Origin: Bugula neritina
Lineage: Eukaryota > Bryozoa > Gymnolaemata > Cheilostomatida > Bugulidae
Length of the DNA stretch: 64,000 nt
Assembly: GCA_964035545.1 (NCBI GenBank)
Contig: OZ037773.1
Location: 877,751-941,750, forward strand
Direction: 5' to 3'
Positions within the stretch are counted from its first letter, which is position 1, and every line of letters starts with the position of its first letter. Position numbers and translations under genes: made by a program. The notes beneath the pieces were generated by a model, which made no database searches, was not told the origin of the DNA, and worked only from the letters and a program-made list of their open reading frames with translations. Shown here in pieces: positions 1 to 64,000 of this stretch.

Positions 1-1189
1 AAGCCAAACCCTGTGGAACTTTACAGTTTGGTCATTATGCAAAACACAAACTAGGAACAAAATTGTTCGTTATGAGATATTGATGCATAACTAATAAATT
101 AAAACTCGAAGAAATGTAACACGTTAAATTTGAAACCAAACTCGATAACATTTATCTGATTGTTAGTTTATTAGGTATTTTGTTGCAGAAACTAAAATAT
201 AAATATTATCAATAGTTTGGTGGGTCTAGTATGCTAATATTGGTAATCTGAGTCACAATAGACAAGAGTCGGTAGTTCTTTATCGTGCAAGTTGGTGTCC
301 TGAACTGATAGCAGTTAATATTTGGCGGCTTAGCGCACACTTATGTTACATTGGAAAATTCTAACAAAATGATAACTATTACATTGAATAATTTGTTACA
401 AATCAGCTAACATGTGTTTGATTAAAACAATGCTATATTATTGCAAATTACCAATAGTTGTGGGTCATAAAAATCAAACTATGTATGTAAGTGGTTTACA
501 ATACACATGTCTATTATTCAACTATGCTGTAACTGCAATTATTTTTTTCATTTATATATTTTGAGTTGAAAATGTTGGTGAGCATTGCAACTAGTGCTTG
601 ACCTACTTCCCTGCCCATCGGGTGATTGAAATTCTTGCCCTAGCTTTGCTCAGTAAATGATAAAAAAACAGCTTTTTTAGCTCAATATTTAAGGTCATCT
701 AAAAGCTATTTTAATATTTTGATGTTTACTATTTTAATAAAAAATCATGTTGACTCTTGATATCTGTATAGCAAGATAGCTGTATCTATAAGCTTACAGA
801 GAGTAGCTAGTATTTATCTACACCCTTTCAATGATTAACATGTACTCTACAGCTGCTTAGAATACAATGTAGTACAACTTGTTAATACTCGAATACTTTT
901 GAGACAGCAATAAATTTTAGCATACGTCATCAAGCAATGCAGCTTTCATCACAGACATTTACATATTTTATGTGAAAGAATGATTACTGTTAAGCTTCAT
1001 ATTTTTAAATACATGTGTTTTCAATTTTAATTAGCATATTTATATGGTGATGCAGTCAGGTTGTAGGCTCTATGTCGTGAGATGCAGACGCTTCTTTCTC
1101 TGGTAATATAATTAAAAATTCAGCAAGCTATCCAACTCCACATAACTCACTGCAGTTTTAATTATATTACTGGAAGAAGAGTCTACAAT
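1..1189. other. AT-rich DNA, no gene recognised
   Basis: Open frames here are short and have no recognisable domain. Composition is AT-rich with no clear repeat structure. I see nothing to annotate. Confidence 0.5.
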
Positions 1190-1910
1190 TTTCGGTAAAA
1201 ATGGCACCGTAAAAATGGAACAGGTAATAATGGCATAGGTAATAACAGCATAAATGGAAAATAGGTAAAATGGAACACTGATGTTAAATTTTTCCAAACC
1301 CCCAACTTTTAAACCCCATCCCCAAACCTGAATCTTCATTCCAAACCCCCAACCACCACTACATACCCTAATATTGAAAAGATTCCATTTTTACGGTTTT
1401 ATCACAGATAGACAGTTTCCAGTTAGACGCTTTCCAGTTAGACAATATTTTTTATTTGAGTACAATCTATATAGTAACATACCTATATATACCTATAAAA
1501 CTGTTTATTGATTGCTAAACATGAAATCATAGCTCATATGAATTATCTGGAATATTATTCTAATTTTCACAAACTTGTGTGGGACAAAAAAAAACAGGAA
1601 TATATTAATAATAGGCATTATCTTTAAATAATTATCTCTAAAATAAATAAATAGCATCTAACTGGGAAGCGTCCAAGTGGGAAGCGCCTAAGTGGAAAGT
1701 TTAGCCTAGCGTCTAACTGGAAATCGTCTATATGGGATGACACTGATTATAATATGACTGCCTTTTATTGAAGTTTATTAGTAACTGAACAATGAAATTG
1801 CATTTAAAATGATGCAATGACAAGTGACACATTGGTTGAAGTGCCCGGTAAAAATAGAGCAGGTAATGATGACACAATTGGAAAATCAGGTGAAAATGTT
1901 AATTTCTCAT
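1190..1910. repeat. Short-motif direct and inverted repeats
   Basis: Variants of a motif like GGTAAAAATGGMAC recur at 1190-1275 and again near 1840-1900. ACCGTAAAAATGGA at 1206-1219 is inverted at 1384-1397. A second set, built on CCAGTTAGAC, lies at 1415-1444 and is inverted at 1655-1715. This looks like a decayed foldback element or stacked MITE remnants. No coding content is supported. Confidence 0.4.
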
Positions 1911-2159
1911 TGGTTTCTGATGGAGCCGAATCCCCCTATAGTAATTTTGTAACAGCTAGCACACAGCATAAAATTATAACACTACATTATATTAATTCAA
2001 TTTTATAGTTGAAAGTAGCCAAATATACATTACGGTATTTAATTATGATCTATGCATATATTTGATGGCAATATTGGGGGCCCGTCTAACCGGGGTCATC
2101 TTTCTGGAAACACCAATTTTACGAGTTTGTGAAAATCTCAAACAACTTGTTGAATTGAC

Positions 2160-3190
2160 GCAGAATGACCTATGACTAATATTCATATTGATATTCTTAT
2201 TTATATGGCAGTGCTACTCATACTGATACTCATACACTGATACAGTATGAGTATGACTATGGGTATGACTTATTGACTATCACTCTATGACTATGACTTG
2301 TATTTATAGTATTACTAATATATTAATAGCATCAGTTAATGTTATCATCGTGACCATTCGCATCACTATCAATATAATACTGACTATGAGCATCAGGCCG
2401 GTAGTGATATCATCACTATTACTTTCACTGGTACACATACTTATAGTTATACTGATACTATCGCATAGTCATACTATTTCTATCACTGTATTAGTATAAC
2501 TCTATTAGTATTACTATTAGTATTAGTATACCTAAGGGCTAAGTATTACTTATGCTAACTCTAAGGTCTAAGAGTAAGAGCATGACTATTACTATTAGTA
2601 TTACTATTAGTATTAGTATTACTATTACTATGAGTATGACTATGACATTGACTATCACTATCACTATGAGTATGATACTCAGCCTCACTATGACTGTGAG
2701 CCGTGAGGATCAGTATCATTCATTCTCATTCTGATAGTTAAACTTAACAGTTAATGTTATTTACTGAATAACACTCATATTCATATTGATTCTGATACTG
2801 ATGGAGTGATGGTGAAACACTAAAAGTTTGAGTCTCCCCAACGGGTACTGTAAGTGTATAACAGTATAACTCTAACAGCATAACCATAACTATAAGTATA
2901 AGCATTATTGTAACTTTGCTGTTACTTTTAGTTTTACTTTCAGGTTGAACAATATTAATTATAAAATTAAAACATTTCAACTAACTTTTATTTCATAATA
3001 AGAATATTTTAATAACAAGAACGCACTAAAACTAGAGGTAGAAGTAGAAGCTGTAACATTAACTACAAGCTATGGCTAATAAGTTATAAGTATAAGCTAT
3101 AAATATTGCTATAAGTATTAGTATAACTATAAGCATAATATTAATACTAATACTAATGATAATACTATGATAATTAGTAATTATATTCAA
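2160..3190. repeat. Degenerate ACTATT/TATAAG-type low-complexity tract
   Basis: Much of this stretch is an irregular array of hexamer-like units such as ACTATT, AGTATT and ACTATG (clearest at 2560-2700), then CTATAAGTATAAG units (2880-3160). Open frames through it are artefacts of the repeat. It reads as a decayed microsatellite. Confidence 0.6.
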
Positions 3191-3242
3191 TTTCAAAGAA
3201 TCACTTTATGTGCAGCTTCAAATTAGGGGTGACTCAGTGCAA

Positions 3243-3360
3243 TAGTTTAAGATTCTCGAGTGTAGAGTTGGAGGGTCCGAGCGCCAGTTTAAAGCCCCAA
3301 CTCTAAACTCGAGAATGTCAATCTGCTGCAGTCAACTCTACACTCGAGAATCTTAAACTA
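3243..3360. repeat. Perfect 28-bp inverted repeat (hairpin)
   Basis: The arms at 3243-3270 and 3333-3360 are perfect reverse complements over 28 bp and contain the core ATTCTCGAG. A third, imperfect copy of the arm lies inside the loop at about 3296-3316. It may be a small foldback element. No coding content is seen. Confidence 0.7.
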
Positions 3361-3384
3361 TATAATATTGTTGCAGTTTTGTGC

Positions 3385-3833
3385 ACTACCTAAGTGCAGT
3401 GTGGTATATTAAGAGTGTTGCCATTAGCAAATCTTACGGAATCATATGGGCGCCATTATGCCGAGATTGGTACCGCGAGTTTATATAAGTTATAAAGGAA
3501 AAATTTTGCCACTTTTGTTATTTTATTTTTTTTCTATTTTATGTGTACTATTTTTTTAATTTTGTTTATTGGTAAAGTTTTTAAACACATTTTTAATGCA
3601 CATAAAATTAAAAGAAAAATTAAAACTCAATCATGCACATAAATACAAAGCTATAAAGTTAAAGCTTCGCTGTGATTACAATGTGAATATGAATTGAATA
3701 ATGCTTGCAATAACCATTATACACAAAATACGCTACAGTTGCTATAAATGTAAGACTAGTTAATTGGATGCAAATAGGCACGGTAATACTACTTAATTTA
3801 TGTTATTTTTGAATTTTGTAGTAAATATTTGGC

Positions 3834-3835
<2 letters not shown>
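3385..3835 (+). repeat. Left arm of a long inverted repeat
   Basis: This ~450-bp sequence is repeated in inverted orientation at 6928-7366 with moderate divergence. Shared landmarks include GCAGTGTGGTATATTAAGAG near the outer end, GGTACCGCGAGTTTATATAA, and the inner end running into (TA)n. It could be a long terminal inverted repeat of one element or two copies of a short element facing each other. No open frame is shared. Confidence 0.7.
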
Positions 3836-3913
<78 letters not shown>

Positions 3914-4341
3914 ATATATATTATTATATATATATATATTATTATATATATATATATATATATGAATATATAATATTATTATATATATATATATATATAT
4001 AATATATAATATTATTATATGTATATATATATATATTATATATAATATCATTATATATATATAATGTACATAATTTAATATATAATATAATAATATATTA
4101 TATATGATATTATTATATATATATAATATATAATATAATAATATATTTTATATATTATATATGATATTATTATATATATAATATATAATATAATAATATA
4201 TTTTATATATTATATATGATATTATTATATATATATGATATAATATATAATATAATATTATAATATAATAATATATTATATATGATATTATATATATAAT
4301 ATATATAATATAATATATAATATAATAATATATAATATATT

Positions 4342-4385
<44 letters not shown>

Positions 4386-4705
4386 ATATTATTATACTTG
4401 TATAATATATTATATATATAATATAATATAATATATATTAATATATAATATATTATTATAATATATATATATATTATAAATAATATAATATAATAATATA
4501 TATTATATGATATTATATATATATAATATATATATAATATAATATATATATAATATAATATATAATATAATAATATATTATATTATTATATTATATAATA
4601 TATTATTATAATATATATATTATATATAATATTAATATACTTATATAATATATATATATATAATATAACAATATATAATATAAAAATGTATAATATATTA
4701 TTATA

Positions 4706-4748
<43 letters not shown>

Positions 4749-4752
4749 CATG
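3836..4752. repeat. (TA)n tract and AT-only satellite-like DNA
   Basis: Pure (TA)n from about 3837 passes into a long mix of ATAT and TTAT units with almost no G or C. The hAT-like element at 4753 is inserted at the right edge of this tract. No coding content is supported. Confidence 0.9.
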
Positions 4753-4795
4753 CAGGGATGTAGTGGCAAAAATATTCTAGGCCATACTCTCAGGC

Positions 4796-4819
4796 GGGGG
4801 GGGGGGGGGGGGGGGGGGG
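4796..4819 (+). repeat. Run of 24 guanines
   Basis: An uninterrupted poly-G run lies about 40 bp inside the left end of the hAT-like element, followed by C/G-rich sequence. It could form a quadruplex. Its exact length is liable to assembly error. Confidence 0.9.
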
Positions 4820-5763
4820 TCCAGGGGGCCGCCCAGGCCCCCGGCGCCGAAGCCCTCAGGGCTTTTCTGATGCAAATTTATGCAATTTAAAGCCATTGTG
4901 AATTCTAATTCTTCTGAAAAAATATGTGTTGAAATGTGCGCCTCACTATTATTTTCATACCATACCAGCTACATGATGACTGGGCATTGCTGCAAACTAT
5001 ATATAAATATTCAGTCTTGTCCCATACCTGTTGACTGTAATTTTAAATGTAGTCTTACTCAACTGCAGTTAGGTTTGTTCTGACATGCACCAAGTCCAAA
5101 CTGTACAGAAAAATTGCTGAAGATCTCAAAAAGATGGAACGATAGAGGCAGGTAACAAGTGCTCTCCAAATGCAACCTGATTATTTTATTAATAACTATA
5201 ATAGACTGCCGTGCACAGAAAAAGAATAATAAATCAGAACAGAGGAAAATTGCTAATCAGAAAATGTGTGTTGGTTATTTTTAAAGAGCAATTTGAATAG
5301 ATAACTCATTGGCAAGCAGAAATTGGTTGAAAACCTATTTGGAGTTTATTAGAGTACTAGTCTAATCCGTAAGGTGATACCGCCACACCTCCTTACACAC
5401 AAAGCACACCCAAGAACAGTATGTTAACTTGGTTTTAAAATAAAACCCCTGAGCTTCCACTAGATACATCAAGGAAATATACCCCGAAAGAACAAATTTG
5501 ACAGGTTTAATATGTGTTAACCTAGAAGATGATTAAATGTAAAGCCAAACGTTAGTACAATCAAACATAAAAGGTTACTTATGGTGATGTACAGTTTGCA
5601 AAACATTATTGCATTAATAAAATAACATGCAATAACGCTGGGTTTTTTCATTAGCCTTTCCTACACACCTGGTACTGTTTCTTGAAAACATTTTGATTTT
5701 ATTTCTGGATTTCATGTTGGTTTTTTTCCAAATTCCATTGCTTATTGACAAAATGCAAGTTTA

Positions 5764-6402
5764 CACAAGATAGATAAGGGCAACCTTCTAGCTGTCACAG
5801 CCTTGCTGAGGCCACATTATTGGTATATTATAAGAATTCAGTCCCGCAAAATAAAACCTCACTTAATTGTGCTAGAATTAAAATTTAAAAACCATGTTTT
5901 AGAACTTCCTGTTCCTCAGAGCACCTGATTTTTTGAGTTTTCAATATTTTTTTGCAAAGTTAGACAAAAATCTACCCATTTTTGGCCAATTTTACCTGAA
6001 AAATTTATTTTTCAATCCCTGCCAAATATCTCAGCAGGAAAGCATGGTATTCGAATAAAACAAACACTGTCGGAAACCTGAGTAATTTATGCATGGCAAC
6101 CTTTTTGATCTTTTCAATAGCCTTCATAGATTTTCTACAAGTTAGTGATTTATACACTGAAAATGGAAATATTGTTTCCTTAGTAATCAGCAATGCACAG
6201 CACTTCACGCTTCAGTGAATACATATAGATGAGAAGATGGAATGTTGATAATTGCTTATTATTCATAGTGTAATCTCAGGCTAAGCAATCACAAGTAGGC
6301 AACACGCATGCCACCCACATAGCATTAACATAACAAGAACTTAAATTAGATTGTGAGCGAAATTTCTGATATTCTCAGTGAGGATGCCCAAACTATCCTG
6401 TG
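5764..6402 (+). mobile_element. Short inverted-repeat element, copy 1 (639 bp)
   Basis: The ends resemble CACAGGATAGTTAAGGGCA, inverted, with TA on both sides. A second copy in reverse orientation lies at 59863-60616, and both ends align there. No transposase is seen, so it is MITE-like. It sits inside the hAT-like element and is therefore younger than that insertion. Superfamily is uncertain: CAC ends and a 2-bp duplication would suit an animal EnSpm/CACTA derivative. Confidence 0.7.
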
Positions 6403-6522
6403 TACTAATCATCTTTCAAAAATAATTATGCCCATACGGGCGTATGGCCTAGAACAGTCTATTTTCTTCTAGGCCATACGGCGTATGGGACCGTATGAGT
6501 ACCACTACATCCCTGTATACAT

Positions 6523-6527
6523 GTATA

Positions 6528-6576
<49 letters not shown>
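6523..6576. repeat. (TA)n microsatellite
   Basis: Nearly pure TA repeat. It is the continuation of the tract that the hAT-like element split. Confidence 0.9.
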
Positions 6577-6579
<3 letters not shown>

Positions 6580-6675
6580 AAATGAGTGTTTATAAAACGT
6601 TACTAGAGTGCTCTATAGAAATAAATCTAGAGCGTAAACATTAAAAGAAATAAAATGAGATTTGATTAATATAAT

Positions 6676-6738
6676 GGCATTTATTACTAGTAGTTAGTAG
6701 TTTCGTACACAAGAACGATGTGCACTCGTCAGATAAAT
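6676..6738 (-). ncRNA. Hammerhead ribozyme, minus strand
   Basis: Minus-strand core CTGACGA, a 7-bp stem II (GTGCACA with TGTGTAC), then GAA. Stem III can form as ACTA with TAGT and an 8-nt loop, with predicted cleavage after GTA (between 6685 and 6684). Stem I is ATTTAT with ATAAAT. All core residues are present. It is the mirror of the plus-strand copy, but its stem III carries the 7-bp insertion. Confidence 0.75.
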
Positions 6739-6746
6739 TAGATAGT

Positions 6747-6807
6747 GGCTAATTTATCTGACGAGTGCACATCGTTCTTGTGTACGAAACTACTAGTAAT
6801 AAATGCC
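6747..6807 (+). ncRNA. Hammerhead ribozyme, plus strand
   Basis: Core CTGACGA is at 6758-6764. Stem II is GTGCACA (6765-6771) with TGTGTAC (6779-6785), closing a 7-nt loop. GAA is at 6786-6788. Stem III is a minimal 3-bp helix, ACT with AGT, and a 3-nt loop. Cleavage is predicted after GTA, between 6798 and 6799. Stem I pairs ATTTAT (6752-6757) with ATAAAT (6799-6804), then GGC (6747-6749) with GCC (6805-6807). Every invariant residue is present. A short stem III is typical of the hammerheads known in Penelope-like terminal repeats. Confidence 0.88.
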
Positions 6808-6838
6808 ATTATATTAATCAAATCTCATTTTATTTCAT

Positions 6839-6841
<3 letters not shown>

Positions 6842-6927
<86 letters not shown>
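6842..6927. repeat. (TA)n microsatellite
   Basis: Nearly pure TA repeat between the ribozyme palindrome and the right inverted arm. Confidence 0.95.
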
Positions 6928-6931
<4 letters not shown>

Positions 6932-7366
6932 CATGCCGGATATTTACTACAAATTTCAAAAATAGCATAAATTAAATAGTATTACCGTGCCTATTTGCAT
7001 CCAATTTACTAGTCTTACATTTATAGCAACTGTAACGTATTTTGTGTAAAATGGTTATTGCAAGCATTATTCAATTCATATTCACATTGTAATCACAGCG
7101 AAGCTTAAACTTTATAGCTTTGTATTTACGTGCATGATTAAGTTTTAATTATTTTTAAAATTTTATATGTATTGAAAATATGTTTAAAAACTTTACCAAT
7201 AAACAAAACTAAAAAAAATGGACACATAATATAAAAAAAAATAAAATCACAAAAGTGGCAAAATTTTTCCTTTATAACTTATATAAACTCGCGGTACCAT
7301 TAGCGACATAATGATTTTTCATGGTTTAAAGTCAACACTCTTAATATACCACACTGCCTAAGTGGG
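6928..7366 (-). repeat. Right arm of the long inverted repeat
   Basis: Reverse complement of 3385-3835, moderately diverged. The pair bounds a ~4-kb block holding the (TA)n tracts, the hAT-like insertion and the ribozyme palindrome. Confidence 0.7.
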
Positions 7367-7825
7367 GTATTGTACACGCGAATTACTGCTGCATGGTTTA
7401 CGATGAGGTTGCGAGAGAAACCGAAGTAGTTAACGTTTATAAAAGATTTGTATATTTTAAAGGCTAATTAGATGCAAACAAAGTCATCAATATTTGCAAA
7501 AAAATATACACATGTATAGAACAGCTACACAAAATTATCCTAGTGTATCTGACAGTTATCCTCAAACTGAGACTGGGCGCTGTTCATATTTGACGGGTTG
7601 GCTCTGATTAGCCGGTGGGAGTTCCAGCCACTGAACTGAAACTATAATAGGGGTTATAGTTCAATGGTTTCAGCGGTGCTGCATGGAATTGCGGCGTCGC
7701 TAACGGAGTTGTAGTCTCTTAGAACTTTATAATGCTTCATAATAATAATATTGCAATGCAATGTCACAACTCTGCTGCAAGCACTTATACAGGGGATGTT
7801 GAGGGTATACTTCCCACAGCCGCTA

Positions 7826-7828
<3 letters not shown>
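7367..7828. other. No gene recognised
   Basis: I see no supported open frame or repeat. The following (TA)n starts at 7829. Confidence 0.5.

Positions 7829-7911
<83 letters not shown>
7829..7911. repeat. (TA)n microsatellite
   Basis: Nearly pure TA repeat followed by ATAGTAAAGT, which recurs at 7968-7977. The same (TA)n then TAGTAAA junction is found at 6570. Confidence 0.95.
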
Positions 7912-7915
<4 letters not shown>

Positions 7916-8070
7916 GTAAAGTCCGGTCACCCGTACAGGACTACGACCGTATAGGTGTGAAATATATAATAGTAAAGTGAGAGTATATACAGCGTTACAA
8001 GAGTTCTCTATAAAAATAAATCTAGAGCGTAAACATTAGAAGAAATGAACTGAGATTTGATTAACATAAT

Positions 8071-8130
8071 GACATTTATTACTAATAGTTTCGTACACAA
8101 GATGTTGTGCACTTGCCAGATAAAATTGTC
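8071..8130 (-). ncRNA. Decayed hammerhead ribozyme
   Basis: The minus strand keeps a 7-bp stem II (GTGCACA with TGTGTAC), GAA, a 3-bp stem III and the GTA cleavage triplet. The core reads CTGGCAA instead of CTGANGA, so two essential residues (A6 and G8) are changed. Predicted inactive. Confidence 0.7.
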
Positions 8131-8240
8131 ATTATGATGGCTCACATGCAACTATATAATGCTGTTATAAGTAAATATACATAGAATAAAGCAAAAGGAT
8201 TGAAATATAACAAAGAGGTAGCATTAATGGATGTAATTAG

Positions 8241-8564
8241 CTATATCACAGCATTCTTGAGTAGAAATTTGCTGCTATGCCTGCATACAGATAAAAAGTC
8301 ATTGCGCTTGTTGAGAGAAGACAATTGTGGCTTGTATAGAATAAAATATTTCTCCCATAAGCACAGCTGGCAGCTTTTAGTGATGTTGTTATATGGCTGA
8401 GCTTTTCTGAGAATTTTCCAAGATATTGTGAAATTTAGGCCTCTGTCTTTCAAGGACCAGATGTGTTTACTTAACTCAGTTTGTAAGCGCTTGGTGGAAT
8501 GCCTGAAGGAAGCAAGATGGTTGTAGTACCTTGTCTTGAAAGCAGTAGAAGAAATACTTAGCAT
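8241..8564 (-). pseudogene. Penelope-like GIY-YIG endonuclease, C-terminal fragment
   Basis: The 107-residue frame contains KTRYYNHLASF, TELSKHIWSLKD, a cysteine pair in CQLCLWEK, and LNKRNDFLSVCRH. This is the order seen at the C-terminus of Penelope-like elements and related retroelements, covering the region after the GIY and YIG motifs. In intact elements this domain cleaves target DNA to prime reverse transcription. The GIY and YIG motifs and all of the polymerase are missing, so the fragment should have no activity. A second fragment from the same domain family is at 62785-63282. The superfamily is recognised with good confidence; the exact clade is not. Confidence 0.8.
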
Positions 8565-8570
8565 GAAATG

Positions 8571-9217
8571 TATAGAGTATTTTTAATAATTGAGCTTATA
8601 ACATTTATAGCTAATAAGAATATAACTAAGAAATCTCGCAGATAATCGACATTGTAGAGATTATAATTGTTATAGCACGTTTCCATAAATTATTCTATAT
8701 CAGTATAATATGACCTAAATTAAGTTTTCACTATCATTAAAAAGGGTAATTTGTACCTTTGAATAATGCTGTGGTGCTAATTAATGCATTAATTATAAAA
8801 CTTTTATAACATGGTGTTTGTATGGCTATACTCTATGTCCTGAATTACCGGTTGAACATTTACTCTGTATTCTTCCATAAACTTTCCCCCCCTACACACA
8901 CTCTCTATCCACTCCTCTCCTGCTCTCTCTATCCACTCTTTCTATATCTTATATACACTCCTTCCATACACACTCTTTACACACACACACTCTCTCCCTC
9001 CCTTCCCTTCCCTTTCCCTCTCCCTATAGAAGTAACCGAGCTTGTTGAGTATTCAATGAATAACTGTATTATAATTATTTACGTACGTTGAAAAAAAATC
9101 ACAATTACAATCAGAAAAGCAACATAAGTATCAAACGTAGAGCGCTACATGTAATTAACTAGTAATCTACTGCTACTGTCCAAGACTGCTATGGGCAGAG
9201 GAGGGCATTGCTTATAT
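8571..9217. other. Intergenic, with a CT-rich tract
   Basis: 8885-9025 is rich in CTCTCTAT, CACACT and CCCTTCC units on the plus strand. The open frame across it is a composition artefact. Nothing else is recognised before the E1 LTR. Confidence 0.6.
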
Positions 9218-9553
9218 TGTAGTAATTCGTGCAATTACTGTGTGTGAGTTTTCTACTTGCGTATTTAGTTGGCTATTCTTCTAGCAATTACTAGGGTAGC
9301 TGTCGAGTAATTACGTTTATTATCCACAATACAATATAAAACAAACATTACATCAAATTACACTATAACATCAGTCACTACGAACACATGTTTCTACTTC
9401 AAGAACGTGATCATTGCTAATTGCCCGGGAACTGTCACATGAGTCGGAAGCATATCTTCCGGTTCTGCTGATTGGTTACTACATAGGGGCCTTAGTATTC
9501 CCAGAACGGAGAGAAGACGATTCTTATATTAGTACACTGCGTGACTCACTACA
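9218..9553 (-). repeat. E1 3' LTR
   Basis: On the minus strand it starts TGTAGTGAGTCACGC and ends ACTACA. It matches 13789-14141 closely but lacks about 17 bp present there. Confidence 0.93.
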
Positions 9554-9586
9554 CCGCCCCCCCCCAACAGAAAGCCCTACTTTCTG
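9554..9586 (-). promoter_or_regulatory. E1 polypurine tract and adjacent hairpin
   Basis: On the minus strand a G-rich tract (9567-9554) abuts the 3' LTR and would prime plus-strand DNA synthesis. Directly upstream, CAGAAAG, a 5-nt loop and CTTTCTG (9586-9568) form a perfect 7-bp hairpin. The same arrangement is found in E2, E4, E6 and E7. Confidence 0.8.
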
Positions 9587-9846
9587 ATAACACAAAAAAA
9601 CATACAAAGAAAACAATACAACAATCCAAAAAAAATAATACATAATTAAACCCACAAAAAGGAAGAAGAGAAATAGTTGGGTACACAAGCATATATATAT
9701 AGAAGTAGACAAGGTGGTCGAACACACACAGCTAGTCAGCTATAGAGAGAGAGGGTGCTACACAGCACGCGGGCCAATGGTCGGGGAGCTCGTCACTTCA
9801 CAGACGAGGATACATTCCACCGAGAAGGTGCCTATCCCAGGCATGC

Positions 9847-10593
9847 TCATTGGGTGAGCTCTGACTCTTGTAGTGAGCGTGATCTGTGTCGAGCCTGTCG
9901 GGCACGTAGCCTCCGCTTCAGTCGCCCTACTGAGTCCTTCAGCTGGTATAGGCCTGTCGTCGTATCCAGCAGGTCAAGGGCAAGTTGTGTAAACTCGGCT
10001 TGTAGTTTTAAAAGCCACTCTTCTACAGTAGCCAATCGGCTGGGTCCTGGTGAGGTTGTAGCAGTCGTTTCCTCTGATTCGGGGGTATTACTAGGGTTGA
10101 AAGAGGTAGTGGACGGGGCCTCAACCATAGGAGACTTATGGCGGGCAGATAACAGTAGTACTTGGAACCCTGACGCTAGTGCGGCCAGGGTGATAGCCTT
10201 CTTGATGAATGGCTTGATGGTGTCTAGGTACTGGGGGAAACTGTCCTCATCTATGATATGGCCCTCTCCGGCAAAACAGCTCAGTTTATGGACGATCACA
10301 GGGTACGGGTATACATCGTGAAATCCGCATATGCAAAAATGTAGTAGAAATTGTGCGTCTACATGCAGACGCAGGGAGCGGTGTGACGGGCACTCCTCGA
10401 AACAGACCTGACAGGTCCGGTGGGGGTCCACTTGGTCCCCAGGCTTCCTCAATCCTCCTTTCTGTCGTGGGTGACACCCAGCAATGTCGTCGACGAAGCA
10501 CCACGGGTAGGCCATTTTCCATCACTGGTTCTTCCTCCATGGGTAGAGGGGTTGGTTGGTCCCTTGACCGGGAGGTGGTCACTCGAGTGTTAT
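9847..10593 (-). pseudogene. E1 ORF3, main exon: C2H2/C2HC finger protein
   Basis: The reading frame starts at a splice acceptor (pyrimidine-rich, ending TTTCAG) at 10594 and continues the micro-exon at 10884-10860. The product has a basic/proline-rich segment, then CQVC with 12 residues to H (C2H2 finger), CIC with 12 residues to H and a later C (C2HC finger), a conserved EDSFPQYLDTIKPF segment, a linker, and a C-terminal coiled coil ending in the basic stretch LKRRLRARQARHRSR. One extra C near 10436-10441 shifts the frame between the N-terminal part and the fingers. The second histidine of finger 1 is Q here but H in E7. Function is unknown; nucleic-acid binding is inferred. Confidence 0.75.
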
Positions 10594-10859
10594 CTGAAAG
10601 AGTAGCAGTGTTAAAGATTATACACTGAGGTACCGTCGGCGTGTACAGCCTGACAGGTACTCTGTTCAGTTCCACTCGTGAGATTCAGGCTAATGAATAG
10701 TTGATCGAGAACACACTCGCTATGGCAGATTATTTAAAATCTAAGTCGACGTGTGTTCCCACCACTGTGTTTCATTATCGAATCTCCAGCTCGCTAACTG
10801 GCGTAGCTAGAGCTGACTGATGTAGTCTAGTTCCCGTACCAACAACATAACTAACTCAC
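10594..10859 (-). other. E1 ORF3 intron (predicted, 266 nt)
   Basis: It begins GTGAGT after the micro-exon and ends CTCTTTCAG, with TTTAAC as a branch-point candidate just upstream. Removal joins phase-1 ends in frame. E7 has the same two splice sites, with a mobile element inserted between them. Confidence 0.7.
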
Positions 10860-10884
10860 CCTTCGATCCAGAATAGTAAGACAT
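10860..10884 (-). CDS. E1 ORF3 micro-exon (25 nt, eight codons)
   Basis: ATG opens a 25-nt exon coding MSYYSGSK and ending one base into the ninth codon, at AAGG followed by GTGAGT. The length and phase equal those of the ORF3 first exon in E2, E4, E5 and E6, although the sequence differs. In E7 the ATG has become ATA. Prediction rests on splice-site quality and cross-lineage conservation; there is no transcript evidence. Confidence 0.65.
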
Positions 10885-10904
10885 TTTGGAATGAGAGCGG
10901 TAAA

Positions 10905-11423
10905 TGATTAATGTTTAGTGGCACGTCTACACTTCCAAGGACGGAAATGGCCTTTCCTGCCTCGCCAAGTCTTTCTGAGGAGTCATGGGGGTGTTTCCGG
11001 CCAGGACGACAGTCTCCGCTTGCCAAGACCTTCTCGCGTAATGCGTCTGCCGCCCCGCTTCACCAGGGAAACGGCTATGCTTCTTGGTTTGGCAGATTTC
11101 GCACTGTCTCACTCTGCGCCGGATGTCCCGCTCCATGTTGGGCCAGTACCACCGGAGTTGTAGCTTGGTGACCACCCCCTGGACTCTTGCGTGAGTCTGC
11201 TGGTGGGTGTCCCGTATCAACTCCCGGCGGATGGGCAGACGATCCTCTCCCTCGCTGGTTGTCTGCTGTTGGCGGCCAAAGTCATGGTCAGCAGACCATC
11301 TGGCCCGATCCACAGGGAGTTCCAACGTTGACAGTACAGCCGTAACTCGGCGCATCCCTGTCTCAGTTGTCTACCACTGGGTCGTCGCCCTTCCTGTTTC
11401 GCTCGGTACACGTCGGCTACCAC
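10905..11423 (-). pseudogene. E1 integrase zinc-domain remnant
   Basis: Two overlapping frames (11423-11217 and 11355-10927) carry the pre-integrase linker (VADVYRAKQEGRRPS) and the N-terminal zinc domain: histidines in THQQTHA and the CEIC cysteine pair about 30 residues later. Right after the SWQAETVVLAG segment the sequence jumps to a late Pol-tail stretch (LARQERPFPSLE), so the D,D,E core is absent. E7 has the same junction. A one-base shift separates the two frames. It cannot integrate DNA. Confidence 0.82.
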
Positions 11424-12180
11424 CCCAGGAAGGCTTTCCTGGAGTTTCGGCAGCTCCCTAACGTTACCAGCTCATACAGGTTTGGCGCGGAGGCTCTGGA
11501 CGGCCTCCGGGGGCATGTCAGCCCTCTGTTGGAGTTGGCCCGGATTCCGTGTTGGCAACGGGGATCGCGGGGGAACTCTGCTCTTCTTCTTCGGGTCCAA
11601 CCTCCTCGTGGGCTGCCGGGTAGGGGCGGTCTAAGCCGCCCGTGGTACCTCACACCGGGCCGCTCTATTCAGGCGGGCGTCATGGTCTGTGTGGCGGGGC
11701 GCCTCACTGTACCTGTGTAGCAACTTGGCCATGACATGGCGCTTTCCGTTGCCCGTATAGCCACGCGTCCCTGGAGGATGGGAGGCGTGGGTTGGGACGG
11801 TCCTCCGCCCTTGAGACGGGCTCTGCTGAGGACCTTCCGTCGTAGCTCCCAACGACGGCCCAATGGCTTCCTCCTGGACAGGATGGAAGCGGCCCAGCAT
11901 GGACCTGGGTGGTAGGTCTACCGTCTCTGAGGAGGAGTTGACGCACTGCACTGAGATCTCTCCTTGTCCCGTAAGCTGGCTTAAAGCTGTGGGCAAGTTG
12001 GATTCTCGAGTGCGTACTTTTGACAAATCCCAACCTAGAGGTCTGGCCACCGTCTACTTTGCAGCGGACGGTAGCCCAGGAGTGGCTTGGTATCGTACAG
12101 CTCCGTACTACCTGCACTCCTCCCGCTAGAGGACGACCAAACTTATCGACACAGGCGAGCTCCCTGTTTCCCATGATCAT
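11424..12180 (-). pseudogene. E1 post-protease segment joined to RNase H-integrase linker
   Basis: From 12180 the frame follows the segment after the protease (ELACVDKFGRPLAGGVQ) and reaches the short stretch before reverse transcriptase at about 11640. It then jumps to the linker that lies after RNase H in the other elements. Roughly 350 residues covering reverse transcriptase and RNase H are missing. Several frame changes are present. The deletion defines E1 as non-autonomous. Confidence 0.75.
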
Positions 12181-12216
12181 CGCAGATTTACTGAAATCGA
12201 TGCGACATCCGTGTCG

Positions 12217-12543
12217 TTATAAGAATGGCATCCCGAGGATAGTATCCTCGTTGAGCTGTCCGACGATACACGTCTCCTGGATGGTCTGGTTACGGACGCA
12301 ACCAGTCAGCTCAATAATGCCATAAAAGGGAATGCACGACCCGTCTGCCAGGGTGCCATGATCCCCCTCATACGGTGCCAGCCCGTCCCTGACCTTAGCG
12401 CTGCGGGTGTCAAAGAACTGACGGCTAAGGAGGTTGGCGGTGCAGCCCGGGTCCAGAAGGAAGTTGGCAGGCTTGCCAGCTAGCTTTTCTGGCAGGAAGT
12501 AGCTACTCCCGTGTGGCTGCATCTGTGTGTGCCGTGGTTGCAC
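12217..12543 (-). pseudogene. E1 retropepsin-type protease
   Basis: The frame contains SSYFLPEKLAGKPANFLLD, LADGSCIPFYGIIEL and ILGMPFL, the pattern of the aspartic protease in the other elements. The active site reads D-P-G where E2, E4, E5 and E6 read D-S-G and E3 D-T-G. The proline probably abolishes activity. In intact elements the protease matures the Gag and Gag-Pol polyproteins. The same frame runs from the region just after gag. Confidence 0.85.
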
Positions 12544-12805
12544 CTCCCTCGCTGTGGGTCGAGGGGTCCACGGTTGGCGATGACTGTTGACCAGCTGCCA
12601 AGGTTGAAGCAGTACGCCTTGCGGCGCCTGTACCGTTTCCCTCGCAGGCTCTAGGTCGACCGTCCGTCGGATCCGTGTCGGAGTGGCATAGAGGACCCAG
12701 GTGGCGAGTGGCTCGAACAGCCTACTTGCCGTGGGGGTCGCAACTTCGCAGCATCTTCGCGTGGCGCCCAGCGGGGCGGCCGACGCGTTGTCCTCCCTGG
12801 GTGAT

Positions 12806-13753
12806 TTACCGGCGGCCCGCAGGAGGTGGGAACATCTGCGGGCCGTGGTAGTTTAACCCTTGTTGGAGCTGAGGACAGTTCTTCTGGAAATGTCCCGACC
12901 TTCCGCATCCCCAGCAGAAGTTGTGCCCCGTGCCTGGTGATTGTGCCTGCGGCCCGCAAGGCTCACGGGCAGTATATAACTGGCTTGGAGGAGCTAATGT
13001 GGCGACCAGTTTGGCTAGCATGTCAGTCATCTGCGCGACTTTCGATGCTACCGTCATCTGGGTCACATTAGCTACCGCGGAGGGTTCTGCATTTGGTTCA
13101 GTATGAGCAATAGTGTGCTCCGTGGCCACCTGGCGGGAGGCCACGCGGTTGCGGTGCATGTGAGTTGCCAAGAGGTAGGCTTCTCCCACCGCGAGTGCAT
13201 CCTCGACCGTGGCGACTCCCCTCACTTGGAACTGATGGTGGAGCCCCAAGTCGTTGATGGACTGCACGAAGGCATCATAAGTATACCTCTCACGGTTCGC
13301 TTGAGGCAGATCGCGGAACGGGATCTGCGCCAGTGTCATCACCATGGTAGCGTGCTCCTGCAGTGGCGTGTGAGGATCACGCCGCAGCCTTTGTAGGCGG
13401 GCCTGCGCATCTATGGCGGAGATACCAAAACGGGCCCGCAGAGAAGTGAAGATCTCGTCTATGTCAGGTCCCACTCCGTATGGCTTAGCCTTGTTCATCA
13501 GCGCCATCCTAAGTTTGAGCAACGCCACCCTTGGTGGCCACCGTGCAACTTCCATCACATCTTGGAATTCCTGGATAAATTGCTCTACGGCTTCCTCGCC
13601 TGTGAAGGTGGGCGCCTTCAGCCGGTATCTGTCCTCACCGGGCTCTCTAGGAAATCTCACTTCTTCTCACACTACTGGTTCCACAGGTGTATCAACATTA
13701 TCTTCCTCACCTTCATTCAGTGGAATGGGTACCTCCGTACCGTCTTCTGCCAT
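12806..13753 (-). pseudogene. E1 Gag with CCHC zinc knuckle
   Basis: The start codon at 13753 lies 17 bp past the primer site. A TGA at 13669-13667 interrupts the N-terminus; after it 284 codons are open. The capsid-like part contains RYRLKAPTFTGEEAVEQFI, shared with all the Gags here, and a later SINDLGLHHQ segment. Near the C-terminus there is a zinc knuckle, CWGCGRSGHFQKNC (C-x2-C-x4-H-x4-C), which in retroelements binds genomic RNA. The E4, E5 and E6 Gags lack this knuckle. The family is clear; the copy is broken by the stop. Confidence 0.88.
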
Positions 13754-13769
13754 GACTGTTATACGCTAG

Positions 13770-13787
13770 ATCCCACCGCTGCCACCA
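13770..13787 (-). promoter_or_regulatory. E1 primer binding site, tRNA-Leu
   Basis: The minus strand reads TGGTGGCAGCGGTGGGAT one base after the 5' LTR. This is the complement of the 3' end of a tRNA-Leu including CCA. Confidence 0.9.
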
Positions 13788-13788
13788 C

Positions 13789-14141
13789 TGTAGTAATTCA
13801 TGCAATTACTGTGTGTGAGTTTTCTACTTGCGCATTTAGTTGGCTATTCTACTAGCAATTACTAGGGTAGCTGTTGAGTAATTACGTTTATTATCCACAA
13901 TACAATACAAAACAAACATTAAATCAAATTACACTATAACATCAGTCACTACGAACACATGTTTCTACTTCAAGCCCTCGCTTACAACAATTACGTGATC
14001 ATTGCTAATTGCCCAGGAACTGTCACATGAGTCGGAAGCATATCTTCCGGTTCTGCTGATTGGTTACTACATAGGGGCCTTAGTATTCCCAGAACAGAGA
14101 GAGGACGATTCTCATATTAGTACATTGCTTGACTCACTACA
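13789..14141 (-). repeat. E1 5' LTR
   Basis: 353 bp, TG...CA on the minus strand. It would carry the promoter and processing signals. It is closely similar to the 3' LTR at 9218-9553, with a short indel near 13973-13990. Confidence 0.93.
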
Positions 14142-16359
14142 ATATACACATAGTAGATTCCGATTGGATGACATAGATTCCAGCGGTGTCATCCATAGTT
14201 ACTAATAGGGCATCACATAGACATGCAGCAAGGGTTTGCGGAGTTGTCGTCCTTGATGTTAGTTTCAACATAATCTATAGTTATGTTTAGCAGGGGTTAC
14301 TGGGAAGCATACTTCTTCTAACCATTGCAATATCTGTCTCTGGCAAAAACAATTGTTAATTTAGCAGGGTTATGGATTTCATTGAATAAATTTGTTGAGG
14401 TTTTTTTTAATTTTACCTTTTTCGAATAATAGTGTTCAAAGTTTTATTTTGAGTAAAGGCAATGAGCATTGAGTTTTTTATTAGTACAATAAGTAGCCGT
14501 CTGTAAAGGTATTGTGGTGGTTCTTAGTAACATTGTTGTGGTAGTAGAAAGAAAACCTTTGAGGTTCAAGAAATGGAAAGAAGCAGAAGTCCAGCCTGCT
14601 ATGCATGAAGAAGTGCAGAGGCTGATAACTGCAGGTGAATTTATTCAAGAATAGTTTACAAACAGTTGCCTCACCTAAAATATCATTGAAATGAAAAGAG
14701 ATAATCATCAACTTCATACTTTTAGTAAGACGAATGCATAAAATTATTGCCATTTCAAAGAGATTTGCGCTTGAATCATTCTGTGCATGTGTGTATATTT
14801 ATGTGGTGTACTGGTTAGCACTTGCTTGGGAAATGGGGGTCTTGGGTTCCAACCCTAGCGAGGGTGGAGAGTGGGTTTCAAAAATTTTGTAACTTTTCTA
14901 CATCTTGTTAATAAACTGGTTTATCTGCATACAATTTATAACTTATAGTTTGATTTTTCTTCTTCTTCAATTATCCAACTTGTATTTGTTTTGTTTACTG
15001 TTACTTTTTGTTGGGTTATGATGAACTTTTTTATTCTTCCTCAGATGTATTGTTCTGTATAAATAACTTAGTTTTGTTTTGATAAAAAAGCTCAACAACA
15101 GTTTTATGAACTATATATGTATTAGTACCAAACACACTTACTGCATTAACTTCTAACAACTATTAATCTGTTTATGTAATTGTACAAATTAATTATTATT
15201 ATTATTTTATTGACAGCAATTTTACTTGCTGTGATTTTTGCTAATTTTCAGTATGCTATATTGTTCAGAAGAACCCTCAAATATTCAACGCACTCCTTAG
15301 ATATTGTTGGAAACCATGTTTAATATGGATTTCAGTGATCAATTGTATGATTTCAACTTTAAGTTTGGGAGGTACGTTTCATGAGTTTCAAATAAAAGTA
15401 TCTGCATCAAGGTATGCATAACTGTTACCAATTTATTGATCATTTTTTTGGTACAGAGTGTAAAATGATATTGTAGTCATTTTGAACAAAACATGAAATG
15501 AAACAGGAAAAAAACATGAAGCAAAACACAATTTTAAAAAACAAATAGTTTCAATAGCGAAATAATCTACAGAGTAAAAGATTTGAATTCCAAATGCATT
15601 TCATAGTATACAGAAATTTGGCAGTCAAGAGAGAGAACGTCAACACCCAATATCTATTTTGTTTCTTCAGTGAAAATGAGGGAGGTTTTATCAACAGCTA
15701 ATGTATCTGCAAACACACAGTGAAACTCTCATCTCATTCTTTTGGGGTCTCCTGTATTCTCATTATTTAGGAGTTTGTTTTCTGCAAATGACAATAATGT
15801 TATTTTAAACTAACGTAACACACAGACCAATCAGAAACAATTGCTTAATGATACATTTTGTGCACAGGCTCCATAAAAAATTGGCCAAGAGAAATAGTTG
15901 CATTGAATAAAACTCCAACTATAAGTTAATGCAAACCACAAATAATCCGGAAGGGCATTCATTCACTTAATGAGCAGTCATGGAAACGCAGTGTAGAGTT
16001 GAGCTGGTTGAAAAGTTTGAAGCCTAATGTTACATGGTTACATTTGAATGGAGCCAACTGTACCAGTGAGAACAATACTGTTAAAAAGTTGATAAACGCA
16101 AATTTAATTAACTAAAGATCATGATAATTTTAGTAAATAATTTGACTGTTTAATCAATTGGTTTAATATCAAATCAATTACAAACATTGCACATAAAAAT
16201 AGAAGTGACTGAATTGAAAAGTTGCTGTCAAAAGTGGAGGAATACTTATAAAGAAGTTCAGTAGATATTAATAATCAGGATACTGAAATGGGATCAAAGA
16301 GGCAATAAAATCTTGACAATCCGAAACTGAATGGGACAATATAGGTTGGATTAAGGCCA
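14142..16359. other. Gene-poor AT-rich interval
   Basis: Apart from a tRNA-like segment near 14800, I recognise no coding exon or mobile element. Open frames are short and have no domain match I can name. Confidence 0.5.
14800..14872 (+). repeat. tRNA-derived segment, possible SINE head
   Basis: An A-box-like GTGTACTGGTTAGCAC is followed about 30 bp later by a B-box-like GGGTTCCAACCC at 14844-14855. Spacing fits a pol III internal promoter. The anticodon stem pairs poorly, so a tRNA-derived SINE or tRNA pseudogene is more likely than a working tRNA. No second copy was noticed in the window. Confidence 0.45.
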
Positions 16360-16639
16360 GGCGTCCGTACGGACCCAGCGGTACGCCCCCCACCAGTAGC
16401 AAACACCTCGTCGGACCAGCCAGCCAGGCTGACCGCGAGAACCTTTTTCACTGCCTCTCACTAACCGCTTCGGTCCGCTACCAGAAATGGAGCTGACCAG
16501 CGAGGCCCCTACGGGCATCGAAGGGGATCAACCCCCCCTCCGCAGGAAACTTTCACCGGCCCCGCAAACCACGGAACTAACGGGCACAGCCCCGTTCGGC
16601 CGAGACCGAGCACGCTGGGGGAATACGGGTACAACCTCA

Positions 16640-17422
16640 CGGAGATAGCTACTTCTTACCAGGGAAGGTGGCTGGCAAAGCTGTCACCTTTCTGCTAGAC
16701 TCCGGGTGTAACACTAATCTCCTCAGCCGTCGGGTCTTTGACACCCTCCCCTCTAGGGAAAGGGGAGCCTTATTTCCTTATACCGGGGAACCAGGCACCC
16801 TAGCTGACGGGTCGCGGATTCCATCCTAAGGTATTATAGAGCTGACTGGGCGCGTCCGCGACCAGGCTATCCAGGAAACCTTCGTCATCAGCCAACTCGA
16901 GGAGGATGCTACACTAGGGATGCCGTTCTTGAAGAGACACGGTTGCCGCATTGACTTAAGCAAGTCAGACATGCTGATGGCCGGCAAGGAACTCACTTGT
17001 GTCGACAAGTTCGGTCGTCCCCTAGTGGGAGGCGTGCAGGTAGTACGAAACTGTACAATACCGGGCCGCTCCCGGGCTACCATCCACTGTAGAGCGAACA
17101 ATAGCCAACTCTCGAGGTTACGGGTTGTCGAAGGTGCGCACACGAATATCCAACTCGCCAGCAGTCTCAACCGACTGACTGATCGAGAAGAAATCTTGGT
17201 GCAGTGTGTCAACCCCTTCTCCGAAGTGGTACAATTACCGTCAGGATCCATGCTGGGCCGGTTCTACTTCATCCAGGAGAAGGATATAGGGCCGTCGCTG
17301 GGAGCAGCGACGGAAGGTCCCCAACAGAGCCCGTCAGTTAGGCGGGGACCGTCCCACAACACGTCCAAGAGCTATATCAGACAGCGTGTGACGGCTGCGC
17401 GAGCAACGGAGAGCGCCAAGCT
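16640..17422 (+). pseudogene. E2 protease and linker
   Basis: The frame encodes SYFLPGKVAGKAVTFLLDSG, with an intact D-S-G active site, and later LGMPFLKRH. A TAA at about 16828 replaces the tyrosine codon of the IPFYGII motif. The frame resumes from 16920 through ELTCVDKFGRPLVGG and then shifts near 17340 before entering reverse transcriptase. Family assignment is firm; the copy cannot make a continuous protein. Confidence 0.85.
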
Positions 17423-18710
17423 ATGGCCCAGTTGCTACGTGAATATAGCGACGTGTTCAGCAGTGGGGACCATGACGTAGGCCTAACGACGGCCGTCCGT
17501 CATGAGATACCGCTGGCTGCCGGGACTGCCCCTATCCGACAGCCCACTCGGAGATTGGGACCTGAGAAGGAAAAGGAGGTCAGCCAACAAGTCCGGGATC
17601 TTTTGGACCGCGACCTCATAGAGCCAGCACATAGTGCGTGGAGCTCGCCGGTCGTCCTGGTCAGAAAGAAAGACGGCAGTTGGCGGTTCTGTGTGGATTA
17701 TCGCAAACTAAATAGCGTGACCATACAGGACGTCTACCCCTTACCCAGGATCGACGAATCTCTGAACGCCTTAGCCGGCAGCAAGTACTTCAGTACGCTA
17801 GACTTGCTGAGCGGTTACCGGCAGGTCCCCCTCAGTCCCGACGCCCAGGAGAAGGCGGCGTTCATCACACGGGACGGCTTCTGAAAGTGGAAAGTCCTCT
17901 CCTTTATACTGACTTCCGCCCCCGCCACGTTCCAGAGCCTCATGGAACAGGTCCTCAGTGGACTCCACTGGAAAACACTGCTGGTATACCTCGATGACGT
18001 CATCGTGATCTTCCCAGACTTCCAGACACACATCAGTCGTCTGCGGGAGGTCTTCGAATGACTCAGAGGTGCCAACCTGAAGCTCAAACCCTCTAAGTGC
18101 GCTCGACGGATCCGAAAAGGTACGAGCTATAGAAGATTGGGTCACCCCCCAGGATTTGACCGGACTTCGGGCACTCCTCGGGTTGGTGGGGTATTACCGG
18201 CAATACATACCAGATTTTGCTGGGGGTAGCGCAGCCATTAAATCGGCTCACCGCAAAGGGGGTGACCTGGCAGTGGACTTCCGTCGAACAGAGGACGTTC
18301 GACTGCCTCAAGGGCCGCCTACTAGAGGCCCCATCTTAGCCTACCCAGACCCTGCCCTGGAGTACATCCTGGATACTGACGCCAGTGACCAAAACGTCGG
18401 CGCTGTGCTGTCCCAGGTGCAGGAGGGCCGCGAAGTAGTCGTGGCCTACTACAGCAAGTCTCTCTCACCCACCGAACGAAATCACTGCACTACACGAAAA
18501 GAACTGCTGGCAGTAATCAAGTCGGTGAAGCACTTCAGACCTTATCTGTACGGCAGAAAGTTCCGGCTGCGGACCAACCATGCCTCCTTGATTTGGTTGT
18601 GCAAGAGAGCAGAACCGTCCAGCCAGGTCGCCAGGTGGCTCGAGGTCCTGGCCGTGTTCTCTTACCGGATCGAACATCGGCCCGGTAAGAAACACGGCAA
18701 TGCCGACTGA
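17423..18710 (+). pseudogene. E2 reverse transcriptase and RNase H
   Basis: The polymerase part contains [33 protein letters not shown] and the catalytic YLDD (LLVYLDDVIVI). Stops are at 17882 and 18060. The palm-thumb segment KLKPSKCA runs into a deletion, then shifted frames, then LRALLGLVGYYRQYIPDF. RNase H follows with EYILDTDASDQNVGAVLSQ and KELLAVIKSVKHFRPYLYG. In intact relatives these domains copy element RNA into DNA and degrade the RNA strand. The frame ends at a TGA at 18708. Confidence 0.88.
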
Positions 18711-20859
18711 CTGAGCCGGCGACCGGACGAAGGGTGTAAACAGTGCCTCAACATTGAGAAGAGGGACGGGGGTCCCCCAAAATCTGAGTTGAGAGCACTG
18801 AACCACCCTGGAATGGAGTATGACTGGGACCAGGGTCAACTACAACAGAAGGCCGATACGCCTCCGGAGACTATCCAGAGTCTCCGCGCCAATCCTGTCT
18901 TGACTGGCAACGTCAGAGAGCTACAAAAAGTCCAGGAAGACCTCCCAGGGGTAGTAACCAATGTGTATCGGGCCAAGAAGGAGGGGCGACGACCCAGCGA
19001 AGAACAACTGCGGCAGGGATGCGCCGAGTAACGGCTGTACTGCCAACGTTGGGACTCCCTGCGGATCGGGCCGGATGGTCTGCAGACCATGACAGTAGCC
19101 GCCTACAACAGCCAATAAGGGAGAGAGAGGATGGTCTGCCTAGCCGCCATTCGCCTGGAGTTAGTATGGGACACCCACAAACAGGCTCAAGCAGGGGTCA
19201 AAAGGGTGCTCGCCAGAATACAGCTCCGGTGGTACTGGCCCGGCATGTGGCGTGACGTACGGCTCAGAGTCAAGCAGTGCGAAATCTGCAAGGCCAGCAA
19301 GCATGGCCGTCTCCCTGGCGAAGCGGGACGGCGTAGGCTATATGCTGGAAGGCCATGGCAAGTGGTAGCTGTTGACCTGGTTGGACCCATACCCCTCACC
19401 CCCAGAGGAAACAGTTGAATCCTAGTATTAACCGACCACTTTACCAGGTGGGCCAACGCTCTGGCTATTCCAGATGCGTCCGCCCGGACGGTGGCCAGGG
19501 TGCTAGACCAAAATGTATTCTGCTACCTCGGACTACTAGAGCAGATACATTCGGACCAGGGGGCTCAATTCCAGTCTCAACTGTTGAGTGACCTCTGCCG
19601 CCTTTGGGGAGTAAACCAAAGCAGAACCACTCCATACCATCCTCAGGGCAATGGGGTGGTAGAACGCAACAACCGCATGTTGGGCGACACACTCCGCAGT
19701 CTGCTCCTCGGCCGGGGTCAGGAGGAATGGGATACGGTACTACCGCAAAATATGCAGGCCTACCGTAGTACATCACATACCAGTACGGGGGAGACCCCTA
19801 ACCCCCGGATGCTTGGTCGAGAGACGCGAGTGCCCGACCACCTCGCATACCACACCCCCGAACAAGACTATACCATCCACGAGTATGCCAGCAAATTGAT
19901 AGAGGACCTGAGGGCCGCACACAAAATACTGCGAGCAAAGCAGTGGCAGGTACGGCAAGAGGACTTTCAGGAACCACCCCTCTATCAAATTGGGGACTAG
20001 ATGTGGATGGTCAACTACCGTAGGCGTCGAGGACATGCGGCTAAGCTCCAGCCTAAGTTCGTGGGATACTACGTGGTAGTTGAGGCGATACCCAATCATA
20101 CATACAAGTTGGAGCGTTCTGGACGGGTCTCTGTCCAGAATGAAGCCCGCTTGAAATCGTATTGGTCTAGCCCAGGAGCAGCAGGAGAAGCCCCCCCCAT
20201 TGTTGGAGCCCAGGAGGCAGACAGCAACGCGCGGGCGGCAACGGCATGGACCAGAATACGAAGTGGTTGTGCCGCGGGAAGAGGACTTGGTAAGGCAGGA
20301 AAGGCCACTTTCATCAACGGAAGTGCGCCCACCGCCCCCAATACCAAGTCTACCCCCACCACTTCCGAATCCGCATCCGGAAGTGCAAAACCCCCCCGTG
20401 GAAGGGGCTCCATCCGGAGACAATGTCGAGGAAGAAAATACCATCACCAACGACGGGCCAGAAACACCACAGGTGGAGCAAAATAGCCCACTAGTGAGTA
20501 CACCGCCCCGGCCAACAACCACACCATCCTCCCCAGCTAGTACGTCACCTCCCCTGGAATGGGGACAGCGTACTAGACAACCCTCAGCATACTTGAAAGC
20601 CTTCGTTTGTGACCGCGTTACAAACGGCAGTTACGAAAGTCTAGCTGGGCACTGTACGGAAAGACTGGCAGCAAAACGTGGGAGTTGTGAAGACCACGGG
20701 AATACTAACTTTTGCGAAGGCGGAGTAGTAGACAAAACTACTACGCTCGAGGCAAATAGTTCCAGCCGTGCGCAGCAAACACGCTGCCCAGCCTTTTCCT
20801 ACGCTGACATCGCCAAGGGCAGACGTATCCAAATCCAATCCACTAACATTCAAGCTTGA
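18711..20859 (+). pseudogene. E2 integrase and Pol C-terminal tail
   Basis: Pieces in several frames carry the zinc domain (DTHKQAQAG, then CEIC), the core (AVDLVGPIPLTP; IHSDQGAQFQSQLL; GNGVVERNN, giving D, D and E), and the SH3-like end (LQPKFVGYYVVVE, where relatives have GPY). Stops include TGA in the SWIL motif at 19415 and TAG in place of the tryptophan in GDW. The proline-rich tail ends with RTRQPSAYLKAFVCDR, a CEDHGNTNFCEGG segment and SYADIAKGR. This tail is conserved in the other lineages and its function is unknown. Confidence 0.85.
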
Positions 20860-20868
20860 ACGCTGAGT

Positions 20869-20893
20869 ATGATTTCAAATGCCGGGTTCCTAG
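20869..20893 (+). CDS. E2 ORF3 micro-exon (25 nt)
   Basis: ATG codes MISNAGFL and stops one base into codon nine, at CTAG followed by GTGAGC. It lies 9 bp after the pol stop. Position, length and phase match E4, E5 and E6. Confidence 0.6.
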
Positions 20894-20946
20894 GTGAGCT
20901 TGCTCTGACCTAACATTCTCACTCATGGAATCAGGTCTAACATCAG
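20894..20946 (+). other. E2 ORF3 mini-intron (predicted, 53 nt)
   Basis: GTGAGC...CTAACATCAG. The branch-like CTAAC and the AG align with the E5 and E6 introns. An in-frame ATG (MES) inside it gives an alternative unspliced start for ORF3. Confidence 0.6.
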
Positions 20947-22012
20947 TTAGTTCTAATTTAATCGTCCTGATTGAATCACAACTACTGGAGACTGAGTCTT
21001 ACGTGAAAGACGACGAGAACATAACAATGGCCGACGATCTACTAGATCTCGAGCTTGACACTATGTCTCTCAATCAGTCTACACGCCACGACACAGTCCT
21101 TCGAGTGCCGTCTAAAAAGATGTATGACTCTCAGACTAGGAACAGTTGGTTGTCATCAGAATTATGCTGTAAAGATCACACTCGATCTAACAATAATTCT
21201 GCTCTTTTAGATACCACTCGCTCTTCTCTCTCTCAGGACATGCCGCCATCAGAGATGGCTTGGGATGAGGAATCTACCCCCGTCCTGCTGCCGGAAGTAC
21301 TCCTAACTCAATCATGCTGGATTACCAAGGATACCGAGGCACTCATTCAGGAGAATAAAGGCAATGACCAATGCACCACCTGCCGTCTGTGTCAGCTTCA
21401 TTTCACCACACCTCGCAGACTCCGAGTCCACATCCCCCAACATTATGTCACCACCTTTTGTCCCTGTGGTGAATACAGTTACCACAGGGACTACATCCTC
21501 TGTCATCAGCGGACCATGGGATGCCATGTTGAACATCTCTACGAAGTCGACAAACCCTCTTTTCCTCATTTCCTCGATCTCATCCGGCCAATTATCTCAG
21601 ACCCGACTCGCTATGAACGGCTGCGCCAAGAGTTCCCCGCACCCCGTATCATTACACAAGGACCTTGCCCCAAGCCCCCGGAGTTCAAGACATCCCGAAC
21701 GCCCCGTCCATCACCCCCGCTCACACAGTTCCCTGTCCCAACTCCATACCCAGAGTCGTGCTACAACGCATAAAAGTGCTCCAACGATGGCGTCACTCCC
21801 CTCCCGTTTCCCCACGACCCTCATGTAAACGACGCTGGCCATCTTCATCCCCCAGTCGCCACTCTGCCCCCGCCCGGAACCTGAAGGAAACAGAAGACCG
21901 AATACATGAATTGGAGAGAGAAGTCCAAAGGTTGGCGCCTAGGATATCTGCCACCGCCTCCGAACTCCGGGCTCTCAGCGACTCTGTGGCCCGACTGAAG
22001 AGGAGTGCCTAA
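20947..22012 (+). pseudogene. E2 ORF3, main exon: finger and coiled-coil protein
   Basis: The N-terminus is acidic and contains ADDLLDLELDTMSL. Finger 1 is CRLC, 12 residues, then H-x3-H. Finger 2 is CPC, 12 residues, then H-x5-C. A VDKPSFPHFLDLIRPI segment follows, then a proline-rich linker. A frameshift near 21770 leads into the C-terminal coiled coil (NLKETEDRIHELEREVQRL, then SVARLKRSA), which ends at 22012. No membrane segment or signal peptide is seen, so this is not an envelope gene. Nucleic-acid binding and self-association are inferred. Confidence 0.82.
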
Positions 22013-22324
22013 CCCCCCCTATCTCTACTTGCCCCATTCCCCACTATGCCGCAGGTGGTGTCTCCCTTACAGTCCTCTACCTCGTGCCCGGTGCCATAAC
22101 AAATCTCCTAATGTGACAATCTGATAGCTAGTCTACAAGTATATATTTTTTAGTCATATGGGCCGTCGGCCTATAAGTGCCTCTTCCCGTCAGTAACATG
22201 GTGTCGTTTTCATACTGTTTTATATTTTTTTTTGTATTTGTGTTTTTTTATGTACGTACCATACGCGCTCTCTCTCTCTATTTTATTTGTTTAATATTGT
22301 ATTTTTTAATTGTATCAGTGTTAT

Positions 22325-22355
22325 CAAGAAGGTAGGCTTCCTGCTGGGGGGGCGG
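22325..22355 (+). promoter_or_regulatory. E2 hairpin and polypurine tract
   Basis: CAAGAAG (22325-22331), a 5-nt loop and CTTCCTG (22337-22343) form a hairpin with one A-C mismatch. CTGGGGGGGCGG then abuts the 3' LTR. Confidence 0.75.
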
Positions 22356-22641
22356 TGTAGTGGAGCACGCAATACGCACATCCGCGTGTTCCCTAGCCAA
22401 TTAGAGATGCGTCAGGTGACAACCCCCAGCAATGCGTAACGAGAGAGTAGTCAGTAGAGAGAGCGTACTAGCAATCAGAAAGATGTAATACTATAATCCG
22501 TGTGCTTTCTTATATCATTTTACTAGTATGTAATTATAAATGAATCTCTTCTAATCTTATCACAAGCCCTATATTGCTGCAGATAACCAAGTCATAGTTA
22601 CAAGCTAGGAACCACGCATTAGTATTGTGTAAATCACAACA
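22356..22641 (+). repeat. E2 3' LTR (probable, 286 bp)
   Basis: It starts TGTAGTGG straight after the polypurine tract. The end is set at TCACAACA by analogy with the ACAACA ends of E4, E6 and E7. There is no second LTR to confirm it. Confidence 0.6.
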
Positions 22642-23274
22642 CAATTGCTGTGGTATAGATATTACTCAAAACTCAAAGGCAGGCTAGTTGAACAGTATAA
22701 GCCAAGTAGATAATCGATGATGGTAGGCAATTGAATATTGTTTGTTTTCAACAGTTAGTCATTCTTCAATTGTTACTGAGGTGTTATATATTGTGGTGAT
22801 TTATGGTATATCGGAAAGGCAACTCTTATAATTACTTTGCTACTCTTATGTGCATCGTCTAGGATACGCTAAGCTACACTCGGCCTAGTACTGCCTACAT
22901 TGTTATGCTACCTCTTTGAACAATGAATGGGATCAACCAATTAGAAAGGAACTAATGATTATACGATTATTAGCAACTTGCATCAGCAGCTGCAGCTAAT
23001 GCTTTGGGATGGAGGTAATGATGTAAGATCACTAGCAGTGGCATCAGCAGTTAGATAGTAGCGCTTGGTCAGTTAGGTTGCATGATTAGCATTTGCCACA
23101 GTATGTAATTCTTCACAGTTATGTATTGTATTCCACTCATGTATAATTCGTATTGAAAAGACGCTATCAACACTTGACGTCGGCAGTTATCAGCTTTAGT
23201 CTTAAATACCCACAGAATTAGTGATTAGCAAAAATTTAGAACAGCAGTGGCACGGTGGAAACTTTGGAAGGCTA
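22642..23274. other. Unassigned interval between E2 and E3
   Basis: No gene recognised. AACAGCAGTGGCACGGTGGA near 23243-23262 vaguely resembles the end of an LTR plus a decayed tRNA-Leu primer site, so part of this stretch may be the E3 5' LTR. This is not demonstrable without a second copy. Confidence 0.35.
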
Positions 23275-23284
23275 ATGCAACTGG

Positions 23285-24170
23285 TCAAAGAGTAAGAGTA
23301 TGGCCAGTGACGATGAAGGAGACATCATCTGTCTAGAGCAGATCGAACCGGCAGCTGTAGAGGATGTCATAGGTGGCCAGCGCCGTCTATGACCAGGAAT
23401 CATTTGCGGGCTTTTACCGTCTGCGAAGATGTGGAGCAGTTTGTTGCTGAGTTTAGCAATGTGGCAGCCAGCTGCCGTTAAGCCCGACGAGATCGGCCAG
23501 AATGGCGACAACATCTTTGAGGCGTTGAGCCTGATTTGGTCTCACCACTTGAGATGCGCGTGTACAACTCCAAGGGCTTAGAGGAGATCTCAAAACTCCC
23601 TTGCATGAGCACGCAACCAAAGTGGAATAGCTGGCGCAGAAGCTTGCCGGCAGAAAATTGGAGGAGTTCGGCACTAGAAGCGTTCTCCAGTCGGTCAACA
23701 ACGTCGGCTTGAAAAGGCACTTGCCGGTAGCCAAAGCTGATACGATGAAGTAAGCGCTTTGGCTTGGGAATGCCTATTTCCAAGCCGCCAGCGCATGCCG
23801 CACTGGTGTGCATGCGCGGAAAGTAAAAGTCAACGATGGGTTATTGCCGTTGTCAGCTGCTGCGGCAGCCCACGTAGCCACGACAGCAGCTGGAAAAACC
23901 GGCTTAACCGCGAGCCTGGTCCAAGAGCTGTTCGCCAAAATCTGGCGTCGGCTCCAACAACCGTCAGCTGAGCGGCATGCTAGGCCGCCGACAGCTGCCA
24001 CCAGCAAACGCGTCCCTGTTTGTTGGGGTTGTGGTAGTAGAAGACATCTTTTGATGAGCTGTCCCCACTGTGGAAGAAAGCAGTTAAACCCAGATGGTCC
24101 ACTCTGGATTCCGCCAACCTTGGGCGTCGATTTAACCCTTCAGGACCAAGGCCAAGGCCCAACCCTATAG
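23285..24170 (+). pseudogene. E3 Gag remnant with zinc knuckle
   Basis: The early part is shifted between frames, with faint similarity to the FTG-EDVEQF region (VCEDVEQFVAEF at about 23417-23452). From 23808 a clean frame runs to CWGCGSRRHLLMSCPHC, a knuckle-like C-x2-C-x4-H-x4-C with a further cysteine. The Gag family is inferred from order and the knuckle. The copy is broken. Confidence 0.65.
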
Positions 24171-24415
24171 GGCGAGGAAGCCGCCTTCAAGGGAATGGCA
24201 AGCCCCAAGGAGTCAGCAGACGGCAAGGTATGCTGAAACCTCCAGCTTTGTCACTCAAAAGTTGGTTTGAGGGATTGCAGGAGGAAGAAGTATACGAGGA
24301 GTGGGAGCAGGAACGAGATTTCACTCGGCCTGCCACAAGACCTCGGAAACCCCTTCGCAATCGGAAAGCACAGGCGCATCCCAAACTAAATGCACATGAG
24401 GTTTAGCCTCCGAAG

Positions 24416-24700
24416 ATGAGCTGCTCAGTGAGCGCTCAGCCATGTGGAAGCAGTTATTTCGTGCCCGGCAAACGTGCCGGCGAAGCTGAAACATTCCTGT
24501 TGGACACTGGGTATACCACTAATCTCCTGAGCCGGAAATGTTTGGACACACTCAATCCAAGAGACAGGGTTGACCTGGAGCCATATGAAGGGAACACCAC
24601 GTGTGGGCGGACGGGTTGTGTATTCTATTCTCTGGCAAGAGAGAGCTGACAGGCCGAGTCTGTGATCAGGTGATCAGCGAGACCTTCATCGTCAGTCAGC
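24416..24700 (+). pseudogene. E3 protease remnant
   Basis: The frame reads CGSSYFVPGKRAGEAETFLLD, then T-G, so the active site is D-T-G, followed by TTNLLSRK. It then shifts. The last recognisable piece, ETFIVSQL, is cut by a deletion that joins it to reverse transcriptase sequence. Confidence 0.75.
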
Positions 24701-25620
24701 TGATGTCATCGTCATCTCTCCCACATTTGACACTAATGTGAGTCAGCTTAGAGAGGTGTGCGACAAGCTCGGGGTTGCCAGTCTAAAGCTCAAGCCCTTT
24801 AAGTGTGCATTGTTGCAGCAAGAGGTTAACTACCTAGATCATGTAGTTGGCCGGGGCAAGGTCGCTACAGACCCTGAGAAGGTCTGAGCTGTGAAAGACT
24901 AGGTTGTCCTTCTGAACCTCACTAAATTTCAAGCATTCTTGGGGTTGATAACGTACAACAGGAAGTGCATACCCGACTTTACAGAAATTGCTCAGCCGTT
25001 GAATCGGCTGACAGCAAAGCAGCTTCGCTGGCAGTGGACGTATGCAGAGCAGCAGGCATTAGAGCACCTCAAGAATTGCTGGATGGTGGCACCTATCTTG
25101 GCTAACGAGGTTTTGTGTGAGCAGCAATGGCGGTATCCTTCTTTGTATAAGGAAGGGGACTGGGTCTGGATAATCAGTCACTACCAGCGGTGTGGACAGG
25201 CGGCTAAGTTACTACCAAAGTTCGTGGGTCGCAATTGCATGACTGAGGTCATGCTCAATCACACGTATAAAGCGAATCGATTGGGTCAAGTGTCGATCCG
25301 GAACAAGGCTCGCCTGTAGCCATATTGGGTGAGACCTAATGCAGCAGGGCAGAATCCTCCACTCCTAAAACCTACGTGCCATCTGACCACGAGGGGATAG
25401 GCTAGACCAGACAGGACATTAAAAGTTATGGTGCAGAATCCGGAAGAGGCGACCGAAGAGCCGGCAGACCGGCTACAACATTAGTAGAGCCGGCCGACGC
25501 ACCTGTGGTCTCATATAAAATTGATACTCCTCAAATTGATGACGATAACAGAACTGGCAAGAAACCACCCGTACCGGTAAACCCTCTGCTGCGAAAAACC
25601 TCAGTACCGTTAGAACGTAA
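24701..25620 (+). pseudogene. E3 fused RT/RNase H/integrase C-terminus and Pol tail
   Basis: 24701-24935 carries shifted pieces equivalent to the palm-to-thumb region (VIVISP, LKLKP). From 24939 the frame reads GLITYNRKCIPDFTEIAQPL and NRLTAKQLRWQW. Then, at about 25110, it jumps into the SH3-like end of integrase (GDWVWIISHY and LLPKFVGR). The Pol tail is recognisable near 25620 as APPSYLQYFLHDLID. RNase H and most of integrase are gone. Confidence 0.75.
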
Positions 25621-25926
25621 TTAGTGTACTGGGGCTCCTCCATCTTATCTTCAATACTTCCTTCATGATTTGATTGACATGTATAATATATTATATATCG
25701 TCAGTTAGTACAAAAAAAGTCTGGGGGCAGTAATTGAGCATTGTTTTCCCCAGTGGTGTATGCACTAATTTAGCTGGGGTGCTCAGCAGAGGCAAAGCCA
25801 ACTCACAGGCTGAAGGAGGTGTTATGTAATCACTCTTGCTCTGTTGAGTACCCTTTTCAATTGTAACTGTTGAAGTGACAGCACGTCTTCGTGACCATTG
25901 GCAGCTACGAGCTTTAAACAGACAGT

Positions 25927-26816
25927 ATGACTGACACTGTGACTTATTTGGAGGGTAAGTCCATTAAGGAAATTCTGTTATTTAGTTAGAATTTAGCCTA
26001 GTAGCCGAATTCAGTCTCACTTCAGCATAATGATCAAGTTGGTCTCCTGGCGACTTGGAGTTGACTGATCACTGAGATGGTTTATGGATACCAGGAGATT
26101 CTTGACTATCCAACTCAGTCGAAGTGTGGTACTGACAAGATGAAGCCTCCTACAAGAAAGTGTGTGATTTAGTACCGCTTACAGTTGAATCCATGTACTC
26201 TGTTGCAGGTGAGGCTCCGCCTGCATCCCCCGGGTTGCAGGCTTTGCTAGATGCCCGACCCCAAACTGGGAAATGCATTTTTTTCCACCATGAAGCAGGA
26301 GAGCGTGCACGTGCTACAGCATTTCACAGTGACCTTGTGCCCCTGTAGCGTCCACAATTTTTATAGACGCTATCCTCTGTCATCAAAGGAATCAGCAGTG
26401 CCATGTCGGCCACTTAGTGGAGGTAGATCAAGACTCCTATGCGCAATTCCAAGACTTGATTCTCCTCATGTATCCTCCCCATTGAGACGTGAGTCATTGC
26501 TGCAGGGGTTTCACAGTTCCTGGCCAGTGATACCAAGTGACTCAGATGCCACTGGTTCCAACTATGACCCTGTAGTCTATGTGTTTGATGAAGTACAGAC
26601 GTGTTCTCTTTGCGTGATGGTAACCCGTGCTGGTCGGTCAGCAGAAGAGTCTACTCAGCCACTTCCCTCTCAGTCCTCCCATACCCTTGCATTGCTCCGG
26701 AAGAGAAGGGAGAAATCAAAAACTACGACAGTCCCTAATGACACAATAGATGCTGAGATATGTACTAACTTAGAGAAACTACAACGATGCTGCACACAAC
26801 TGTGTAAGGAGCAGTG
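25927..26816 (+). pseudogene. E3 ORF3 remnant
   Basis: A possible micro-exon at 25927-25954 starts ATG, codes nine residues and ends GAGG before GTAAGT, phase 1, as in the other lineages though one codon longer. A TTCAG acceptor at 26014 keeps phase but the frame soon meets a stop. Finger 2 is recognisable as LQHFTVTLCPC, then after a frameshift ILCHQRNQQCHVGHL and VDQDSYAQFQDLI. A C-terminal helix with LLRKRREKSK precedes the end at 26816. The protein is broken, but its presence shows that ORF3 is old. Confidence 0.65.
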
Positions 26817-27174
26817 AAGGACAGCATCGAAACTAGCTAGGTTGCAGAAGCTCTGCAACAGATGGACTGCTAACTGAACAAAACGTACCTTAGCCTATAC
26901 AAAAAGTGATGAATAACTATTTCTTGCTACTATTCCCAGCAAAGACTGCTAGTGATGCTAAGAAAGGTATCCAGTCACAATTGCCATTTAGCAACACGAC
27001 GCAAGAAAACGAGTCCAATTAGCCTGTTTAAACGCCCTTCACTTTACACAGTGGCAGTTTGTGTTTGCTGCAACTACATTTAATACAATATATGACTCCG
27101 TTTCTTAGTACCGAATACGTATCATAATAATCTATTATAATTCTAGCAATGGATAACAAAAGCATACCTTTTGA

Positions 27175-27341
27175 TTATCCAATCACTCCTGAGACTACTA
27201 CTGCAACTATCACAGCAATGAAAGTAGAAAGTATGCCACCTATCAGACCTCCCTTGTTCACAGCAGTTGAAGTGGGGGTTGTAGGGGGTATGGTGGCAGT
27301 ATCCTTCCACATTATTTCCCATTTGATAGTCACTGTCTTTG
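27175..27341 (-). CDS. Ig-domain membrane protein, exon 6: last strand and TM helix
   Basis: The acceptor GGTTTCAG precedes 27341. The exon gives a last Ig strand (SKTVTIKWE), a short Thr/Pro stalk, then GGLIGGILSTFIAVIVAVVV as a single membrane helix, and a TAA stop at 27177-27175. There is almost no cytoplasmic tail, so signalling would need a partner or an alternative last exon. Phase-1 entry agrees with all upstream exons. Confidence 0.75.
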
Positions 27342-27469
27342 CTGAAACCGATTTAAAGACATTTTGAAGAAAAAATAAGTTTAAACTTAAAAAACATCTA
27401 CCACTAACATTAGCAAATTAGAAAAAACATTTACAATTGTCATTCATTTATATAAGTGCTAATTCTTAC

Positions 27470-27700
27470 ATAAGCCATTTTCAGCGGTACATTCAGCTGT
27501 TTCTGTTACACCGTTTGTCTGAGGAACTAGAGTCAGCTCATTGGATGATTCAGTTGTCACAACTCTATTATATGTCCAAGTGAACGTAGAGGGCGGTGGG
27601 TTGGCATCCACATGTTGGCTACAATCTAGTCTAGCATCAGAATGTCCAGGATTGAGTTCTTTCACAATTGGATCTGGATCATCAGCCTTTCTATCCAAGT
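27470..27700 (-). CDS. Ig-domain membrane protein, exon 5: third Ig domain
   Basis: 77 codons between TTTTGTAG and the donor TTAT followed by GTAAGA, phase 1 at both ends. The B-strand cysteine is in ARLDCSQ, the core tryptophan in FTWTYN, and the F-strand cysteine in AECTAENG. The final strand lies in exon 6. The intron upstream contains retroelement E4. Confidence 0.8.
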
Positions 27701-27761
27701 CTACAAAAATGAAATTCATAGCACAGGGCTGTCTAACAGGAGGCCCCAGGACCGGATGTGG

Positions 27762-28066
27762 TGTTGTATTTTTCAGAATTAGGGTTGATGTGTAACCAAG
27801 AGAGTCTATTTGTTGCTAGAGACTTCACCAGGATTAGTCGGGTTGATATCGTTGTATTTTAACACAAGAATACATAATAAAAAGGATATAAAAACTGGTA
27901 ACAAATCACACGTCTATTTAATTTACTGCACTATCCTCAACTGACTAGTAGCGCGAAGCTAACTACTGCTACTCACTAGCAGCTTCGCTAATTGGCTGAG
28001 TACATTGTTCCGGGTCAATACGCGACCCTGCGTATTGTGCTGTTGGTAGCTCCACGAGCCACCACA
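27762..28066 (-). repeat. E4 3' LTR
   Basis: Minus strand begins TGTGGTGGCTCGTGG and ends ATACAACA. ATTAAA within it is a possible polyadenylation signal; no AATAAA was noticed. Confidence 0.93.
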
Positions 28067-28097
28067 CCGCCCCCACCAGCAGAAAGCCCTCTTTCTG
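28067..28097 (-). promoter_or_regulatory. E4 polypurine tract and hairpin
   Basis: On the minus strand CAGAAAG, a 4-nt loop and CTTTCTG (28097-28080) form a perfect 7-bp hairpin. GGTGGGGGCGG then abuts the LTR. Confidence 0.8.
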
Positions 28098-28339
28098 ATA
28101 TAAAAATAATTTACAAGTAACTACGTACATCAGTGGACTAAACGGAAGCAAACATATAAAATGTATATACAAGATCCAAATTAGTTAGATACATATATAT
28201 AGATATAAAAAGAATACACAATAAACTAACATTAAGTAATTAGTAAGTCTTATTTACATATAGAGTACGTGCCACAGTCACGGCAGGGAAGGCCACAGAG
28301 AGGTAGTAGAGGAGTGAGGTGGAAGGCTGGGGAAGGAGC

Positions 28340-29391
28340 TCATATTAATCCTGGGCTGCTCGTTTCATACGTTTGATAGACTCTTGTAGCGACCGGAGCT
28401 CACTGGATGCGGCATAAATGCGGGGGGCCAGTCTGTAAACCTCTTGTTCCAGCTCATTTGTCCTGGTCTCTACTTCTCGTAGGTTTTGGGCCAGAGGGGA
28501 TGAGCGGGAGAAAGTCTGCTGCTGCCGGTGTCTTTTTTCGTTCTGCGGACGGAAGTGGGAGAGGAAGTGTGTACGTCTTCGTGTCTACCCTCTGTAGTAC
28601 GACACGGGGGAGTGTATGTGGTCGACGTATGGGACTGAGAGGTGGGGAATTAGATGACTTCGTAGGTTTATCTACGGGTTCCGAGATGATGGGTTTAGGG
28701 GAGGGAAAGCCTTGCTCCAGGCGAGATAGCCGAGCTGGGTCGGTGATGAGAGGTCTGATAGCTTCGAGGAATGCTGAGTAAGATGATTTATCCACATCGT
28801 ATACGTGTCCCTGAAAGCAATGCATGGTGCGTTGATGACGCAGTAGATAGTCTCGGTTATAACTATATTCCCCGCAGGGGCAGAACGTTGTGATAAAATG
28901 CTGCGGCAAGTGGACTCCTAATCTACGACGAGTTGTAAACCGCCGTTGGCATTCACGGTTATTGTCATCCCCTCTATATTTCTTAATTTCTGTCTCTGTG
29001 GCAGGGGTAGTCCAGTTGGAGGTTGCTTCTAGCTGGTGTGGCAGCTGTCTGGTTGTGGAAGTTGCTGGGACCGGCTCTGGGTCCCACGCCATCTCTAGAG
29101 AAGGCATGCCCGGGGAGACAGGCGCGAGTGTGTCTACAAAAGTAGAATTATTGTCAGATCGTGGCGGACCTTTACAACATAATTCTAGTGACTGTCGACT
29201 GTTACTAGTCTGAGAGTCACAACTTTTTGAATGCACTCGAGAGACCAGTGAATCATGTGTGGACTGACCAAGAACAGTGTCTAGCTCCAGGTCTAACAGA
29301 CCGTCGGCCATTACAGCGTCCTCGTCGTCATTCACGTGAAACGTGGTCCCTAGTAATTCTGATTCAATCTGATGAATTAGCTCAGAATTTA
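28340..29391 (-). pseudogene. E4 ORF3, main exon: finger and coiled-coil protein
   Basis: The acidic N-terminus contains MADGLLDLELDTVLG. Both fingers are recognisable: CQRR in place of the first CxxC, then H-x3-H (HLPQH), and CPC, 12 residues, H-x5-C. It is open to 28454, where a frameshift hides the C-terminal coiled coil (NLREVETRTNELEQEVYRL, then RMKRAAQD) at about 28500-28340. The finger 1 region lost several residues relative to E5 (NRECQRRF against NRECRLCQQRF). The product is therefore damaged in both finger 1 and the C-terminus. Confidence 0.8.
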
Positions 29392-29444
29392 CCGGCATCG
29401 AGCCTGGTTCCATGGATAGGAATACAAGATTTATACTGGCTTAC
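29392..29444 (-). other. E4 ORF3 mini-intron, acceptor lost
   Basis: The donor GTAAGC is intact, but the acceptor AG found in E5 is GG here (ATGCCGG against ATGCCAG). Splicing at the conserved site is predicted to fail. An in-frame ATG (MEP) inside it could start an unspliced ORF3. Confidence 0.6.
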
Positions 29445-31130
29445 CTGTGAACTCGGTATTAGTGTCCATACTCAATGTTCTTGGTAAGGTTGGAGCTAAT
29501 TGTAAAGTACTTCTGCCCTTGGCGATGTCAGCGTAAGAAAAGGCTGGGCATCGTTTCTGAGGCACGAGGTCGGAATTATTTGTTTTATGCGCATTAATTC
29601 CTCCCACTACTCCGCCCTCGCAAAAGTTGATATTTGCGTGGGGTTCACAACTCCAACATTTCTCCGTACGGGTTTCCCCTAGACTTCCATGGGTGCCGCT
29701 TCTAATGCAGTCACATACGAAGTCTTTTAAATATGGTGGGGGTCTCCTCGTACGCTGTCCCCGTTCTAGGGGGGTGACACGCTCGCCGGTTCATTAGCAG
29801 GGGCCTCTAATGGCAATTCTACTTCACCGTTAACGGTCACTTCTTCCTGTTCTCCGGATGGAGCCCCTCCCTCCGTGGGGGTTTGCACTTCCGGAACCGG
29901 CTCGGTTTCTGGAAGTGATGGAATCAGACTTGGCGGCGGCGGACGCGCCTCTGTTGGCAAAAGCTGTCGCTCTTCTTTCACCAAGTCTTCTTCCCGCGGT
30001 ATGACCACTTCATATTCAGGTCCATGCCGCCGTCGCCCACGCGTTGTTGTCTGCCTTCTAGGCTCTAACAACGGGGGGCTTCTCCCACTGCGTCGGGGCT
30101 AGCCCAATACGGTTTCAAGCGAGACTCATTCTGGATAGACACCTGTCCTGAGCGTTCAATCTTGTACGTATGATTGGGCATAGCCTCGACGATCACGTAG
30201 GGTCCCACGAACTTAGGCTGTAACTTAGCTGCCTGTCCGCGACGCCTACGGTAATTGACCATCCACACCTAATCCCCCGTCTGATAGAGGGGTGGTTCCT
30301 CGGAATCTTCATGTAGCACCTTCCACTGCTGTTCGCGCAGTATTTCGTGTGCGGCCTTCATCCGTTCCACTAGTTCACTGGCATGCGCATGAACCGAGTT
30401 GTCTTGCTCTGGAACGTGGTAGGTGAGATGGTCAAGGACACGAGTCTCTTTCCCGAGCATCAAGAGGTTTGGGGTTTCACAAGTACTGATGTGTGGGGTG
30501 CTACGGTATGCACGCATGACTTGCGGCAACACCGTGTATCATTCCTCCAGACCGCGTCCAAGGAGGAGGCTCCGGAGCGCATCACCTAGCATCCGGTTGT
30601 TGCGCTCCACCACCCCGTTACCTTGAGGGTGGTAGGGGGTGGTCCGGCTCTGATTTACTCCCCAGAGGCAGCAAAGGTCGCTCATCAGTTGAGACTGGAA
30701 TTGAGCGCCTTGATCAGAGTGTATCTGTTCGGGGAGACCGAAATAACAGAATACATGTTGGTCTAGCACCCGGGCCACGGTTGGAACCGACGCATCTGGG
30801 ATGGTCAGAGCGTCCGCCCACCTCATGAAGTGGTCGGTCAATACTAAGATCCAACTATTGCCTCTGGGGGTTGGAGGCATAGATCCGACCAGGTCTACAG
30901 CGACTACTTGCCAAGGCCTTCCAGCATATAGCCTCCGCCGTCCCGCTTCGCCAGGAAGACGGCCATGCTTACTGGCCTGGCAGATTTCACTCTGAGTCGG
31001 ACGTCCCGCTCCATCTGGGGCCAATACCACCGGAGTCGTAGTTTGGAGATCACTCTCTTGACTCCTGCGTGAGCCTGTTTGTGAGCGTCCCAAATCAGCT
31101 CACGGTGGATGGCAGTGGGGCAGACCACCC
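29430..31130 (-). pseudogene. E4 integrase and Pol tail
   Basis: The zinc domain is split by a frameshift (DAHKQAHAG, then a damaged cysteine pair). The core keeps AVDLVGSMPPTP, IHSDQGAQFQSQLM and GNGVVERNN, so D, D and E are present. The C-terminal SH3-like domain reads LQPKFVGPYVIVE, with the GPY motif. A TAG replaces one codon just before the VWMVNY segment. The tail includes EYEVVIPREEDL, a proline-rich linker, CWSCEPHANINFCEGG and SYADIAKGR. No chromodomain is seen. Confidence 0.85.
29445..29469 (-). CDS. E4 ORF3 micro-exon (25 nt)
   Basis: ATG codes MDTNTEFT and ends ACAG before GTAAGC. It is nearly identical to the E5 exon. Confidence 0.6.
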
Positions 31131-33690
31131 TCTTCCTCTCTGGGTGTCTGCCGCTGGCAGCTAAAGAAATGGTCAGTAGACCATCCTGCCCGATCCGCAG
31201 CGAGTCCCAACGCTGGCAGTATAGCTGGAACTCGGCGCATCCCTGCCGTATGCGTTCCTCGCTGAGTCGTCGCCCTTCCTTTTTGGCCCGATATATGTCC
31301 GCTACTACCCCAGGCAGCTCTCCTTGGAGCTTCTTCAGCTCCCGGACATCATCGGCCAGTACAGGATTGGCGCGGAAGTTTTGTACAACCTCCGGGGACT
31401 CGTCAACTTTCTGCCTGAGTTGACCCTGGTCCCAATCAAATTGTGCTCGGTGGTGAGCCAGTGTCTAATTCACATCGCGGGGAACCTCCGTCCCTCCTCT
31501 CGATATTGAGACACTGTTTGCAACCATCAGGTCGGCGGCTCAGCCCATCCGCATTGCTGTGTCTCTTGCCCGGTCGATGTTCGATCCGGTACGAGAACTC
31601 AGCTAGGATTTAGAGCCACCGGGCGACCTGACTGGAGGGTTTGGCCCTCTTGCACAACCAGATCAGCAAGGCATGATCCGTACGCAGCCGGAACTTCCTG
31701 CTGTATAGGTATGGTCTGAAGTGCTTCACTGACTTGATTACTGCCAGCAGCTCCTTGTGGGTAGTGCAGTAATTTCGTTCAGTGGGTGAGAGAGACTTGC
31801 TGTAGTAGGCTACTACTACTTCTCGGCCTTCCTGCACTTGAGACAGCACAGCGCCAACATTCTGGTCACTGGCGTCAGTGTCGAGGATGTACTCCAGAGC
31901 GGGGTCTGGGTAGGCCAAGATGGGTGCCGTCAGTAGGCAACCCTTGAGGCGATCGAACACTTCTTGTTCGACCGGGGTCCACTGCCCTGTCACCCCCTTT
32001 GCGGTGAGCCGGTTTAACGGCTGGGCTATGCCCGCAAAGTCTGGTATGTATTGTCTGTAATACCCTACCAGCCCCAAGAAAGCCCGGAGTCCGGTCAAGT
32101 CTTGGGGGGTGACCCAGTCTTCTATCGCCCGTACCTTTTTGGGATCCGTTGCCACACCGTTTCGACCGACAACGTGCCCCAGGTACTTGACCTCCGGCTG
32201 CAATAGAGCGCACTTGGAAGGTTTGAGCTTAAGACCGGCACCTCGGAGTCTCTCGAAGACCTCCCGCAGATGACTGACATGTGTCTCGAAGTCTGGGAAG
32301 ATCACGATGACATCATCGAGGTAGATCAGCAGTGTCTTCTAATGGAGCCCGCTGAGGACTTGCTCCATCAGCCTCTGGAAGGTGGCTGGGGCGGAAGTTA
32401 ACCCGAAAGGCAACACTTTCCACTTCCACAAACCGTCCCTTGTGATAAACGCCGCTTTCTCCTGGGCGTCGGGACTCAGAGGAACTTGCCAGTAGCCACT
32501 CAGCAAGTCTAACGTACTGAAGTACTTGCTGCCGGCTAGGGCATCCAATGACTCGTCAATACGAGGTAGAGGGTAAGCGTCCTGTATGGTTACGCTATTG
32601 AGTTTGCCGTAATCCACACAGAACCGCCAACTGCCGTCTTTCTTCCGTACCAGTACGACCGGCGAGCTCTACGCACTATGGGGGGGCTCTATGAGGCCGC
32701 GGACCAGAAGATCCCGTACTTGTCGGCTAACCTCCTTTTCTTTTTCTGGCCCCAGCCTGCGTGTGGGTTGCCGGACAGGGACTGTCCCTGCAGTCAGCGG
32801 TATTTCGTGTCTGACAACTCCAGTCAGCCCCACGTCATGATCTCCGCTGCTGAACACATCACCGTAGTCGCGTAGCAACTTCGCCATAGCTTGGTGTTCC
32901 TGGTTGCTCGCGCAGCCACCACAGGCTGTCTCATATAACTTCCGGATGTGTGTGGGGACCACTCCTCTCTTTTGAGTAGGGTGTCTAGGAGGTGTCTCCG
33001 TCGCATCACCCAGCGACGGGCCCACGTCCTCTTCCTGGACGGAGTGAATTCGGCCCAGCATTGACCCAGCTGGAAGCTTGATGGGCTCGGTAAAGGGGTG
33101 TTGACACAATGCACTAAGATCTCCCCTCGCTCAGTTAGTCGGTTTAAACTACTGGCGAGTTGGATCCTATCGTGCGCGCCTTCAACAACCCCGAGTCTTG
33201 CTATCCGGTTGCTGTTCACTCGGCAGTGGATAGTGGCTCTGGAGCGTCCGGGTACAGTACAGTTTCGAACTACCTGAACACCGCCCACCAAAGGACGCTC
33301 AAACTTATCCACACAGGCGAGTTCTCGCCCGCCCATCAGCACTGCCGACTTGCCAAAGTCTATGCGGCATTGGTGCTGCTTCAAGAAAGGCATTCCGAGG
33401 ATAGCATCTTCGTCCAGCTGGCTTATGACAAAGGTCTCTTGTACAGCCTGGTCTCGGACACGCCCAGAGAGCTCGATAATACCGTAGAAGGGAATACACG
33501 ACCCGTCTGCTAGGGTGCCATATTCTCCCGTATACGGTCGTACTCTATCCCTGTCTTGGCGGGGCAGTGCCTCAAAGACTCTACGACTGAGAAGGTTGGT
33601 AGTACAACCGGAGTCTAGCAGGAAGGTGACGGCGTTACCCGCCACCTTTACGGGTGGGAAGTAGCTCTCTCCGTGTGGTTGTACTTTCAC
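31131..33690 (-). pseudogene. E4 protease, reverse transcriptase and RNase H
   Basis: From 33690 the protease frame shows AVTFLLDSGCTTNLLS and LGMPFLKQH. A 2-base insertion near 33090 shifts the frame. Reverse transcriptase runs to [14 protein letters not shown] and IYLDDVIVIFPD (YLDD intact), with TAG for tryptophan at about 32672 and 32341. RNase H carries ILDTDASDQNVGAVLSQ, KELLAVIKSVKHFRP and DHALLIWL. The family and domain order are unambiguous; the gene is inactivated. Confidence 0.88.
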
Positions 33691-33988
33691 CCCCCCGCAT
33701 GTGTTGTCCTAAGTGGGTAGGACGGCGGGGGTTTTACCCGTGGTTTACGGGGTTTCCGGCAGCGTGGTCGGTGCCGGCGGGGTTCGGAGCTCTCCACTGG
33801 GCCTTCTGGCTCTAATTTAGTGGCGGGCTCCTCTTCCCGAGGTAACCGGTGGAACCGGTTGGTGAGTGGCAGGGAGAAGGTACTCGGCCGCTGTGCGGGC
33901 CTGCTAGTCCTGCGTGGTACCTGCCACTCGAGGGGAGTGTACCGTCGTGTCCGTACGAACAGGCGGCAGCGTGTTCCACCCTGTTCCT

Positions 33989-34855
33989 TCAGTTTCGGCC
34001 CGCGGGGAGGAAGGGCGTCCGCGGGCCGTGACAGTTTAACGCCCCCTGGTGTTGGGGTCGTCCTGGCTGTCTATGGTCTTGACCAGCACTAGTCCAGCCC
34101 GGCCCCGCAGGTGCTGGGGGCAACCGCGGTTCCTGACCGGGGCCAGCGCTGGCAAGAATCGTTACCAGCTGTCCCAACATCTCTACCATACGGTCTACTT
34201 CGGCTTCCACAGGGGGAGCTTCGGGGCCCGCCGTAGCTCTGGCAGCACTGACTCCAACTGCTGGTGGGTTCCCTTGCGCTCGGTGCATTTGGGTAGCCAA
34301 CAGATAAGCTTCTCCAGCCTTTAAGGCATCCTCTATCGTGGTGATTCCTTTAGCTCGTAGTTGGTGGTGTAGGCCCAGGTCGTTCAGTGACTGGACGAAA
34401 GCGTCGTAGGTGTAACGCTCTTGGTGTTGTGCTGGTAGGTCACCATATGCAATTTGTGCCAGCTTCTTCACCATCGCGGCATGCTCTTGCAGCGAGGTCA
34501 GCGGGGTGCGGCACAATCTCTGTAACCGGGTCCTGGCGTCTATTGCGGAGATGCCAAAGCGGCCCCGCAACGCAGCCAATATCCCGTCTACGTCCGTTCC
34601 CATTCCGTACGGCTTGGCTTGCTCCGCCAACGCTCTCCACAACTGGATAAGGGCCACTCTATGCGGCCATTGTGCAATATCCATGACTTCTCTAGACTCC
34701 TGTATAAACTGTTCGACATCTTCTGACCCAGTAAAGGTGGGGGCTTTCAAGCGATATCGATAAGCTTCTTCTCCCACATGATTCACAGGAATAACATCAT
34801 TTCTTCGCTCACCTTCTACTGGGGGTGGTTGCATTCTAGCATTTTCAGTCTCCAT
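33989..34855 (-). CDS. E4 Gag (288 aa, open)
   Basis: The frame opens 15 bp after the primer site and is uninterrupted. The capsid-like region contains YRLKAPTFTGSEDVEQFIQE, FGISAIDARTRLQRL and SLNDLGLHHQLRAKGITTIE. The C-terminus is rich in G, P, Q and basic residues and ends LNCHGPR...PAGRN. This matches the sequence after the zinc knuckle of the E1 Gag, but the CCHC knuckle is absent. It would form the particle and bind RNA through basic residues (inferred). pol follows in a different frame. E5 has an equally long homologue. Confidence 0.85.
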   Translation of the reverse strand: METENARMQPPPVEGERRNDVIPVNHVGEEAYRYRLKAPTFTGSEDVEQFIQESREVMDIAQWPHRVALIQLWRALAEQAKPYGMGTDVDGILAALRGRFGISAIDARTRLQRLCRTPLTSLQEHAAMVKKLAQIAYGDLPAQHQERYTYDAFVQSLNDLGLHHQLRAKGITTIEDALKAGEAYLLATQMHRAQGNPPAVGVSAARATAGPEAPPVEAEVDRMVEMLGQLVTILASAGPGQEPRLPPAPAGPGWTSAGQDHRQPGRPQHQGALNCHGPRTPFLPAGRN

Positions 34856-34869
34856 CTTTGATGTACACT

Positions 34870-34887
34870 ATCCCACCGCTGCCACCA
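34870..34887 (-). promoter_or_regulatory. E4 primer binding site, tRNA-Leu
   Basis: Minus strand TGGTGGCAGCGGTGGGAT, exact complement of a tRNA-Leu 3' end. Confidence 0.9.
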
Positions 34888-34888
34888 C

Positions 34889-35194
34889 TGTTGTATTTTT
34901 CAGAATTAGGGTTGATGTGTAAACAAGAGAGTCTATTTATTGCTAGAGACTTCACCAGGATTAGTCGGGTTGATATCGTTGTATTTTAAGCACAAGAATA
35001 CATAATAAAAAGGATATGCAAACTGATAACAAATCACACGTCTATTTAATTTACTGCACTATCCTCAACTGACTAGTAGCGCGAAGCTAACTACTGCTAC
35101 TCACTAGCAGCTTCGCTAATTGGCTGAGTACATTGTTCCGGGTCAATACGCGACCCTGCGTATTGTGCTGTTGGTAGCCCCACGAGCCACCACA
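34889..35194 (-). repeat. E4 5' LTR
   Basis: 306 bp, about 2% different from the 3' LTR by eye. Confidence 0.93.
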
Positions 35195-35578
35195 GTGGCC
35201 TCCAGCCTACATTTATGCAGCTCTCAAAGGCATAACAAATAAAATTATTTTTTACACATATATGAATTTGAGAGAAAAACCAAATTTTGAATGTATTATT
35301 TATATAAATGCTAAAAAATGTAGTATGCAGTAACTATTGGGACTTTATTTTGTATTGATAAATAAGACTTTAGAATGAAATATCTAAAAATAACTGACGC
35401 TGCGGTACCCAGTTTAAACTAAAGTTTAAAATATGGCTCGTGCCACAGGAATATTCCCCTTCAGAGGCACTCCCTTTGAAAGGTTGGACACCCCTGGTCT
35501 AGCACCTTACATGTCAACTAGAAATTTCTCATTCAAAGAGTAGGTATAACTAGAAAAATATTGATGGTGCTTACTTAC

Positions 35579-35719
35579 ACTGTGGTGTGATGGCAACAGT
35601 TTGTTCAGTATTCCCTCTCTTCCAGTTAGAATGTTTTGTATCTGCACAGGATAAAGTTATCCCAGCTCTGTCTGTCTCTGTGGGAGTATATTTTCCAGCC
35701 ACTGTGTTACCATTTACCT
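35579..35719 (-). CDS. Ig-domain membrane protein, exon 4: second half of Ig 2
   Basis: 47 codons between TTTATTAG and the donor CAGT before GTAAGT, phase 1 at both ends. It supplies the F-strand cysteine (TLSCADTKH) and ends with VAITPQ. Together with exon 3 it makes one Ig domain split by an intron. Confidence 0.78.
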
Positions 35720-36669
35720 CTAATAAATAAAACATGTATATGTATACTAATTCTTCAAAGACTCCCTGCACACTTCACTCATGCAGTACTGAAAGATTCT
35801 TATAATAATATGTTAGTTTTCATTTACATACTATTTTAAGGTTGGATGGTAAAGGTAAAGGCGACTGGAAATTTGATTTCCATGCAATCAGAAATCCTAA
35901 AACATTTTAGCATATACTTGAATAACATTCATTTTAAAACAGAATGCAAATGAAAAGTAACATATATAAGAATATTTTAATACTGCGTAAGTGAAGTGTG
36001 TCAGGGCAAGAAAACTACCAGAGAAGAAGCAAAACGTATAAATACAGTCTACAAGATTTAGTCTATAAGATTTAGTCTACAAGATACAGTCTATAAAATT
36101 TCACGATATAACAGGCGAGTTAGTTTGTGGTTGACGAATATTATTGGTTATTTAATTGAGACTGAAAAAAAAGACTGTAGACACTTTTTTTCGAATCATC
36201 TAACTTTTTACATTTCAATCTATTATAGCAAACTGATTTATAAACTATTGTAAACTCATTAGATAATATTCTTAGAGTTTTACAACATTCAAATATTTAT
36301 ATAATTAAATAGGAATACAGTGCTCCCTCGAAACCTACTGGTTCGATACCCTTATCTGTGACATAGCAGAATACCAGATTTAACTCACAGAACAGTTAAA
36401 TACGGACATTTTGTCTCTATATACACGCATATACATAAGTTACAAAAAGAAAATTCAAGTTCATCTCATGTCCTATGTTACTTTGTCAGGAATGGACAGC
36501 TCTGAGATATGAAGGGAGCACTGCATATTACATCACTTGTATAACAATAATTAGCTAAACTAAAACCTGGTTTGTTGTTCACTAAATTTAAAATTTAATT
36601 TGCTTCTAGTTTTCTAGATAGAAATTTGGGGAAGCTTGTTGCACAACATTTAGACAGGTATATACTTAC

Positions 36670-36780
36670 CGTATTCATAGACTGACACAGGATCTGCTCC
36701 TGTAGAGTTACAATCAAAGGTAAATTCTTCCCCTTCTATAATAGTTGCTGGTTTATTAAGTGTTATGCCAGTTGGAGCAA
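36670..36780 (-). CDS. Ig-domain membrane protein, exon 3: first half of Ig 2
   Basis: 37 codons between TTCTACAG and TACG before GTAAGT, phase 1 at both ends. It starts VAPTGITLNKPATI and has the B-strand cysteine in FTFDCNSTG. Confidence 0.8.
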
Positions 36781-37381
36781 CTGTAGAATAAAGAAATGCA
36801 CAATATATGTTTTCAAATACAGGTGCATTGATGTATTGTAAATTAGGTTAGGACTGCAGTAAGGGCCTATGCTATATCCTGGGTAAATTGTGTCAATAAA
36901 AAGTGTAAATTTAAATAGCAAAACTGCAACATTCCAAGTCTGCCTATGATAACAGTTATCTGAAACTACATGCCAACCAGATATCCTTATGTGATCCTGA
37001 ACAGAAAATTTCCAACAAAGGTATAATAAACTAAAATTTGTCCTCTACCAAACAAGGATAGGAAATATACTATTTTGATTTAACTAACCACCACCATCAT
37101 GGGAAAAGTTAAAGTTTATCACGTGATCTTTCCATGAGATACTGAACAGAATTTTTCAACAAAGGCCTAATATAACAAATATTATCCACTATCCATAAAA
37201 TGCATATCAATCACATTATTTCAATACCAATAATACCAATCTTGGGAACAGTTAAATTTGTCTATGAGGAAGAAGGAGGAAATAACTTAGAAATTATGAG
37301 AAGTTGTACTAGAAATGGCTAAAGTGGTATATAAAGGCTATCAGTGACCAAAGAAATTAGTTTGAACTTTGAAGTGTTCAC

Positions 37382-37795
37382 CTTTGACTTCCATTGAAAT
37401 TTTTAAGGAGAGAACTTCTCCCACACCACCTCCTTCAAACCCTCTACAGTAGAACTTCCCTTTGCGTGATGAATCAGTTGCAGTGAGTTGTACAGAAAGA
37501 GTGAACCCTTCAGGTTTACCAACTGAGTTACAGTCTGCATGGCTGACTCCAGAACCTTCTATTCCAGAGACAGTAATAATTTCTGGAGTTGATGAACTCC
37601 GCCATACTGTCTCATCCTCAGAACTTGGAATACATCCACTTTGATAGATTGTACTGTCTCCATCAGCTTCATATCGTAACTGTAAAGTTCTCAGATCAGT
37701 ATAACCAGATGCTTCACATGTGAAGGTTATATTCTCATCTTTATAGAAGTCAGGTGAGCTTGTAGTAGTGTAGTTCATCTCTGTAGATGGTTGAC
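37382..37795 (-). CDS. Ig-domain membrane protein, exon 2: first Ig domain
   Basis: 138 codons between ATGTTTAG and the donor CAAAG before GTGAAC, phase 1 at both ends. The B-strand cysteine is in ITFTCEASGY and the F-strand cysteine in KGKFYCRGF, with a further cysteine pair in between (QSGC and ADC) that may add a disulphide. NYT and NIT are N-glycosylation sites. The domain is longer than a usual Ig domain. Expected location is the cell surface, extracellular side. Confidence 0.85.
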
Positions 37796-38040
37796 CTAAA
37801 CATATGTCATTTTAATAGTTTAGCTCAATACTAATCCAATTGTGGAAATGAAAAGAAGAATTTTGGCCAACTCATTCAGACTTTTATGTGACACTGCCAT
37901 CACAAGAAAGGAACATCTACAAGTTGTGTGAGCATAAAAATCATATCTAAAAGGAATAGAAATGTGGTTACCAACATTCATTTAAAAGTAAGAACCAGAC
38001 TTATCAATCACTGAAAATTTATTCAGAAATATTCACTTAC

Positions 38041-38098
38041 CAATTGTGTAGCTAAATAGTAATAATACTTTAAAAATGGTTATCCAGGGAAGTTTCAT
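38041..38098 (-). CDS. Ig-domain membrane protein, exon 1: start and signal peptide
   Basis: ATG at 38098 opens KLPWITIFKVLLLFSYTIG, a typical signal peptide, and ends at a phase-1 donor (ATTG before GTAAGT). TTTTCAG lies directly upstream at 38103, so a 5' UTR exon may precede it. With exons 2-6 the coding length is 1,122 nt, 373 residues: signal peptide, three Ig domains, a membrane helix and almost no tail. Every intron is phase 1, as is usual for shuffled Ig modules. Role is unknown; adhesion or recognition is plausible. Element E5 begins 541 bp upstream in the opposite orientation. Confidence 0.82.
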
Positions 38099-38638
38099 AT
38101 TCCTGAAAATAACAAATAACACTAAATAGTATAAATACTGGCCTGCATACTTAAATATATATTAGCTATAAAAACCAGCTAGGAAAAAATACTGGATAAA
38201 GAAATGTTATAAAATTAAAGAAATTCATAAAAGCAAACGCCATCATTATGATGAATGAAGTTAACAGCTGGAAATGTAGAAACTGCCTACAAATGAGAAC
38301 CAGTGAATTAGTGTGTGCAACAGACAGCAGGGTGGCCAGAATCATCTTGAGGTCACAGCAAATCAAAGCAAGCCAAGTCACTGGCTAACTAAGTTAAGTT
38401 TAGAGAATTGAAAACAATGACTGGAAAGAAAATAAATTGAATAGATTTCAAAGTTGGATAAGTTAGTTTTAATTTAAACTATTTTGAAATTTATGTCTAT
38501 CTACATAAATAGATTTACTGAAAACAATGATGAAGTTAAATTTAATATGTCATGCAATGCATTTCTCTACATGAATATTCTAAAGAGGAAAAGTTTTATT
38601 ACAAGTAATTCAGACCTGCAAGCCTAATAAAGTGATAT

Positions 38639-38944
38639 TGTGGTGGCTCGTAGAGCTACCAGCAACACAATACGCAAGGTTGCGTATTGACCCGGAACGA
38701 TGTATTAGCCAATTAGCTAAGCTGCTTATGAATAATAGTAGCAGCTTCGCGCTACTAGCCCAGTTGAGGATAGTGCTGTAAATTAAATAGACGTGTGTAT
38801 TATTAACTGTTGTATATTAGATTTTATTATGTATTCTTGTATTCAAATATAACGATATCTACTCGACTTATCACGGTGAAGTTTCTCTAGTAACAAATAG
38901 ACTCTCTTGGTTGCACATCGACCCTAATTCTGAAAATCATAACA
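38639..38944 (+). repeat. E5 5' LTR
   Basis: It begins TGTGGTGGCTCGTAGAG and ends ATAACA. It is the same family as the E4 LTRs, with scattered differences and small indels. Confidence 0.92.
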
Positions 38945-38945
38945 G

Positions 38946-38963
38946 TGGTGGCAGCAGTGGGAT
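38946..38963 (+). promoter_or_regulatory. E5 primer binding site, tRNA-Leu
   Basis: TGGTGGCAGCAGTGGGAT, one mismatch to the E1/E4/E6 site. The fragment at 47.6 kb has the same variant. Confidence 0.88.
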
Positions 38964-38977
38964 AGTGTACATCAAAG

Positions 38978-39844
38978 ATGGAGACTGAAAATGCTAGAAT
39001 GCAACCACCCCCAGTAGAAGGTGAGCGTAGAAATGATGTTAATCCTGTGAATTGTGAGGGAGAAGAAGCTTATAGATATTGCTTGAAAGCTCCCACCTTT
39101 ACTGGGTCAGAAGATGTCGAACAGTTTATACAAGAATTCAGAGAGGTAATGGAGATTGCTCAATGGCCGCATAGAGTGGCCCCTATCCAATTGCGGAGAG
39201 CGTTGACGGAGCAAGCCAAGCCGTACGGAGTGGGAACGGACGTAAACGGAATACTGACTGCGCTGCGGGCCCGTTTTGGCATCTCCGCAATAGACGCTAG
39301 AACCAAGCTACAGAGATTGTGCCGCACCCCGCGGACCTCGCTGCAAGAACATGCCGCGACGGTGAAGAAGCTGGCACAGATTGCGTATGGTGACCTACCA
39401 GCGCAACACCAAAAGCGTTACACATACAACGCCTTTGTCCAGTCACTAAACGACCTGGGCCTACACCATCAACTTCGAGCTAAAGGGATAACCAGAATAG
39501 AGGATGCCCTGAAGGCTGGAGAAGCTTACCTGTTGGCTACCCAAATGCATCGAGCACAACGGAACCCACCAGTAGTTGGAGTCAGTGCTGCCAGGGCCAC
39601 GACAGGCCCCGAAGCCCCCCCGCTGGAAGCCGAAGTGGACCGTATGGTAGAGATGCTGGGACAGCTGGTAACAATTCTGGCCGGCGCTGGCCCCGGTCAG
39701 GCCCTGCGGTTGCCCCCAACACCTGTGGGGCAGGGCTGGAGTAGTGCTGGTCAGGACCATGGACAGAAAGGACGACCCAAATACCAGGGGGCGTTAAACT
39801 GTCACGGCCCGCGGAGGCTCTCCCTCCCCGCGGGCCACAACTGA
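38978..39844 (+). CDS. E5 Gag (288 aa, open)
   Basis: Same length as the E4 Gag and collinear with it, 14 bp after the primer site. It contains LKAPTFTGSEDVEQFIQEFR, FGISAIDARTKLQRL and SLNDLGLHHQLRAKGITRIE. The C-terminus keeps LNCHGPRR...PAGHN and lacks a CCHC knuckle. It ends in TGA. The protease frame downstream is +1 relative to gag, through a 9-G run and a later 2-base deletion that together cancel relative to E4. Confidence 0.87.
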   Translation: METENARMQPPPVEGERRNDVNPVNCEGEEAYRYCLKAPTFTGSEDVEQFIQEFREVMEIAQWPHRVAPIQLRRALTEQAKPYGVGTDVNGILTALRARFGISAIDARTKLQRLCRTPRTSLQEHAATVKKLAQIAYGDLPAQHQKRYTYNAFVQSLNDLGLHHQLRAKGITRIEDALKAGEAYLLATQMHRAQRNPPVVGVSAARATTGPEAPPLEAEVDRMVEMLGQLVTILAGAGPGQALRLPPTPVGQGWSSAGQDHGQKGRPKYQGALNCHGPRRLSLPAGHN

Positions 39845-40144
39845 AGGAGTCTGGTGGGACACGCCGTCGTCTGTCCATACGGACACGACGGAACACTCCC
39901 CCCGAGTGGCAGGTACCACGCAGGACTAGCAGGCCCGCACAACGGCCAAGTACCTTCTCCCTGCCACTCGCCAACCAATTCCACCGGTTACCTCGGGAGG
40001 AGGAGCCCGCCACTGAAATGGAGCCGGAAGGCCCAGTGGAGAGCCCCGAACCCTGCCGGCACCGACCTCGCCGCCGGAAACCCCGTAAACCACGGGTGAA
40101 ACCCTCGCCGTCCTACCAATCTAGGACAGCACATGCGGGGGGGG

Positions 40145-42437
40145 GTGAAAGTACAACCACATGGAGAGCTATTTCCTACCCGGAAAGGTGGCCGGCAACG
40201 CCGTCACTTTCCTGCTCGACTCCGGTTGTACTACCAACCTTCTCAGTCGTAGAGTCTTTGAGGCACTGCCCCGCCCGGACAGGGATAGAGTACGACCGTA
40301 TACGGGGGAACATGGCACCCTGGCAGACGGGTCGTGTATTCCCTTCTACGGTATTATCAAGCTTCCTGGGCGTGTCCAAGACCAGGCTGTACAGGAGACT
40401 TTTATCATAAGCCAACTGGAGGAAGATGCTATCCTCGGAATGTCCTTCTTGAAGCAATACCAGTGCCGAATAGACTTCAGCAAGTCGGTGGTGCTGATGG
40501 GCGGGCGAGAACTCGCCTGTGTGGATAAGTTAGGGCGTCCTCTGGTGGGCGGTGTTCAGGTAGTTCGAAACTGCACCGTGCCCGGATGCTCCAGAGCTAC
40601 TATCCACTGCCGAGTGAACAGCAACCGGATAGCCAGGCTCGGTGTCGTTGAGGGCGCGCACGAAAGGATCCAACTCGCTAGTAGTTTAAACCGACTAACT
40701 GAGCGAGGGGAGGTCTTAGTGCAGTGTGTCAACCCCTTTACCGAGCCCATTGAGCTCCCAGCTGGGTCAATGCTGGGCCGGTTCCACTCCGTCCAGGAAG
40801 AGGACGTGGGCCCGTCGCTGGGTGACGCGACGGAGACACCCCCTCGACACCCTACTCAGGGACGAGGGGCAGTCCCAACACATCTCCGGGAGTTATATGA
40901 AACAGCCTGTGGCGGCTGCGCGAGCAACAAGGAACGCCAAGCGATGGCGAAGTTGCTAAGCGACTACGGTGATGTGTTCAGCAGCGGAGATCATGACGTG
41001 GGGCTGACTGGAGTTGTCAGACACGAAATACCGCTGACTGCAGGGACAGTCCCTGTCCGGCAACCCACACGCAGGCTGGGGCCAGAAAAAGAGAAGGAGG
41101 TTAGCCGACAAGTACGGGATCTTCTGGACCGCGGCCTCATAGAGCCCGCCCATAGTGCGTGGAGCTCGCCGGTCGTACTGGTCCGGAAGAAAGACGGCAG
41201 TTGGCGGTTCTGTGTGGATTACCGCAAACTCAATAACGTAACCATACAGGACGCCTACCCTCTACCTCGTATTGACGAGTCATTGGACGCCCTAGCCGGC
41301 AGCAAGTACTTCAGTACGTTAGACTTGCGGAGTGGCTATTGGCAAGTCCCTCTGAGCCCCGACGCCCAAGAGAAAGCGGCGTTTATCACACGGGACGGGT
41401 TGTGGAAGCAGAAGGTGCTGCCCTTCGAGTTAACCTCCGCCCCAGCCACCTTCCAGAGGCTGATGGAGCAAGTCCTTAGCGGGCACCATTGGAAGACACT
41501 GCTGGTCTACCTCGATGATGTCATCGTGATCTCCCCAGACTTCGAGACGCATGTCAGTCGTCTGCAGGAAGTTTTCGAGAGACTCCGAGGTGCCGGTCTT
41601 AAGCTCAAACTTTCCAAGTGCGCTCTATTGCAGCCGGAGGTCAAGTACCTGGGGCACGTTGTCGGTCGAAACGGCGTGGCAACGGATCCCGAAAAGGTAC
41701 GGGCGATAGAAGACTGGGTCACCCCCCAAGACTTGAGCGGACTCCGGGCTTTCTTGGGGCTGGTAGGGTATTACAGGCAATACATACCGGACTTTGCGGG
41801 CATAGCACAACCGTTAAACCGGCTCACCGCAAAGGGAGTGACGTGGCAGTGGACCCCAGTCGAACAAGGAGCATTCGACCGCCTCAAGGGCTGCCTGCTA
41901 ACGGCGCCCATCTTGGCCTACCCAGACCCCGCTCTGGAGTACATCCTCGACACGGACGCCAGTGACCAAAACGTTGGCGCTGTGCTGTCTCAAGTGCAGA
42001 AAGGCCGAGAGGTAATAGTAGCCTACTACAGCAAGTCTCTCTCACCCGCTGAACGAAATTACTGCACTACCCACAAGGAGCTGCTGGCAGTAATCAAGTC
42101 AGTGAAGCACTTCAGACCATACTTATACGGCAGGAAGTTCCGGCTGCGTACGGATCATGCCTCGCTGATCTGGTTGTGCAAGAGAGCAGAGCCCTCCAGT
42201 CAGGTCGCCCGGTGGCTCGAAATCCTAGCTGAATTTTCCTACCGGATCGAACATCGACCGGGCAGGAGACACAGCAATGCGGATGGTTTGAGCCGCCGAC
42301 CTGATGGAGGTTGCAAACAGTGTCTCAACATCGAGAGGAGGGACGGAGGTCCCCCGCGATGTGAGTTGGAGACGCTGGCTTGCCATGGAGCACCGTATGA
42401 CTGGGACCAGGGTCAACTCAGACAGGAGGTTGACTAG
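40145..42437 (+). pseudogene. E5 protease, reverse transcriptase and RNase H
   Basis: From 40161 the frame is open for 758 codons. Protease: AVTFLLDSGCTTNLLS, with D-S-G. Reverse transcriptase: [34 protein letters not shown] and LLVYLDDVIVISPD (YLDD). RNase H: ILDTDASDQNVGAVLSQ, KELLAVIKSVKHFRP, DHASLIWL, and the distal RPGRRHSNADGLSRRP with its catalytic-type H and D. It ends at a TAG (42435-42437) where E4 has a sense codon. Two bases are missing near 40165 relative to E4, so the protease start is out of frame. This is the best-preserved polymerase region in the window. Confidence 0.9.
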
Positions 42438-44359
42438 TCCCCGGAGGTTGTACAAAACCTCCGCGCCAACCCTGTACTGGCCGATAATGTCCGAGAGCTG
42501 AAGAAGCTCCAAGAAGAGCTGCCTGGAGTAGTGGCAGACATATATCGGGCCAAAAAGGAAGGGCGACGACCCAGCGAGGAACGCATAAGACAGGGATGCG
42601 CCGAGTTCCGGCTATACTGTCAGCGTTGGGACTCGCTGCGGATCGGGCAGGATGGTCTACTGACCATTTCTCTAGCTGCCAGCGGCAGACACCCGGAAAG
42701 GAAGAGGGTGGTCTGTCCCACTGCCATTCGCTGTGAGCTGATTTGGGACACTCACAAACAGGCCCACGCAGGGGTCAAGAGAGTGATCTCCAAATTACGG
42801 CTCCGGTGGTATTGGCCACAAATGGAGCGTGACGTCCGACTCAGAGTCAAACAGTGTGAGATCTGCCAGGCCAGTAAGCATAGCCGTCCCCCTGGTGAAG
42901 CGGGACGGCGGAGGCTATATGCTGGAAGGCCCTGGCAAGTAGTTGCTGTAGACCTGGTCGGACCCATGCCCCTGACCCCCAGAGGCAATAGTTGGATCTT
43001 AGTGCTGACCGACCACTTTACTAGGTGGGCGGATGCTCTGGCTATCCCAGATGCGTCAGCCCCAACAGTGGCCAGGGCATTAGACCAACATGTATTCTGT
43101 TATTTTGGTCTCCCCGAACAGATACACTCTGATCAAGGCGCTCAGTTCCAGTCTCAACTGATGAGCCACCTTTGCCACCTCTGGGGAGTAAATCAGAGCC
43201 GGACCACCCCCTACCACCCTCAAGGTAACGGGGTGGTGCAGCGCAACAACCGGATGCTAGGTGATGCGCTCCGGAGTCTCCTCCTTGGACGCGGCCAAGA
43301 GGAATGGGATACGGTGTTGCCGCAAGTCATGCGTCCATACCGTAGCACCCCACACACCAGTACTGGTGAAACCCCAAACCTCTTGATGCTCGGGAGAGAC
43401 TCGTGTCCCTGACCATCTTACCTACCACGTTCCAGAGCAAGACAACTCGGTTCACGAGTATGCCAGTGAACTAGTGGAACGGATGAAGGCCGCACACGAT
43501 ATACTGCGCGAACAGCAGTGGAAGGTGCGGCACGAAGATTCCGAGGAACCACCTCTCTACCAAACGGGAGATAAGGTGTGGATGGTCAATCACCGTAGGC
43601 GTCGCGGGCAGGCTGACAAATTAAAGCCTAAGTTTGTGGGACCCTACGTAATCGTCGAGGCTATGCCCAACCATACGTACAAGATTGAGCGCTCAGGACA
43701 GGTGTCTATCCAGAATGAGTCTCGCTTGAAGCCGTATTGGGCTAGCCCCGACGCAGTGGAAGAAGCCCCCCCGTTGTTGGAGCCCAGGAGGCAGACAACA
43801 ACACGCGGGCGACGGCGGCATGGACCTGAATACGAAGTGGTCATACCGCGGGAGGAAAACTTGGTGAGAGAGGAGCGACAGCTTCTGTCAACAGAAGCGT
43901 GTCCGCCACCGCCAAGTCTAATTCCATCACTTCCAGAAACCGAGCCGGTTCCGAAAGTGCAAACCCCCACGGAGGGAGGGGCTCCATCCGGAGAACATGA
44001 AGAGGTGACCACTAACGGTGAAGTAGAGAGGCCATTAGAGGCCCCTACTAATAAACCGGAGAGCGTGTCACCCCCCCTAGAACGGAGACAGCGTACGAGG
44101 AAACCCCCACCATATTTAAAAGACTTCGTATGTGACTGCATTAAAAGCGGCACGCATGAAAGTCTAGGGGAAAACCGTACGATAAAATGTTGGAGTTGTG
44201 AAACCCACGCAAATATCAACTTTTGCGAGGGCGGAATAGTGGGAGGAATTAATGCGCGTAAAGCAAATAGTTCCGACCTCGTGCCTCAGAAACGATGCTC
44301 AGCCCTTTCTTACGCTGACATCGCCAAAGGCAGACATATCTCACAACCAGCTCCAATCT
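42438..44359 (+). pseudogene. E5 integrase and Pol tail
   Basis: The same frame resumes after the TAG. The zinc domain has DTHKQAHAG and CEIC. The core has AVDLVGPMPLTP, IHSDQGAQFQSQLM and GNGVVQRNN, where the catalytic E is Q, so the active site is broken. A frameshift near 43395 follows. The SH3-like end reads LKPKFVGPYVIVE. The tail has EYEVVIPREENL, RTRKPPPYLKDFVCD, CWSCETHANINFCEGG and SYADIAKGR. The frame runs on through the ORF3 micro-exon, so splicing there would fuse Pol to ORF3 in this family. Confidence 0.87.
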
Positions 44360-44376
44360 TACCAAGAACGTTGAGT

Positions 44377-44401
44377 ATGGACATTAATACCGAGTTCACA
44401 G
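44377..44401 (+). CDS. E5 ORF3 micro-exon (25 nt)
   Basis: ATG codes MDINTEFT and ends ACAG before GTAAGC, phase 1. The ATG is in the Pol frame. Confidence 0.62.
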
Positions 44402-44454
44402 GTAAGCCAGTATGAGTCTTGTATCCTTATCCATGGAAACGGGCTCGATGCCAG
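44402..44454 (+). other. E5 ORF3 mini-intron (predicted, 53 nt)
   Basis: GTAAGC...GATGCCAG. Removal joins the micro-exon in frame with the ORF3 body. An in-frame ATG (MET) inside it offers an unspliced start. Confidence 0.6.
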
Positions 44455-45290
44455 TAAATTCTGAACTATTTCACCAGATTGAATCAGAATTACTGGGAAC
44501 CACGTTTCACGTGAATGACGATGAAAACACTGTAATGGCCGACGGTCTGTTAGACCTGGAGCTAGACACTGTTCTTGGCCAGTCCACACATGATTCACTG
44601 GTTCCTCGAGCGCATTCTAAAAGTTGTGACTCTCAGGCTAGTAACAGTCGACAGTCACTAGAATTATGTTGTAAAGATCCACCGCGATCTAACAATAATT
44701 CTACTTTTGTAGACACACTCACGCCCGTCTCTCCGGGCATGCCTTCTCTAGAGATGGCGTGGGACCCAGAGCCGGCCCCACCCACTTCCACAACCAGACA
44801 ACTACCACCCCAGTTGGAAGCAACCTCTAACTGGACTACCCCTGCCACAGAGAGAGAGATTAAGACTCATAGAGGAGATGACAGTAACCGCGAATGCCGC
44901 CTATGTCAGCAGCGGTTTACAACCCATCGTAGACTGAGAGTCCACTTGCCACAGCATTACATCACAACGTTCTGCCCCTGCGGAGAATATAGTTACAATC
45001 GTGATTATCTACTGCGTCACCAACGCACTATGCAGTGCTTTCAAGGACACGTCTATGAAGTAGACAAATCATCATATCCCGCATTCCGTAACGCCATCAG
45101 ACCCCTCATCACCGACTCGGCTCGGCTGTCTCGCCTGGAGCAAGGCTTTCCCTCCCCTCGACCCATCATCCCTGAAACCATGGATAAGCCTACAAAATCA
45201 GCTAACTTCCCACCTCTCAGTCCTATACGCCAACCGCATGCACTCCCCCGTCATTGTCCTACCAGCAGACAGTTCATATCAATAAGGTGA
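44455..45290 (+). pseudogene. E5 ORF3, main exon, 3'-truncated
   Basis: Acidic N-terminus with MADGLLDLELDTVLG. Finger 1 is CRLC, 12 residues, H-x3-H. Finger 2 is CPC, 12 residues, H-x5-C. The VDKSSYPAFRNAIRP segment follows. Both fingers are complete. After SPIRQPHALPR the sequence leaves the family at about 45255 and reads unrelated DNA to a stop at 45290, so the coiled coil is missing. Confidence 0.83.
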
Positions 45291-47617
45291 ATAGATGAAT
45301 AGACACATTGCCGTTTGGTATTGCAACAGCTTGACTTTACTGCTTATAATTTGGATTACATAATCCTCAATGACTAAGATCATAAATACTTTCAATTCAT
45401 AACTCTGCTGTCTAGAAACCAGAGTTTGACGACCTGCAGTAATATAGTTATATTGGTGAGTGTGGTGTATGTGTGGCTTGAATGAAAATGAAAAGTATAA
45501 ACGGGAGTGTGTATGAGAGAACGAGAGGAAAGAGAGAGGAGAGATAGAGTGAATGAAGAGATTGAAGATTGTGCAGAATGCATTAAGCTATATGAGCGAG
45601 TGCTAGCCCACTTGAGACTTGACAATACCCCTACAAACAAATACCTCTACAGACTGATGGGAGCTAGAGTCACCTCGCAGCCAAGCCAAGCGACCTGTGC
45701 CTGTATGCTGGACTCGAGCTCACCTGAAGGCTACAACCCAATTATATTATTCGGTGAGATGCAATAGCTGAAAACTCCATATCCCGATATAACATGATGA
45801 TCCGATTTAAGGTTTGACTGCATTAAAATTCCCAAGTATGTTGTTGAGTCTCCTTAATTTATCTTTACTTTACCTAGCTTGTACAGGGGTTTGTAATTTC
45901 GATAGGAATACAAAATTGAATATGAATAACTATACCTAACTATAACTATAACTATAAGTCAATAACTATTAGCACTACTACTGGAATTGTGATTGTATTT
46001 ATAATAATTATCACCATCACAATCAATATTATTACCACAATGAACATCTTAATCAAAAATATAACATCATTACTACAGTTTTAGTTTATTATTATCTCAG
46101 TTGGGGTAGCACTTCCGCAGCAACTGAAATGCCTATAGAGAGGGAAGCCTCTTGTGACAACTTATATTAATATTACACCAGAGTTAGCACTTGTAGTTGT
46201 ACTTGTTACATTTACAGCAATTGCTGTTTGATCAGTAATCATAATGAGTAATTGCAATCAGTTATTCATATGTCATATATGATATAATGATTCATTACTA
46301 TTCAAATGGTGATCATAATATTAATCATAATGACAATCATAATGGATAATAAATATAAACTTCAATATGATAATGATTGAAATTTAAATGTGAAATTCAA
46401 AAAGAAAATGAAAATCAAATAATATCATTATTAAATTTAAATCAAAATGTCATTTGTCCTTGAAATTGAATTTGACGAAAAATATTTAAACTCATATTCA
46501 AATTTAAAGTAGTAATAAATTTGTATACGTTTACGTATTTTATGACAGCTTCCACGCACTACTTTACTAGTGCAACACACCAATCGACAACTAAACATAG
46601 TCACTAACTGTAAAGTGAGCACTTAACATAATTAATTAAAGTAGTAAAAATAGCATAGTGTAATGAATACCTGATAGTTGATCGAGAATTCAGTGTTGCG
46701 TTTAGTATAACGTTTCATTTAAATAAGATTGATTCCCGCCTACGCAACGACTGCTAGTTGTATTAATTAGATAGCAGCACGCCCTCGCCCATTGGCTGTG
46801 GTTTTACGCTTTGGTAGCCCGGATGTTCGTTGCAGACTGAACCTACAGCTAGTAGAATAGTAGCGCTCTAGCAATGCAAGTTTCATCGCATCAATAACAA
46901 TCAAATTTAACATGATATAATTATTAAAATGTAAATCAATTTGAATTGTGCATCAACAGCACACGCGAATCTGCTTCTTCTAGCTCACTGTCACACGGTG
47001 CAACTGCTGTAACCAATCACATTACTCTCAGACTGTGTCAGAGCCAGTCTTATTGCACTTACCATTACATCAACAAACAAATTTCTGGATACAAATACAT
47101 AATAGAGCATCAACCAATTAAATTAAGAGCTACAACTAGAAAGAGCTGAAAAGTTGACTTTAAAAATATCAGCACCACTGTCAGATCAGAGAATATACAA
47201 TATTTTATATTTTTGCAGAGTAGATACTGCACAGTAACTTGATGTATTTGCACCTTACAGAATGATATGCTAATAGTAATGGTGATTATGATTGGAACTA
47301 ATGGTTTGAATATATATATGTATAGCTTGAAAGTTTGTAGTAAAGTAGTGGAGAAGAAATTCAAACTTCATCATGGCCTTGCAAAATAATTCACTAGGTC
47401 ATACTCCATCATGGCCTTGTAAAAATATTTACCAGGTAGATACAACTGGTTTTTTCTAGCTAGAAAATGATTATTTTATTGATGAAAATAGAAGTGTTGA
47501 AACAGTTACATCCTCATGAAGACAGACATCAAGACTGAAACTATTTGCTAATGTAAACAATAGAAATGCCAAATAGTCTCATTACTATGAAGCTTGCAAA
47601 GATTGTGGTTGCGTTCC
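45291..47617. other. AT-rich interval, no gene recognised
   Basis: Short frames here show no domain I know. 45940-46480 is rich in AACTATAAC and ATCATAAT units. Nothing else is supported. Confidence 0.5.
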
Positions 47618-47974
47618 AGCATTTTCAGTCTCCATCTTGGATGCACTATCCCACTGCTGCCACCACTGTTATGTTTTCCAGAATTAGGGTTGATATGCAA
47701 TCCAGAGAGTCTAATTACTTGCTATAGAACTGCACCAGGATAAGTCGAGTGAACGAGTATATATTTTAAACACAATAATACATTACAAAAACGATACAAA
47801 TACATTTGACAATTCTAAACATCTAGGCTATTCAGCACTCTAACTTCGACTAACTAACAGCGGGAAAACTAATACTGCTGCTAACTATCAAAACCGCTAA
47901 TTGGCTATCACTTGTTCCGGGTCAATTACGCGACCCTGTATACTGTGCTGCTGGTAGCTCCACGAGCCACCACA
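47618..47974 (-). mobile_element. LTR-gag fragment of the E4/E5 family
   Basis: On the minus strand: LTR (47974-47667, 308 bp), the variant tRNA-Leu primer site (47665-47648), then the first codons of gag (METENA). The similarity stops at 47618. It is the 5' end of a truncated copy. Confidence 0.85.
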
Positions 47975-48576
47975 CCTAACCGAATTCTGCTACAATTTCT
48001 GCTGCCAGTTTTCGTTAGCCAGTTTTCATCAGTTATTGCCGGTATCCTTAAATTTTAAACCACCGCCAAGAAGATCCAGCATGAAAGGAGATGCCAAATC
48101 TTTGAAAATCTTTGTTGATATTATGAAGAAGATAAAAGCAAATGAAGATAATGAAGACAGTTGCAGCACAGAAAATACAGCAGTAGTAGCAGCAGTAACA
48201 ATAATATTAATGTTAGAAGGAATATCTAGAAAATTGACTAGTTGACACACATATCAGTAATATAGACTGGTTGCAGTGAGTAACTTTACAATTTTATGTT
48301 GAGGATATATTGACCTCTTTTTATTATTATTCTATTTGAACTAATAATGATGATGATGAACTCTTTATTTGATAAATTAATAATACAAGAAAAAATAAAA
48401 TACTTCTATTTGCAGGCAAAGATGAAAGTTAATATTTTCGAATGTATAAAAATACAATCTACAGTATATTTGCTTTCTGTATAACAGTTTTTTAAATATT
48501 ATAAGGTACATATAATATTATTAAATACAGTGTGATACTTGAAAATATAAATTGTATACGAGTATTATATTGAGTA
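47975..48576. other. Interval with one unrecognised short frame
   Basis: 48036-48245 (plus) could encode 69 residues (MPVSLNFKPPPRRSS at the start, a hydrophobic AVVAAVTIILML near the end). I recognise no domain and see no supporting signals. The rest is AT-rich. Confidence 0.3.
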
Positions 48577-48751
48577 CCGTAAAATGGGGTAACATTGGCC
48601 GTTTTGAGACATATTTTGGGTGTCATATGAAAGGATTACAATAATCTTTAAAATTTTTGGATGCTAAATGAAGCTTATCAACATATGCACTAAATGAAAG
48701 AACCACTTGCAGTTTGGGACTGCTAGATCTCCTGTGGTATTAAAAAAAGTA

Positions 48752-48794
48752 GGTGGCCAAAGTTACCCTATTTTCGGGGTAACTTTGGCCGGTG
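48752..48794. repeat. Subterminal hairpin of the pogo-like element
   Basis: GGCCAAAGTTACCC and GGGGTAACTTTGGCC face each other across a short loop. They match the terminal-repeat interior and may be transposase-binding sites. Confidence 0.7.
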
Positions 48795-49076
48795 TCGTTA
48801 TTCTCCATGTAGCTAAAGTTAGCAGCACATGGAGCTTTTTTAGCCAGTTAGAAATTAAAGAACAACATTATTCAACTCCATTACTACCAAAAAAAATTAT
48901 TTTAGACAAAATGCAAGCTATAATAGTGTAATTATTGCATGGAAACCACAGCTATTCGAGGTACATTGTTATTAAGTGTAAAAATTTTTGTATATGTATA
49001 AAAAATCATGTATTTTGCTGGCAACATTGAATTATTCACTGTACAAGTTCAAATTTCATTGAATTTAATCTAAAAT

Positions 49077-49600
49077 TCAAGTATGCCCTTTCAAACTATA
49101 GGCTGTGGCAGTTGTATGTAGATTTTTTAAATAATGCGTAATGTCTTCAGAATTAAGTGTTGCCCATTCCGGTGCTATGTTTTGGCACAACCTGTGAGAC
49201 AAGCTATCTTTATGTCTTGACATAAAACTGAGACTCCAGTGATCTTGAGGGTAGTTGCTTTTGAAATGTTGCACTCTTCTCACATTTGTCAAAATAGGTC
49301 TTGACTATTATTCGAAAGTCTGTTTTATCTAATGGAAAGCCCCATTGAGCCAGCTTTGTAGTATGGTCAACAATGGCTACCTCCTCTACTTGTGTTAACA
49401 CAGGTTGGCGTCCAGGCTTCAGCTTGTGTCTTCATGCGGCTCTGTTTTGTAGTGTTCCTTTGGTAATATCATATTTCTAGCCACTTCTTGTCAAGACTTT
49501 CCAGCTGCCAATTCTTGTGAATAAAGCAAAACCAATGATCTCTTCAGATATACCATATCTTGGAGATGTTACTTTTCTTTAATATTCTCTGAGTATAATT
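49077..49600 (-). pseudogene. pogo-type transposase N-terminal remnant
   Basis: In shifted minus-strand frames: ELAAGKS and EVARN (psq-type helix-turn-helix), then KLKPGRQPVLTQVEE, IVDHTTKLAQWGFPLDKTDF, and the second HTH region with HWSLSFMSRHKDSLSHRLCQ and NIAPEWATLNSEDITHYL. This is the arrangement of psq plus CENP-B DNA-binding domains in pogo/Tigger and jerky-like proteins. The D,D,D catalytic domain is not found before the element ends. Stops and at least one frameshift are present. Confidence 0.75.
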
Positions 49601-50292
49601 GTCCTGAAAAATACATTTTACAATGCATGGTTAAACTCTTATATATAAAAAAAACATTCAAACACAAAATTGCTGTCTGGGAACAAAAATGCATAATTCC
49701 CCATGTAATTATTTCATATTTTGGACTCTAAGTTGTTTCAAATATATAACTAAAGCATTGGGTATAGGTGAATCAAATGATTGTGCCTTTAGAGAGTAAT
49801 GTACTATGTGTCTGAAGTAACAGAAAATTGGCAGCGCTGCCAGAAACCTACTTTGGAGTACCATTTAGTCATGGCCAAAGTTACCCCAAATTCGTCAAAA
49901 ATTGTACACAGTGAATTTAAGACACATATTTTAATTTTGGATTTCAATTTATTTACCTAAATTACAAATATCCTGGTTGAATACTTACCAAAGTTCTTTA
50001 ATCCAAAAAAGAAAATGAGTCGAGCTTTTCTAATGCCTTCAAATAGATTAAAGTTGGACAGCGCTGAAAATCTTGTTGTCAAACAGGAAATTGAAAATGG
50101 CTGACAGTAAGAAGCAGCAAATAAGTATATCAATTATTTTTCAGGAATAGGATGCACCAATCTGCAGTCAGTGCATATATACAATTAAAATATCTTTAGA
50201 CTTCATAGATATAGCACCAGCTACATTTTAAACATTTTTTCCAAAGTGGCCAAAGTTACCCCAAGTGGCTAAAGTTACCCCATTTTACGGTA

Positions 50293-50844
50293 CATGAGAG
50301 TTATAGCCTGGCCTTGATGGTCATCTGCTCTGGGTAATTAGAACAACAGTCTTCTAGTGAAGTTCAAGAAGGAAATGATTGATTTCCAGTTATCCATGGA
50401 GGGGTTAGTATGAGCTCTGGTGACATCATAGTGTAGTGAATTTACAGTTCACTATAAATTGTGAGTCCACTTATGCAAGGCCTTTCACCAGATTTCATAC
50501 AATTTGAATAGCCTTTATTATTGCGATAATTCACTCTGCCGCTACTGTTAACACTAGTCTGCACGATTACATAATAATAGAGTAACTTACACACAACTTT
50601 ACAGTATTAGAACTCGATTCACTCTGCTGGCTACGCTGCCTAACTAGCTTCCACTACACATTTGTAGCCCCGCCTACTAATTAATTGTTAGCCACATCTC
50701 ATTGGTCAACACGATGGTGCCATCCTGATGACACGATGTTGGCTGCATCATGTAACTGTCCGGGTGAGAAGTATCCTTTCGATATAACTAATGCATTACT
50801 AAAAACTATTACAATAGTCCGCACACAAGTACATGTAGTGATAT
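50293..50844. other. Unassigned interval before E7
   Basis: No gene recognised. CCTTTATTATTGCGATAA and a mix of promoter-like sequence near 50510-50840 recall the composition of the LTRs nearby, so a solo LTR of another family is possible but unproven. Confidence 0.35.
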
Positions 50845-51192
50845 TGTTGTAATTTGCACAATTACTATGCGTGGGTTTTTGCTTGCGTATTCAGTATGCT
50901 TTCTAACTAGTAATTACAAGGGTAGTAGCCAAATAATAATCTTTATTATCCACAATCAACACAGTATAAAACATTACATCAAATTACAGCAATACAATAG
51001 CCATCTAACTATGTGCATACACTTCGAGTTCTCGCTCACAACAACGTGATAATTGCTAACTACTCGGGAACTGTCACTGGGTCGGAAATTCACCTTCCAG
51101 TTCTTCTTTTTGGATAATACATTGGGGGCTTTTAGTATTCCCCGAACGGAGAGGAGATGATTCTACATTATGATACTGCGTGACCCACTACA
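50845..51192 (-). repeat. E7 3' LTR
   Basis: 348 bp, TGTAGTGGGTCACGC to ATTACAACA on the minus strand. It is nearly identical to 62046-62393. Confidence 0.92.
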
Positions 51193-51224
51193 CCACCCCC
51201 ATCAGCAGAAAGCCCTACTTTCTG
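51193..51224 (-). promoter_or_regulatory. E7 polypurine tract and hairpin
   Basis: On the minus strand CAGAAAG, a 5-nt loop and CTTTCTG (51224-51206) form a perfect hairpin. CTGATGGGGGTGG then abuts the LTR. Confidence 0.78.
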
Positions 51225-51263
51225 ATAACACAAAAAACACACAAAAAAACAGTATAATAATAT

Positions 51264-51538
51264 TGTAATGGGGCGTGGCTTACGCCTCACGCGTATCCCC
51301 CTGCCAATCAGAGAGTGATTGGCAACTATTGGATGAAGCCAAGCAGAACAATTGATTAGTTAGTTAGCGTATACTTGCCGTGATGTAAAGTAGCCTTGTG
51401 ATAATACTTATAGAGATTTTCACGCCATTTTTTATAGTTTATAATAAAGTCTTACGCACGAAACTATCAGTGAATTGCTTGTGACTAAATGCAGATTGCT
51501 CACTAGAAGCCCACATAAACATTGTGCTTTGCACAACA
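51264..51538 (+). repeat. E6 5' LTR
   Basis: TGTAATGGGGCGTGGC to GCACAACA. It contains AATAAA near 51441. Confidence 0.94.
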
Positions 51539-51539
51539 G

Positions 51540-51557
51540 TGGTGGCAGCGGTGGGAT
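51540..51557 (+). promoter_or_regulatory. E6 primer binding site, tRNA-Leu
   Basis: TGGTGGCAGCGGTGGGAT, exact tRNA-Leu 3'-end complement, one base after the LTR. Confidence 0.92.
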
Positions 51558-51590
51558 TATTCTAGCTGAGACAGTGAAAAGACGGAGAAT

Positions 51591-52385
51591 ATGACAGAGC
51601 ACACAACGAAGCACCCGGGAGGTAAGCCAGCCAATTTCTTGCATATGGAGGAGGTGTACAGAGATAAACTGACCGCTCCCACCTTCACGGGTGTAGAAGA
51701 TGTAGAGCAATTCATTGAAGAATTCCACGATGTAGCAAATGTCGCTCAATGGCCGCCACAAGTAGCCCTCCTCAAGCTGCGGGAAGTATTGACGGAGCGC
51801 GCTAGACCGTTTGGACAGGGACGGAGCGTGGCGGAAATATTCACTACACTACGGAGCCATTTTGGCACCCCCACTCTGGAACCCAGAGCCCGTCTACAAG
51901 TGCTACACCAGGCGGAAGGCACTCCGCTCCGCAACCACGTTGCCTTAGTGAAGAGGCTGGCGCGGAGCGCGTACAGCGACCTGCCAGAAGCACACCGACG
52001 GAACTTTACTCTCATTGACTTTATGCAATCCCTAAAAGATGTGGGTCTTTGCCATCAACTACAGGCAAAGGGAGTGACCACTCTAGAAAGTGCCCTACAA
52101 GTCGGAGAAGACTACCTCCAGGCCGAACAGTTACATACAGGGAAACCAAAAAGCACACAAGTCACCGCGGAGATAGCCCAATCACTCGGAGGGAAGATGG
52201 GCCAGCTGAGCACCAGGCTAAAACAGATGGCGAAGACTCTTACCAATGGCGGGCCCCCTAGCCGAGGACAACAGGGAGAGACCTCGGGGAAGACTACGCA
52301 GAGTAAGAGCAACAACAAGCCAGGGCCTCCCCGCTCCAGAGACCCCCAACCCAGAAAGAGGCCCCACGAGCAAAAGAGAGAATAA
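51591..52385 (+). CDS. E6 Gag (264 aa, open)
   Basis: It contains DKLTAPTFTGVEDVEQFIEE and a SLKDVGLCHQLQAKGVTTLE segment homologous to the other Gags. The C-terminus is a lysine/arginine-rich tail (RSRDPQPRKRPHEQKRE) with no CCHC knuckle, so RNA binding would rest on basic residues. It ends TAA. The following pol frame is in register and open from the next codon, so termination readthrough could give Gag-Pol. Start chosen as the first ATG after the primer site. Confidence 0.88.
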   Translation: MTEHTTKHPGGKPANFLHMEEVYRDKLTAPTFTGVEDVEQFIEEFHDVANVAQWPPQVALLKLREVLTERARPFGQGRSVAEIFTTLRSHFGTPTLEPRARLQVLHQAEGTPLRNHVALVKRLARSAYSDLPEAHRRNFTLIDFMQSLKDVGLCHQLQAKGVTTLESALQVGEDYLQAEQLHTGKPKSTQVTAEIAQSLGGKMGQLSTRLKQMAKTLTNGGPPSRGQQGETSGKTTQSKSNNKPGPPRSRDPQPRKRPHEQKRE

Positions 52386-54625
52386 CCCCAGGTATGGCAG
52401 ATACCACGACGGACCACCCGCCCTATCGGGCGACAGGAGCCGTTCGTGTTACCACTCACCAACCGCTTTAGCCAGCTACCGGAGACGGAGCTGGCCGGCG
52501 AGGTCCCTCGGGACATCGGAGGGGAACTAAACACCCCTCCGCCGAAGAAGCGGTGCCCGCATACTACCAAACGGACACCACACCGTTTGACCGAGGCTAC
52601 GCATGCTGGGGAAGTAAGGTTGCAGCCACACGGAGAAAGCTACTTCCTGCCCAGGAAGGTAGCCGGCAAGGCCGTCCCGTTCTTGCTGGACTCTGGTTGC
52701 AACACGAACCTCCTCAGCAGACGAGTCTTCGATGCCCTCCCTGCCCAGGTGAGGAAGGGGTTAGCTCCCTACACTGGGGAACCTGGCACCCTCGCAGACG
52801 GGTCGTGTATCCTTTTCTACGGTGTTGTGGAGCTGCCTGGTCGCGTCCGCGACCAGGCCATCCAGGAAACATTTATCCTCAGCCAGCTGGAAGAGGACGC
52901 TATCCTGGGGACGCCGTTCTCGAAGCGACACCAGTGCGACATGGACTTCCATAAGTCCGCCATACTAATGGCAGGCCGGGAGCTTTCCTGTGTCGACAAG
53001 TTCGGTCGCCCCCTGGTCGGGGCCGTGCAGGTGGTCCGTAACTGTACGGTACCCGGCCGCTCCCGGGCGACCATTCACTGCAGAGTGAATGACCGCCAGC
53101 TCTCTGGATTAAGGGTTGTCGAAGGAACGCACCAGAGAATCCAGCTCGCCAGCAGCTTAAATCGGCTGACTGACCGGGGGGAGATCTTGGTGCAGTGCGT
53201 CAATCCCTTTTCAGAGTCGGTGACACTACCGTCTGGATCTCTATTGGGCCGTTTCCACACGGTCCAAGAAGGAGACATAGTACCGTCGCTGGGCGAAGCG
53301 ACGGAGGGTCCCCAAGAGCGCCCGTTTTTACGGCGGGGGCTCCGTCCCGGAACACGTCCAAGAACTATACAAGTCAGCCTGTAAAGGCTGTGCGGGCAAC
53401 AAGGAGCGCCAGGCTATGGCCCAGTTGCTGCGCCAGTATGGGGACGTGTTCAGCAGCGGAGACCAGGACGTGGGCTTAACTAAAGCCGTCCGTCATGAGA
53501 TACCGCTAGCTGCCGGGACTTTGCCTATCCGCCAACCCACCCGGAGACTGGAGCCAGAGAAGGAGAAGGAGGTCAGCCGACGAGTCCGGGATCTTCTGGA
53601 CCAGGGCCTCATAGAGCCTGCACATAGTGCGTGGAGCTCGCCGGTCGTCCTGGTCCGGAACAAAGACGGCAGTTGGCGGTTCTGTGTGGATTACCGCAAA
53701 CTTAACAGCGTAATCATACAGGACGCCTACCCTCTACCTCGGATCGATGAATCCCTGGACGCCTTAGCCGGCAGCAAGTACTTCAGTACTTTAGACTTGC
53801 TGAGCGGTTACTGGCAGGTCCCCTCAGTCCCGACGCCCAGGAGAAAGCGGCGTTCATTACTAGAGACGGGCTGTGGAAGTGGAAGGTACTGCCCTTCGGG
53901 TTAACCTCTGCTCCTGCTACCTTCCAGCGGCTCATGGAACAGGTCCTCAATGGCCTCCACTGGAAGACGCTGCTCGTCTACCTCGACGACGTCATCGTGA
54001 TCTCCCCAGACTTCGCGACCCATGTCAGTCGTCTGCGGGAGGTCTTCGAGCAACTCCGAGGTGCCGGTCTCAAGCTTAAACCTTCCAAATGCGCTCTCTT
54101 GCAGCCGGAGGTGAAGTACCTGGGGCACGTAGTCGGCCGTAATGGCGTGGCGACGGACCCCGATAAGGTGCGGGCTGTGGCCGACTGGGTCACCCCCCAG
54201 GATTTGACCGGACTCCGTGCTTTCCTGGGGCTGGTAGGGTATTACAGACAATACATACCAGACTTTGCGGGAGTTGCACAGCCGTTAAATCGGCTCACCG
54301 CAAAGGGGGTGGCCTGGCAGTGGACACCCGTCGAACAGAGGGCATTCGACAGTCTCAAGAGCCGCTTGCTAGGGGCTCCAATTCTGGCCTACCCAGACCC
54401 CGCTCTGGAGTATATCCTTGACACAGACGCCAGTGACCAGAATGTTGGTGCTGTGCTGTCGCAAGTGCAAGAGGGCCGTGAAGTAGTCGTAGCTTACTAC
54501 AGCAAATCACTCTCACCCCCAGAGCGCAATTACTGCACCACTCGCAAGGAGTTGCTGGCAGTAATCAAGTCAGTGAAACACTTCCGGCCGTATCTCTACG
54601 GTAGGCCGTTCCGCTTGCGGACTAC
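52386..54625 (+). pseudogene. E6 protease, reverse transcriptase and RNase H
   Basis: The frame is open directly after the Gag stop. Protease: SYFLPRKVAGKAVPFLLDSG, then LGTPFSKRH. A one-base shift near 53330 (T and G runs) precedes reverse transcriptase: [20 protein letters not shown] and [12 protein letters not shown] missing C at about 53820 shifts the frame again before LLVYLDDVIVISPD (YLDD). RNase H: ILDTDASDQNVGAVLSQ and KELLAVIKSVKHFRPYLYG. A further one-base loss at about 54622 precedes HASLIWL. All catalytic motifs are intact; only the frames are broken. Confidence 0.9.
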
Positions 54626-56884
54626 CACGCCTCTTTGATCTGGTTATGTAAGAGAGCTGAACCGTCCAGTCAAGTCGCCCGATGGCTTGAAGTCCTGGCC
54701 GAGTTTTCATACCGGATTGAACATCGACCCGGTAGGAAGCACGGCAATGCAGACGGACTGAGCAGGCGGCCGGACGAGGGGTGTAAACAGTGTCACCGCA
54801 TCGAGAAAAGAGATGGGGGTCCCCCAAGATCCGAGTTGGCGACACTGGACCACCCTGAAGTGAGTTACGACTGGGACCAAGGTCGACTCCGACCAAGGAG
54901 CCCCAACCCACCGGAGGCTGTCAACAATCTCCGCGCCAACCCTGTCTTGGCTCGCAATGTCAGAGAGCTACAGAAACTCCAAGAGGACCTCCCTGGGGTG
55001 GTAGCTGACATATATCGAGCCAAACGGGAAGGGCGACGACCCAGTGAAGAACAGCTACGGCAAGGGTGCGCCGAATTACGGCTGTACTGCCAACGCTGGG
55101 ACTCTCTGCGGATCGGGCCGGACGGTCTGCTGACCATCACCGTGGCCACCGACCAGGGACACCCTGGTCGAGAAAGGGTGATCTGCCCAGCCGCCATGCG
55201 CCGAGAGCTAGTATGGGACACCCACCGACAGGCTCACGCCGGAGTTCGGAGGGTGCTTACCAAGCTAAGGCTTCGGTGGTATTGGCCCAACATGGAGCAT
55301 GATGTCCCCCTAAGGATCAAGCAATGCGAAGTCTGCCAGGCCAGCAAGTATGGCCATCTCCCTAGGGAGGCGGGACGGCGTAGGTTCTATGCTGGCAGGC
55401 CCTGGCAGGTGGTAGCTGTTGACCTGGACAGACCCATGCCCCTCACCCCCAGAGGAAACAGCTGGATTCTAGTGCTGACCGACCACTTCATTAGGTGGGC
55501 AGACGCACTGGCTATTCCAGACGCGTCTGCCCCGACAGTGGCCAGTACACTAGACCAGCGTGTATTCTGCTACTTTGGGTTGCCCGAGCAACTACACTCT
55601 GACCAGGGGTCGCAATTCCAGTCTCAACTGATGAGCGACCTCTGCCGCCTCTGGGGAGTAAACCAAAGTAGGACCACTCCATACCACCCTCAAGGTAACG
55701 GAGTGGTCGAACGCAACAACCGGATGCATGGCGACGCACTCCGTAGTCTATTACTCGGCCGAGGCCAGGAGGAATGGGATCTCGTGTTGCCACAGGTTAT
55801 GAGGGCCTATCGCAGTACGCCCCATACCAGCACCGGCGAGACCCCCAACCTCTTGACCCTCGGTCGTGAGACACGAGTGCCCGACCACCTCGCCTATCAC
55901 ATTCCAGAACAAGAATACTCTGTCCATGAGTACGCTGGGGAATTGATAGAGCGTGATAAGCAGTGGCAGGTGCGACAGGAAGACGCTGATGAACCATCCC
56001 TCTACCAGACCGGAGACTGGGTCTGGATGATCAACTACCGTAGGCGTCGAGGACAGGCGGCTAAACTACAGCCTAAGTTTGTAGGACCCTACGTGGTAGT
56101 TGAGGTGATGCCCAATCACACTTACAAGTTGGAGCGGTCTGGACAAATATCTGTCCAGAATGAAGCCCGCTTGAAACCCTATTGGGCTAGCCCAGGTGCG
56201 GCCGGGGGTGCTCCCCCATTGTTAGAGCCCAGGAGGCAGACAGCAATGCGCGGGCGGCGGCGGCATAAACCCAATGATGAGTGGGTCATGCCATGGACAG
56301 AAGACTTGGCAAGGCAAGAGAGGCCACCTCCCCCAACGGGGCCACACCATCTGCCTCCAGAGCCAAGCCGTCCGACCCCAGAGCTACCACCACCACTTCC
56401 GGAAATAAGTGTACTTCCAGAAGTGCAAAACCCCCACATGGGAGGGGCTCCGTCCGGAGAGAACAGAGGGGAAGAAAGGATAACAGCTGACGGGGGGCAG
56501 GAAACACCACCAGTGGAGAATAACAACCCACTGGTGAGTATACCACCTCCCTCACCAGCTACACCACCTTCCCCGGCGTCTACCACTAGTACATCTCCCC
56601 TCCTTGAAAGGGGACAACGTACTAGAAGACCCCCAGCTTATCTTCAAGACTTCGTATGCGACCGCATTACAAGCGGCAGGTATGCAAGTCCAGCTGGGCG
56701 CCGTACGGAAAGGCTGGCAGCAAAGCGTGGGAGTTATGAACACCACGGAAAAACCAAGTTTTGCGAAAACGGAATAGCGAGTGGAATTACCACTCTCCGG
56801 GCACACAATTCCGGTCTCGCACAACAAACACGCTGCCCAGATTTTTCCTACGCCGACGCGGTCAAGAGTAGACGTGCTTTCTAA
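54626..56884 (+). CDS. E6 integrase and Pol C-terminal tail (open)
   Basis: 749 codons are open from 54635. The zinc domain has DTHRQAHAG and CEVC. The core has VVAVDLDRPMPLTP, LHSDQGSQFQSQLM and GNGVVERNN, so D, D and E are all present. The SH3-like C-terminal domain has LQPKFVGPYVVVEVMP, with GPY. A proline-rich linker follows, then RTRRPPAYLQDFVCDR, a KTKFCENGI segment and SYADAVKSR. No chromodomain is found. It would insert the DNA copy into the genome. The tail is conserved among the lineages and has no known role. It is separated from the upstream Pol by one frameshift. Confidence 0.9.
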   Translation, partial: HASLIWLCKRAEPSSQVARWLEVLAEFSYRIEHRPGRKHGNADGLSRRPDEGCKQCHRIEKRDGGPPRSELATLDHPEVSYDWDQGRLRPRSPNPPEAVNNLRANPVLARNVRELQKLQEDLPGVVADIYRAKREGRRPSEEQLRQGCAELRLYCQRWDSLRIGPDGLLTITVATDQGHPGRERVICPAAMRRELVWDTHRQAHAGVRRVLTKLRLRWYWPNMEHDVPLRIKQCEVCQASKYGHLPREAGRRRFYAGRPWQVVAVDLDRPMPLTPRGNSWILVLTDHFIRWADALAIPDASAPTVASTLDQRVFCYFGLPEQLHSDQGSQFQSQLMSDLCRLWGVNQSRTTPYHPQGNGVVERNNRMHGDALRSLLLGRGQEEWDLVLPQVMRAYRSTPHTSTGETPNLLTLGRETRVPDHLAYHIPEQEYSVHEYAGELIERDKQWQVRQEDADEPSLYQTGDWVWMINYRRRRGQAAKLQPKFVGPYVVVEVMPNHTYKLERSGQISVQNEARLKPYWASPGAAGGAPPLLEPRRQTAMRGRRRHKPNDEWVMPWTEDLARQERPPPPTGPHHLPPEPSRPTPELPPPLPEISVLPEVQNPHMGGAPSGENRGEERITADGGQETPPVENNNPLVSIPPPSPATPPSPASTTSTSPLLERGQRTRRPPAYLQDFVCDRITSGRYASPAGRRTERLAAKRGSYEHHGKTKFCENGIASGITTLRAHNSGLAQQTRCPDFSYADAVKSRRAF

Positions 56885-56914
56885 TCCATCTGCATCCAAG
56901 CTTGAACGTTGAGT

Positions 56915-56939
56915 ATGAGTATAAATACCGAGTTCTCGG
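56915..56939 (+). CDS. E6 ORF3 micro-exon (25 nt)
   Basis: ATG codes MSINTEFS and ends TCGG before GTAAGC, phase 1. It lies 30 bp after the pol stop. Confidence 0.65.
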
Positions 56940-56991
56940 GTAAGCTTGCTTAGATCTAACACTCCACTAATGGAAATAGATCTCACCTCAG
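56940..56991 (+). other. E6 ORF3 mini-intron (predicted, 52 nt)
   Basis: GTAAGC, then TCTAACACTCC with a branch-like CTAAC, ending TCTCACCTCAG. Removal joins phase-1 ends in frame. An in-frame ATG (MEI) inside it offers an alternative start. Confidence 0.65.
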
Positions 56992-58048
56992 TCAACTCTG
57001 ATTTAATCGATCTGATTGAATCACAGTTACTGGAGACAGAGTCACACGTGAATGACGACGAGAACATAGTAATGGCGGACGATCTACTAGATCTGGAGCT
57101 TGATACTATGTCTCTCAGTCAGTTTACACGTTCTGACACAGTCTCTCGAGTGCCGTATAAAAAGATGCATGACTCTCAGACTAGTAACAGTCGATTGTCA
57201 TCAGAATTATGCTGTAAAGATCAAACTCGATCTGACAATAATTCTGCTCTTTTAGACGCCACTCGCTCTCCTGACTACGGAGATATGCCACCATTAGAAC
57301 TGGCCTGGAACAGTGAGACACCTCCTACATCCCTACCAGACGTGCTACTCAAACAACATAGCTGGGTCGCACCAGAGACAGAGAAACTGATTCAACTACA
57401 CTGCGGCCATGACGGATACACCACCTGCAGGCTGTGTCAGCAGCACTTCTCCACCCATCGCCGTTTGCGCGTCCACGTACCGCAACACTTCCTAACTACT
57501 CTCTGTCCCTGTGGTGAGTATAGTTACCACAGGGACTACATCCTCAGACATCAGCGCACTATGGACTGCCATGTGGGACACTTGTACGATGTAGACAAAT
57601 ACAACTTCCCCACCTTTCTCAATCTGATCAAACCTTTCATTAAGGATCTCCCCCGCTTCGAACGACTCAAACACGGATTCCCCTCACTTCGCATCATCAC
57701 TCATGGACCGTGTCCAAGACCCCCCCAGACATAAGAAACCTACCAAGCCACCTCACTCTCCTCCCGCACAGACTATACCTCGTCCCTCCGCCCTGCCTCG
57801 AGTCCTATTTCACAGAGTCGAGATACCCCTCCCCCACTTCTATGCAGCCCTCTTCTAAACGCCGATGGAAATCCTCCTCCCCAAAACGGCAGGTCCCTAC
57901 AGCTCGCAATATAAAAGAAGTCGAGCTCCGTATGTATGATTTAGAAGCGGAGATTCAACGGCTAACCCCCAGAGTCGCCGCAGCCGCCTCCGAGATGAAG
58001 ACCTTTAAAGCTTCCGTGGCCCTCCTCAAACGGGGCAACCACGACTGA
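56992..58048 (+). pseudogene. E6 ORF3, main exon: finger and coiled-coil protein
   Basis: The acidic N-terminus contains ADDLLDLELDTMSL, which resembles a leucine-rich export signal or acidic activation segment (inference). Finger 1 is CRLC, 12 residues, H-x3-H. Finger 2 is CPC, 12 residues, H-x5-C. A VDKYNFPTFLNLIKPFI segment and a proline linker follow. A 7-C run near 57718-57727 shifts the frame, and the coiled coil (NIKEVELRMYDLEAEIQRL, then SVALLKRG) ends at 58048. There is no signal peptide or membrane helix. Role is unknown. It is the best reference copy for the family. Confidence 0.85.
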
Positions 58049-58346
58049 TGGTAGCAGTATCTTCCCTCTTCACTCCTCTGACTATCCACACCTGCAGGTG
58101 GTGACAATCTCTCCCTCTCCGTTCCTCCCCTCCTCTGACTGTCTTTAGTCGGTGTTGCACGATCTCCGTACATGTGATTGTATTATTCTGTTTATTATTA
58201 TTATATTTTTCTTATGCCAATATAAATTGGCTCAATAGTGTGTAAACTCTTTTGGAAATATCTACCTTACGTGATGTTCAAATCTTTTTTTTTTTGGTTT
58301 TTTTTTATGTAATAAGTTGCTTATTATTTTTTTTGGGGTGCATATC

Positions 58347-58377
58347 AGGAAGGTATGCTTCCTGCTGGGGGGGCAGT
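58347..58377 (+). promoter_or_regulatory. E6 hairpin and polypurine tract
   Basis: CAGGAAG (58347-58353), a 5-nt loop and CTTCCTG (58359-58365) pair perfectly. CTGGGGGGGCAG then abuts the 3' LTR. The stem differs from E1/E4/E7 by one compensated base pair. Confidence 0.8.
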
Positions 58378-58651
58378 GTAATGGGGCGTGGCTTACGCCT
58401 CACGCTCATCCCCCTGCCAATCAGAGAGTGATTGGCAACTATTGGATGAAGCTAAGCAGAACAATTGATTAGTTAGTTAGCGTATACTTGCCGTGATGTA
58501 AAGTAGCCTTGTGATAATACTTATATAGATTTTTACGCCATATTTTATAGTTTATAATAAAGTCTTACACACGAAACCATCAGTGAATTGCTTGTGACTA
58601 AATGCAGATTGCTCACTAGAAGCCCACATAAACATTGTGCTTCGCACAACA
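58378..58651 (+). repeat. E6 3' LTR
   Basis: 274 bp, about 3% different from the 5' LTR by eye. Confidence 0.94.
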
Positions 58652-58893
58652 ATATATATATAAAATAACGGACATAATTAAACTCACAAACAGAAAGAAG
58701 AGAAATGTTGTGTACACAAAAGCATATATATAATAAGGTAGACAGAGTGGTCGAACACACAGTTGGTCAACTGCAGAGAGAGAGGGTGCTATACAGCACA
58801 CAGACCAATGGCCGGGGGAACTCGTCATTTACGCGACGACAATGTAGTCCACCGAGAAGGTGCCTTTAACAGGCATGCTTATTGGGTAGGCTC

Positions 58894-59642
58894 TCACTCC
58901 TGTAGTGAGCGCGATCTGTGCCGAGCTTGTCGGGCACGTAGCCTCCGCTTCAATCGCCCCACCGAGTTTTTCAGTTGGTATAGGCCTGTCGTTGTATCGA
59001 GCAGGTCCGGAGCTAGTTGTGTAAACTTGGCTTGTAGTCGCAGAAGCCGCTCTTCTACTGTAACCAATTGGCTGGGTCCTGGCGGGGTGGAGCAGTCTCT
59101 TGGGCGGGGGGGTGTTGTTACTTCTCCTGGTTCAGGGGCGCTACTAGGATTAGCAGGGGTAGTTATCGGGGCCTTTACCATGGGGGACTTCTGACGGGCA
59201 GACAGCAGTAGTATTTGGAACCTGAAGTTAGCGCAGCCAGGGTTAGAGCCTTCTTGACAACCGGCTTGATGACATCCCAATACTGGGGGAAACTGTCCTC
59301 GTCTACGACGTAGCCTTCTCCTGCGAAGCAGCTCATCTTATGTACTATAACTGGGTACGGGTACACGTCATGGAACCCGCACGGGCAAAAGTGCAGCAGG
59401 AAGTGTGCGTCTACATGTAGACGCAGTGAGCGGTGTGATGGGCATTCCTTGAGGCAGACCTCACAGGTCTGGCGGGGTCAACTGGGTCTCCAAGCTTCTT
59501 CTATCCTCCGTTCCGTCGCTGGCGACACCCATCTCTGTCGTCGGTGGAGCACCACGAGCAGGCCATGTTCCATTTCTGGTTCTTCCTCCATAGGCAGAGG
59601 GGTTGGCTGGTCCCGTGACCGAGGTGGTCACTCGAGTGTTAT
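58894..59642 (-). pseudogene. E7 ORF3, main exon: finger protein
   Basis: It begins at the acceptor CTCTTTCAG (59643), as in E1. A TGA interrupts it just before the fingers. Finger 1 is CEVC, 12 residues, H-x3-H, complete here. Finger 2 is CPC, 12 residues, H-x3-C. The EDSFPQYWDVIKPV segment follows, then a frame change and the C-terminal helix with VGRLKRRLRARQARHRSR. It is broken. It shows that finger 1 is a genuine C2H2 in this family. Confidence 0.75.
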
Positions 59643-60666
59643 CTGAAAGAGCTAACAGTGTTAAGGATTATACACTGAAGTACCGCCGGCATGTACAGCC
59701 TGACAGGTGCTATGTTCAGTTAAACACTCGCGAGATTCAGGCTAATGAATAGTTGATCGAGAACACACTCGCTATGGCAGATTATTAGAATCTAAGTCGA
59801 CGTGTGTTCCCACCACTGTGTTTCATTATCGAATCTTTAGCTTGCTAACTGGTATAGTTAGACACAGGATAGTTAAGGGCATCCTCACTAAGAATATCAT
59901 AAATTTCTCTCAAAATGTAGTTTGGGTTCTTGAATAATACTACTCTGCGGGTGGCATGTGTGTTGCCTACTTGCAATTGTTTAGCCTAAGATCAAACTAC
60001 AACCAATAAGCAGCAACCTTCATTAGGGCTGCGTTATCTATCAACATTCCATTATAGGCGCTACGAAAACAAAGTACCAAGCAAGCTATTCATTATAGCC
60101 TGCCAGCTAGCAAGCCTGTAATTAGCATGTACGCGCCAATATCTTCTCATCCCTACGTGCTCATTGAAGCGTGAAGCACTGCCCGCTGCTAATTTACTAT
60201 GAAAAAACATAGCATTTTCAGTGTATAAATCACCAATTTGTGGGCAATCTAGAAGAGTTATTGGAAAAAGAAAAAAGTTACCCTGGAGAAATATCTCAGG
60301 ATTCCAGCAGTGCAATTTCTATTTAGATATCATGCTTTGCTGCTGAGATATTTTAATGGTACTGAAAAGTCAGCTTTTCAGGCAAAATTGGCCAAAATTG
60401 GGCAGCTTTTTGTCTATAACTTTGCAAAAAAAATTAAAATTGAAATTTCCAAAAAGTTACCCTGGAGAAAAAGAAGATCTACAGCATAGTTTTTAAATTT
60501 TGACTCTAGCACAATTAGGTGAGATTTTATTTTACTGGTACTGAATTCTTATATGATTACAATGCAAACCTCAGCAAAGCAGTTGCAGCTAAAAGGTTGC
60601 CTTTAACTATCCTGTGGAGCTGACTGAAGTAGTCTAGTTCCCGTACCAAAAACATAACTAACTCAC
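59643..60666 (-). other. E7 ORF3 intron with inserted element
   Basis: The donor GTGAGT (60666) and acceptor TTTCAG (59643) equal those of E1, where the intron is 266 nt. The 754-bp inverted-repeat element accounts for the extra length. The micro-exon ATG at the E1-equivalent position is ATA. Confidence 0.65.
59863..60616 (-). mobile_element. Short inverted-repeat element, copy 2 (754 bp)
   Basis: The ends CACAGGATAGTTAA are inverted, with GA on both sides (59861-59862 and 60617-60618). E1 carries the uninterrupted site with a single GA (TAGAGCTGACTG), which confirms the insertion. It matches 5764-6402 in reverse orientation and has no transposase. Confidence 0.85.
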
Positions 60667-61694
60667 CCTTCGATCCAGAATATTAAAATATTTTGATTGA
60701 GAGTGGTACTGATTATTGTTTTGTGGCATGCTACTCTTGACTGCATCAAAGTAGGAAAAGACCGGGCAGCGTGGTTGTGAAGCGTGACTAGGACTTTTTG
60801 CTTCCGGCGGAGGAATCTCATCCGTGATTCCGCCAAGGCAAAAGTTGATATTTGCGTGGTGTTCAAAACTCCCACGTTTCTTTGCCTGTCTTCCCATACG
60901 ATACCTAGCTAGACTTTCATAACTGCCGCTTGTAGCGCGGTCATATACAAAGTCTCCGAGGTACGCTGGAGGTTGCTTAGTGAGCGGTCCTGGAGATATC
61001 GTCACTGTGGGAGGCGGTGTGCTCACCCGTGGATTGTTATGTCTCACGGGTGGTGTTTCCAGCCTGTTTGTGACGGTCGTTCCTACGTTGGTGTCTCTGT
61101 ACGGAGCCCCTCCCACGGGGGGTTATTGCACTTCCGGACTCGTTTCTGGTTCCGGAAGTGGTGATGGCAGGCCTGACGTTGGGGCGATGGGCGCGTTTCC
61201 AAAGACGGAAGTGGCCTTTCCTGCCTCGTCAAGTTTTCCTGGAGAGTCATGGGCGCGTTTCTGGCCAGGTCGACAGTCTTCGCTTGCCAGGACCTTCTAG
61301 CACAATGCGTCTGCCGCCCCGTTTCACCAGGGAGAGGGCTATGCTTGTCGGTCTGGCAGATTTCGCACTGTCTCACTCTGCGCCGTATGTCCGGCTGCAT
61401 GTTGGGCCGGTACCACCGGAGTTGTAACTTGGTGACCACCCCCTGGACTCCCGCCTGAGTCTGCTGGTGGATGTCCCGTATCAACTCCCGGCAGATGGCA
61501 GCGGGGCAGACTATCCTCTCCCTTTCTGGCTGTCTGTTGTTGGCGGCCAAAGTCATGGTCAGCAGGCCATCTGGCCCGATCCGCAGGGAGTTCCAATGTT
61601 GACAGTACAGCCGTAACTCGGCGCATCCTTGTCCCCGATGTCTACCACTGGGTCGTCGCCCATCCTGTTTTGCTCGGTACACATCAGCTACCAC
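60658..61694 (-). pseudogene. E7 integrase zinc domain and Pol tail
   Basis: 61694-61083 is open with VADVYRAKQDGRRPS, the zinc domain (DIHQQTQAG, CEIC) and SWQAKTVDLARNAPM. It then jumps past the catalytic core to the tail stretch TRQERPLPSLE, the same junction as in E1. In another frame, 61116-60658 holds the rest of the tail: KQPPAYLGDFVYDRATSGSY, INFCLGGI and FSYFDAVKS. It has no catalytic capacity. Confidence 0.82.
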
Positions 61695-61699
61695 CCCGG

Positions 61700-62008
61700 A
61701 GAAGCGAAGATCCCGTCAATGTCAGGTCCCGCTCCGTAGGGCTTAGCCTTGTTCGTCAGCGCCATCCTGAGTTTGAGCATGCCACCCTTGGTGGCCACCG
61801 TGCAACTTCCATCACATCTTGAAATTCTTGGATAAATTGCTCTATGGCTTCTTCGCCCGTAAAGGTGTGCGCCTTCAGCCGGTATCTGTCCTCACTGGGT
61901 TCTCTGGGAACTCTCACTTCTTCCAACACTACTGGTTTCACAGGTATAACAACATTGTCTTCCTCACCTTCATTTTAGTGGAATGGGTAGCTCCTACCTT
62001 CTTCTGCC
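61700..62008 (-). pseudogene. E7 Gag N-terminal fragment
   Basis: It encodes DRYRLKAHTFTGEEAIEQFI and QEFQDVMEVARWPPRV, as in E1. The E1 start codon position reads AGG here. At about 61697 the sequence jumps from gag to the pre-integrase linker, deleting most of gag, protease, reverse transcriptase and RNase H. Confidence 0.8.
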
Positions 62009-62026
62009 CTCACTGTTGTACGCAAG

Positions 62027-62044
62027 ATCCCACCGCTGCCATCA
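62027..62044 (-). promoter_or_regulatory. E7 primer binding site, tRNA-Leu
   Basis: Minus strand TGATGGCAGCGGTGGGAT, one mismatch to the tRNA-Leu site. Confidence 0.85.
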
Positions 62045-62045
62045 C

Positions 62046-62393
62046 TGTTGTAATTTGCACAATTACTATGCGTGGGTTTTTGCTTGCATATTCAGTATGC
62101 GTTCTAACTAGTAATTACTAGGGTAGTAGCCGTATAATAATCTTCATTATCCACAATAAACACAGTATAAAACATTACATCAAATTACAGTAATACAATA
62201 GCCATCTAACTAGGTTCGTACACTTCAAGTCCTCGCTCACAACAACGTGATAATTGCCAACTACCCGGGAACTGTCACTGGGTCGGAAGTTCACCTTCTG
62301 GTTCTTCTTATTGGATAATACATGGGGGGCTTTTAGTATTCCCCGAACGGAGAGGAGATGATTTTACATTATGATACTGCGTGACCCACTACA
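62046..62393 (-). repeat. E7 5' LTR
   Basis: 348 bp, the partner of 50845-51192. Confidence 0.92.
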
Positions 62394-62426
62394 CCATGCT
62401 AATAAGTTTATTGGTTTTCTTTTAAA

Positions 62427-62665
62427 GCAGCACAAATTTATATGAAGAAAATTGTTTGAATTAATTTATTGTTTTTGAAGCAGTACAAATTTATTTGAAG
62501 AAAATTGTTTGAATTGATTTATTGATTTTGAAGCAGCACAAATCTATTTGAAAAAAATATTTGAATTGAGAAATTTACTTCAAAGCTGCACAAATTTACA
62601 TTGGAGAAAATATTTGAATTGAGAAATCTATTTCAAAGCTGCACAAGTTTATGGAGAAGGAAATG
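62427..62665. repeat. 53-bp tandem repeat, about 4.5 units
   Basis: Units starting GCAGCACAAATTTAT (or GCTGCACAAATTTA) begin at 62427, 62480, 62533, 62585 and 62638, giving periods of 53, 53, 52 and 53 bp. The first two and the last units form two subtypes. It lies just beyond the E7 LTR and downstream of the Penelope-like fragment. Confidence 0.8.
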
Positions 62666-62784
62666 TTTTAAATGTTGATGTTAAACTGTAATTCTCTTGT
62701 GAGTTTAATCTAGATAATTTGTCTATCTTGTTTGTCAGACTTATTAATTTATGCTCGCTAGTATAATGTAAACAGAGCAAGATT

Positions 62785-63282
62785 TCAAAAGATCGCTAGG
62801 ATAATCTTTATTTTGGTTTGGGTAATTTCTTGTAATATTTCATTATTGTGTTTAATGTTTTTGTTAGTTAGTTGCCAAATGTATTTGCTAAGTTCTGTTT
62901 GATTAATTGCTCTTTCCTTGTTTTTAAAGGATGAGTTGTGGTTTGCGTATTTTAGTTTGAACGGTCCATCACTCAAGCCAATGTATGTTGCAGGCTCGTT
63001 TTCGGTAGTTTCTACAGTTGCTTGGTATATTACTCTGATCTCCTGACAGTTTCCTTTTTCTGTGGACAACTTTCTTTTTCTCTGCAGTTGCAGTTTTTTT
63101 CTGGGGGTTTTGTTTTGTTGCTTCTGTTTTTCTAAGACTTTGTTATTGTGGACGTTTATGGTCTGTTTTATGTTTGGCATGCAGCTGTAGCTAACTTTTA
63201 TATTGTTCTTGTTGATTATTTTATAGAGTGGGTGTTGTTTTGGAAATTCCTCATTTATGAAACTATACAACACAATTATCAA
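62785..63282 (-). pseudogene. Penelope-like GIY-YIG endonuclease fragment, copy 2
   Basis: The 165-residue frame reads [20 protein letters not shown], the hinge before the endonuclease, a lysine/glutamine-rich insert, then VIYQATVETTENEPATYIGL (GIY-YIG region), FKLKYANHNSSFKNK and TELSKYIWQLTN. It ends prematurely near ILQEITQTK, where relatives continue to the CxxC and LNKR motifs. The cysteine segment usual before VIYQA is degraded. The polymerase is not present upstream within the window. It is a truncated retroelement copy on the minus strand. Confidence 0.78.
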
Positions 63283-64000
63283 AAGGTGTAATTCATGCCT
63301 ATGGGAATGTTTCTTTATTTTTTACAAACCTAACATGTGTACTTTAAACAAGCGAAACGAGCTGTTGTCAACCTGCTGACACTCAAAAAAATTCTTACTG
63401 TGCAACCACAAAACCTAGCAACTCTGTTGCCTATTTATATTTTATGTACTATGGTAAATAATACCCAAATACATATAAAGTATAGTCACCCAACAACAAT
63501 ATCATGCATCTGCTATCAATTTTGCTTTTACATTATGTGTTTATTTGATATTATAATTAATTACACTTACAAATCTATATAACAACAAAGCCACTGCTAT
63601 GTTTGCGTTGCGTTTTACATTGTGTTTAGCATGTTAATTTTCTTGATGTAAAGATTTAAATTTACCAATAAAATTGTGCCTGAAGAGTTCTGAAGAGGCA
63701 TAAAACTCTTAGTAGCGCAATAAAAAAACATATAATTAAATTGCTCTTTTCTTCAATAACATAATTGCTCATTATTATACGCATAACAATTTGAGCACTT
63801 TTTCATCTGCTGTTTTTTAAAATATTCGCGCTATATATATATAATTTCAAGTCAAGCGTTTTGTTTTATCCCAAAATTAAATATCTCAACTTATTTTTCT
63901 ATAGTTAACTTTAAACTAAAAATATTGCGTTTGACAGCTTACATGTATATAATATATAATGAATATATAAGTTTATATGTAAAGATTATAAGTTTATTTT
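63283..64000. other. AT-rich end of window, no gene recognised
   Basis: Short frames only, with no domain or repeat I can name. Confidence 0.5.

Follow-up and report, generated by a model that had tools for sequence, protein, structure and literature searches.

The closest functional model for the gene described here is CERV of Cer1, an LTR retrotransposon of C. elegans; CERV is an accessory protein that is made from a spliced mRNA and is required for the export of unspliced RNA (PMC10309623). It resembles ORF3, the gene that follows pol in the elements of this study, in that its spliced mRNA begins in gag exons, in that the protein carries a possible zinc finger, a nuclear localisation signal and a leucine zipper, and in that unspliced RNA must also exit the nucleus (PMC10309623). 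It differs in being expressed from a five-exon mRNA, and the excerpted account of Cer1 describes neither a local post-pol micro-exon nor a folded intron, and no chromosomal copies that lack the intron (PMC10309623). In gypsy-type endogenous retroviruses of Drosophila, env is likewise a post-pol gene expressed from a spliced subgenomic RNA, whose first exon, depending on the subclade, either lies upstream of gag and encodes a short peptide or is a site in gag itself (PMC12992720). Env is a fusion glycoprotein, whereas ORF3 encodes a zinc-finger/coiled-coil-like protein and, unlike env, appears to have a further first exon that is local and followed by a small intron of its own. LTR elements of bdelloid rotifers carry varied, modular, captured ORF3s after pol, typically with spliced messages, but of other types: esterase, exonuclease, coiled-coil, transmembrane and env (PMC5408684). 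The main text of that paper contains no word beginning with "intron" or "zinc". Penelope-like elements resemble the present ones in keeping spliceosomal introns in their genomic copies, but they are not LTR elements and their intron retention has been attributed to their mode of replication (PMC3846280). In the elements described here, in contrast to Penelope, spliced copies are also found.

LTR elements are expected to lose introns that are spliced from the RNA they copy. Here, hundreds of copies retain the intron, in a few it has been removed precisely and one preserves the trace of a further, longer splice, and the chromosomal copies thus form a fossil record of splice forms that can be read without RNA data. 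The system offers a natural experiment on how a retroelement can keep its own genome unspliced.

The window, a 64,000-nucleotide stretch of Bugula neritina DNA, contains several LTR retrotransposons (E1 to E6, and a seventh element, E7, recognised in addition) with ORF3 located downstream of integrase. E6 is flanked by a pair of LTRs of 275 nt that are 96.7% identical, and Pfam places in E5, within one ORF, a protease (just below the cut-off), RT and RNase H, followed by H2C2 and rve integrase. LTRs around gag and pol, with the order protease-RT-RNase H-integrase, characterise Ty3/gypsy elements and were found here, and the elements look like Ty3/gypsy (Metaviridae-type) LTR retrotransposons. 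The focal junction lies in E6, with counterparts in E2, E4 and E5:

56915..56939, plus strand: E6 micro-exon, 25 nt, phase 1, checked letter by letter
56940..56991, plus strand: E6 mini-intron, 52 nt, with a GTAAGC donor at 56940, a CTCAG end and the acceptor CTCACCTCAG
56970..56972, plus strand: in-frame ATG within the E6 intron, a possible unspliced start
56992..57734, plus strand: E6 ORF3 exon 2 body with the zinc-finger region, from the ORF list, genome copies and metagenome relatives
20869..20893, plus strand: E2 micro-exon, 25 nt; intron 20894-20946, 53 nt
44377..44401, plus strand: E5 micro-exon, 25 nt; intron 44402-44454, 53 nt; Pol frame open into the micro-exon
29445..29469, minus strand: E4 micro-exon, 25 nt; donor GT kept

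A sequence-only reading of this DNA had proposed for E2, E5 and E6 a 25-nt phase-1 first exon followed by a 52- to 53-nt intron and joined in frame to ORF3. Each was confirmed letter by letter, the joined frame of E6 reading MSINTEFS from exon 1 and VNSDLIDLIE from exon 2. That reading requires correction for E4, where the acceptor AG has become GG; L070 is the other mini-intron copy in which the acceptor is lost. The ORF3 of E6 terminates earlier than its full-length relatives (~365 aa), in which the coiled coil lies in the same ORF as the rest of the protein, unlike in E6. By eye, a coiled-coil stretch resembling the full-length ORF3 C-terminus is visible in E6 at 57848-58046, out of the ORF3 frame.

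E1-like elements have the same layout as the mini-intron type with an intron of ~265 nt, and the following features were placed in the window:

10860..10884, minus strand: E1 micro-exon, 25 nt, phase 1, MSYYSGSK; exact junction copies of this type exist
10594..10859, minus strand: E1 intron, 266 nt, apparently a conserved folded RNA, 3' end CTCTTTCAG
9847..10593, minus strand: E1 ORF3 exon 2, from the sequence and the ORF; frameshift before the zinc finger (by eye)
25927..25954, plus strand: E3 exon candidate, 28 nt, phase 1; intron 25955-26208, 254 nt
59643..60691, minus strand: decayed exon 1 of E7, its ATG mutated, and an E1-type intron interrupted by a large insertion

The 25-nt phase-1 exon and 266-nt intron claimed for E1 were found exactly as described, letter by letter, and the 28-nt phase-1 candidate of E3 is present in the sequence. 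Open frames of 280 aa occur in relatives of E1.

The strongest evidence for splicing comes from genomic copies in which exon 1 and exon 2 are already joined. In the 216 Mb of genome searched (295 contigs, the window being on contig C9), the unspliced E1-type pattern had 272 matches at up to 3 mismatches and none in the read-backwards control. The joined E1-type pattern, with the 25-nt exon, was present at 8 places, 6 with 0 and 2 with 1 mismatch, the control giving 1 match at the 3-mismatch limit; a third subfamily with a 22-nt exon contributed 3 joined copies (1 with 0 and 2 with 1 mismatch; control 0). All 11 junction copies have the pol end upstream, and in alignments to intron-bearing relatives, covering L137-L142, L143 and L144 for the 25-nt exon and L150-L152, exactly the intron is missing. 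The frame is open across the junction in 10 of the 11 as far as fetched (~30 residues), L150 having a stop. These are exact chromosomal copies of the exon 1-exon 2 joint, and RNA spliced at the micro-exon was therefore reverse-transcribed. As recorded in chromosomal DNA, they show that the 22- to 25-nt phase-1 micro-exon is spliced in the E1-like lineage, and they suggest at least 6 separate intron losses. The loss count and the grouping were based on pairwise identities because the one flank tree held 14 of the 28 loci.

Exon 1 is most likely translated, since its ATG, its frame and its length class (22, 25 or 28 nt) are kept. In L132-L136, exon 2 has no Met within the ~50 residues read. In L147, a natural intron-less copy, an ORF3 of 268 aa is read from the exon-1 ATG, and between that ATG and the zinc finger there is no further in-frame Met. 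Two other features of this lineage were considered and rejected. An in-frame TAG seemingly conserved in the ORF3 of the 61% family is read AGT AGG in the ORF3 frame of L149 (by eye), and its apparent conservation probably arose because the E1 query is frameshifted. Translation of the intron itself, raised by an open frame through the E1-type intron (P0117, P0123), was discarded as this is not the exon-1 frame (by eye).

The ORF3 acceptor seems to be served by a second first exon at the start of gag, for which four candidates lie in the window:

51591..51621, plus strand: E6 gag start, phase-1 candidate first exon, 31 nt, then GTAAGC
38978..39020, plus strand: E5 gag start, phase-1 candidate first exon, 43 nt, then GTGAGC
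34813..34855, minus strand: E4 gag start, phase-1 candidate first exon, 43 nt, then GTGAGC
13711..13753, minus strand: E1 gag start, phase-1 candidate first exon, 43 nt, MAEDGTEVPIPLNE, then GTGAGG; an exon of this kind is fused to ORF3 in L148 and P0122

Phase-1 GTRAG donors thus follow 43, 43, 43 and 31 nt of gag in E1, E4, E5 and E6, which have three different gag N-termini among them. A joined gag-ORF3 pattern was found at one genome site (L148/L149) with one mismatch and none in the control; genome searches with the E5- and E6-type patterns found no such junction. At L148/L149 an LTR and a primer-binding-site-like stretch precede 43 nt of gag, which run into ORF3 exon 2 and the remainder of ORF3, and an LTR closes the copy; the gag exon is in phase 1 and joined to the same ORF3 acceptor as the micro-exon. 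The flanking LTRs share 98.6% identity across 352 columns, and no target-site duplication is evident there by eye. The metagenome protein P0122 reads as a gag start fused to ORF3 exon 2 as in L148, so that one genomic copy and one metagenome protein form the basis of this join. L148/L149 is most readily understood as a DNA copy of a subgenomic RNA that carried the long splice. On these DNA copies, the micro-exon is one of two alternative first exons, the gag start being the other. Spliced accessory genes of the env/cerv type are recognised by a 5' exon joined to an acceptor before a 3' gene, and this arrangement was found in the DNA record, as opposed to RNA, of the E1-like lineage.

For the mini-intron lineage we infer splicing from conservation, because no junction copy was found for the 52-nt intron: the exon-1-plus-donor pattern had 269 genome matches at up to 2 mismatches (read-backwards control 0), and the genome search for the joined pattern gave 2 matches, neither with ORF3 nearby. 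If joined, 86 of the 92 mini-intron copies with exon 1 would match that pattern at the same limit. Both pattern counts, 269 for the mini-intron and 272 for the E1 type, are whole counts. Conservation was measured in 90 loci taken from the 146 E6-like matches listed; addition of 4 window elements gave 94, and removal of L001, which is E6 itself, left 93 rows. All 93 have the exon-1 ATG and 92 an A at its -3 position; 92 keep the donor GT and 92 the +5 G, 91 end the intron in AG and 89 retain the internal ATG. When changes were counted on a tree of representatives (34, from 97% clusters), none fell on the exon-1 ATG, the GT or the +5 G, the acceptor A changed twice and the acceptor G not at all, and the three sites of the internal ATG changed 1, 0 and 3 times. 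Ten of the 52 intron sites are unchanged across the 34 representatives, and these include 4 of the 5 sites formed by GT, +5 G, A and G (hypergeometric P = 0.0035). The sequence-only reading had held that free drift at GT and AG with a conserved internal ATG would speak against splicing; the opposite pattern was seen. Its further claim, that conserved length and phase reflect real splicing, is borne out in E1-like relatives by the 11 exact junction copies, and for the focal mini-intron it is drawn from the conservation of ATG, GT, +5 G and AG. The focal 52-nt intron looks selected, judged from these substitution patterns, without a recorded spliced copy, and splicing at the micro-exon probably takes place in this lineage too. 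As that reading had also cautioned, unspliced RNA may allow a start at the internal in-frame ATG in this lineage. The peptide that begins at this ATG, MExxLT, opens many of the examined metagenome relatives of the mini-intron lineage; such starts look like gene calls on unspliced DNA. Host introns in two alpha-tubulin-like genes (L145, L146) measure 139, 98, 119 and 97 nt, all longer than 52, and their donors (GTAAGT, GTGAGG, GTAAGT and GTAAGT) resemble those of the elements.

That the junction copies represent ancestral absence of the intron, or its deletion from DNA, and not splicing might be argued from how few they are, 8 beside 272 unspliced E1-type matches plus the 3 of the 22-nt type. 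We give this next to no credence, for the joins fall precisely at GT and AG in each of three subfamilies, whose exons measure 25, 25 and 22 nt, the intron-less copies are closest to different intron-bearing copies, the structure of the intron is conserved across subfamilies, and the long join of L148/L149, which lies between two LTRs, is equally exact. Splicing followed by reverse transcription is thus the preferred reading of the E1-like copies. A more serious challenge concerns the mini-intron lineage (E2, E4, E5 and E6), where the intron could be a relic and the micro-exon a short upstream ORF, with ORF3 translated from the internal ATG of unspliced RNA or produced by the gag-exon splice alone. 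Retention of the internal ATG in all but four of the copies, zero intron-lost copies against 269 matches to the unspliced pattern, the MExxLT that begins many metagenome gene calls and the loss of AG in E4 would fit such a relic, which we nevertheless consider unlikely. An upstream ORF does not account for the near-invariance of the exon-1 ATG, its -3 A, the GT and the +5 G, as the donor T (+2) and the +5 G would be synonymous in it, yet neither changed in the 34 representatives. The -3 position of the internal ATG is C in 51, T in 40 and G in 2 of the 93 copies, which makes for a weak start context. The corresponding exon of the E1-like elements is, moreover, recorded as spliced. Splicing at a conserved micro-exon remains the preferred reading for the focal lineage.

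The E1-type intron shows signs of a conserved structure. A script located the intron in 19 of 22 E1-type sequences, and L118 was added afterwards; L122 and L130 have no intron within the fetched stretch, and E7 was left out of the resulting alignment A1 (19 rows). Three introns folded singly gave z-scores of -3.6, -3.0 and -2.2. The shared fold has 53 pairs, 11 of them with changes on both sides, a number reached by 1 of 500 shuffles, and its covariation was 0.174 against 0.031-0.063 when slid, with 0 of 500 shuffles reaching 0.174. In this fold 96.4% of cells pair, a figure that is favoured because the structure was derived from the same alignment. Further pair types numbered 32 against a shuffle mean of 34.4, with 498 of 500 shuffles at or above the observed value. 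Helix 1 would cover the 5' splice site; it has 0 covarying pairs and is missing from the minimum-energy fold of E1 alone. Taken as a whole, the covariation indicates a conserved RNA fold in the ~265-nt E1-like intron. Within the window, good scores for the intron model were confined to E1 and E7, the latter matched in two pieces; the model matched neither the E3 intron nor the mini-intron elements of the window. The two pieces at E7 (59643-60666, minus strand) are model matches on either side of the insertion that splits its E1-type intron. A search of the whole window against 4227 Rfam families returned no match at the gathering score.

Taken together, we consider it highly probable that ORF3 is an accessory gene whose one acceptor is spliced to two alternative phase-1 first exons. 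Spliceosomal splicing would join this shared acceptor either to the local 22- to 28-nt micro-exon just after pol or to the first 31-43 nt of gag. The presence of both junctions as E1-like chromosomal copies is best explained by reverse transcription of spliced RNA, and we infer the same two-exon scheme for the 52- to 53-nt mini-intron lineage of the focal locus. The gag-exon splice would yield a capped subgenomic ORF3 mRNA, like that of env in gypsy relatives, and the local splice, on pol-carrying RNA, might allow ORF3 to be made by reinitiation after the nearby Pol stop. In most E6- and E2-type copies such a stop precedes exon 1 by 3 codons; it is missing in E5-like copies (e.g. 44377-44415). 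The proposal that the E5 micro-exon is in the Pol frame, so that splicing would fuse Pol to ORF3, fared well in a larger sample: in 22 of 24 E5-like copies the Pol frame runs without a stop through at least 108 codons before exon 1, and the Pol-ORF3 fusion that the local splice would produce in E5-like elements is therefore a subfamily trait. As the intron is kept in most copies found, unspliced RNA would be the main template. The folded E1-like intron may hold splicing inefficient, or may aid export or packaging of unspliced RNA, and ORF3, with its finger region, Arg/Ser-rich stretch and coiled coil, may act on it; a role of ORF3 in Rev/CERV-like control of unspliced RNA is a conjecture by analogy. 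Were the folded intron and ORF3 to cooperate, another branch of retroelements would have its own equivalent of Rev/RRE or CERV.

How far the intron itself is functional admits several answers. It may be an RNA export, retention or packaging element (of CTE, RRE or CERV type) with ORF3 as its protein partner, as the covarying fold within the intron, the finger region, Arg/Ser-rich stretch (by eye) and coiled coil of ORF3, and the need for spliced-mRNA-derived CERV in the export of unspliced Cer1 RNA (PMC10309623) would lead one to think. This is possible though doubtful, since the mini-intron is too small for the fold, good model scores are confined to E1 and E7, and 11 intron-less copies exist, some perhaps copied onward. 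A still more elaborate form, a self-made switch of the lentiviral Rev/RRE kind with two competing phase-1 first exons on one acceptor, a folded control intron, feedback by ORF3 and recombination as a cassette, is speculative and, to our mind, unlikely as a whole. HUSH represses long intronless transgenes, and introns counteract it even when unspliced (PMC8770142), so that the intron could mainly protect the element from HUSH-like silencing of intronless transcripts, the coding of ORF3 being secondary. Its retention in most copies found is in keeping with this; we rate such protection as quite improbable, given that HUSH has been described in human cells and that the conserved ATG and phase of exon 1 would be unneeded for protection alone.

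Full-length ORF3 relatives of ~268-366 aa have a C2H2-like finger region and a C-terminal coiled coil (Pfam below cut-off), with a second C2H2-like finger and, in some, an Arg/Ser-rich stretch, both seen by eye. In four window ORF3s and three relatives, all Pfam matches stayed below threshold, most of them being to C2H2 and coiled coil. A structure model of the relative P0010 had high confidence at about residues 121-240 and fair confidence in the C-terminal helix; its matches to solved structures were weak, the best being C2H2 fingers (E 0.66). ORF3 as a retroviral-type Env was rejected, as Pfam found no envelope domain and the weak matches are C2H2-like. Of 170 proteins related to ORF3, from metagenome-type sources, 147 were examined and 23 left out. 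A viral contig scan yielded 7 stretches, none an ORF3 relative, and word searches of the open-access literature brought up no paper recognisable as dealing with this ORF3 or its micro-exon.

Two mosaic copies bear on the movement of ORF3 between elements. The pol end of L150 (G000:C6:4478600-4479060) matches E6 at 97% identity along 334 nt, after which comes the ORF3 module of another subfamily; in L138 (G000:C2:14376090-14376890), 559 columns of the pol end show 90% identity to E5, and the ORF3 that follows is of the E1 type. Given these mosaics, ORF3 together with its intron appears to have been exchanged as a cassette near the pol end. Four small contigs of the searched genome (C16, C42, C139 and C235 of G000) contain tubulin and elongation-factor matches with many in-frame TAA and TAG codons, perhaps ciliate contamination, and a long AT-rich repeat tract occupies 3788-4700 of the window.
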